From positions 1 through 34,172 of the forward strand of contig JAQGOF010000088.1 in NCBI GenBank assembly GCA_028293745.1: a stretch of DNA of 34,172 nucleotides, read 5' to 3'. Positions 1 through 34,172 of this stretch are shown here, in pieces. The notes under the pieces are model-generated. The model searched no databases, was not told where the DNA came from, and saw only the letters and a program-made list of their open reading frames with translations. Position 1 is the stretch's first letter, and every line of letters begins with the position of its first letter. This stretch comes from Gammaproteobacteria bacterium. GTDB taxonomy: Bacteria; Pseudomonadota; Gammaproteobacteria; Steroidobacterales; Steroidobacteraceae. The position numbers and the translations under genes were made by a program.

Positions 1-2
1 CC

Positions 3-1115
3 GTAGGCTGCGGGATGAATGCCCGGGGCTCGACCGAGGTCATCGTGGCTTCCATCGGATTGTCCATTGGAGCACTCAACCAGAGCCTCTTTACCTCGAT
101 CGTCGCCATGGCCGTTGTCACGACTACCGCCATGCCGCCGATGCTCAAATGGTCATTGCAACGCTTGCCGCCGAGCCCGGAAGAAAAGGAGAGGATGGAG
201 CGGGAGGAGCTCGAAGCGCAGGGCTTCCTCAAACACATCGAGCGCCTGCTCGTGGCGGTCGATGACAGTCCGAGCGGCAAACTGGCCTCACGCCTGGCTG
301 GATTGCTTGCCGGCGTGCGCCGGATTCCAACCACGGTCGTGCATTTCGACCCGGCAACTCCCGATGACGATGCAGCCGCGGAACGGACTGAGGCGACTGT
401 GAAAGCCGGCGCCGACGAGGCGCCCACGACCGCAACAGACAAGGTTGACATCACCACCCGCACCCAGAAAACCAACACGCTGGAAGCTGCAATCGCGGCT
501 GAGACGAAGAAGGGTTACGGCCTTCTGGTCATCGGGCGCGAGCCTGCACTCACGGCTGACGGCTTCGATCCCCAGATGACCCGGAGCGTCGCTGCGTTCG
601 GCGGCCCATTTGCAATAGCCATTGCCCGCCGAAGCGGCGAAGACGCGGCTGAACCACTCAATATCCTGGTACCCATCAGCGGAACGAGCACCTCACGGGA
701 GGGCGCAGAATTAGCCATCGCGTTGGCGCAAGCATCCCAGGGTTCGGTAACGGCGCTGTACGTCAGCAATCCTTCCAGGCGGTCGCGGACCTGGCGCCAG
801 CACTTCGGTACTGTGCTCGCGCCAGAACACAGCGCTGACGCCGCCACTCGGGAGATCGTCGAGCTGGGCGAGCATTACAACATCGAAGTGCGGGGGGTAA
901 TCCGCTCGGACCGTGCCACCGAGAAGGTCATCCTGAAGGAGATCGAGTCCGGCCGGCATTCGCTGCTGGTGATGGGCGTCAGTCCGCGGCCAGGCAGGCA
1001 ATTGTTCCTCGGTGACGTGGCAGCCGAAGTGCTGCAGCGTGCAAAATGCTCCATCCTGTTGGTTTCGGGCGAACACCGGCTGGCTCCCACGCCCGGGAAT
1101 CAGACCTCACAATAG
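3..1115 (+). CDS. Cation/proton antiporter, C-terminal part with tandem universal-stress domains (5' end outside window)
   Basis: The reading frame is open from the window edge, so this is the tail of a larger gene; the ATG at 15 is internal. The first 45 or so residues (motif MNARGSTE, then a hydrophobic stretch ending TTTAMPP) match the last membrane helices of CPA2-type Na+/K+:H+ exchangers. The soluble remainder contains two universal-stress-protein folds: one begins near IERLLVAVDDSPSG (about residue 75), the other near LNILVPISGTSTS (about 220) and ends LGDVAAEVLQRAKCSILLV. USP tails of this kind are thought to sense nucleotides or stress and gate the membrane part; that role is inference here. 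The product would sit in the inner membrane and exchange monovalent cations for protons. The stop overlaps the end of the convergent ATPase gene by 9 bp. Confidence 0.8.
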   Translation, partial: VGCGMNARGSTEVIVASIGLSIGALNQSLFTSIVAMAVVTTTAMPPMLKWSLQRLPPSPEEKERMEREELEAQGFLKHIERLLVAVDDSPSGKLASRLAGLLAGVRRIPTTVVHFDPATPDDDAAAERTEATVKAGADEAPTTATDKVDITTRTQKTNTLEAAIAAETKKGYGLLVIGREPALTADGFDPQMTRSVAAFGGPFAIAIARRSGEDAAEPLNILVPISGTSTSREGAELAIALAQASQGSVTALYVSNPSRRSRTWRQHFGTVLAPEHSADAATREIVELGEHYNIEVRGVIRSDRATEKVILKEIESGRHSLLVMGVSPRPGRQLFLGDVAAEVLQRAKCSILLVSGEHRLAPTPGNQTSQ

Positions 1116-2297
1116 CTGACTCAACAGCGTCCGTGCCGGGACCACCACTGGGTCGGTCCGCTCGAAGCAATCCATGGCTGAGAAAGGCGCGTCGAGGACC
1201 ACCTGGAAAGCATGGCGCGCACGCGTGCAATCCTGGAAGTGCCTGAGAGCGGGACTCAACGCCTCATCGTTGCCAACCGCCACGAGGAACCACGGGCGGC
1301 GGTCGCGAAGCACCAGGAAATCAACTTCCCGCTTCACCTTGTCGCGCACGTAGCGCAGCTCGAACTGGCCGAGCCCCAGATCGGTCCAACCCTCCACCGC
1401 TTTCAACAGGTGGCAGGCGACGAGTGTCCGCCCACGGCCTGAGGGCTCGGTGACACCGGACCAGTCCCGCAGGAACCATTTCGGTTCCTTGCGAAGCGCC
1501 TTCGGTACGCGCGCGAACCAGGGGCGTACGCAAAAGCCGTATTGAAGTCCAACCAGCAGATCCATCCACCGCCGGATGGTATCGACAGTGACACCCAGCT
1601 CGCGGCTCAAGTCAGAATAGACCAGGTGCGTCGCGGAGCGCTGCGCCAGCAGCAGCGCCAGCATCTGTACGATGGCAGGATCCCGCACCGATGCGAATCT
1701 GAGCAGGTCGGTCTCGAGCAACTCCTGCTGGCGCCTGGCGTGCCAGCGGCGCGTAAAGCGCGGATCGCGCTTTGCGAACGGCTCGGGAAAACCTCCGTGC
1801 TCCAACAGCGCGGCCCAATCCGCGTCAGTGATGCCGGCCGGTGCCTTTACGGCAGAATCTGGCGCGACAGTGCCGGCGCATTCACCAACACTCCACGGAT
1901 GGATGCGCAAAACATGGGAGCTGCCCGGCAGGCCATTCCCGGGTCCGCGTGGTGCATCGAGTGTAGTTACTACGAGGCGCAACCGGGCTCCATAGCGACT
2001 GCTGAAGCTGCGAAGCAAGCCTTTCCAGTTGCGATGCCCATGCAGGTTGTCGATGACGATCGTCGCTTCCCGCTCGCGTGACCGGTCCAACCCGAGATGT
2101 TTGATGATGGCCTCGGGCCCCTTCAGGATCACGAGCCGGCCGGCGATGTTGTTCCAATCGAGAAATTTCGGTGAGACCGCGCTGCACACCGCCGTCTTGC
2201 CGACCTGGCGCGGACCGCCGACGATGATCGTCCGCGCGCGCGCCAGCTGCTCGCGCAGAATCTGATCGTGATACCGGGCCTGTTTGGCCATGCCCAT
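1107..2297 (-). CDS. P-loop ATPase of the AAA/DUF4143 family
   Basis: The 396-residue protein has a Walker A motif GGPRQVGKT (residues 27-35), a central AAA-type core and a C-terminal DUF4143-like half containing KREVDFLVL. The family is widespread and often on mobile or accessory DNA; its biochemical role is unsettled. Two motifs look eroded. The usual DE(I/V)xK Walker B region reads IVIDNLHGHRNW, without the following Glu. The nuclease-like C-terminal motif, normally E-D-F...E-V-K, reads EVDFLV...FLVAVG, without the Lys. An ATG at 2291 (third codon) is an equally possible start. The 3' end overlaps the antiporter tail. A perfect 10-bp inverted repeat lies 25 bp upstream of the start and could be its operator. 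Confidence 0.75.
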   Translation of the reverse strand: MGMAKQARYHDQILREQLARARTIIVGGPRQVGKTAVCSAVSPKFLDWNNIAGRLVILKGPEAIIKHLGLDRSREREATIVIDNLHGHRNWKGLLRSFSSRYGARLRLVVTTLDAPRGPGNGLPGSSHVLRIHPWSVGECAGTVAPDSAVKAPAGITDADWAALLEHGGFPEPFAKRDPRFTRRWHARRQQELLETDLLRFASVRDPAIVQMLALLLAQRSATHLVYSDLSRELGVTVDTIRRWMDLLVGLQYGFCVRPWFARVPKALRKEPKWFLRDWSGVTEPSGRGRTLVACHLLKAVEGWTDLGLGQFELRYVRDKVKREVDFLVLRDRRPWFLVAVGNDEALSPALRHFQDCTRARHAFQVVLDAPFSAMDCFERTDPVVVPARTLLSQLL

Positions 2298-2322
2298 CCC
2301 GTCCCGTCGCCCTCCAGCCTCA

Positions 2323-2354
2323 GGACCATTTTACGATTGATCGGAAAATGGTCC
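2323..2354. promoter_or_regulatory. 10-bp perfect inverted repeat, candidate operator or terminator
   Basis: GGACCATTTT at 2323-2332 is mirrored by AAAATGGTCC at 2345-2354, with 12 bases between the arms. It lies 25 bp upstream of the start of the minus-strand ATPase gene, where a repressor site controlling that gene would be expected. As RNA it could also form a stable hairpin, but no T-run follows on either strand, so intrinsic termination is less likely. Confidence 0.45.
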
Positions 2355-2585
2355 AAGACGGCGCCTTGATCGATGCCGCGATGCCCGCCGCAGGCGCGGC
2401 TCCAACGCAACACATTGCCGCGCCGCTGAATCACCGGCGCTGCGAAGACTCCGGGCCGATGTATGTCCCAGCGGGTTGGAGAAAATCCAACGCATGGCCC
2501 GACGCGCTGCAATGTCACAACGCATCAACGCTGCCGGGCGAACCCAACTTGCTAACAACACATTGATATTAAAGGAGATATTTCA

Positions 2586-2675
2586 ATGACAGCGATGGTC
2601 AGAATTGCGACGTATACGTTCGCCGTGCAGCGAGCGAATCCAGCCCAGGCAACTATTTGCCCCGGACCGGTGTGA
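2586..2675 (+). CDS. Possible 29-residue leader peptide or small protein
   Basis: A very good ribosome binding site (AAAGGAG, 2571-2577) stands 8 nt before an ATG at 2586 that opens a 29-codon frame (starting MTAMVRIATYTF, ending ATICPGPV) and stops with TGA at 2675. The local sequence before it is AT-rich compared with its surroundings, as in a promoter/leader region. I recognise no family. The next larger gene on this strand, an RNA-binding RRM protein, begins 300 bp further on, so this could be a leader peptide for it, an independent small protein, or the start of a decayed gene. The Shine-Dalgarno match is the main support. Confidence 0.3.
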   Translation: MTAMVRIATYTFAVQRANPAQATICPGPV

Positions 2676-2958
2676 GCCATGGCGCGTCCGCGACAATTTA
2701 AAACATCGAAGGTTCATTCAACGAGGGGTATACAAGCGTCGCTTCTGGCATACTTTGCGCCGATCGCCAACGTCCGTCTCGTCCTTAAGTGCTTCATGCA
2801 TTGTGGATCATCAGCCGAACCGAAAGCGATCAGGTGACAGGATCTACGGTTCTTTGGGCTCGTGAGACACACTCTCCCTGACCTGACTGGTGTTCCTGCC
2901 GTGTGAAGTGGCCAGGGCAGTCAACCTTTTAAGCTGACCCGACCGCTTCGAGTTGTTT
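2676..2958. other. Gap before the RRM gene; no convincing gene
   Basis: This stretch holds only a weak 52-codon plus-strand frame (ATG at 2679, stop 2835-2837) without a Shine-Dalgarno sequence or recognisable family features, and a few promoter-like AT patches (for example TATACA near 2729). The long leader before a probable cold- or stress-induced RNA-binding protein may carry regulatory RNA structure, but I could not identify a specific fold. Confidence 0.4.
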
Positions 2959-2975
2959 GGAGAGTGACTAAATTT

Positions 2976-3323
2976 ATGGCCAAAATCTATGTAGGCAATC
3001 TGCCTTTCAGCGCCAGCGAGGCGGACGTTCGCACGTTGTTCGCGCAGCACGGGACTGTCGAGTCCGTGTCCCTGCCGACCGATCGTGAGACCGGCCGCCC
3101 CCGCGGATTCGGGTTCGTCGAGATGAGCCAGGCCGATGCGGCCCGGGCCATCCAGAGCCTGAACGGCCACGACATGGGTGGTCGTCAGCTGCGCGTCAAC
3201 GAGGCTCAGGACAAGCCCCGCACCGGTGGCGGCGGCGGCGGACGTCCGGGTGGCGGTGGCGGTGGCGGCTTCCGCGGCGGTAACAGCGGCGGCGGCGGCG
3301 GCGGCGGTCGCGACCGCTGGTAA
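2976..3323 (+). CDS. Glycine-rich RRM RNA-binding protein
   Basis: The 115-residue protein has one RNA recognition motif followed by a glycine/arginine tail. RNP2 is IYVGNL (residues 4-9) and RNP1 is RGFGFVEM (43-50), both intact with their aromatic residues. From about residue 84 the chain is almost only Gly with a few Arg (runs of six to seven Gly), ending GRDRW. Small bacterial RRM proteins of this kind, like plant and cyanobacterial cold-inducible glycine-rich proteins, bind single-stranded RNA and are often induced by cold; that regulation is inferred. ATG 2976 is preferred over an upstream in-frame GTG at 2964: the GGAG at 2959-2962 is too close to the GTG, and family members start MAKIYVGN or similar. 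A strong terminator follows. Confidence 0.88.
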   Translation: MAKIYVGNLPFSASEADVRTLFAQHGTVESVSLPTDRETGRPRGFGFVEMSQADAARAIQSLNGHDMGGRQLRVNEAQDKPRTGGGGGGRPGGGGGGGFRGGNSGGGGGGGRDRW

Positions 3324-3352
3324 GTTGCTTTCATCGATCTTCAGTGATCGAA

Positions 3353-3378
3353 GGCCCGGCGCAAGCCGGGCCTTTTTT
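3353..3378 (+). terminator. Intrinsic terminator after the RRM gene
   Basis: An 8-bp perfect GC-rich stem (GGCCCGGC / GCCGGGCC) with a GCAA loop is followed directly by six T residues, 30 bp after the RRM stop codon. This is a textbook Rho-independent terminator, which makes the RRM gene the end of its transcript. Confidence 0.92.
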
Positions 3379-3497
3379 ATGGCCGGGACCGGGGCCACGC
3401 TTGGCTCCTTTGCCATCCCCCATACCGGCAATGCCAATGACAAATGCGTTAGCTAATATACGCAGCCTACTTTCTGCAGCCCCCGCCTCCTCAAGCC

Positions 3498-4115
3498 ATG
3501 AACAGTTCTTTGCGCGATCAGCTGCTCGCCGCCGGCCTCGTCTCTGAGAAGCAGGCGCGCCAGGCAGCGCAACAGGAACAGCAGCGGCAGTTCCGCGACC
3601 GGTCCCGGCCGACTCCCGATCAGCAGCCCGGCTCGAAGCCCGGCCAGCATAAGTCGAACCAGGGCCAGAACAAGGGCGCTCCCAACAAGGGCCGCGCGCA
3701 GCAGCCGGCGCCCTCACAAGCGCAACACGCGCAAGCAGCCAAGGTCGCGCGTGACCAGGAGCTGAACCGCCGGCGCGAGGACAAGGCTCAGCGCCGGGCG
3801 CGCATCGCCCAGATCGAGCAGATCATCGAGCAGAACCGCGTTCCCCGGCTCGAAACCGAGGACTTCTACAGCTTCATTGATGGAAAGAAGATTCGCCGCA
3901 TGTCGGTCGATACCCCGCGGCGTGAGCAGCTGACACGAGGTGAGCTGGTGATCGTCCGCTACAGAGGGCACTACGCTGTGGTCCCGGCGGCGATCGCGGA
4001 GCGCATCCGCGAACGCGACCCGAACATGGTCGTTCCGCTAGTGCAGCCTAAAGCGAGCTCCGAACCGGACGATGCCTACAAGGACTTCGTGGTTCCGGAC
4101 GATCTGATGTGGTGA
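3498..4115 (+). CDS. yaiL: YaiL-type DUF2058 protein
   Basis: The 205-residue protein matches the DUF2058 family (E. coli YaiL, about 180 residues), typical of gammaproteobacteria. The N-terminus MNSSLRDQLLAAGLV is family-characteristic. A Gln/Ser/Lys-rich low-complexity linker spans about 25-80, a basic helix rich in Arg/Glu spans about 85-115, and a conserved C-terminal domain contains DFYSFIDGKKIRRM and YAVVPAAIAERIRERDP. The family has been called nucleoprotein/polynucleotide-associated, but no activity is firmly established. The linker is longer than in E. coli. The gene has its own transcript start region, since a terminator separates it from the RRM gene. Confidence 0.82.
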   Translation: MNSSLRDQLLAAGLVSEKQARQAAQQEQQRQFRDRSRPTPDQQPGSKPGQHKSNQGQNKGAPNKGRAQQPAPSQAQHAQAAKVARDQELNRRREDKAQRRARIAQIEQIIEQNRVPRLETEDFYSFIDGKKIRRMSVDTPRREQLTRGELVIVRYRGHYAVVPAAIAERIRERDPNMVVPLVQPKASSEPDDAYKDFVVPDDLMW

Positions 4116-4121
4116 TCCTGG

Positions 4122-4181
4122 GTAGCCTGTCGCAGGCTACCCGGCCTGTCGGCAGGCTACTACTGCCCTGTCCGCAGGCTC
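4122..4181. repeat. Three variants of a 15-16 bp palindromic repeat between convergent genes
   Basis: Three near-copies lie in tandem: CCTGTCGCAGGCTAC (4127-4141), CCTGTCGGCAGGCTAC (4145-4160) and CCTGTCCGCAGGCTC (4167-4181). The first sits in a perfect 9-bp hairpin (4122-4130 with 4134-4142, TCG loop). The second forms a 5-bp stem and abuts the stop codon of the minus-strand membrane gene; the third is inside that gene's last codons. Placed between two convergent genes, the hairpins could act as a two-way transcription stop, although no T-run follows. Confidence 0.5.
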
Positions 4182-4675
4182 TTGACGCGGGAAACCGCGT
4201 ACGCGATCACCATTCCGAACAGGAACACGTGGGAACACAACTCGCCAATCACGTTGCCCACTTTCATCGGGGACGGCTTGATCGCCGATAGCGGTACGAC
4301 GATGAAGTGCATCGCGAGAAACATCAGAACGCCGAAGATTGCGCCTGAGATGGCCACCCGGCGCGTCAGGAATGAGAAGCGCAGGCTGACCAGGTAGTAG
4401 ATCGCGGCCGCGCACACACTGATGAAGAAATGGAAAAAAGCGCCGAGGGCCGCGCTTGCAAGCCCCATCTGGAACGACCCCCGGCCCAGGACCCCACTGG
4501 CGATGCCTTGCAGAATCCGCAGCGGGGCTGCCCCGTGTTGTCCATAGAACACGAAGGCAAATGTCAGATCGAGGGCACCCGCAATCAGTCCACCGGCCAG
4601 CACCAGGCCGAGGCCGCGGGCGGCCCGGCTGGACGGCTGCACCGTGGAATTTTGAATCGTGTCAGTCGTCTGCAT
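4160..4675 (-). CDS. Small integral membrane protein, function unknown
   Basis: From the ATG at 4675 the protein is 171 residues with four predicted membrane helices: GLVLAGGLIAGALDLTFAFV, a stretch around ALGAFFHFFISVCAAAIYYLV, AISGAIFGVLMFLAMHFIVV, and HVFLFGMVIAYAVS. The pattern (ILQGIASG..., HFFIS...A.YYLVS, MHFIVVPLSA) resembles a recurrent proteobacterial family of uncharacterised membrane proteins. I cannot assign a function. The longer frame starting at 4813 would run into the start of the divergent reductase gene and adds a non-hydrophobic leader, so the 4675 start is preferred. Only a weak ribosome site (AGGG) precedes it. It converges on yaiL across the palindromic repeat. Confidence 0.65.
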   Translation of the reverse strand: MQTTDTIQNSTVQPSSRAARGLGLVLAGGLIAGALDLTFAFVFYGQHGAAPLRILQGIASGVLGRGSFQMGLASAALGAFFHFFISVCAAAIYYLVSLRFSFLTRRVAISGAIFGVLMFLAMHFIVVPLSAIKPSPMKVGNVIGELCSHVFLFGMVIAYAVSRVKSLRTGQ

Positions 4676-4776
4676 CTGCCATACCCTAGTCGAGGTCATT
4701 CCTACGCTGCAGGGCCACTTCACGGTAAAAGTGGCGCCTCGTTTGCGCCAGTGCTGCAATTTCCCATGAGGTTTCG

Positions 4777-5805
4777 ATGATGTATCTCGCTGCTCCCGAC
4801 CGCTACGAATCACTTCCCTACGCCCGTTGCGGCCGCAGCGGCCTGCAACTGCCGCGAATTTCCCTGGGCCTCTGGCAGAACTTCGGCGGCAGCGCGCCGT
4901 TCGAGAACGCGCGGGAAATGGTGCTTAAGTCCTTCGATCGGGGCATCACCCACTTCGACCTTGCCAACAATTACGGTCCGCCGCCCGGCTCCGCGGAAGA
5001 GAATTTCGGCCGCATCATGGCCACGGACCTGGGTGCGTACCGCGACGAGCTGGTCATCTCCACCAAGGCGGGCTACCTCATGTGGCCTGGCCCCTACGGC
5101 GAATGGGGCTCGCGCAAGTACCTGCTGGCCAGCCTCGATCAGAGCCTGAAGCGCATGGGCCTGGACTACGTCGATATCTTCTATTCCCATCGCTACGACC
5201 CGAATACGCCGCTCGAGGAGACTATGGGCGCGCTCGAGACCGCCGTGCGCCGCGGCAAGGCGCTGTATGTTGGAATCTCCTCCTACGGTCCGCAGAAGAC
5301 TCGCGAGGCCGTCGCCATCCTGCGCGAGATGAAGGTTCCCATTGTGATCCACCAACCCTCGTACTCCATGCTCAACCGCTGGGTGGAGAAGGAATTGTTG
5401 GGGGTGCTCGAGCAAGAGGGGCTGGGGTGTATCGCCTTCTCGCCCCTGGCGCAAGGTCTGCTCACCAACAAGTATCTCAAGGGCGTTCCGGATGCTTCGC
5501 GGGCGGCGCAGAACGGCTCCTTCAACAAGACCATCCTGACCGAGAAAAACCTGGCGAACGTGCGCGCGCTGAATGAGCTTGCACAGCGCCGCGGCCAGAG
5601 CCTCGCGCAGATGGCCATCGCCTGGGTGCTCAGAAAGCCCGCGGTGACCAGTGCATTGATCGGCGCCAGCCACTGGGCGCAGATCGAGGACAGCCTCGGG
5701 GCACTGCGCAACCTGCAGTTCAGCCAGAGCGAGCTCGACGAGATCGACTCACATGCCAATGACGGCGGCTTGAACATCTGGGCGGCATCCAGCCAGTCGG
5801 GCTGA
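4777..5805 (+). CDS. gpr: L-glyceraldehyde 3-phosphate reductase (aldo-keto reductase)
   Basis: The 342-residue TIM-barrel aldo-keto reductase is strongly similar along its length to E. coli YghZ/Gpr, including stretches such as FDLANNYGPPPGSAEENFGR and SRKYLLASLDQSLKRMGL. The catalytic tetrad is visible as Asp61, Tyr66, Lys97 and His138. The family reduces L-glyceraldehyde 3-phosphate and methylglyoxal-like aldehydes with NADPH in the cytoplasm, a detoxification role. The start is one of two adjacent ATGs (4777, 4780), served by GAGG at 4768-4771. The next gene begins 20 bp after the stop, so the two are probably co-transcribed. Confidence 0.92.
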   Translation: MMYLAAPDRYESLPYARCGRSGLQLPRISLGLWQNFGGSAPFENAREMVLKSFDRGITHFDLANNYGPPPGSAEENFGRIMATDLGAYRDELVISTKAGYLMWPGPYGEWGSRKYLLASLDQSLKRMGLDYVDIFYSHRYDPNTPLEETMGALETAVRRGKALYVGISSYGPQKTREAVAILREMKVPIVIHQPSYSMLNRWVEKELLGVLEQEGLGCIAFSPLAQGLLTNKYLKGVPDASRAAQNGSFNKTILTEKNLANVRALNELAQRRGQSLAQMAIAWVLRKPAVTSALIGASHWAQIEDSLGALRNLQFSQSELDEIDSHANDGGLNIWAASSQSG

Positions 5806-5825
5806 AGAGCGGCTCTCGCAACAGC

Positions 5826-7739
5826 ATGCTCAACTTCACCGATGTCACCATACGACGCGGACCTCGTGTTCTGTTCTCCGGCGCCAGCTTCGGACTGTTC
5901 CGGGGCGAGAAAGTTGGAATCACAGGCGAGAACGGCAGTGGTAAATCGAGTCTGCTGGCGCTCGTTCGCGGCGAGCTGCAAGCCGACGCCGGCACCTTCG
6001 AGATGCCATCGAATCTCGCCATTGCGCATGTGTCGCAGGAGCTCCTCGCGACCGCACAGCCTGCGCTCGAGTTCGTCCTAGACGGCGACGCCGAGCTGCG
6101 CGCAATCGAGACATCCATTGCGGAGGCGGAATCACGCGATGACGGTCTGAAACTCGGTGAGCTGCATGGACGGTATGCTGCCGTGGGTGGCTATGACGCG
6201 CGCAGTCGCGCGGGACGTCTCATGCACGGTCTCGGTTTCACCACTGCCGATGAGTCCCGGCCGGTGAGCTCTTTTTCCGGCGGCTGGCGAGTGCGGCTCA
6301 ACGTCGCACAGGCATTGATGAGCCGTTCGGACCTGCTGCTGCTCGATGAGCCCACCAACCACCTCGACCTCGATGCCATCCTGTGGCTGGAAAGCTGGCT
6401 GCGCGAGTATCCCGGCACGCTGCTGCTCATTGCGCACGACCGCGAATTCCTGGACCGGATCGTCAACCGGATAGTCAACATCGAGCATGCCAGGGCGCGC
6501 GCCTACCGTGGCAACTATTCCGGCTTCGAAGACCAGCGTGCCTCCGAGCTGGCTGAGCAATCAGCGCTCTATACGCGGCAACAGCGCGAAATCAAACACA
6601 TGGAATCGTTCGTCGAGCGCTTCCGCGCCCAGGCAACCAAGGCCCGGCAGGCTCAAAGCCGCCTGAAGGCGCTGGAACGCATGCAGCGCATCGCGCCCGC
6701 TCACGTGGATTCGCCGTTCGAGTTCTCATTTGCTCAGCCATCCAAGCTGCCCCGCCCGCTGCTGGCGCTGGAAAACCAGTCCGCGGGTTACAACGGGCAG
6801 GCGATTCTCGAGCGCGTCAACCTGACATTGGCGCCGGGCGCCCGAATCGCGATCCTGGGCCGTAACGGCGCCGGCAAGTCAACCTACATGAAGCTGCTCG
6901 CCGGGGAGCTTCCCGCGTTGGCAGGCACACGCACCGAAGCGCGCGACCTGAGCATCGGTTACTTTGCGCAACATCAGCTCGAACAGCTGAATGTCAAGGA
7001 ATCTCCGCTCGGCAACCTGCGGCGCGTGGGAGCGGAGCTCGCAGCCCGGGCGACAGAGCAGCAGTTGCGCGATTTCCTCGGCGGATTCGGGTTCCGTGGC
7101 GACCGCGTGTTTGAGCCTGTCGCACCTTTCTCGGGTGGTGAGAAGGCCCGCCTGGTGCTTGCGCTGACCGCCTACCTGCGGCCCAACCTGCTGTTGCTCG
7201 ATGAGCCCACCAACCACCTGGACCTCGAAATGCGCCAGGCACTGGCGGTGGCCTTGCAGGATTACGAGGGCGCGGTGGTGTTGGTTTCGCACGATCGCCA
7301 TCTGCTGCGCACGGTTGCTGATGAGTTCGTCGTCGTGCACCAGGGCCGGGCAACACCCTTCGATGGTGATCTCGAGGACTACGCGAAGTGGTTGGACGAG
7401 ACATCAAAGGAAAGCCCGGCGCCCGCGTCACAACAACCGTCGGAGGCTCCCGAGTCTCGCAAGCAGCGCAAGCGGGAAGAAGCGCAGCGCCGCAACCGGC
7501 TTACACCATTGAAGGCGAAGATAGCTCAATATGATGGCGAGCTTTCCCGTCTGGCAGACAGATCCGCCGCACTCCAGGCACAGTTGGCGGCGGCCGACAT
7601 CTACGCTGCCTCATCGAAAGACCGCCTGAAAGAGCTTCTGGCGCAGCAGGCTCAGCTGGCGCGTGAGACGCAGAGCGTCGAGACAGCGTGGCTCGAAGCC
7701 TCGGAAGAGCTCGAGGAGCAAAGCCGGGAGATCGGTTGA
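5826..7739 (+). CDS. yheS: ABC-F family ATPase, YheS type
   Basis: The 637-residue protein has two ABC cassettes and no membrane segments. Cassette 1 shows Walker A GENGSGKS (34-41), signature SGGWR (151-155) and Walker B LLLLDEP (170-176). The interdomain linker (about 235-300) has the family motif FRAQATKARQAQSRLKALERM, and cassette 2 shows GRNGAGKST (345-353), FSGGEK (435-440) and LLLLDEP (455-461). Each Walker B is followed by TNHLDL. A charged C-terminal coiled coil of about 100 residues follows. Similarity to E. coli YheS is high in linker and C-terminus. ABC-F proteins bind the ribosomal E site and relieve stalled translation. It lies 20 bp after the reductase gene and 10 bp before the cardiolipin synthase gene. 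Confidence 0.93.
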   Translation: MLNFTDVTIRRGPRVLFSGASFGLFRGEKVGITGENGSGKSSLLALVRGELQADAGTFEMPSNLAIAHVSQELLATAQPALEFVLDGDAELRAIETSIAEAESRDDGLKLGELHGRYAAVGGYDARSRAGRLMHGLGFTTADESRPVSSFSGGWRVRLNVAQALMSRSDLLLLDEPTNHLDLDAILWLESWLREYPGTLLLIAHDREFLDRIVNRIVNIEHARARAYRGNYSGFEDQRASELAEQSALYTRQQREIKHMESFVERFRAQATKARQAQSRLKALERMQRIAPAHVDSPFEFSFAQPSKLPRPLLALENQSAGYNGQAILERVNLTLAPGARIAILGRNGAGKSTYMKLLAGELPALAGTRTEARDLSIGYFAQHQLEQLNVKESPLGNLRRVGAELAARATEQQLRDFLGGFGFRGDRVFEPVAPFSGGEKARLVLALTAYLRPNLLLLDEPTNHLDLEMRQALAVALQDYEGAVVLVSHDRHLLRTVADEFVVVHQGRATPFDGDLEDYAKWLDETSKESPAPASQQPSEAPESRKQRKREEAQRRNRLTPLKAKIAQYDGELSRLADRSAALQAQLAAADIYAASSKDRLKELLAQQAQLARETQSVETAWLEASEELEEQSREIG

Positions 7740-7749
7740 TGGGTGCGCC

Positions 7750-9186
7750 ATGAGCGCCACCTATATCCCAACCTGGGACCCGATGTACGGGCGAGGCGAC
7801 GTCGTCGTTCCTCTCATACACCTCGCGTTGGCTGTCGGGGTCACCATTCATGTGCTGCTGACCAAACGCGAGGCGGGGTCGAGTGTTTCCTGGATCGGCC
7901 TCGCATGGCTCGCACCTATTCTCGGCAGCGTGCTTTACCTGTTATTGGGCATCAACAGAGTACGGCGGCGCGCTTTGAACCTTCGCCGCCCGCGCCCAGC
8001 CGCCCGGATCGCGAAGTCGGCACGAGAGTCGAAGCGCGATGACCACCTGGCGCCACTCGAACGAGCCGGGCAACGCATCACCGGGCGACCAGCCGAGGAC
8101 GGAAATGACATCCGCATACTGCGAAACGGTGACAACGCCTATCCGCAAATGCTATCCGCCATCGAAGCGGCCCGACACGGCATTGCACTGTCGAGCTACA
8201 TCTTTCGCGCCGATGCTGCCGGGAACGAATTCATAGAAGCGCTCATCCGGGCAAAGCAGCGCGGCGTCGAGGTTCGGGTGCTCATCGACGGCTACGGCGG
8301 AGGATACTTCACGTCGTTCACTTATCGCCGCCTGCGTCGCGCAGGTGTTCCCGCTGCACGGTTCCTCCACTCGCCCCTTCCCTGGCGGATGCCGTTCCTC
8401 AATTTGCGCAGTCACAAGAAAATTCTCGGCATCGACGGCCGGGTCGTATTTACCGGCGGACTCAACATCGGCGCGGAGAACCTGATACAGCGTCACCCGC
8501 GCCATCCGGTAATCGACACTCATTTCAGGTTCGAAGGTCCCGTCGTCGCACAACTGATCGAAGTCTTTGCGGCTGACTGGCTGTTCGCAACCGCAGAGCG
8601 CCTGTCGGGCGATCTATGGTTTCCGCCGCTCACCCCCGTCGGCGACAGCACCGCCCGCGTCGTGACTTCGGGTCCGGACAATGACCTGGAAAAGATCGAG
8701 TTCGTGATTCTGGAAGCGCTCGGCTGCGCGCGAGCTTCGGTCAGGATCATGACGCCCTACTTCCTGCCGGACGAGCGGATCATCACAGCGCTCTCACTGG
8801 CGGCCTACCGGGGCGTAGAAGTTGACCTGGTCCTGCCCGAGCACAGCAATCATCCGACCGTTGACTGGGGCTCACGGGTACAGATGGCCCCGTTGCTGAC
8901 AGCCGGCTGCCGCATCTGGACTTACCCGGCCCCTTTCAATCACTCGAAGCTGATGAGCGTCGACGGCCTCTGGGCGCTGGTTGGCAGTGCCAACTGGGAT
9001 GTGCGCAGTTTCCGGCTCAACTTCGAGCTGGACCTGGAGATCTACCATTCCGGCGTCGTCCGGCAGGTCGACGAGCTCATCACCGCACACCAGGGCACGC
9101 GGATCAGCGCGAGCGAGCTCAGCAGCCGCCCCCTTCCGTTGCGCCTCAGAGACGGCGCTGCGCGGCTGCTGGTGCCTTACTTGTAA
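7750..9186 (+). CDS. cls: Cardiolipin synthase (phospholipase D family)
   Basis: From the ATG at 7750 the protein is 478 residues. Two N-terminal membrane helices (about 17-37 and 47-68) are followed by a basic stretch and two phospholipase-D domains. Both HKD motifs are complete: His222-x-Lys224-x4-Asp229 with VFTGGLNIG behind it, and His398-x-Lys400-x4-Asp405 with GSANWD behind it. Enzymes of this type condense two phosphatidylglycerols to cardiolipin at the inner membrane. A longer frame beginning at 7663 would overlap yheS by 77 bp and adds a highly basic leader, so 7750 is preferred. The 3' end overlaps the convergent dehydrogenase gene by 10 bp. Confidence 0.9.
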   Translation: MSATYIPTWDPMYGRGDVVVPLIHLALAVGVTIHVLLTKREAGSSVSWIGLAWLAPILGSVLYLLLGINRVRRRALNLRRPRPAARIAKSARESKRDDHLAPLERAGQRITGRPAEDGNDIRILRNGDNAYPQMLSAIEAARHGIALSSYIFRADAAGNEFIEALIRAKQRGVEVRVLIDGYGGGYFTSFTYRRLRRAGVPAARFLHSPLPWRMPFLNLRSHKKILGIDGRVVFTGGLNIGAENLIQRHPRHPVIDTHFRFEGPVVAQLIEVFAADWLFATAERLSGDLWFPPLTPVGDSTARVVTSGPDNDLEKIEFVILEALGCARASVRIMTPYFLPDERIITALSLAAYRGVEVDLVLPEHSNHPTVDWGSRVQMAPLLTAGCRIWTYPAPFNHSKLMSVDGLWALVGSANWDVRSFRLNFELDLEIYHSGVVRQVDELITAHQGTRISASELSSRPLPLRLRDGAARLLVPYL

Positions 9187-11318
9187 GCCTTCCAGGCCTG
9201 ATCGATCAGGTAGGCATGGATGTTCTCGACATCGTGCTCCGTGAGCACGTCGTCGAACGATTCCATACCAGTCGGCGCCACGGCACCGCGCAGCACGATG
9301 TCCTTGAACATTGCATGCAGGCCCGGAGAAAGATTGCGCAGGTCAGGCGTCACACTTGCCCCGAGCACGTGACAGCGTGAGCACTCCTGGACGAACTTGA
9401 CCTCGCCAACGCGGATGCTTTCGTTGGTCGCAGTCTGTTCCGGCGGTTTTTCCAGCGGCGCAAGTGCGCGTGGCGCCGGAGCAGGTACAGCGGGACCGCC
9501 CAATTTGAATGCGATGATGCGATTGACGTTCTGATACTTGGACGCTGCGCTGCTCGGGGGAATGGTGCCCACGGTGATCGCGGCTCCGCCGTAGCCCGCT
9601 TGCACGGCAACGAACTGCTCGCCCTTCACCGTATAAGTAGTCGGCGCCGCCATGATGTGGCTGCCGGTCGGAACAGTCTTGAGTACCTTGCCCGAGTCGG
9701 CCGCGTAAACCCACAGCTCGCCGTTGCCGCGTCCCTGGAACACGAGGTTGCCCGCTGTGCTCGTCACACCACCATCGTAACCGCGTATGCCGGAAGACGT
9801 CTCATGCTCCCACACGGTTTTCCTGGCCACAGGATCCCACGCGCGGATGAGCTCGCGCACCAACTTCTCCTTGCGGGTGGCGGCCATGGATTTCACATCC
9901 GGCAGCGGTCCAAACAGGGAGCGCAGATCATTCGGATCGTAACTGTCGTCCGGCATGATTCCGTTGGCGGTGAAAAATCCGTCAATGTATTTCACCGCGC
10001 CGCCATTGCGGGCCATGTCCACCCAGATGTTGGGCACGTCGAGCACGGGGATATACACCAGGTGCGTCGCAAGACTATAGGACATCGGATTCCACGTGTG
10101 CCCACCTGCCCACGACGGATATACGTTGCTCGGTTTCTTGAACCAGTCACCCTGCCCGGTCAGGATGGGCTTGCCGGTTTTCGGATCGACGCCAGATGCC
10201 CAATTGACATAGGTGTAGCTCGCGGCCGAGAGCAACTCGCCCGACTTGCGGTCCAATATGTAGAAAAAGCCGTTCTTACAGGCCTGCATGAGCGTCTGGC
10301 GGGGCTGACCATCGATCACCATGTCAGCCATGACGAGCTTCTGCACCGAGTCGAAGTCCCAGTGATCGTGTGGGGTCGTCTGGTAGTGCCACGCAAGCCG
10401 ACCGGAATCGGCATGCACCGCGAGAATCGAAGCGGTGTAGAGCTCGTCGAGATTGGAGGGACCCACTTGTCGCGGATCGTAGGGAGCTGCGTTGCCCGTA
10501 CCGAAGTAAACGAGGTCGAGCGCGGGATCGTATGCAAATCCGTCCCAGGCGGTTCCTCCTAACTTGTATTCCGGATCCCGAGGTGAATCCCACGTTCGGT
10601 CAGCTGCGGCAATCTCCGGACTTTCGTACGCGTGTCCGGGTACCGGCGGCACGGTGAACGTGCGCCACTTGAAGGCCCCCGTGGCAAGGTCATACGCAGA
10701 GACATATCCACGCACACCGCCGCGACCCATGTCAGAGCCGCCGTTCCCTATCACAACGACGCTTCCCGCTATCTGCGGCGCCCCTGTGCTCGAGTACGGC
10801 ATCGCATGATCGATGATCGTGTCCGCATCCCAGACTTTCCGGCCCGTCGCCGCATCGAGCGCATGAAGGCGCCCATCGACAGAGGCGACATACACTCTTC
10901 CTTTCCAGACGGCGACGCCACGATTGACGAGATCACAACAGGGGTGCCTGGCAGCGAGGTGGGTTGCCTGTGGGTCGTAACGCCAGATCTCCTTTCCCGT
11001 GGCTGCGTCAACTGCATACACGTAGCCCCAGGTGCCGGACGTATACATCACGCCGTCGACGACAATCGGCGTCGCCTCCTGGCCCCGGTAGGTGCCGAGA
11101 TCGTACTGCCACGCAAATCCGAGCTTGCCGACATTCTTGCTGTTGATCCGAGTCAACGGCGAGTAGTAGGTACCCTCCTGGTCGCGTCCGGTGGCGAACC
11201 AGTTGCCCGGCTCAGCCGCGGCCCCCTTCATCCGTTCGGCGTCAACAAATCCTGGTGGGCGCGCCATGCCGGCCGACGCCAGCAAAGTCATGCACACGAC
11301 CGCGCCCAGTCTTCGCAT
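9177..11318 (-). CDS. PQQ-dependent alcohol dehydrogenase with C-terminal cytochrome c (quinohemoprotein)
   Basis: From the ATG at 11318 the protein is 713 residues. A signal peptide (MRRLGAVVCMTLLASAGMA) leads into an eight-bladed PQQ propeller with repeats such as YAVDAATGKEIWRY and HALDAATGRKVWDAD. The vicinal disulfide typical of PQQ alcohol dehydrogenases is present as Cys127-Cys128 (HPCCDL), and FGTGNAAPYD and TPHDHWDFD are conserved active-site-side motifs. A cytochrome c domain closes the chain, with CSRCH at 646-650 and a likely axial Met685. Such type II enzymes oxidise alcohols in the periplasm and pass electrons to the heme. The substrate is not evident. The ATG overlaps the stop of the transporter gene (TGATG), so translation is coupled. 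The frame extending upstream to 11753 is antisense to the real transporter and was discarded. Confidence 0.9.
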   Translation of the reverse strand: MRRLGAVVCMTLLASAGMARPPGFVDAERMKGAAAEPGNWFATGRDQEGTYYSPLTRINSKNVGKLGFAWQYDLGTYRGQEATPIVVDGVMYTSGTWGYVYAVDAATGKEIWRYDPQATHLAARHPCCDLVNRGVAVWKGRVYVASVDGRLHALDAATGRKVWDADTIIDHAMPYSSTGAPQIAGSVVVIGNGGSDMGRGGVRGYVSAYDLATGAFKWRTFTVPPVPGHAYESPEIAAADRTWDSPRDPEYKLGGTAWDGFAYDPALDLVYFGTGNAAPYDPRQVGPSNLDELYTASILAVHADSGRLAWHYQTTPHDHWDFDSVQKLVMADMVIDGQPRQTLMQACKNGFFYILDRKSGELLSAASYTYVNWASGVDPKTGKPILTGQGDWFKKPSNVYPSWAGGHTWNPMSYSLATHLVYIPVLDVPNIWVDMARNGGAVKYIDGFFTANGIMPDDSYDPNDLRSLFGPLPDVKSMAATRKEKLVRELIRAWDPVARKTVWEHETSSGIRGYDGGVTSTAGNLVFQGRGNGELWVYAADSGKVLKTVPTGSHIMAAPTTYTVKGEQFVAVQAGYGGAAITVGTIPPSSAASKYQNVNRIIAFKLGGPAVPAPAPRALAPLEKPPEQTATNESIRVGEVKFVQECSRCHVLGASVTPDLRNLSPGLHAMFKDIVLRGAVAPTGMESFDDVLTEHDVENIHAYLIDQAWKAYK

Positions 11319-12820
11319 CACGTTCGTACCTGCAATCCCGCCGGAATCAAAAACTTGCCCAGGAACTCGAACACCCCGTGCGCGAACCACGCCATCAAGG
11401 CGGCCGGAATCGCACCCGTCAGAATGGTCGGTACATCGTTCAGCGAAAGCCCGGATACGATCGGCGCGCCATAACCCCCTGCCCCGACGAGCGCTGCGAG
11501 TGTTGCGGTTCCGATGCTGACGATGGTCGCTGTTTTGACACCGGCCAACAACATCGGACTGGCCAGCGGCAGCACTATACGGAACAGAATCTGGCGGCGG
11601 GTCAGTCCGAACGCCCGAGCGTTCTCCAGGTGCCGGGGATTGATGGAGCGAATACCCGTAAAAGTATTCAGGACGACAGGCAGCAGGCTGTACAGGCACA
11701 ATGCCACGAGCGCAGGCTTCGTCCCAACGCCAAACAGTGGAATCAGGAAGCACAACAGGGCGAGTGACGGCACCGTCTGGATCATGGCGCTCAGGAGCAG
11801 AATGGCCTGCCCGGCCGCGCGAAACCGCACCGCGGCAATGCCCAGCGGCACGCCGATGACGATCGAGAACACCAGCGAGATTGCAACCAGCGACAGATGC
11901 TCGAGCGTCCGGCGCGCGATCCCTCCACCAAGGCTGTCCGACACGCGCGCCTGTGCGCCCCGGAAATCCGCAGCAATCTGGGCGAGGCTCTTCTTTTCTA
12001 TGTCAGCCTTGGCATTCATGTCGAGCATCGTGTTCTCATCGATGGTGCCTTCGAGGCGGCGCAACGCCTCCCACTGCGCGGGATATCGGTCCACGAACGC
12101 TTTGCGCGCCACCCATACCGCCTGGTAGACCGGGAAATAATTGAGGTCATCCCGCAGCACGCGCAGGTTGAATTTGCGGATCTTCGCATCCGTCGAATAG
12201 ACATCGATCACATCCACCGCATTCTGATCGATGGCCTGGTAAGTCAGGCTGTGCTCCATGCGATTGACGTTTTTCTGATTGAGCTCGAGATGGTACTTCG
12301 CGGCGAGCCCCGGATAGCCATCGGCCCGGTCCATGAACTCGTAGCTGAACGCCGCCCGCAAGGTGGATTTCAACCTGGCGAGGTCGCTCACGGTCCTCAG
12401 ATCGTTGTCTTGCGCGAACTTCTCGCGCACCGCAAGGGCGTACGTATTGTTGAATCCCAGCGGGTTTGACATGACCAGGCCCAACTTCAGGAGCGCCGCC
12501 TGGATCTGTTCCTGGGACTTCAGTTGCGGGTTCTTGATGATGGCTTCAGTCAGCGTCCCCGTGTAGTCCGCGTAGACATCGATCGCACCGGTGGTCAGCG
12601 ACTGGAACAGAATTCCCGTGCTGCCCATCCCGAGCTTGCGGGTGACCGGCACAGGCGGTGAGGAGGCTTCGATTGTCTGCGCCGCAAGCTCGCCGAGCAC
12701 ATACCCTTCAGTGAATATCTTGGAGCCCACCACGATGGTTTGGGCCGAATGCGCGTTTTGACATCCGATCGCGCACAGCAGCGTTGCAAGGCACAGGATC
12801 CGGGCAGTACTCACCTTCAT
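11318..12820 (-). CDS. Osmoprotectant-type ABC transporter, binding protein fused to permease
   Basis: In this 500-residue fusion the binding domain comes first. A signal sequence (MKVSTARILC..., probable cleavage after HSA at 26) precedes an OpuAC/OsmX-like solute-binding domain (about 27-290), with TIVVGSKIFTEGYVLGELAAQ and DVIDVYSTDAKI matching the glycine betaine/choline class. A permease domain of about five to six helices follows from about 305, with an EAA-type coupling loop ENARAFGLTRRQILFRIVLP. Known fused systems more often place the permease first, so the order is notable. It would take up a quaternary amine or related compatible solute. ATGA overlap with the upstream ATPase gene and TGATG overlap with the PQQ dehydrogenase gene tie all three together. 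Confidence 0.87.
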   Translation of the reverse strand: MKVSTARILCLATLLCAIGCQNAHSAQTIVVGSKIFTEGYVLGELAAQTIEASSPPVPVTRKLGMGSTGILFQSLTTGAIDVYADYTGTLTEAIIKNPQLKSQEQIQAALLKLGLVMSNPLGFNNTYALAVREKFAQDNDLRTVSDLARLKSTLRAAFSYEFMDRADGYPGLAAKYHLELNQKNVNRMEHSLTYQAIDQNAVDVIDVYSTDAKIRKFNLRVLRDDLNYFPVYQAVWVARKAFVDRYPAQWEALRRLEGTIDENTMLDMNAKADIEKKSLAQIAADFRGAQARVSDSLGGGIARRTLEHLSLVAISLVFSIVIGVPLGIAAVRFRAAGQAILLLSAMIQTVPSLALLCFLIPLFGVGTKPALVALCLYSLLPVVLNTFTGIRSINPRHLENARAFGLTRRQILFRIVLPLASPMLLAGVKTATIVSIGTATLAALVGAGGYGAPIVSGLSLNDVPTILTGAIPAALMAWFAHGVFEFLGKFLIPAGLQVRT

Positions 12821-13563
12821 GCCACTGCTCCAACGTCAGGTAACGTGCGCTGAGCGTTGATGAACAAACTGACAAACGGGTCGGCCGGCTCGAGCAGCAG
12901 CTGGCGATAGGTGCCCGTCTGAATGACGCGCCCCTCGTGCAGCAGGGTAATGCACTCGGCGAGAAACACAGCCTCGCCAAGATCGTGAGTCACGAGCAGC
13001 ACCGTCTTTCCCAGGCGTTGAAAGATCGACTTCAGCTCCTGTTGCAGGCTGCTGCGGATCAGAGGATCCAGCGCCGCCATCGGCTCATCGAGCAGCATCA
13101 CGGGCGGATCCATCATTGCGGCGCGCATGATGGCCACGCGCTGTTTCTGCCCGCCACTCATCTCATGGGGAAAGCGCTCCAGGATGGCCGGGTCCAGATC
13201 AACGAGGGCGCGCAGCTCCTCGACCCGGCTTGCGATCCTCGCGGCCGGCCAGTTCCGCAATCCGGGAACCAGCGCCACGTTCTGCCGGCCGCTGATGTGG
13301 GGAAACAGCCCGCCATCCTGCGGAACGTACCCGATCCGGTCGGCCCACTCGGTCGGTGTGAATGACAGCAGCGCCTGGTCATTGATCTTGACGTAGCCCT
13401 TGTCGAAGGGGATCAGTCCCAGCGTCAGGCGCAACAGCGTCGTCTTTCCCGAGCCGCTCGAACCGATGAGCGCATGCGTGACGCCGTGCGGGACCGACAG
13501 GCTCACATCCGACAGAACGGTCCTGCCCTCGAAGGACTTATAGATGTGTTCCAGCTTGAGCAT
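12817..13563 (-). CDS. Osmoprotectant-type ABC transporter ATP-binding subunit
   Basis: The 248-residue ATPase has Walker A GSSGSGKT (34-41), signature MSGGQKQR (135-142), Walker B VMLLDEP (155-161) and switch His193. It resembles the ATPases of glycine betaine/choline importers (ProV/OpuCA) but lacks their C-terminal CBS domains and so probably lacks their ionic-strength sensing module. ATG 13563 is preferred: the longer frame runs through the divergent oxidase gene. Its stop overlaps the start of the binding-protein/permease gene by 4 bp (ATGA). It is the first gene of the three-gene operon, and 150 bp separate it from the divergent oxidase gene. Confidence 0.88.
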   Translation of the reverse strand: MLKLEHIYKSFEGRTVLSDVSLSVPHGVTHALIGSSGSGKTTLLRLTLGLIPFDKGYVKINDQALLSFTPTEWADRIGYVPQDGGLFPHISGRQNVALVPGLRNWPAARIASRVEELRALVDLDPAILERFPHEMSGGQKQRVAIMRAAMMDPPVMLLDEPMAALDPLIRSSLQQELKSIFQRLGKTVLLVTHDLGEAVFLAECITLLHEGRVIQTGTYRQLLLEPADPFVSLFINAQRTLPDVGAVA

Positions 13564-13713
13564 TTGACGGGGGCGCCTAGCCCTGTGCGGTTCTGTCGGA
13601 CGAGACGTGAGGTTGGTAAAATGAGCACACAGCTGCCCCATACCTTGCGAAGGACGACGAGTTGAAGTGTAACGCATCCAGGCCCTTTTCAGTCCCACCC
13701 GCGGGGCAATGAA

Positions 13714-15027
13714 GTGGCACTCGGGCGGCGAGCGTTTCTCAAGCTGTCGGGCGCTGCTGCGATCGGGCCGTGCCTCGAGCCGCTCGCGGACGCTGCGCCA
13801 CCAGTAGTACCGCAGACTGATCCAACCCACGTTCTGCGGATCCGCAAGGCGCGCGTTGAATTGGCTCCTGGCCGCCTCATCACGACGCTGACTTACGACG
13901 GGCGGCTTCCGGGTCCGCTGCTGAGAGCGACTGTTGGACAGTCCATGCGGGTTGATGTCCACAACGAGACCGACTCGGCGGAGCGGATCTATTGGCACGG
14001 GCAAGGCAGCGCCCTGGACGCGGCCGCGTGCGTTCCCGCTCACTCCATGCGCCGCATGGAACTCACGCCGACCCGCCCTGGACTGTATTTCTATCACTCG
14101 CATGTGATTGCGGCCGCGAATCTCGACGCCGGTCTGTACAGTGGACAAGCCGGTGGGCTACTGGTCGAGGGCGAAAGCAGGCCCACCCATTTCGATCGCG
14201 AATGGGTCGTCGTACTCAAAGAGTGCGAACCGTTCATACGCCGCACGCGGCGGGGCTGCGAAATCGGCTACCGCTCGGTCACCCTCAACGGGCGCATGCC
14301 CGGCCATGGCGTCCCCACGCGAATCAACTCCGGTGAGCGCGTGTTACTGCACCTGTTGAACGCCAGCGCAACAGAGCCGCACAGCCTTGCGCTCCCCGGC
14401 CACTCATTTGAAGTGATCGCGCTGGATGGCAATCCTGTGCCCTCACCTACGAGGGTTACCACGCTGCAGGTGAGCCCGGCAGAGCGGATCTCGGCCATTA
14501 TCGAGGCGCCGGCGGGTCTGCACGCACCGGCTGAGTGGATCGTGCGCGACGCGGGCACTGCAGGCTGGGATTACACTCGCGTCGGCGTCGGCGTCGGGTT
14601 CGGCGTCGGCTCCGGGTTCGGCTCCGACTCCGGCAGGACTGGGAAACCCGATGCCATCCTCGACATGGTGTTGACTCGACATGATGCAGCGCGCAGCGGC
14701 TTCAACAGTTGGTCCATCAACGGCGCGAGCTTCTCGGCGACCGACCCGCGCCCCCTGTTCCACGTGCGCTGCGGGCTGCGCTACCGGCTGCGGATCCGCA
14801 ACACCAGTGACGAGATCCTCCCGTTGCATTTGCAACGCCATCGGCTGGAGATCGTGCAAGTGGCCGGCACACCGACCGCCGGAGTTCTCAAAGACGTGGT
14901 GACTGTCGATCCTCATCAGCAACTGGAAGTTGACTTCGTCGCAGACAGCGGAGGGCCCGCCCTCTTCTACTGCACGAGACAGCTGCACCGGGACTTTGGC
15001 CTCATGGCGCTCATCGAGTTGACTTGA
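13714..15027 (+). CDS. Tat-exported multicopper-oxidase-like protein with degenerate copper sites
   Basis: A GTG start (GGGG at 13703-13706) gives 437 residues. A Tat signal (GRRAFLKLSGAAAIG) precedes three cupredoxin-like domains. Copper motifs are partly lost. Motif 1 reads YWHG (93-96) instead of HWHG; motif 2 FYHSH (126-130) is intact; motif 3 reads LPLHLQRH (369-376) instead of HPxHLHGH. Motif 4 reads YCTRQLH (419-425) instead of HCHxxxH, keeping only Cys420 and His425. Full laccase activity therefore looks unlikely; a non-enzymatic role as in E. coli FtsP/SufI, or an altered copper site, is possible. A Gly/Val/Ser tract at about 290-310 comes from short DNA repeats. The gene overlaps the convergent amidohydrolase gene by 17 bp. 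Confidence 0.8.
   Translation: MALGRRAFLKLSGAAAIGPCLEPLADAAPPVVPQTDPTHVLRIRKARVELAPGRLITTLTYDGRLPGPLLRATVGQSMRVDVHNETDSAERIYWHGQGSALDAAACVPAHSMRRMELTPTRPGLYFYHSHVIAAANLDAGLYSGQAGGLLVEGESRPTHFDREWVVVLKECEPFIRRTRRGCEIGYRSVTLNGRMPGHGVPTRINSGERVLLHLLNASATEPHSLALPGHSFEVIALDGNPVPSPTRVTTLQVSPAERISAIIEAPAGLHAPAEWIVRDAGTAGWDYTRVGVGVGFGVGSGFGSDSGRTGKPDAILDMVLTRHDAARSGFNSWSINGASFSATDPRPLFHVRCGLRYRLRIRNTSDEILPLHLQRHRLEIVQVAGTPTAGVLKDVVTVDPHQQLEVDFVADSGGPALFYCTRQLHRDFGLMALIELT
14581..14635 (+). repeat. Short GC-rich tandem repeat inside the oxidase gene
   Basis: Imperfect hexamer-type repeats of the form GGCGTCGG / GGGTTCGG / GGCTCCGG run through the coding frame and encode a Gly-Val-Phe-Ser tract (GVGVGFGVGSGFGSDSG). 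The tract interrupts the region between the second and third cupredoxin domains, keeps the frame, and is a likely site of length variation by slippage. Confidence 0.6.
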
Positions 15028-16321
15028 AGACCACCCCGTCCTTCATCACAAACTCCACCTTCTCGAGCACGCGAATGTCCTCGAGCGGGTTGCCCGACAC
15101 CGCTACCAGGTCCGCGAATGCGCCTGGCGCGACGACGCCCAGCTCGCCCCGCTTGCCGAGCAGTTCCGCCGCCCGCGAGGTTGCTGACTGAATCGCCTGC
15201 ATCGGTGTCATGCCGAATTCCACTTCGCGCGCAAACTCCTGCGCAATCGGATCCGTCCACACAAAGCCACCCACGTCCGTGCCGAACGCAATCTTCACGC
15301 CGGCATGCAGCGCCTTCTGAAACGAAACTCCGTGGAGGGCCACCCGCTTGCGATCGCGCATGCCCGACTCAGTGTCTGGCGGATCTGGGTCGTAGTAGTA
15401 CACCGCGAGCGTTGGGACATACCACGTACCTTGTTTGATCATCTGGGCGATCTGGGCATCCGAAAGCTCCAGACCGTGCTCGATCGAGTCACAGCCGCCG
15501 TCCAGCGCACGCTGCAGGCCCAGGCCATTGTAGGCATGACAAGCTACCTTTTTGCGCCAACCGTGTGCTTCGTCCACGATCGCTTTGAGCTCTTCCAGCG
15601 TCAACGTAGGTTGCGAGACAAGGTCGCCCCGCTCGTCCACCCACGAGCGATGTGTCATGTAGACCTTGACCCAATCGGCACCGTTGTCGAGCTGCTCGCG
15701 AGCCGCTTTGCGCGCCTCGACAGGCCCGTCGATCAACTGTGCGCCCTTGGGGACCGTGATCTCCGGAGCGTAATTCTCCAGCGGGTAACCTCCAGTCGAA
15801 GAAATCGCACGGGTCACAACGAACATGCGGGGTCCCGGTATGTAACCTTCGTTGATGGCCTTCTTGATACCGACGTCGCCGTATCCTGCACCTTCGGTCT
15901 CGACGTCCCGGATCGTCGTGAAACCCTGTTCCAGTGCACGCCTCGCAGCGACCGTGGCGCGCGCCACCCTGAAGGATGCCGGGAACTTCAATAGCTGCAC
16001 GTCGTACCCGCCGGCGGCAGGCACCTCTCCCTGTAGAAAGATGTGCGTGTGTGTATCGATGAGCCCGGGAAGAACGGTGGCACTACCAAGGTCGATGAGG
16101 TGCACGCCCTGCGGCAGCGGATGCGAGCCCGCCGGACTGACTTCGACTATGCGGTTCCCGTGGATGACGATGTCCTGGTTGCGCCGGGCTTGCGCACTTG
16201 CGCCGTCGATGAGCACCTGGGCCCGAACGACCGTGATGGGCTCATCCGCCACGCAGAGACGCGAAACGCACAAAACGATCGAGCCCAGGCACATTGCGAG
16301 CCGCCATGTTCCAGCCGGCAT
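15011..16321 (-). CDS. Secreted metal-dependent amidohydrolase (prolidase-annotated / imidazolonepropionase-like)
   Basis: The protein is 436 residues from ATG 16321, which has GGGGGAG 5 nt ahead. A signal peptide (MPAGTWRLAMCLGSIVLCVSRLCVA) precedes an amidohydrolase TIM barrel. The binuclear metal site is complete: His91 and His93 (THTH), Lys219 (WVKVY, expected to be carboxylated), His262, His282 and Asp349 (FGTD). The subfamily is often annotated as Xaa-Pro dipeptidase, but from memory characterised relatives instead cleave dipeptides with a C-terminal Arg or Lys. A paralogue sits in the cyanophycin operon at 23599-24855. It lies divergent from ybjQ across 214 bp with no evident gene. Confidence 0.85.
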   Translation of the reverse strand: MPAGTWRLAMCLGSIVLCVSRLCVADEPITVVRAQVLIDGASAQARRNQDIVIHGNRIVEVSPAGSHPLPQGVHLIDLGSATVLPGLIDTHTHIFLQGEVPAAGGYDVQLLKFPASFRVARATVAARRALEQGFTTIRDVETEGAGYGDVGIKKAINEGYIPGPRMFVVTRAISSTGGYPLENYAPEITVPKGAQLIDGPVEARKAAREQLDNGADWVKVYMTHRSWVDERGDLVSQPTLTLEELKAIVDEAHGWRKKVACHAYNGLGLQRALDGGCDSIEHGLELSDAQIAQMIKQGTWYVPTLAVYYYDPDPPDTESGMRDRKRVALHGVSFQKALHAGVKIAFGTDVGGFVWTDPIAQEFAREVEFGMTPMQAIQSATSRAAELLGKRGELGVVAPGAFADLVAVSGNPLEDIRVLEKVEFVMKDGVVFKSTR

Positions 16322-16535
16322 AGGCACTCCCCCGTGTTTCAGCTCATCATGCCTGCTCGAACGGGCGGTTCCAATGGGGACTGTCAGAACATCTCGAAAC
16401 TTCCGGGGGCGAGTAGTCAGGGCGCGTGGCCTGTGCGGACATACGCATCGGCGTATTCGGCGCCAGGAATGGACCGACAACCCGATAACGACCGTCTGGC
16501 TGTAGTATGAGAAACCCGCCGCCACGAGGTGAGCC

Positions 16536-16859
16536 ATGCTCGTCGTGACTACTGAAAACGTTCCTGGTTATCGTGTGAAGGAAGTCAAAGGGCAGGTATT
16601 TGGCGTCGTGGTTCGCAGCCGCGGACTGGGTGGCAACATCATGGCGGGTCTGCGGTCCCTGGTCGGTGGCGAGATAACCGAATACACGCAGCTTCTCGAA
16701 GAGGCGCGGCGCCACGCCGTTGATCGCATGGTCAAGAACGCACGAGTGATGCAGGCAAACGCTATCGTGATGATGCGTTTCGACTCTTCGGAGATCGGTC
16801 AGACGATGAGCGAGATCGTGGCTTACGGCACAGCCGTTGTACTCGAACCGGTGAGCTGA
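16536..16859 (+). CDS. YbjQ/UPF0145 family protein
   Basis: This 107-residue protein matches the YbjQ family: VPGYRVKEVKGQVFGVVVRSRGLGGNI at the N-terminus, GLRSLVGGEITEYTQLLEEAR in the middle, and ANAIVMMRFDSSEI near the end. E. coli YbjQ is of equal length. The domain forms oligomeric rings and has been labelled heavy-metal-binding, but function is not established. The start has GAGG six nt ahead. It converges on the DNA ligase gene with a 78-bp gap, which contains a 12-bp palindrome (GCTGCGCGCAGC, 16864-16875) but no clear terminator. Confidence 0.85.
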   Translation: MLVVTTENVPGYRVKEVKGQVFGVVVRSRGLGGNIMAGLRSLVGGEITEYTQLLEEARRHAVDRMVKNARVMQANAIVMMRFDSSEIGQTMSEIVAYGTAVVLEPVS

Positions 16860-16937
16860 TCATGCTGCGCGCAGCGGTGTTGATCTTCGGGACGATCGCC
16901 AAAGCGGCGAACGTCGTTACAGGGAGATCGCCGGCGG

Positions 16938-17981
16938 TCAGGAGCGCCTCTGACTGACCCTCGCAGCGCGCTGCTTCAACTGCTCGAAGGTGCATTCCCG
17001 CGGCTTCTTGTCCGGGCGCCAGCGCAAGAGTGTCGTGCCGTGTCGAAAACGGTCATTCGTAATCTGATCGTAAATGACCTCAACGACGAGTTCCGGCTTC
17101 AGCGGCTCCCATTCCGACGAGCGGCCGTTGCTCCATCTGCTGGGACCCCCAGGAGCCTTGCCCGTAAAACCCGGAGGCTGGATCCTGCTCTGTAACTTGC
17201 GCGCCAGCGCGGCACCGTCGGCTCGAGGTATGGACGATGTAAACCCCACATGATCCAGCTTGCCCTCGCAGTTGTATAACCCGAGCAGCAGCGACCCCAC
17301 ATCACGGGTTCCGGTGCGATAGCGAAACCCACCAACGACACAGTCAGCCGTGCGCAGCTTCTTTACCTTGATCATCGCGCGCTCACCGCACCGATAACCT
17401 TCGTTCAGCCGCTTCCCAACCACACCGTCCAATGCGCCACCGCTTTCCTGCAGCCACCGCTCAGCCGTCTTCGCGCTGCGCGTATAGGGACTCAAACGCA
17501 GTCTCTTGATCCGCCCGCCGAAGCTCTCGAACAGCGCTTCCAGCGCCGGCCGTCGCTCGGTCAGAGGTTCCGCCAGCAGCGAGCGCCCTTGCGCATCCAT
17601 CAAACAGTCGAAAGCCACAAAGGTGGCGGGAGTCTCCGTGGCAAGCCTCTTCACGCGGGTTGCCGCGGGGTGCAGCCGCAGTTGGAGCGTGTCGAAGGAT
17701 GAGTTATCGCCCTCTGCGATGACCAGCTCCCCATCCAGTACGAAGCGCCCAACCGGCAGGGCCTGGAACATCTCGACAACTTCCGGAAAGTACCGGTTGA
17801 GATCTGTTCCGGATCTGCTGCGGATCTCGACGCAGACTTCCGCACGAAACACCAGGCTTCGGAAGCCATCCCATTTCGGCTCGAACTGCCACCCCGGCTG
17901 GTGCGGAATGGTCGCCACTGACTTCGCCTCCATCGTCTTCGTCGTCAGGGGCACCGCCAACTTCGGACACTTGCTAGCCAC
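16938..17981 (-). CDS. ATP-dependent DNA ligase, LigC type
   Basis: The 347-residue ligase contains the adenylation motif EPKWDGFR with nucleophile Lys36, further nucleotidyltransferase motifs FVLDGELVI, FVAFDCLM and DGVVGKRL, and the OB-fold end VEVIYDQITNDRFRHGTTLLRWRPDK. This matches the small LigC ligases, used in repair or gap filling alongside NAD-dependent LigA. No Ku, primase or nuclease gene is nearby. GTG 17981 is chosen because it overlaps the end of the upstream gene by 8 bp and the following PKLAVPLTTKTMEAKSV aligns with the usual LigC N-terminus. It is the last gene of the cyanophycin operon. Confidence 0.87.
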   Translation of the reverse strand: MASKCPKLAVPLTTKTMEAKSVATIPHQPGWQFEPKWDGFRSLVFRAEVCVEIRSRSGTDLNRYFPEVVEMFQALPVGRFVLDGELVIAEGDNSSFDTLQLRLHPAATRVKRLATETPATFVAFDCLMDAQGRSLLAEPLTERRPALEALFESFGGRIKRLRLSPYTRSAKTAERWLQESGGALDGVVGKRLNEGYRCGERAMIKVKKLRTADCVVGGFRYRTGTRDVGSLLLGLYNCEGKLDHVGFTSSIPRADGAALARKLQSRIQPPGFTGKAPGGPSRWSNGRSSEWEPLKPELVVEVIYDQITNDRFRHGTTLLRWRPDKKPRECTFEQLKQRAARVSQRRS

Positions 17982-19806
17982 CCGCCTCGCCTTCCAGCAA
18001 TGCCAACACTTCGGCGCGCGCGGCAGCCGAATGCACGAGTAGTGCAAGTACGTCCCCGGGTTGCGCCCACTCCAGGGCACACCGTGCGGCATCAACTTCG
18101 GTCATTTTTAGAGGCAGCGCCGACTCGGGCAACCCGGCACGCAGCAGAGCGGCGCGAATGATACGAGGTACCTCTCCCTGCTCCCGGCCGCGAAGCTGCC
18201 CGTCGTTTTCCTTTACAACGACGAGGTCCGGATGGAATTGCGCGGCGACCCGTGCCAGCTCCTCGATCTCCGCGTTGCGCCGATTGCCGGCATGCCCCAG
18301 AAGCAGGCCCATCCGCCCCACACCGCCCCGCAGATGTTCCGCAACACGCAGCAGCCCACGCAATCCATCGGCGTTATGAGCATAGTCAAGGACAACCCGC
18401 ACGCCCCCGATATCGAACCGCATCATTCGCCCGAGGTTGTCAGACGGCTTCGAACCGAAACGCGCGAAAACCGAAGCGACCACGGAAGCCGGTATTCCCA
18501 GCGCAACGGCGCCCAGCGCGGCGCCGGCGAGATTGGCGATGTTGTACACAGCGCTGCCATCGACAGTCAGCGGCATTGACGCGATTGAACCCAAGTCGTG
18601 CTCGAGACTATTGTGAAACAGGTACAATCGGTCATTGCGAACGCCGCACGTGGAGCCACCACGAGAACGATGCTCAACGAGAAATCCGTCGTCCGCATCC
18701 AGCGCGAACCATCCCAGGAACGGACAACGACCGTACCGCTCAACGAGCCCACCGACCTTGACACGGAGCAGGGAATCGTCGGCATTCAACACCAGCAAGC
18801 CGCCAGGACGTATGACTGAAGCGACCGAGAGCTTCACGTCGGCCAATCCATCGAGGTCGAAGATGCCATACTCCCCAAAGTGATCCGAACTCACATTGGT
18901 CACTAACGCAACCTGTGCCTCTGACACGGCGATTCCCCTGCGCAGAATCCCGCCGCGCGCCGTTTCGAGAATCGCCGCTTGCGCGCGCCGCTCCCGCAGT
19001 GCCATTCGCCCGCCCGCAGGTCCCGAATAATCCCCGGCATCAATGAGCTCGGCGTCGAAAGTTACGCCATCAGTCGAGCTGTAGGCGACGTGCCATCCAT
19101 GGGCACGCGAACAGGCGGCAAGAAGGCGCACGCTGGTCGTCTTCCCGTTGGATCCAGTTACAAGGGCAGTTGGAATGCCATGCAACGTAGTCCACGGGAC
19201 GTCACGTACCGCTGGCAGATCCTCCAACGGAAAATCGGCTCCGCCTGCACCGGTGCCGAGCGTCAGAAGCGTGTCATCAAGAACATACGGCAAGTCTCGC
19301 GCCTTTGCGGCCGCGATCAATGATTGCAGGCGCGGACGCTTCTCGGCGGCGGCGAGTCGCTCGAAGCGAGCAAACGCCGCGGACTCCTCCAACACCGGCG
19401 GAATCACAGAATGACGGTCGTCTGCATCCTCGAGTGCTGCCTGATGGAGCGCTTCCTGCAGGAAACCCCAGCGACCGGGATCGCGCTCCAACAGAGCGGA
19501 ACACAACGCCCATTCATTGACTTCCGTCGCCACAAACAGTTGATCACACGGTGCCGCGAATGCCAAAGACGAGGACGGGCGGGAGAGGTCGCGACTTCCG
19601 GGCCGGTGCACCCGCGCCACGGTATCCGAACGCTCCCAGCCCAGCCGTCCCCGAGCCCGCGCAACGCGGCTCCGCCACTCATCGAGCAGCCCATCATCAA
19701 CCACGTCGGCAACCACCTCGAGCACCGCACCGGTGGAGGCAAAAAACAGGTTAGCGCCGGTAAGGCGCCTCGAGTCTTCGAATGGCAGCGTAGTCGTGAC
19801 GCTCAA
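17974..19806 (-). CDS. Mur ligase family protein, cyanophycin-synthetase-like, without ATP-grasp domain
   Basis: The 610-residue protein has a Mur-type ligase domain: P-loop TGSNGKTTS (residues 217-225), the CphA-like AILETARGGILRRG, nucleotide-side VLDYAHN and GHAGNRRNAEIEELA. These mirror the last two domains of CphA1 (LETARGGLLRAG, FDYGHN, GPGDRRNEDL). The first 205 residues are not ATP-grasp and I do not recognise them. Half of the CphA1 chemistry is therefore missing: it could add one amino acid to a carboxylate but could not alternate Asp and Arg addition alone. It starts with TTG in a TTGA overlap with the cphA1 stop; GGAGG is only one base away, so reinitiation after cphA1 is likely. 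Confidence 0.82.
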   Translation of the reverse strand: MSVTTTLPFEDSRRLTGANLFFASTGAVLEVVADVVDDGLLDEWRSRVARARGRLGWERSDTVARVHRPGSRDLSRPSSSLAFAAPCDQLFVATEVNEWALCSALLERDPGRWGFLQEALHQAALEDADDRHSVIPPVLEESAAFARFERLAAAEKRPRLQSLIAAAKARDLPYVLDDTLLTLGTGAGGADFPLEDLPAVRDVPWTTLHGIPTALVTGSNGKTTSVRLLAACSRAHGWHVAYSSTDGVTFDAELIDAGDYSGPAGGRMALRERRAQAAILETARGGILRRGIAVSEAQVALVTNVSSDHFGEYGIFDLDGLADVKLSVASVIRPGGLLVLNADDSLLRVKVGGLVERYGRCPFLGWFALDADDGFLVEHRSRGGSTCGVRNDRLYLFHNSLEHDLGSIASMPLTVDGSAVYNIANLAGAALGAVALGIPASVVASVFARFGSKPSDNLGRMMRFDIGGVRVVLDYAHNADGLRGLLRVAEHLRGGVGRMGLLLGHAGNRRNAEIEELARVAAQFHPDLVVVKENDGQLRGREQGEVPRIIRAALLRAGLPESALPLKMTEVDAARCALEWAQPGDVLALLVHSAAARAEVLALLEGEAGG

Positions 19807-22625
19807 TCCTCCGCATCAGGTGCAACCCGCACACCACGCTCGTCTCGAATCAGCCCTTCGAGGTTGAACACGGTTGGCGGACCTTCGCCCACTAATGGAA
19901 CACCCTCGGCGATCTTGCGGATGATCTCCCGATCCAACGGTTTGAATGCCCGTTCGGCCGGTTGCGGCACCGCCACGCCTGCGGGTTTGAATTTGGTGAT
20001 CTGCTTCCATGAGCGCGCCAATGCGTCCGCGAAGATGAGCAGCAGATCGCCCGGCTGGCCCATATTCAGGGCGGCCGCGACGGCCTCCTGCTCATCGGGG
20101 ATGACGGAGATCGCATCCTCGCGAACGCCGGCGGCGCGCAGCGCTTGCGCCTGGATTCGGGGTACTTCATCCGTCGCCCGATCGCGCAGATTGTCGTCAC
20201 GGCGGCAGATGTAGTGATCGAAGCGACCCGCAACCGCGTTTGCAATAGCTACGAGATCTTCGTTCCGCCGGTCACCCGGACCGGCAAGCACTACGATACG
20301 CCGGCCTGTCACATCCAGGCGCTGAGCAAGGTCGGCCATGACCGCGACCGCATGGGCGTTGTGTCCATAGTCGAACAGCACCTTGAATGGGTGCTCGTTG
20401 AATACATTGAGCCGGCCCGGAGCCTGGAAGAACGTCGAGTCGAACGTGCGTAACCCTTGTCGGATGGCGTCGAGCTTGATCCCCAGAGAAAACGCCATTG
20501 CGGCTGCAAACATGGCGTTCTGAACGTTATGTGTTGCGCGGCCTTCGAGCGTCGCCGGAATCAGATGAGTCCAGAGCAGCGGGATGTGGCCACCGCGGTC
20601 GTATAGCGTGATCATCTGGCCATTCACACCCGCCTCTAGCGCACAAGCCCGGCCGCTCGCGCGGATGTGCTCGCGTACCAGTGTATGTTGCGGGTTCATC
20701 GTGACGTAGCAGATGTTCTTGGCGTCAGTATGCCCCGACATCTTGAGCACGTGCGGATCGTCTGCATTCAACACCGCGCAGTCAGTCGCAACCTCCACGA
20801 CAATGCGTTTGACTTCGGCGAGTTGCTCAAGCGTGTCGATGCCCTTCAGGCCCAGGTGGTCGGCCTGGACATTCAGCACGGCGCCGACGTTGACCTCTCT
20901 GACTCCCATGCCCGCGCGGAGCAATCCGCCACGGGCCGTTTCCAGCACTGCGATATCTATCTGCGGATCAGCAAGAACCATTCGTGCCGACACCGGGCCG
21001 GTCATATCGCCCTGCACGGTTCGCTGGCCGTCTATGTAGACGCCATCTGTGGTCGTCAGTCCCGGCGTATAGCCGGCCATCTTCGTCACATGAGCCAGCA
21101 TCCGCGCAGTCGTCGTTTTGCCGTTGGTGCCGGTGATCGCCGCAATGGGTACCCGCGAGTGCGAGCCCTGTGGAAATAACATGTCGATGACCGGTGCGGC
21201 GACATCGCGCGGCGTGCCTTCACTCGGCGCCACATGCATCCGGAATCCCGGCGCCGCATTGACTTCGCAGATCCCGCCACCAATCGCGCGATAGCTCTCA
21301 GTAATGTTCTTCGACAGAAAATCCACGCCGCCGACATCCAATCCAATCGCGCGCACAGCTCGTTCAGCCATCTCGCGATTGTCCGGATGAATTACGTCAG
21401 TGACATCGGTCGCTGTACCGCCGGTGGAGAGATTGGCGGTCGATCGCAGGTAGACGATCTTGCCTTTATCCGGCACAGACTCGGCTTGCAGACCGGCACG
21501 GTCCAACATCTTTTGCGCCTGCGCGTCGAGCTCGAGCCTCGTCAACACCTTCTCATGGCCGACGCCGCGGCGCGGATCCTGGTTCACAAGGTCAACGAGC
21601 TGCGCAATCGTGTGCTCGCCGTCACCCACGACGTGCCCGGGAGTCCGGCGGGTCGCGGCGACCAGCTCGCCCTGCACTACGAGGAGCCGGTGGTCATCCC
21701 CCTCGAGGAAAGTCTCCACGATCACCGAACGAGAATGCTCCCGTGCGACCAGGAACCCCTGCGTAACTTCCTCATCCGTCGTGAGCCGAATGGAGATTCC
21801 GCGGCCATGATTGCCGTTGTATGGCTTGGTCACCACGGGAAACCCGATACGGCGCGCGGCGCGCACCGCCGCAGCCTCGGTCTGCACGAGCTCCTGGGTC
21901 GGCACCGGCAGGCCGAGAGTGGCGAGGATCTTGTTGGTCTCCTCCTTGTCGCTGGCCAGCTCCACGGCGATATGGGGCGTCCTCCCTGTGACGGTCGCCT
22001 GGATACGCTGTTGGTATTTCCCGTGTCCGAGTTGGACTAACGACTGATCGTTGAGGCGCAGCCACGGGATTCCGCGGTTCTCGGCGGCCTTCACCAGGGA
22101 TGCGGTGGAGGGACCTAGCGCGCGACGCTGCGCGAAGCGGATGAACTCATCTCGCGCCTCGGGCCAGTTCCAATCTTCCGGTACCGCACCTGCCGGCCGG
22201 ATCTCCCCAGGCAGCAGGGAGGACAGCAGACGCAGGCCGAGCTCGCCGGCGGCGATTCCTTCATCACGCTGCGCATACTCGTAGACAACCGTGTAGACAC
22301 CCGGTCGCCCCGCGCCGCGGGTTTTCCCAAACGTGACTTCCTCACCAGCAATGTTCTGCAGCTCGATGGCCACATGCTCGAGCACGTGACCGAGCCATGT
22401 CCCCTCGTCCTCACGCATGCGGCGGAAAAACCCGCCAGGCTCGCCATACGAGCATCCGTGTTCGGCCAGACCCGGGAGGGCCAATGCGAGGGCATCGACA
22501 AATCCGCTACCCAGCCGGCCGGTGGGCCATTCCTCGAGTTCGCCGAGGTCCAGTTCCAGCCGGATGACGGGAAAGCGCGCGTGCAGCGACGGGCCAACGT
22601 AGACCGAACGATCCAGGATCCGCAT
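19803..22625 (-). CDS. cphA: Cyanophycin synthetase
   Basis: The 940-residue protein starts MRILDRSVYVGPSLHARFPV, diagnostic of CphA1. The N-terminal domain (1-160) is followed by an ATP-grasp domain (about 215-490, with GNHGRGI at 271-277 and GGICEVNAAPGFRMH at 449-464) and a Mur-ligase domain (P-loop GTNGKTTT at 499-506, later LETARGGLLRAG and FDYGHNAHA). The ATP-grasp part adds Asp to the backbone and the Mur part adds Arg to the Asp side chain, making the cytoplasmic storage polymer cyanophycin from Asp, Arg and ATP. The C-terminal extension (KPAGVAVPQPAER..., about 65 residues) is typical of non-cyanobacterial members. Its Shine-Dalgarno (GAGGAG, 5 nt before ATG) is part of the structured repeat. 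Confidence 0.96.
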   Translation of the reverse strand: MRILDRSVYVGPSLHARFPVIRLELDLGELEEWPTGRLGSGFVDALALALPGLAEHGCSYGEPGGFFRRMREDEGTWLGHVLEHVAIELQNIAGEEVTFGKTRGAGRPGVYTVVYEYAQRDEGIAAGELGLRLLSSLLPGEIRPAGAVPEDWNWPEARDEFIRFAQRRALGPSTASLVKAAENRGIPWLRLNDQSLVQLGHGKYQQRIQATVTGRTPHIAVELASDKEETNKILATLGLPVPTQELVQTEAAAVRAARRIGFPVVTKPYNGNHGRGISIRLTTDEEVTQGFLVAREHSRSVIVETFLEGDDHRLLVVQGELVAATRRTPGHVVGDGEHTIAQLVDLVNQDPRRGVGHEKVLTRLELDAQAQKMLDRAGLQAESVPDKGKIVYLRSTANLSTGGTATDVTDVIHPDNREMAERAVRAIGLDVGGVDFLSKNITESYRAIGGGICEVNAAPGFRMHVAPSEGTPRDVAAPVIDMLFPQGSHSRVPIAAITGTNGKTTTARMLAHVTKMAGYTPGLTTTDGVYIDGQRTVQGDMTGPVSARMVLADPQIDIAVLETARGGLLRAGMGVREVNVGAVLNVQADHLGLKGIDTLEQLAEVKRIVVEVATDCAVLNADDPHVLKMSGHTDAKNICYVTMNPQHTLVREHIRASGRACALEAGVNGQMITLYDRGGHIPLLWTHLIPATLEGRATHNVQNAMFAAAMAFSLGIKLDAIRQGLRTFDSTFFQAPGRLNVFNEHPFKVLFDYGHNAHAVAVMADLAQRLDVTGRRIVVLAGPGDRRNEDLVAIANAVAGRFDHYICRRDDNLRDRATDEVPRIQAQALRAAGVREDAISVIPDEQEAVAAALNMGQPGDLLLIFADALARSWKQITKFKPAGVAVPQPAERAFKPLDREIIRKIAEGVPLVGEGPPTVFNLEGLIRDERGVRVAPDAED

Positions 22626-22633
22626 CGGTTCTC

Positions 22634-22743
22634 CTCTTGCGCAGGCGTTCGCCTGCTCACCGTCGATCCGGGGCATCGCTCGCGCGCTGCCCGTGCAACG
22701 CATGCGTTGCACCCTCTTGCGCAGGCGTTCGCCTGCTCACCGT
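22634..22743 (-). repeat. Three-hairpin structured repeat element upstream of cphA, with extra terminal hairpin copy
   Basis: Read on the minus strand the order is hairpin H2 (22743-22714), H1 (22711-22694), Hm (22692-22671), H2 again (22663-22634). H1 is a perfect palindrome TGCAACGCATGCGTTGCA; Hm pairs GGGCA with TGCCC over a 12-nt loop; H2 pairs GCAGGCG with CGCCTGC over an AA loop. The two H2 copies are identical over 30 bp. The last copy runs into GCAAGAGGAG, the ribosome binding site of cphA. Together with the flanking bases it fills the 144-bp gap between cphB and cphA, the only long gap in the operon. A related H1-Hm-H2 unit occurs at 30517-30598. Confidence 0.85.
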
Positions 22744-22769
22744 GCTGCTGCCAGGAGGACCGAAAGCCC

Positions 22770-23609
22770 CTATTCCTTCGGTCGGATCAGCGCACCTGCC
22801 GCAGCGGTTCTTGTGTGCAAATTGAACGTAGCGCCTGCGACGAGGAAGTGCAACCGCAACCCGAGCATACAAACCGGCTGGCCGTCAGAAACAGCATCAA
22901 TGGAGGAGTAGCTGATATCCGACCCGTCAACAATCGTGATCGCGCCGCTGCCTTCCACCTCCAGCGTGTCGTCAGGCCCGATAAAGGCGGCCGTGTCCTC
23001 ATCCAGGCCAATGCCGATGGCAAACGGGTTGTAGGCCAGGGCGGTGCACAGGCGCCCGAGGCGGTCGCGCTGGCGGAAGTGCTGGTCAATGATGAAGCGA
23101 TTCGTGAGCCCGAGCCCCGGGGCGAGCTTTACGCTCCCGCCTATGGCCGATGAACCCTCGTCACCCGAGGCGATCATGTGCTCGCTCAGAATGCTGGCAC
23201 CCGCGCTCGTTCCGCCGACCGTGACCCCATTGGCATTGCGAGCTCGGATCAGCTTCGCGACGGGCGTGCCGCCCAGGAGTGTCGTGACTCGCAACTGATT
23301 GCCGCCCGTGAAGAAGATGCCGGTCGCCTCTTCAATGCGGCCCAGGCGGCCCGGCTCCTGGCAGTCACGACGGGTGTCGAAATCCATGACCGTGACACGG
23401 GCGGCACCGATCTCGCAGAACAGTTGCTCGTACCGCGACCCGGTCTCATGCATGCGGCTCGCTGTCGGGATCACAACAATGTCAGCAGCTGCACCGCCGC
23501 AGACGCGCACGAAGCGCTCGAGAATCCGGCGGTCATTTTCCTTGTTCTCGGCGCCGCCGATCGGAACGATCCAACCGCGCGCCCGACCCTCTGGCACCTT
23601 ACTTGGCAT
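22770..23609 (-). CDS. cphB: Cyanophycinase (serine peptidase S51)
   Basis: The 279-residue protein is of normal length for CphB. Ser135 in GGTSAG is the nucleophile, with His177 (DQHFRQRDR) and Glu204 (GLDEDTA); all three are offset by three residues from the triad I recall for Synechocystis CphB. No signal peptide is visible, so it acts in the cytoplasm on cyanophycin, releasing beta-Asp-Arg dipeptides. ATG 23609 overlaps the end of the upstream amidohydrolase gene by 11 bp. The unusual extra is not in the enzyme but in the 144-bp structured gap that separates it from cphA. Confidence 0.94.
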   Translation of the reverse strand: MPSKVPEGRARGWIVPIGGAENKENDRRILERFVRVCGGAAADIVVIPTASRMHETGSRYEQLFCEIGAARVTVMDFDTRRDCQEPGRLGRIEEATGIFFTGGNQLRVTTLLGGTPVAKLIRARNANGVTVGGTSAGASILSEHMIASGDEGSSAIGGSVKLAPGLGLTNRFIIDQHFRQRDRLGRLCTALAYNPFAIGIGLDEDTAAFIGPDDTLEVEGSGAITIVDGSDISYSSIDAVSDGQPVCMLGLRLHFLVAGATFNLHTRTAAAGALIRPKE

Positions 23610-24855
23610 ACACCATTCCGCCCTTCATCACGAAGCGAACGGCACGCACAGACTGAACATCTCGAATGGGATCACCCTCCACGGCAACCAGGTCGGCCAG
23701 CAACCCTGACCTGATAGTGCCAATCTGATCGCCCATGTGGAACGAGTGAGCATTACCCGAAGTGGCTGCTATCAGCACCTGGGCCGCAGACATACCCGCG
23801 GCCACCATCAATTCTATCTCACGCGCGTTCTGGCCGTGAGCAAACACGCCGACATCCCCTCCGACGCACATGGTCACGCCTGCAGCTCGGGCGATATCAA
23901 AAGCCTTACGCGCCTGGGCAACCGGGGGTGGCGCAGGATCGGCGCCGTTCCAGCCACGATATCGGGCAACCGCGTCGGATGCCGCGAGTGTCGGGCAATA
24001 AGTCACACCGTGCTCCCGCATCAGCTTGAAGACTTCCGGCGTGCCTTCGCCCCCGTGCTCGATGGAATCGACACCTGCCAGAATGGCCCTGCGCATGCCT
24101 TCCGCAGTGTTCGCATGAGCGGCCACAATGCGGCCTGCACTGTGCGCCGCCTCGACAGCAGCTCGCATTTCAGCCTCGCTGAATGTTGGCCGACTCGGCT
24201 CACCGGGGCGCCAATGATAGTCCGCATATAACTTGACCACGTCGGCGCCAGCGCCTATCTGACGCCGCACAGCCGCTACCAGGCTGGCGCCGTCCGCTTC
24301 TTCCGCGCCTTGCGGAATGACCAGGCCCGCCTCGAATCCCTTCGGTCCGTAGGCACCTGTTGCAACCAGCGCACGAGTCGCTACCAGCATCCGCGGCCCC
24401 GGAATAATACCCTGCTCAATGGCCTGCTTGAGACCGACATCGGCGTAACCTGCGCCCTCAGTGCCCAGGTCCCGGACCGTCGTGAAGCCCGCCATCAATG
24501 TTGCCTTCGCAGCCACTGTAGCTCTTGCAGTTCGAACAGCCAGCGGCTCGTGTAGCACCTGGTCGTCCCACGGTGTTTCGTTGTAGGGATGGAGGAACAG
24601 ATGGGAATGTCCTTCGATGAGGCCGGGCATCAGCGTATCGCCAGGTAACTCCACTACAGTTGCATCCGGTGGAGCGGCGATTGCGGGCCCGGCTGCCTCG
24701 ATCTTGTCGCCTCGAACGAGCACCGCCCATCCCTCGTGAGGCTTCGGATCAACTCCGTCGAAGACTCTCGCCGGTTTCAGAAGATAGGCCGGATCCGCCG
24801 CCGCCATGGCCGTGTAGAGAGTCACAACGAGAATGAAGGTGAGCCGCGCGATCAT
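23599..24855 (-). CDS. Secreted amidohydrolase in the cyanophycin operon, candidate dipeptidase
   Basis: The 418-residue protein has a signal peptide (MIARLTFILVVTLYTAMAAA) and a complete amidohydrolase metal site: His83 and His85 (GHSH), Lys208 (VVKLY), His247 (AHANT), His267 (SIEHG) and Asp334 (GGD). It is clearly a paralogue of the protein at 15011-16321, with shared FTTVRDLGTEGAGYADVG-like and IPGPRM segments. Some relatives hydrolyse dipeptides ending in Arg or Lys, so a role in splitting beta-Asp-Arg is attractive, but the signal peptide suggests export while cyanophycin is cytoplasmic. The start overlaps the acylase stop (ATGA) and the end overlaps cphB by 11 bp. Confidence 0.86.
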   Translation of the reverse strand: MIARLTFILVVTLYTAMAAADPAYLLKPARVFDGVDPKPHEGWAVLVRGDKIEAAGPAIAAPPDATVVELPGDTLMPGLIEGHSHLFLHPYNETPWDDQVLHEPLAVRTARATVAAKATLMAGFTTVRDLGTEGAGYADVGLKQAIEQGIIPGPRMLVATRALVATGAYGPKGFEAGLVIPQGAEEADGASLVAAVRRQIGAGADVVKLYADYHWRPGEPSRPTFSEAEMRAAVEAAHSAGRIVAAHANTAEGMRRAILAGVDSIEHGGEGTPEVFKLMREHGVTYCPTLAASDAVARYRGWNGADPAPPPVAQARKAFDIARAAGVTMCVGGDVGVFAHGQNAREIELMVAAGMSAAQVLIAATSGNAHSFHMGDQIGTIRSGLLADLVAVEGDPIRDVQSVRAVRFVMKGGMVYAK

Positions 24856-27008
24856 TTCAATACCTCCCGGCTCTCAACATGACCCTCGAGATCAGCGGGG
24901 TAGAAATACACCTTGCGGAAGTTACCGTCCGCATAGCGTTGTGCCTGATCCAGGAAATGCCGCGAGGCCGGATCGCCGCTCTCGCCACCCACACTGATCG
25001 CCCAGGCCTCCAGCTTCGGGCCGAACTCCACCGATGCGATAAAGCTGTTACCGCGAGTGCCGTAGTAACACTTGGTTCCAGGGTAGCGCTTCGCGCCGAA
25101 GGCGGCGAGGGATCCCCACTGCGAGGAAGTAAAAGCGATGGGGATGCTGGGCCTCGTGTCGCTGAAAGACTGCACGAGGGCGCCGTAGTTGCGCTGGAAA
25201 CGGTTGATCACGCCCCAGCGCACCGAAACGCTGCCAAAATCCTTCACCAACCGTTCCGAAGCCTCGACAAGAGCCGCTAGCCGCTGCGCATCGCTGGTGC
25301 GCTCCGCCATGTAATCCCACACGGAGATATCGGCATCCTCCGCGGGCTGCGCCGAGACCGCCCACAGCGCTTCGCCCCAAAATACAGCCAACGATGTCGG
25401 TGCCGAATCCAGGCCCCACCGATAGTCCCAGTTACGCAGAAGTCTGATCGGAGCGCGCAACCTCGCCTTGTTCGAATCACTTTCCGGCAGTCGGTCGTAC
25501 GATGCCAACAGGACGGGCACGAGCCGGGCGAAAGCGGGCAGGTAAGGATCGAACGCCGCAGAGATCAACGTCTGCGGGGTAAAATCCCTGCGTGCGGTCA
25601 ACACGCGGACGGCGTGAATACCGCGCGGGTTCTCGCCAACCTGGTCCATGTAGCGTGGGAAGTCGGCTTTCTTTGGGCTGTCAGCGCCGGCGGACGTCCA
25701 CGGCCAGTTGTTCGTGTTCATCGCCCACCCATTGGCCGGTGTCACAACCTGCGGCAGGCTCTCGAGACTATGCAAGCCCTTCCAATCCGTAGCCGGATCA
25801 CTACCATCCACGGGCTTGCGATAGTCGAACCGGTTGTCGCGCACGGGCACGAATTGCGGATGCAGGTAGGCGATCTCGCCCTTCGAATCGGCAAACAGGG
25901 TGTTGTTTGTCGAGTTGGCCTGAAGGCGGGCGGCTTCCATGAAGCTTGTGAGATCCGTGGCCTTGGTGCGCAGAAAGGATTGCTCGAGCGCCGGCACGGG
26001 CCGGTTCATCAGGGCGAACGCGATCCACTTGCCGCCTTCCTCGCGCACAATCGGCCCATGATGGCTGGCGAACGTCACGAAATCGCGCCTGGCCAATGAT
26101 CCGTCTGCGGTGCGATAGGACAGCGTAATGGTCTTCGAGGTCAGGGGCCGCAATTCGTTGCCATAGCGATAGGACGGCACACCATCGGGTCCGACGGCGG
26201 TGGTCTCCGCGAATTCATCCACATTGTCAACACCACTCGAGGTGTGCATCCAACCGGCGTGAGCGTTGAATCCCTGGTAGATGAAGAACTGCCCCCAGGT
26301 CGCCGCCCCGTATGCATTCAGCCCTTCGTCGCTCGTCACCTGCAATTCCGAGCGGAAAAAGAAGCTGGTATGCGGATTGATGAGCAGCAGCGCATGCCCG
26401 TTCTTCGTATGCGAGGGAGCAATGGCAAAACCGTTCGAGCCCTGCGGCTCACGGTACGCCAGCCTGCTCTGCGCCTGTGTCATCGCCACGGCTTTCTTGT
26501 CGTGCTTGTTGTCATATAGGGCTTGCAGCTGTTTGAGCTGCACGAGCTCGATGTCACCGCCAATGCTGCCCTCGGTGAAACTCAGCGCCATCCAGGGCTC
26601 GAATTTCGTGAGTACCCGTGGGTGGACGTTTGGATGAGTCGTCAGATAGTAGTTGAGGCCGTCCGCCCACGCCTGCATCAGGTTCCTGAGCCAGGGTGGG
26701 CTGCTGGCATAGTCCGCCTGCAGTATCTGCGGGTCGATGAACAACCTCTGCCGAAGATCCTTCCAGATCGCCTCCACACCCTCCGCTTCGGCAAGCCGTC
26801 CAAGGTTGGTGAGGTAGTTGGTCTCCACGCGGTTGAAATCGTCCTCGGCCTGCGCATAGATCATGCCGAACACGGCATCGGCATCGGTCTTGCCCTTTAC
26901 GTGCGCGATACCCCAATCATCGCGCGTAATCGTGACCCGATCTGTCGCCCAGGACGAGTTCGACACCATCAGTGCAAAGGATGCGGCGAGAGTAACCCGT
27001 ATCATCAT
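24852..27008 (-). CDS. Penicillin acylase family Ntn-hydrolase (acylase), exported
   Basis: The protein is 718 residues from ATG 27008 (a second ATG follows at 27005; an upstream TTG at 27023 is less likely). A signal peptide ending NSSWA precedes a small alpha region (to about 190). The autocatalytic cleavage point is Gly190-Ser191 (PQGSNGFAIAPSHT), Ser191 becoming the N-terminal nucleophile of the beta chain. Further family features are LLLINPHTSF, GWMHTSSGVDNVDEF and GWAMNTNNWPWT. Family members deacylate penicillins, acyl-homoserine lactones or aculeacin; the substrate here is unknown. It is the first gene of the cyanophycin operon and overlaps the amidohydrolase gene by ATGA. Confidence 0.87.
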   Translation of the reverse strand: MMIRVTLAASFALMVSNSSWATDRVTITRDDWGIAHVKGKTDADAVFGMIYAQAEDDFNRVETNYLTNLGRLAEAEGVEAIWKDLRQRLFIDPQILQADYASSPPWLRNLMQAWADGLNYYLTTHPNVHPRVLTKFEPWMALSFTEGSIGGDIELVQLKQLQALYDNKHDKKAVAMTQAQSRLAYREPQGSNGFAIAPSHTKNGHALLLINPHTSFFFRSELQVTSDEGLNAYGAATWGQFFIYQGFNAHAGWMHTSSGVDNVDEFAETTAVGPDGVPSYRYGNELRPLTSKTITLSYRTADGSLARRDFVTFASHHGPIVREEGGKWIAFALMNRPVPALEQSFLRTKATDLTSFMEAARLQANSTNNTLFADSKGEIAYLHPQFVPVRDNRFDYRKPVDGSDPATDWKGLHSLESLPQVVTPANGWAMNTNNWPWTSAGADSPKKADFPRYMDQVGENPRGIHAVRVLTARRDFTPQTLISAAFDPYLPAFARLVPVLLASYDRLPESDSNKARLRAPIRLLRNWDYRWGLDSAPTSLAVFWGEALWAVSAQPAEDADISVWDYMAERTSDAQRLAALVEASERLVKDFGSVSVRWGVINRFQRNYGALVQSFSDTRPSIPIAFTSSQWGSLAAFGAKRYPGTKCYYGTRGNSFIASVEFGPKLEAWAISVGGESGDPASRHFLDQAQRYADGNFRKVYFYPADLEGHVESREVLK

Positions 27009-27082
27009 GGTCAAACCTATCAATACCTATTGCCTCAGCGTAGACTTTTTTTGTGCCGGCCGAAATCGTCTGGGGTGCGTCG

Positions 27083-28762
27083 ATGAGATCCATTGTCACT
27101 GTTTGCGCAATCGTCCTCGTGTGCGTAGCTCGCACATCCGCGGCAGCACAGACATTCGATGTCCTCATCCGGAATGGTCACCTCATGGATGGCACGGGGT
27201 CGCCGTGGTACTCGGGTGACATCGGCATCCGCAATGGCCGGATAGCCGCGCTCGGACGCCTTGGCGACGCGACGGCCAAGACGACCATCGATGCAAAGAA
27301 TCTGCTAGTCACCCCCGGCTTCATCGACATGCTCGGTCAGTCGGAGATGACCATCCTGGTCGAGCCGCACCTGCCCTCGAAAATCTTTCAAGGCATCACC
27401 ACCGAAGTCACCGGCGAAGGCAACTCGGTGGCACCCATCAGCGACCGTACGATCGAGTCCGATCGCCCCGGCTACGAGCACCTGAAGATCAACCCCGACT
27501 GGCGCACGCTGTCGCAATACTTCACACGGCTGGAACGCCAGGGCATGGGCATCAACCTGGCAACGTACGTCGGCGCAACATCCGTCCGCCGGGTGGTGAT
27601 CGGCGACGATGACCGCGCCCCCAGCCCGCAAGAGCTCCAACAGATGAAGCAACTGGTGGCCGAGGCGATGCACGACGGCGCCTTCGGACTGTCAACAGCG
27701 TTGCAGTACGCGCCAGCGCCCTACGCCAGCACCGAGGAACTGATCGCACTTGCATCCGAAGCCGGCCGATATGGAGGCATCTATTCGACACATATGCGCT
27801 CTGAGCAGAACGGCATCATGCAGGCGATCGACGAAACCATCCGCATCGGCCGCGAAGCGCACGTGCCGGTCGAGATCTGGCATTTGAAGACCGCTGGCAA
27901 GTCCCAATGGGGCAAGATGAAGGAAGTGATCGCGAAAATCGAAAACGCCCGTGCGAGCGGTGTTGACGTGACCGCGGACACCTATGCCTATACGGCGTGG
28001 TTCAACAGCTTCTCGGCCTTCGTGCCTCCCTGGGCACATGACGGCGGCCAGGCGAAGTTGATCGAACGGATGAAGGATCCAGTGACGCGGGCGCGGATTC
28101 GCAAGGACATGACCACTCAAACTACAGAATGGGATAACGAATGGCTTGCCATTCCGGGGCCCGAGTCGATCCTGATCTGTGTCGTGCAGAATCCGGCGCT
28201 GCGACCTCTTCAGGGCAAGACCTTGGCGCAGGTGGCGGCATCACGCCACCAGGATCCCATCGATGCCCTGCTCGACATCCTGATCGAAGACAAAGCCTAC
28301 ACGTCGGTCGCCGTGTTTGGCATGGAGGAAAATGACGTGGCACTGGCACTCGCGCAGCCCTGGGTGGCGATCGACAATGACTCGCAAGGAACAGCACCTG
28401 CAGGTATTCTGGGACAGGAGCATCCACACCCGCGTGCGTATGGCACCTTTCCTCGTGTTTTGCGGAAGTACGTCCGCGAGGAGCATCGCTTGACTCTGCA
28501 GGATGCCATCCGCAAGTTCACATCGCTGCCCGCTCAGCGGCTGGGCTTGACGGATCGCGGCGTGCTCAAGCAGGGAATGTGGGCGGACATCGCCATTTTC
28601 GATCCGGAGCAGATTCACGATGTGGCCACTTTCGAGAATCCCAACCAGTTGTCGGTCGGCATTCAGTATCTGCTCGTGAACGGCGTCCCGGTCATCGCCG
28701 GGGGTAAGGCCACCAATGCACTGCCGGGCAAGGCATTGCGCGGCCCGGGGTATCAGCAATGA
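27083..28762 (+). CDS. Exported N-acyl-D-amino-acid deacylase family protein with altered metal motif
   Basis: The protein is 559 residues from ATG 27083 (GGGG 8 nt ahead), with a signal peptide ending RTSAAA. The fold matches the D-aminoacylase branch of amidohydrolases (DVLIRNGHLMDGTGSPWYSGDIGI, STHMRSEQNG, DAIRKFTSLPAQRLGL). The classic PGFIDxHxHxD motif reads PGFIDMLGQSE (about 78-88), so both metal-binding His are absent, and the Cys of the usual GNCG motif is replaced by GEGNS (111-115). His237 and His267 remain. I have seen this GQSE type in other environmental genomes (recollection), so it is probably a subfamily rather than a damaged gene. It is divergent from the acylase across 74 bp, and its stop overlaps the next start (ATGA). 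Confidence 0.82.
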   Translation: MRSIVTVCAIVLVCVARTSAAAQTFDVLIRNGHLMDGTGSPWYSGDIGIRNGRIAALGRLGDATAKTTIDAKNLLVTPGFIDMLGQSEMTILVEPHLPSKIFQGITTEVTGEGNSVAPISDRTIESDRPGYEHLKINPDWRTLSQYFTRLERQGMGINLATYVGATSVRRVVIGDDDRAPSPQELQQMKQLVAEAMHDGAFGLSTALQYAPAPYASTEELIALASEAGRYGGIYSTHMRSEQNGIMQAIDETIRIGREAHVPVEIWHLKTAGKSQWGKMKEVIAKIENARASGVDVTADTYAYTAWFNSFSAFVPPWAHDGGQAKLIERMKDPVTRARIRKDMTTQTTEWDNEWLAIPGPESILICVVQNPALRPLQGKTLAQVAASRHQDPIDALLDILIEDKAYTSVAVFGMEENDVALALAQPWVAIDNDSQGTAPAGILGQEHPHPRAYGTFPRVLRKYVREEHRLTLQDAIRKFTSLPAQRLGLTDRGVLKQGMWADIAIFDPEQIHDVATFENPNQLSVGIQYLLVNGVPVIAGGKATNALPGKALRGPGYQQ

Positions 28763-30516
28763 GCACTCAGCCGCTGACGACACTCGCCGAGGAGTCCAAC
28801 TTCCGGCAGACGGGACGGATTGATGAAGTCGAACGGTTGAGCCGCGAGTTTGCGGAGGCCTGGCCCGAAGCTGTCCGCTCGTTCGAATATGGCCGCTCGG
28901 CCGAAGGGCGGCCCCTGCGGGCGCTGATTGTCTCCCGCACCGGCGCCCTGACTGCCGCGGACATCCGCGCCCGGAGAATTCCGCTGCTCATGCTTCAAGG
29001 CGGCATCCATCCGGGCGAGAGTGACGGCAAGGATGCAGGCTTCATCGCGATTCGCGAGCTGCTGAAAGGGGTGGCCGCCGGGGATGTGCTGCAGAGGATA
29101 GCCATCCTGTTCGTACCCGCATTCAACACTGACGGCCACGAGCGGACTGGGCGCTGGAACCGGCCCAACCAAAACGGGCCCGAGGAGACCGGCTGGCGCA
29201 CCACCGCGCAGAACCTGAACTTGAATCGCGACTACACCAAGGCGGACGCACCGGAGATGCAGGCCATGCTGCGCCTGATTGATGTTTGGGATCCGCTGGT
29301 CTGCGCGGACCTGCATGTCACCGACGGTGCCGACTTCGAGCCGGATGTGTCCATCCAGGTCGAGCCCATCAACCAGGGGGATCCGGACTTGCGCGCGAGC
29401 GGGGTGCAGTTGCGCGACCAACTCATCGCCAGGCTTGCCGCGCAAGGCTCGATGCCGCTCGATTTTTATCCTGACCTGGCGAAGACGGACGATCCGTCAT
29501 CAGGATTTGCGTTGACAGTGTACTCGCCGCGCTTCTCGACAGGATATTTCCCGCAGCGCAATCGGTTCACGGTCCTCGTGGAAACGCACTCGTGGAAGGA
29601 ATACGCACTGCGCGTGCGAATCACGTTCAAGACCATCGTGAGCCTCGCCAAGTTGGTGGGCGCGCACGGCACCGAGTGGCTGAAGTCGTGCAACGAGGCC
29701 GATGTGACTGCAACGAGATTGGGCGGAACCGAGGTCACACTGGATTACGTGACTCGATGGCGTGAGCCTGCGAGGGCCGGGTCTGCAACGAGCGAGCGCG
29801 ATGACGAGGACGCGCGGATGATCGAGTTTCGAGGCTACGCATACACGCGCACCGAGTCTGCAATCTCGGGCGGGTTGGTCACGGCCTACGATCCGAAGAC
29901 TCCCCAGATCTGGCGCGTGCCCATGCGTGATGCAGTAAAGCCATTGCTGGTAGTCAAGGCGCCGGGCGCGGGTTACGTGGTGCCCGTGTCATTTGCGTCG
30001 CAGATCGCTCCGCGGCTGGAAGCTCATGGCATTGCGTTCGAGCCGGTACAACAGCGGCGGGCCGCGGTGACGGCCGAGACATTTCGTGCCCGGCGCGTCA
30101 AATTCTCGGCAACTCCATTCGAAGGCCGGATGCGCGCTCAACTGGAGGGGACGTGGAACGAGCAGCCGGTCAACATCGAGGCCGGGGCCCTGTTCGTACC
30201 GGTTGCCCAACCGTTGGCTCGACTGGTGGCCGCCCTGCTCGAGCCGCAAGCCCCCGACTCGTTTGCCGCGTGGGGCTTCTTCAACGCGTGTTTCGAGCAG
30301 AAGGAACAAATGGAGCCTTACGTGGCCGAGCAGATTGCTGCCGGCATGTTGGCCGCGGATGCGGGTTTGCGGGAAGAGTTCAATGCGAAGCTTCAGGCTG
30401 ACCCCGAGTTCGCCCGCAGTCCCAGCGACCGGTTGGAGTTCTTCCTGCGCAGGCACACTTCTTGGGACGAGCGCTATAACCTTTACCCTGTGCTGCGGTT
30501 GAACACGCCGCTCTAG
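28759..30516 (+). CDS. M14 family zinc carboxypeptidase
   Basis: The 585-residue protein has the M14 zinc site: His84 and Glu87 in GGIHPGES, His186 in CADLHVTDG, and catalytic Glu275 in VLVETHSWKEY. Arg/Asn substrate-side residues appear in NLNLNRDY (152-159). No signal peptide is visible, although the preceding deacylase has one. A C-terminal beta-rich region (about 370-585) is extra to the minimal domain. It removes C-terminal residues from peptides; specificity cannot be read. The ATG overlaps the deacylase stop by 4 bp. The 99-bp gap that follows holds the second copy of the structured repeat. Confidence 0.86.
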   Translation: MSTQPLTTLAEESNFRQTGRIDEVERLSREFAEAWPEAVRSFEYGRSAEGRPLRALIVSRTGALTAADIRARRIPLLMLQGGIHPGESDGKDAGFIAIRELLKGVAAGDVLQRIAILFVPAFNTDGHERTGRWNRPNQNGPEETGWRTTAQNLNLNRDYTKADAPEMQAMLRLIDVWDPLVCADLHVTDGADFEPDVSIQVEPINQGDPDLRASGVQLRDQLIARLAAQGSMPLDFYPDLAKTDDPSSGFALTVYSPRFSTGYFPQRNRFTVLVETHSWKEYALRVRITFKTIVSLAKLVGAHGTEWLKSCNEADVTATRLGGTEVTLDYVTRWREPARAGSATSERDDEDARMIEFRGYAYTRTESAISGGLVTAYDPKTPQIWRVPMRDAVKPLLVVKAPGAGYVVPVSFASQIAPRLEAHGIAFEPVQQRRAAVTAETFRARRVKFSATPFEGRMRAQLEGTWNEQPVNIEAGALFVPVAQPLARLVAALLEPQAPDSFAAWGFFNACFEQKEQMEPYVAEQIAAGMLAADAGLREEFNAKLQADPEFARSPSDRLEFFLRRHTSWDERYNLYPVLRLNTPL

Positions 30517-30598
30517 GATGCGACACACGTGTCGCACGGGTGGCCAGAAGGGACACCCAGGAGCGATGGTGAGCGGGCGCACGCCCGCGCAAGAGGAG
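30517..30598 (+). repeat. Three-hairpin structured repeat element upstream of the second DNA ligase gene
   Basis: It has the same order as the main unit before cphA: H1 (30519-30536, TGCGACACACGTGTCGCA), Hm (GGGTG 30538-30542 with CACCC 30554-30558) and H2 (GCGGGCG/CGCCCGC with a CA loop), then GCAAGAGGAG. Compared with the cphA copy, stem differences come as compensating pairs: two in H1 (A-T to G-C, G-C to A-T), two in Hm (C-G to T-A, A-T to G-C) and one in H2 (A-T to G-C). It begins right after the stop codon of the M14 gene. Confidence 0.85.
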
Positions 30599-30615
30599 CC
30601 TTGTCAGGGGTCCAG

Positions 30616-32187
30616 ATGACTCTACTCGCCAATCTAGTGGAAACTTCGCAGCGCGTGGGCGCCACTTCCGGTCGCCTCGCAAAGGTGCGCGAGCTTGCCG
30701 CCCTTCTGCGCGCTCTACAGCCAGACGAGATCGAGACGGGTGTGCACTATCTGTCTGGCGAGTTACCGCAGGGCCGTATCGGCATCGGATACGCAGCTTT
30801 GCAGACCGCCGCCTCCAACCCGCCGGCGGCCGCGGCGACACTCTCCGTTGCCGAGGTAGATAGCCTGCTGACGAGCATTGCCGAAATTCGCGGCCCAGGC
30901 TCGACCGCGAATCGTGCTGCGGCGCTGGCTGGCCTGTTTTCGCGAGCAACAGAAGCGGAGCAGCATTTCCTGCTGCGCCTTCTGACTGGCGAGTTGCGGC
31001 AGGGTGCGCTGGCGGGTGTCATGGTCGAGGCGATTGCGTCGGCTGCGGAAATTCCGGTCGCGCAGGTACGGCGCGCGGCCATGTACGCGAAGAGCCTCGG
31101 CGCGGTGGCTCGTGTCGGGCTGCTGGAAGGTTCAACAGCCCTGGCCCAATTCCACCTCGAGCTGTTTTCGCCGGTGTCTCCCATGCTTGCACAAACCGCT
31201 GCGGATGTAGCCGAAGCGCTCAGTGTGCTGGAGGGTGATGTTGCCTTCGAGTGGAAGATGGATGGCGCACGGATACAGGTCCACAAGGTTGATACGGATG
31301 TCCGCATCTACACCCGGAGCCTGAACGAAGTCACCGACGCTATTCCGGAAGTCGTCGAGACGGTGCGCGCGTTGCCAGCCCGGGTGTTGGTACTGGATGG
31401 CGAGGCAATAGCATTCGATGCGGCGGAACGGCCGCATCCCTTCCAGGTCACGATGCGTCGCTTCGGCCGCAAGCTGAATGTCGAAAAGTCGCGCGCCAAG
31501 CTGCCCATGCGCGCGTTCTTCTTCGACTGCCTGCATTACGAGGACCAGAGCATAGAGGATCAACCCGCGCGGGTACGCCTCGAGGCACTCGCGAAGGCAG
31601 TCCCGTCCACCGCGCAAGTGCCGCGGTTGATCACCAGATCGGAATCAGCGGCGCGTGAATTCTACGATGCCGCACTGGCCGCAGGGCACGAAGGCCTCAT
31701 GGCGAAGGCGTTGGACACGCCATACGAAGCCGGAAATCGCGGCGCAGGATGGGTCAAGATCAAACGTGCCCACACTCTCGACCTCGTGGTGCTGGCCGCG
31801 GAGTGGGGTCACGGCCGCCGCACCGGCAAACTATCAAACTTGCACCTGGGCGCACTGGATCCGGCCACGGGACAGTACGTCATGTTGGGAAAGACGTTCA
31901 AGGGCCTGACGGACAACCTGCTCGAGTGGCAGACGAAGGAATTCCTCGCTCGCGAAACACACCGCGACCAGTGGACCGTCTACGTCCGGCCCGAACTCGT
32001 CGTGGAGATTGCCTTCAGCGACCTTCAGGAGAGCAGCCGTTATCCAGGCGGCCTCGCACTGCGGCTCGCGCGCGTGAAGCGCTATCGCGAGGACAAACAC
32101 GCGTCCGACGCGGATAACATGGACACGGTGCGCCAGATTCACGCGGCGCAAAGCGGCATCTCTCATGAGACCGACAAGCCCGCCTGA
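30616..32187 (+). CDS. ATP-dependent DNA ligase, LigB type
   Basis: The protein is 523 residues from ATG 30616, which has AGGGG 5 nt ahead; an in-frame TTG at 30601 is an alternative start. An N-terminal DNA-binding domain (about 1-180) is followed by the adenylation domain with nucleophile Lys214 in EWKMDGAR, then LVLDGEAIAF, FFFDCLHYE and EGLMAKAL, and an OB-fold (WTVYVRPELVVEIAFSDLQ). The length fits the archaeal-like LigB group. In many bacteria LigB sits with an Lhr-type helicase, an MBL-fold exonuclease and a phosphoesterase; none of these is beside it here. It ends 50 bp before a convergent phosphatase gene. With LigC, it is the second ATP-dependent ligase in this window. Confidence 0.9.
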   Translation: MTLLANLVETSQRVGATSGRLAKVRELAALLRALQPDEIETGVHYLSGELPQGRIGIGYAALQTAASNPPAAAATLSVAEVDSLLTSIAEIRGPGSTANRAAALAGLFSRATEAEQHFLLRLLTGELRQGALAGVMVEAIASAAEIPVAQVRRAAMYAKSLGAVARVGLLEGSTALAQFHLELFSPVSPMLAQTAADVAEALSVLEGDVAFEWKMDGARIQVHKVDTDVRIYTRSLNEVTDAIPEVVETVRALPARVLVLDGEAIAFDAAERPHPFQVTMRRFGRKLNVEKSRAKLPMRAFFFDCLHYEDQSIEDQPARVRLEALAKAVPSTAQVPRLITRSESAAREFYDAALAAGHEGLMAKALDTPYEAGNRGAGWVKIKRAHTLDLVVLAAEWGHGRRTGKLSNLHLGALDPATGQYVMLGKTFKGLTDNLLEWQTKEFLARETHRDQWTVYVRPELVVEIAFSDLQESSRYPGGLALRLARVKRYREDKHASDADNMDTVRQIHAAQSGISHETDKPA

Positions 32188-32237
32188 CACCTTCGACGGC
32201 GCCACTCGTCCGGGAATCGGCTGCGCGGAAAGACCAG

Positions 32238-33047
32238 CTACTCCGGCCTGAAATCCAGCAGCTTCACGACCTGCTCCGCGGCAAACGCGCTGCCGAACAC
32301 AGTGTCGTATTTCCCAGGGGTCGTTCTTGATGGGCGCGTGAAGAAGCTACCTCCCGCCTCCTCGACGAGTACTTCAGTAGCCGCTATATCCCACCGATTC
32401 AACGTAAATTCCACCACGACGTCGACGCTTCCGCGTGCCGCCATTGCGTGCATCCAGCAATCGCCATTGCCGCGAAAGTACCGGATGACACCGCCCAGCC
32501 TTTCGTAACCTTCCGCAAGTCCTGCCTGCCGGAACTTCTGGATCTCGGGCGCCGAGACCATGCAGTCGGTCAACTCGCGGCGCGGAGCAACACCGATCGG
32601 AGTTCCATTGCATCGCGCCCCCAACCCTCTGCCGGCCGTGTAGAGCTCCGAGAAGGCGGGAAGTTGAATCGCACCGGCCAACGCGCGCCTGGCGGATACG
32701 TCCTCGAATGCAACCAGCGTCCCGAAGTAAGGCAGTCCGCGCGAATACGGCATCGTCCCATCGATCGGATCCACGACCCAACGGTACTGAGCACCGGCCG
32801 TGTCCCCGCCAAACTCCTCGCCCAGCACGGGCCACAGGTGCTCTGCATCGCTGCCGAGAATTTGCCGGATCTGTTGCTCCGCCTCGCGGTCATAGGGAGT
32901 CACGGGCGAGCCGTCTGACTTACGCTCCACCGACAGGCTGGGATTGCGGAAGCCTGAGAGAATCAATGATGACGGCGCTACCGCGGCCCGAATGGCCAGC
33001 TCCAGCATTCGGGCTATGGGTATGACCTGGGTCGAGTTGTGGCTCAT
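32238..33047 (-). CDS. Inositol-monophosphatase family phosphatase (possibly histidinol-phosphatase)
   Basis: The 269-residue protein has the complete IMPase metal-site motifs: GEE (76-78), DPIDGT (93-98) and WDIAA (219-223). These Mg-dependent enzymes remove phosphate from inositol monophosphate, histidinol phosphate or 3'-phosphoadenosine nucleotides. The sequence VVEFTLNRWDIAA and the length are compatible with the HisN-like branch, but no histidine gene is nearby, so the substrate stays open. A GGAG lies only one base before the ATG at 33047, so the start is not certain. Confidence 0.83.
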   Translation of the reverse strand: MSHNSTQVIPIARMLELAIRAAVAPSSLILSGFRNPSLSVERKSDGSPVTPYDREAEQQIRQILGSDAEHLWPVLGEEFGGDTAGAQYRWVVDPIDGTMPYSRGLPYFGTLVAFEDVSARRALAGAIQLPAFSELYTAGRGLGARCNGTPIGVAPRRELTDCMVSAPEIQKFRQAGLAEGYERLGGVIRYFRGNGDCWMHAMAARGSVDVVVEFTLNRWDIAATEVLVEEAGGSFFTRPSRTTPGKYDTVFGSAFAAEQVVKLLDFRPE

Positions 33048-33114
33048 GCTCCATTATGCCAGACGACGACCGGCAGCCGGAGGGGGGCATCCCTGCCGCC
33101 CCACTCTGCGGACC

Positions 33115-34077
33115 TCAGCGGCTGACAGAAGTGCTGGCGGCAGCACTATGGTTCGCCGAAGTGTCTCCGTGACTCACGCTGCCCTCGTTGGCAGCACCAG
33201 CGTCAGCTCCTGACCTCGAAGCACCGAACCCACCGGCAAGCGATTCGTTGCCCCGCGTGGACGGTTCAGGCTGGGCCGCAGGCCGCGGCGTGTTGGTTTT
33301 TGTTGCGGAGCCGTTGTCGCCAAGCGCGTGCGAAGCGTTCGCAAAGAGACCGCCATTCGCGGCGCCCTGGGTGCCACCTGCCGTGCCCTGAGTGCTACCC
33401 GCCGTGCCGTGCGAGCTGTTTGCCGCGCTCTGCGAGTCGCTTGCGGCGCCCCGCGCGGTGTTGGCTGCACCCCGCGTGCTACCTGCCGCACCCTGCGTGG
33501 CGTTTACCGCGCTCTGCGTGCCGCCTGCCGCACCCCACGCCGTGTTAGCTGGCCCCTGAATGCTGCCCGCCACACCCTGCGTGCTGCCGGCTGCACCTTG
33601 CATGCTGCCCGCCGCGCCCTCCGTGGCGCTAACCGCGCTCTGCGTGCCGCCTGCTACACCCTGCGTCGCGCCTGCAGTACCCCACGCGCCGCTCGCGGCA
33701 CCCTGCGTGCTGCTCGCGGCCCCCAACGCGGTGCTCGCGGCGCCCATGCTACCTGCGGTGTCTTGCGTCTTGTCCTTCGCCTTGTTGGCATCGCCCCTGG
33801 TCGCGCCCGCAGCCTTACCGCCATCTTTTTCGGCACTGTGAGTCCCACGAGCGACGGTGCGATTCACGCCCCCAAAGCCGTCAGAGCTGCCGTTGAGTGC
33901 GCCGCCCCCGTTCATGGCGCCGCCAAGGCTGCCCATGCTCCCCATGTTTGAACCCAGGCCGCCGTTCAGCGCCCCACCCATGCCTCCGCCAAACCCAACG
34001 AGACCGCCAGCCTGCACAGCGGCGGTGCAGAACAGACCTGTGGCTACGGCGCTCGCAATCAGATGACTCTTTTTCAT
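33115..34077 (-). CDS. Exported low-complexity protein with 18 heptapeptide repeats
   Basis: The 320-residue protein starts with a signal peptide (MKKSHLIASAVATGLFCTAAVQA), then a Gly/Met/Asn-rich segment (24-70) and a charged linker. Residues 116-241 are eighteen uninterrupted 7-residue repeats of the type STQGAAG (variants TAWGAAG, GTQSAVN, STRGAAN). The tail is Ser/Ala/Thr/Asn-rich and polar. It contains only one Cys (in the signal region) and no catalytic motif. A strong GGAGG six nt before the ATG shows it is a real gene. I know no family; a secreted, probably disordered or fibrous surface/matrix protein is the cautious reading. Similar Ala/Gly/Gln-rich repeats occur in desiccation-protective proteins, but that link is speculative. 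Confidence 0.75.
   Translation of the reverse strand: MKKSHLIASAVATGLFCTAAVQAGGLVGFGGGMGGALNGGLGSNMGSMGSLGGAMNGGGALNGSSDGFGGVNRTVARGTHSAEKDGGKAAGATRGDANKAKDKTQDTAGSMGAASTALGAASSTQGAASGAWGTAGATQGVAGGTQSAVSATEGAAGSMQGAAGSTQGVAGSIQGPANTAWGAAGGTQSAVNATQGAAGSTRGAANTARGAASDSQSAANSSHGTAGSTQGTAGGTQGAANGGLFANASHALGDNGSATKTNTPRPAAQPEPSTRGNESLAGGFGASRSGADAGAANEGSVSHGDTSANHSAAASTSVSR
33355..33732 (-). repeat. Eighteen 21-bp coding repeats
   Basis: The 378-bp block is exactly 18 x 21 bp and encodes the heptapeptide array. Units are diverged from one another (for example STQGAAG, SMQGAAG, GTQSAVS), and longer blocks recur, such as AWG-GTQSAV-AT-GAAG, suggesting past duplication of multi-unit segments. Variation is mainly in heptad positions 1-3; positions 4-7 (G-A-A-G/S/N) are most conserved. 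Confidence 0.8.
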
Positions 34078-34172
34078 GATCGTCCTCCTCGAGACCGCGG
34101 CCCACCCGCGACCTTCATGGAGAACTACGACCCGGCCCCCCGAATCCTTCCATTCCCATCAGGAAATTCTTT

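Follow-up and report, generated by a model that had tools for sequence, protein, structure and literature searches.

ROSE-like RNA thermometers, in the accessible parts of two accounts (PMC3669281, PMC12857270), hold the Shine-Dalgarno (SD) sequence on the 3' side of the final hairpin, where non-canonical pairs stand between canonical ones. As described in the accessible part of PMC3733652, a CGTC-tagged REP consists of one hairpin, whose stem measures 8-9 bp, and its CGTC tag. Dispersed repeats usually count as passive sequence or as terminators, and leaders that mask an SD are usually considered gene-specific; the family presented here joins both. It is a dispersed 80-nt repeat that, from its modelled structure, has in our judgement about an even chance of being a portable translational leader partly masking the ribosome-binding site of the downstream gene. 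The window analysed, a 34,172-nt stretch of gammaproteobacterial DNA, carries two full units, one before cphA and one before ligB, each with three hairpins (H1, Hm and H2). The features are as follows.

19803..22625, minus strand: cphA, cyanophycin synthetase-like (Pfam Cyanophycin_syn, RimK, Mur_ligase)
22631..22712, minus strand: full leader unit, H1 to SD, before cphA (sequence; R2 match of 106.2 bits at 22628-22713)
22631..22634, minus strand: SD GGAG, 3' strand of the H2 basal stem, cphA copy (sequence)
22638..22659, minus strand: H2 upper stem TGAGC..GCGCA with conserved A.G mismatch, cphA copy (covariation)
22662..22669, minus strand: GGATCGAC strand predicted opposite the SD, cphA copy; N = T22666, N' = A22630 (family covariation)
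22671..22692, minus strand: Hm of the cphA copy, closed by a GNRA tetraloop, GCGA (sequence)
22693..22712, minus strand: H1 of the cphA copy, 20-bp perfect palindrome GTGCAACGCATGCGTTGCAC (sequence, fold)
22713..22741, minus strand: tandem partial copy comprising H2 alone, 80 nt upstream of the cphA unit
22770..23609, minus strand: gene upstream of cphA, peptidase S51, cyanophycinase-like (Pfam)
28759..30516, plus strand: M14 peptidase gene upstream of ligB, whose stop TAG abuts the element (ORF list, Pfam)
30517..30598, plus strand: full leader unit, H1 to SD, before ligB (sequence; R2 match of 84.0 bits)
30519..30536, plus strand: H1, ligB copy (sequence, fold)
30538..30558, plus strand: Hm, ligB copy (sequence, fold)
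30560..30567, plus strand: GGAGCGAT strand predicted opposite the SD, ligB copy; N = G30563, N' = C30599 (covariation)
30570..30591, plus strand: H2 upper stem, ligB copy (sequence, fold, covariation)
30595..30598, plus strand: GGAG, ligB copy (sequence; failed the spacing test for SD-plus-start)
30616..32187, plus strand: ligB, ATP-dependent DNA ligase (Pfam DNA_ligase_A_M/N/C)

Gene names other than those from Pfam were assigned by eye. The initial annotation had placed the two units correctly; they lie at 22633-22712 on the minus strand and 30517-30598 on the plus strand, with a common order of H1, Hm and H2 and the common end GCAAGAGGAG. The compensatory differences that it had listed, five pairs in all (H1 and Hm two each, H2 one), were confirmed from both sequences. 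The gaps of 144 nt (cphA) and 99 nt (ligB) are, as it had stated, the long ones in their operons according to the ORF list. The cphA and ligB units folded better than dinucleotide shuffles (z = -2.96 and -2.79, respectively; 2 of 200 shuffles were at least as good in each case). It had counted two copies in the window, where the partial copy at 22713-22741 on the minus strand is a third, and the segment between Hm and H2 (GGATCGAC and GGAGCGAT) is no free linker: it covaries with the SD region across the family, which is the new finding of this analysis. That both units end in an SD holds for cphA, with GGAG (22634-22631) 5 nt before an ATG (22625-22623) at which relatives' genes also start. 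The ligB GGAG lies 17 nt before the ATG at 30616 and 2 nt before an in-frame TTG at 30601, which makes ligB an imperfect example.

Further copies were found. A model built from 13 units gave 33 matches in the host genome at E<1e-6, sister types and tandem copies counted, and leader-type copies were present in four close relatives (G077, G078, G009 and G047). The five related genomes hold from one to approximately 20 copies of the 80-base repeat each, and tandem arrays have a period of approximately 80 nt. Sister subfamilies without an SD occur in the same genus, and in one that lacks a start codon GGCGG replaces the leaders' GGAG in five copies (by eye). An R2 scan of 396 genomes of the order matched 16, every one in the host's family; it scored 11 candidates per genome, and weak copies were therefore missed. 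Seven loci belong to other genera of that family; L206, L207 and L210, the ones among them that were read, are sister repeats without an SD. The exact leader pattern matched 2 stretches in a collection of 84,980 species to which the host possibly does not belong. The pattern had no match in viral contigs, and plasmid and phage records had none to the cphA copy; phage or plasmid carriage was rejected on these grounds. Rfam families were likewise rejected as the identity of the repeat, since the whole window and 15 loci gave 0 matches above the curated threshold and the cphA and ligB elements, searched at E up to 10, scored far below it.

Placement before genes was assessed on 77 of 102 matches (80 of at least 40 bits, less three duplicates). 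In 43 of the 77, from five genomes, the match ended in an SD followed by a start codon and open frame, compared with 295 of 28,000 random positions (1.05%). The passing copies among the matches listed numbered 18 in the host and 15, 6, 2 and 1 in the four relatives. One of the 43, L016, lies on the 5' side in a tandem pair, and without tandem 5' members 42 of 71 passed; L014, L028, L031, L116 and L125 were counted as failures for spacing or frame length. The downstream genes are unrelated and share no theme, for which reason a single-regulon riboswitch was rejected. A leader peptide was also rejected: the element in the window is open in one frame, but copies do not keep the downstream start in that frame (by eye). 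In 13 of 42 copies, an open frame on the same strand, counted from stop to stop and at least 100 codons long, finishes upstream no more than 30 nt from the element. An upstream stop codon is near H1 in about a third of copies.

The structure rather than the sequence has been kept, as the initial annotation had proposed, with copies across the family differing through compensatory changes. In the whole element, 10 of 24 pairs showed double changes. Double-change cells numbered 58, where shuffles gave 15.6 and 0 of 500 reached the observed count; pairing stood at 96.7%, falling to at most 60.7% when the strands were slid. Both further copies and covariation, whose absence had been named in advance as the refuting outcome, are thus present. 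The SD stem was recovered by RNAalifold unprompted: opposite the SD (GGAGN') stands the GGANCGAC strand that precedes the third hairpin, tandem G.A mismatches occupy mid-stem, and the SD is predicted to lie in an imperfectly paired 3'-proximal hairpin.

A 48-copy alignment (the 42 passing copies plus L014, L028, L031, L116, L125 and L035) gave an anti-SD strand of N, C (41), G (41), A (45) and C (37), the tandem mismatches being G.A in 35 and A.G in 41 of the 48. All three canonical SD-stem pairs were doubly changed, with 10 cells for N-N' and 2 for either C-G pair; with indels uncorrected, the pairs were unformed in 8, 4 and 10 copies, respectively, and 6 of 11 pairs were doubly changed, a count that 7 of 500 shuffles reached. 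The N-N' position was counted in 36 leaders whose linker was located through a fixed pattern (UA 26, CG 4, GC 3, UG 1, GU 1, GA 1). It pairs in 35 of these and is Watson-Crick in 33, against a shuffled mean of 21.2 (0 of 200,000 reached the observed count), and shifting the partner of N by one or two bases left 15 and 6 of 35, respectively. L031, one of the 36, uses a GGAG further downstream; its exclusion gave 32 of 35 Watson-Crick. On a weakly resolved tree of 35 copies, the pair state changed approximately 10 times. The Hm loop is GNRA in 23 of 27 copies of alignment A3. By eye, the SD stem of the 5' tandem copies, whose end is AGGGTGC, lacks its outer C-G pair; wherever the stem is intact, there is a start codon behind it.

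Folding places limits on how tightly this stem could close. H1 and Hm were stable, and the mean SD-stem probability in nearest-neighbour folding of 35 copies was 0.34 (25 °C) or 0.25 (37 °C), weakening steadily in silico from 0.40 to 0.10 between 10 and 60 °C. It was approximately 0 for the cphA and ligB copies, and SD pairing by GGATCGAC was not predicted by the folding model for the cphA copy alone. With canonical pairs only (42 copies), SD openness was 0.54 against 0.49 in shuffled elements (p = 0.017), and 0.39 behind the native flank against 0.54 behind the element (p = 0.001). The SD being slightly more open than in either comparison, insulation fits better than strong masking, and the closed state is predicted to be marginal. 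Strong SD sequestration was rejected, since the folding energies gave it no support.

The repeat is dispersed, multicopy, extragenic and palindromic, as REPs are, and its sites vary between species. Of the 29 leuA junctions read, 2 had the element, 1 had a remnant and 26 had neither; at the cphA junction, it was present in 1 of 18. A model scan of all 48 loci agreed, with a best match elsewhere of 19.5 bits. The same site is occupied in some relatives and empty in others, as with transposable elements in general. At fadE, two species kept the element, with identity in 70 of 83 columns, but not its upstream flank (36 of 86). Among 41 single leaders, a set that includes L014, L028, L031 and L125, AGG stood at the 5' border of 20; the other matches had it in 9 of 24 and background positions in 54 of 3485. 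Four of the 20 AGG-bordered leaders follow a partial copy itself ending in AGG. No conserved GTAG tag was seen by eye at the hairpin foot in A2 and A3, where the border is AGGGTGC and the foot GACGGTGAGC. The REP/BIME-like character suggested by the initial annotation stands for dispersal and variable sites. Its RAYT link does not: RAYT (Y1_Tnp, PF01797) gave 0 matches in the five leader-bearing genomes (G000, G077, G078, G009 and G047), and RAYT mobilisation was rejected on this basis. RAYT occurred in 2 of 9 genomes searched (G050 and G065), neither a leader carrier among the copies read, and no mobilising enzyme for the repeat was identified. The annotation's other proposal, a structured mRNA leader, is supported in part by the SD inside the predicted structure of leader-type copies; control of translation is its predicted part. 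The evidence supports a mixture, namely a REP-like dispersed repeat with sites differing by species, together with leader-type copies that hold the SD inside their structure.

As a portable leader, the element would act in the mRNA, where the N-N', C-G and C-G pairs and the tandem G.A/A.G mismatches may hold GGAG in a metastable stem. The ribosome or warmth would open this stem, making downstream translation lowered or conditional, and H1 and Hm, the latter with its GNRA loop, would fold independently and insulate the SD stem from the upstream gene. Spread may have proceeded through insertion at an AGG within or near the SD of an operon junction, the SD thereby being kept, and flanking AGG repeats could give rise to the tandem 80-nt arrays. 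A bolder version, which we regard as rather unlikely, is that mobile SD-masking riboregulators insert into ribosome-binding sites and swap in a tandem-G.A switch stem, placing dozens of unrelated genes under one RNA-level control, thermal or by ribosome load.

The main rival is a role at the DNA level, because the sister repeats have no SD; with GGCGG in place of GGAG in five sister copies, the basal stem may have its function at the DNA level. A REP/MITE-like selfish repeat would keep its hairpins for single-stranded DNA mobilisation, with a terminal SD that merely makes insertion before genes harmless. The dispersed copies and tandem arrays, the junctions occupied in some species and empty in others, the AGG enrichment and the SD-less sisters of the same genus all agree with this account, which we nevertheless hold to be somewhat unlikely, given carriers without Y1_Tnp/RAYT, an SD stem intact only before start codons (by eye), an element that outlives its flank at fadE, and GNRA loops that suggest constraint on RNA.

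An improbable reading is an intercistronic processing or stability element, in which strong hairpins part the messages and the SD is incidental. Such a mode of action is ascribed to ERIC and NEMIS repeats in the accessible part of PMC2229807, and the stable H1 and Hm and the nearby upstream frame ends would suit it, but the covariation of the GGANCGAC strand with GGAGN' is left unexplained. We give equally little credence to a sensing switch with a true regulon, in which several genes would be governed jointly by an RNA thermometer or by a leader that binds a ligand or protein: the three-hairpin layout with the SD in an imperfect 3' hairpin is ROSE-like (PMC3669281, as far as its accessible part describes) and the stem weakens with temperature in silico, yet the downstream genes have no common theme, the ROSE U(U/C)GCU motif is in 0 of 48 anti-SD strands and Rfam gives nothing above threshold. 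It is very improbable that the H1 palindrome serves as an operator bound by a protein, with the remainder as passenger; the H1 sequence does recur inside and outside the unit (50 genome matches with at most 3 mismatches, against 0 for a control), but H1 changes by compensation with no fixed site kept, and Hm and the SD stem covary too.

The putative portable leader combines a structure kept by compensation, an SD in a covarying stem and species-variable occupancy. If confirmed, it would offer a direct, testable case of repeat-borne spread of translational control, and the 48 aligned copies would form a natural replicate series on tandem G.A pairs holding a ribosome-binding site.

Like REP/REPIN-RAYT systems, the repeat consists of dispersed extragenic palindromes with tandem copies in few species; unlike them, it is an 80-nt three-hairpin unit with an SD, has no conserved GTAG tag that we could see and is carried by genomes without RAYT. 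It shares dispersed palindromes without a linked transposase with the CGTC-tagged REPs, as far as the accessible part of PMC3733652 describes these, but has three hairpins, and its adjoining GACG is on the other side (by eye); this tag orientation led us to reject that identity. Pneumococcal BOX, ERIC and NEMIS/Correia elements are, in the accessible parts of PMC3049150 and PMC2229807, also modular or hairpin repeats in transcribed gaps that can affect neighbours; unlike these elements as described there, the present repeat carries the downstream gene's SD in a covarying stem. With ROSE-like thermometers and ROSE-G, as portrayed in the accessible accounts, it has in common a hairpin leader with the SD in an imperfectly paired final hairpin, here predicted. 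It differs from ROSE in lying dispersed before unrelated genes and in having, instead of U(U/C)GCU or CUGCU in the anti-SD strand, GGANCGAC with tandem G.A. By analogy, we read the layout as ROSE-like without the ROSE motif and the dispersal as REP-like.

The two units of about 80 nt lie where the initial annotation had placed them, before cphA and ligB, and a third copy is present in part. Each complete unit consists of three hairpins (H1, Hm and H2) followed by the Shine-Dalgarno (SD) sequence GGAG.

About 22634-22712, minus strand: unit before cphA
30517-30598, plus strand: unit before ligB
80 nt upstream of the unit before cphA: partial third copy

The five compensatory pair differences between the cphA and ligB units are legible in the sequence, and for each unit only 2 of 200 dinucleotide shuffles folded as well. 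A covariance model (R1, built from the 13 host-genome units of alignment A2) matched 53 places in the host genome at E<=0.1, including 33 at E<1e-6. A leader-specific model (R2) was built from alignment A3 (27 units; 23 from the host and 4 from relatives), with the three-hairpin structure set by hand. In A3, pairing was observed in 96.7% of cells and 10 of 24 pairs were altered on both sides, while pairing fell to 60.7% or less with slid partners. Double-change cells numbered 58 versus 15.6 in shuffles (0/500 as high), a comparison that kinship among copies alone can beat without structure, so that the pair-type counts and slid controls carry more weight. The Hm tetraloop was GNRA in 23 of 27 copies. 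The family conserves structure and not sequence.

R2 matched 20 of 58 same-genus genomes (E<=1e-4), and on reading the matches fell into two types, SD-ended leaders and sister repeats. Leader-type copies were present in the host (G000) and four relatives (G077, G078, G009, and G047). The copies read outside these five carriers were sister repeats, which have H1 and Hm in common with the leaders but a different end without an SD; they also occur in carriers (e.g., G000, G077, and G078). An order-wide search (396 genomes, 11 candidates scored per genome) gave matches in the host's family only, in 16 genomes of 3 genera.

Several variants were seen alongside the leaders. In sister repeats L107, L108, L095, and L047 (genomes G065, G079, and G050, the last with 36 R2 matches), the hairpins finish in CCAUGGAUGG and GCAGCAGGGACUGC with ANGGA loops, which resemble CsrA/RsmA binding sites; many such copies per genome could form a CsrA sponge, if transcribed. 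Another subfamily (L039, L040, L042, L049, L135, L138, and L144) lacks an SD and has a long inverted repeat that encloses the unit, such as CTTTTCCCGGGGGC ... GTCCCGGGAAAGGC in L039. The H1 palindrome GGTGCGACGCATGCGTCGCACC also occurs alone in the host genome, apart from the three-hairpin unit (e.g., L080, L082, L083, L084, and L086), with 50 matches of up to 3 mismatches in and out of units and 0 in the control.

Placement before genes was scored as an SD core at the element's end, ATG or GTG 4-11 nt later, and an open frame no shorter than 80 codons, or than 35 where it ran off the stretch. Among the matches listed (>=40 bits, five genomes), 43 of 77 passed; of 28,000 positions drawn at random from this DNA, 295 did. 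Without six tandem 5' members, 42 of 71 passed (host 18, G077 15, G078 6, G009 2, and G047 1), where L014, L028 (ligB), L031, L116, and L125 were scored as failures though SD-ended by eye. For 13 of these 42, a frame on the same strand upstream (>=100 codons, stop to stop) terminated within 30 nt of the element. The genes behind the element are unrelated to each other. Cyanophycin synthetase follows the cphA copy, and nine of ten downstream genes scanned were assigned to families (acyl-CoA dehydrogenase, LeuA, AcrB-type pump, DSBA, aldo/keto reductase, MASE1 kinase, DUF1800, RcnB, and CoA ligase), the tenth having none; FliE, AtpD, and GlmM were named by eye from translations only.

Without prompting, RNAalifold joined the supposed linker to the SD region, giving a basal stem of 5'-GGA N C G A C-3' opposite 5'-G G A G N'-3' with the pairs N-N', C-G, G.A, A.G, and C-G. 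In 36 copies picked by a fixed pattern, N-N' was UA in 26, CG in 4, GC in 3, and UG, GU, and GA in one each. Watson-Crick pairs were formed in 33 of 36 copies (200,000 shuffles averaged 21.2 and never exceeded 30), or in 32 of 35 without L031 (host leuA), where the GGAG used sits downstream of the element's own end. Slid by one or two bases, N paired in 15 and 6 of 35 copies, respectively. A tree of 35 copies, although weakly resolved, showed approximately 10 changes of pair state, so that a single inherited change does not account for the pattern. When 48 leader copies were aligned by MAFFT (indels as aligned, uncorrected), standard pairs were formed in 40 copies at N-N' and in 44 and 38 at the two C-G pairs, with 8, 4, and 10 non-pairing copies, respectively. 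All three canonical pairs contained double changes (N-N' in 10, CG->UA in 2, and CG->GC in 2), and the mismatches were G.A in 35 and A.G in 41 copies. Over the 11 pairs of the H2 half, double-change cells numbered 38 against 10.3 in shuffles (0/500 as high), and 6 pairs had a double change, a count reached by 7 of 500 shuffles. By eye, tandem-array 5' members have GTGC after AGG, replacing AGN', and lack the outer C-G pair; the SD stem is whole only in copies with a start codon next.

The SD stem consists of two purine mismatches flanked by canonical pairs, three in all; across the family, compensatory change has maintained its closure without ever making it strong. Most likely, such a stem would partly mask the ribosome-binding site and be opened by the ribosome, warmth, or a factor, while H1 and Hm would screen it from the message upstream. 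Two results speak against strong masking. A nearest-neighbour model put the mean probability of the stem at 0.34 (25 C) and 0.25 (37 C), and close to zero in the cphA and ligB copies. When canonical pairs alone were counted, the SD was a little more open than next to shuffled elements or native flanks. Neither result is decisive because the model is crude in its scoring of the 2x3 loop and of tandem G.A pairs. The basal stem may alternatively have a DNA-level role. Nine sister copies without a start codon (L038, L119, L120, L127, L128, L131, L133, L134, and L147) all failed the placement test. By eye, five (L038, L119, L120, L127, and L133) have GGCGG in place of the leaders' GGAG, which would turn G.A into G-C, three read otherwise, and L147 retains GGAG; these forms make the basal stem a trait of the wider family.

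Comparison of junctions revealed occupied and empty states. For leuA, 55 of 58 genomes matched, 30 loci were fetched, and 29 were readable. The element was present in G000 and G077. In G078 (L153), only its first bases GTGCGACGC remain, followed almost at once by GGAG, which is a loss that retained the ribosome-binding site. The other 26 loci lacked it, with GGAG or GAGG before ATG visible by eye in most, and one of these (G047) has a different gene in front. At cphA (18 loci), only the host carried the element, and the upstream coding end of the other 17 resembles the host's. Scanning 48 leuA and cphA loci with R2 found full copies in only three (G000 and G077 leuA, host cphA), the best remaining score being 19.5 bits. 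The fadE element common to G000 and G077 was identical in 70 of 83 columns, versus 36 of 86 before it and 66 of 76 coding columns after it, and both G077 and G078 carry the element at glmM and a phosphatase-like gene. Copies therefore come and go, some outlasting their surroundings.

AGG stood at the 5' border of 20 of 41 single leaders, versus 54 of 3485 background positions, and of 9 of 24 non-leader matches; four of the 20 (L015, L032, L041, and L115) follow a partial copy itself ending in AGG. Such a border would be compatible with insertion at an SD or with a short duplication. Tandem arrays with a period of about 80 nt (L032/L075, L041/L076, L022/L030, L027/L036, L016/L034, L142, and L116) join at AGG or GG, the largest having three copies, one partial (G078, contig C72). 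At L070 (G000 contig C90, 27986-28737), an ECF-sigma-like ORF and the next ORF (named by eye) are surrounded by one sister copy and two leader-like copies, the latter separated by about 600 bp; in both of these, the innermost pair of the SD stem is of the rare G-C type. Viral, plasmid, and phage collections yielded no element copies at the sensitivity used.

Among the open-licence papers listed in literature searches, no title or abstract opening describes a dispersed repeat that bears the SD of the gene behind it within a covarying stem. The REP-like reading of the initial annotation stands in part: the element behaves like REP and MITE repeats (PMC3733652, PMC2229807, PMC3049150), but the tag features do not fit, and the suggested RAYT association fails, as no Y1 transposase domain was found in the five leader carriers (host assembly 91% complete). 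In layout the element is similar to ROSE-like thermometers, which have three to four hairpins and an SD in the 3' hairpin that is blocked through imperfect pairing flanked by G-C (PMC3669281, PMC12857270). The ROSE motif was present in the anti-SD strand of 0 of 48 copies, and the genes behind the element are, as a class, neither heat-shock nor ABC genes.
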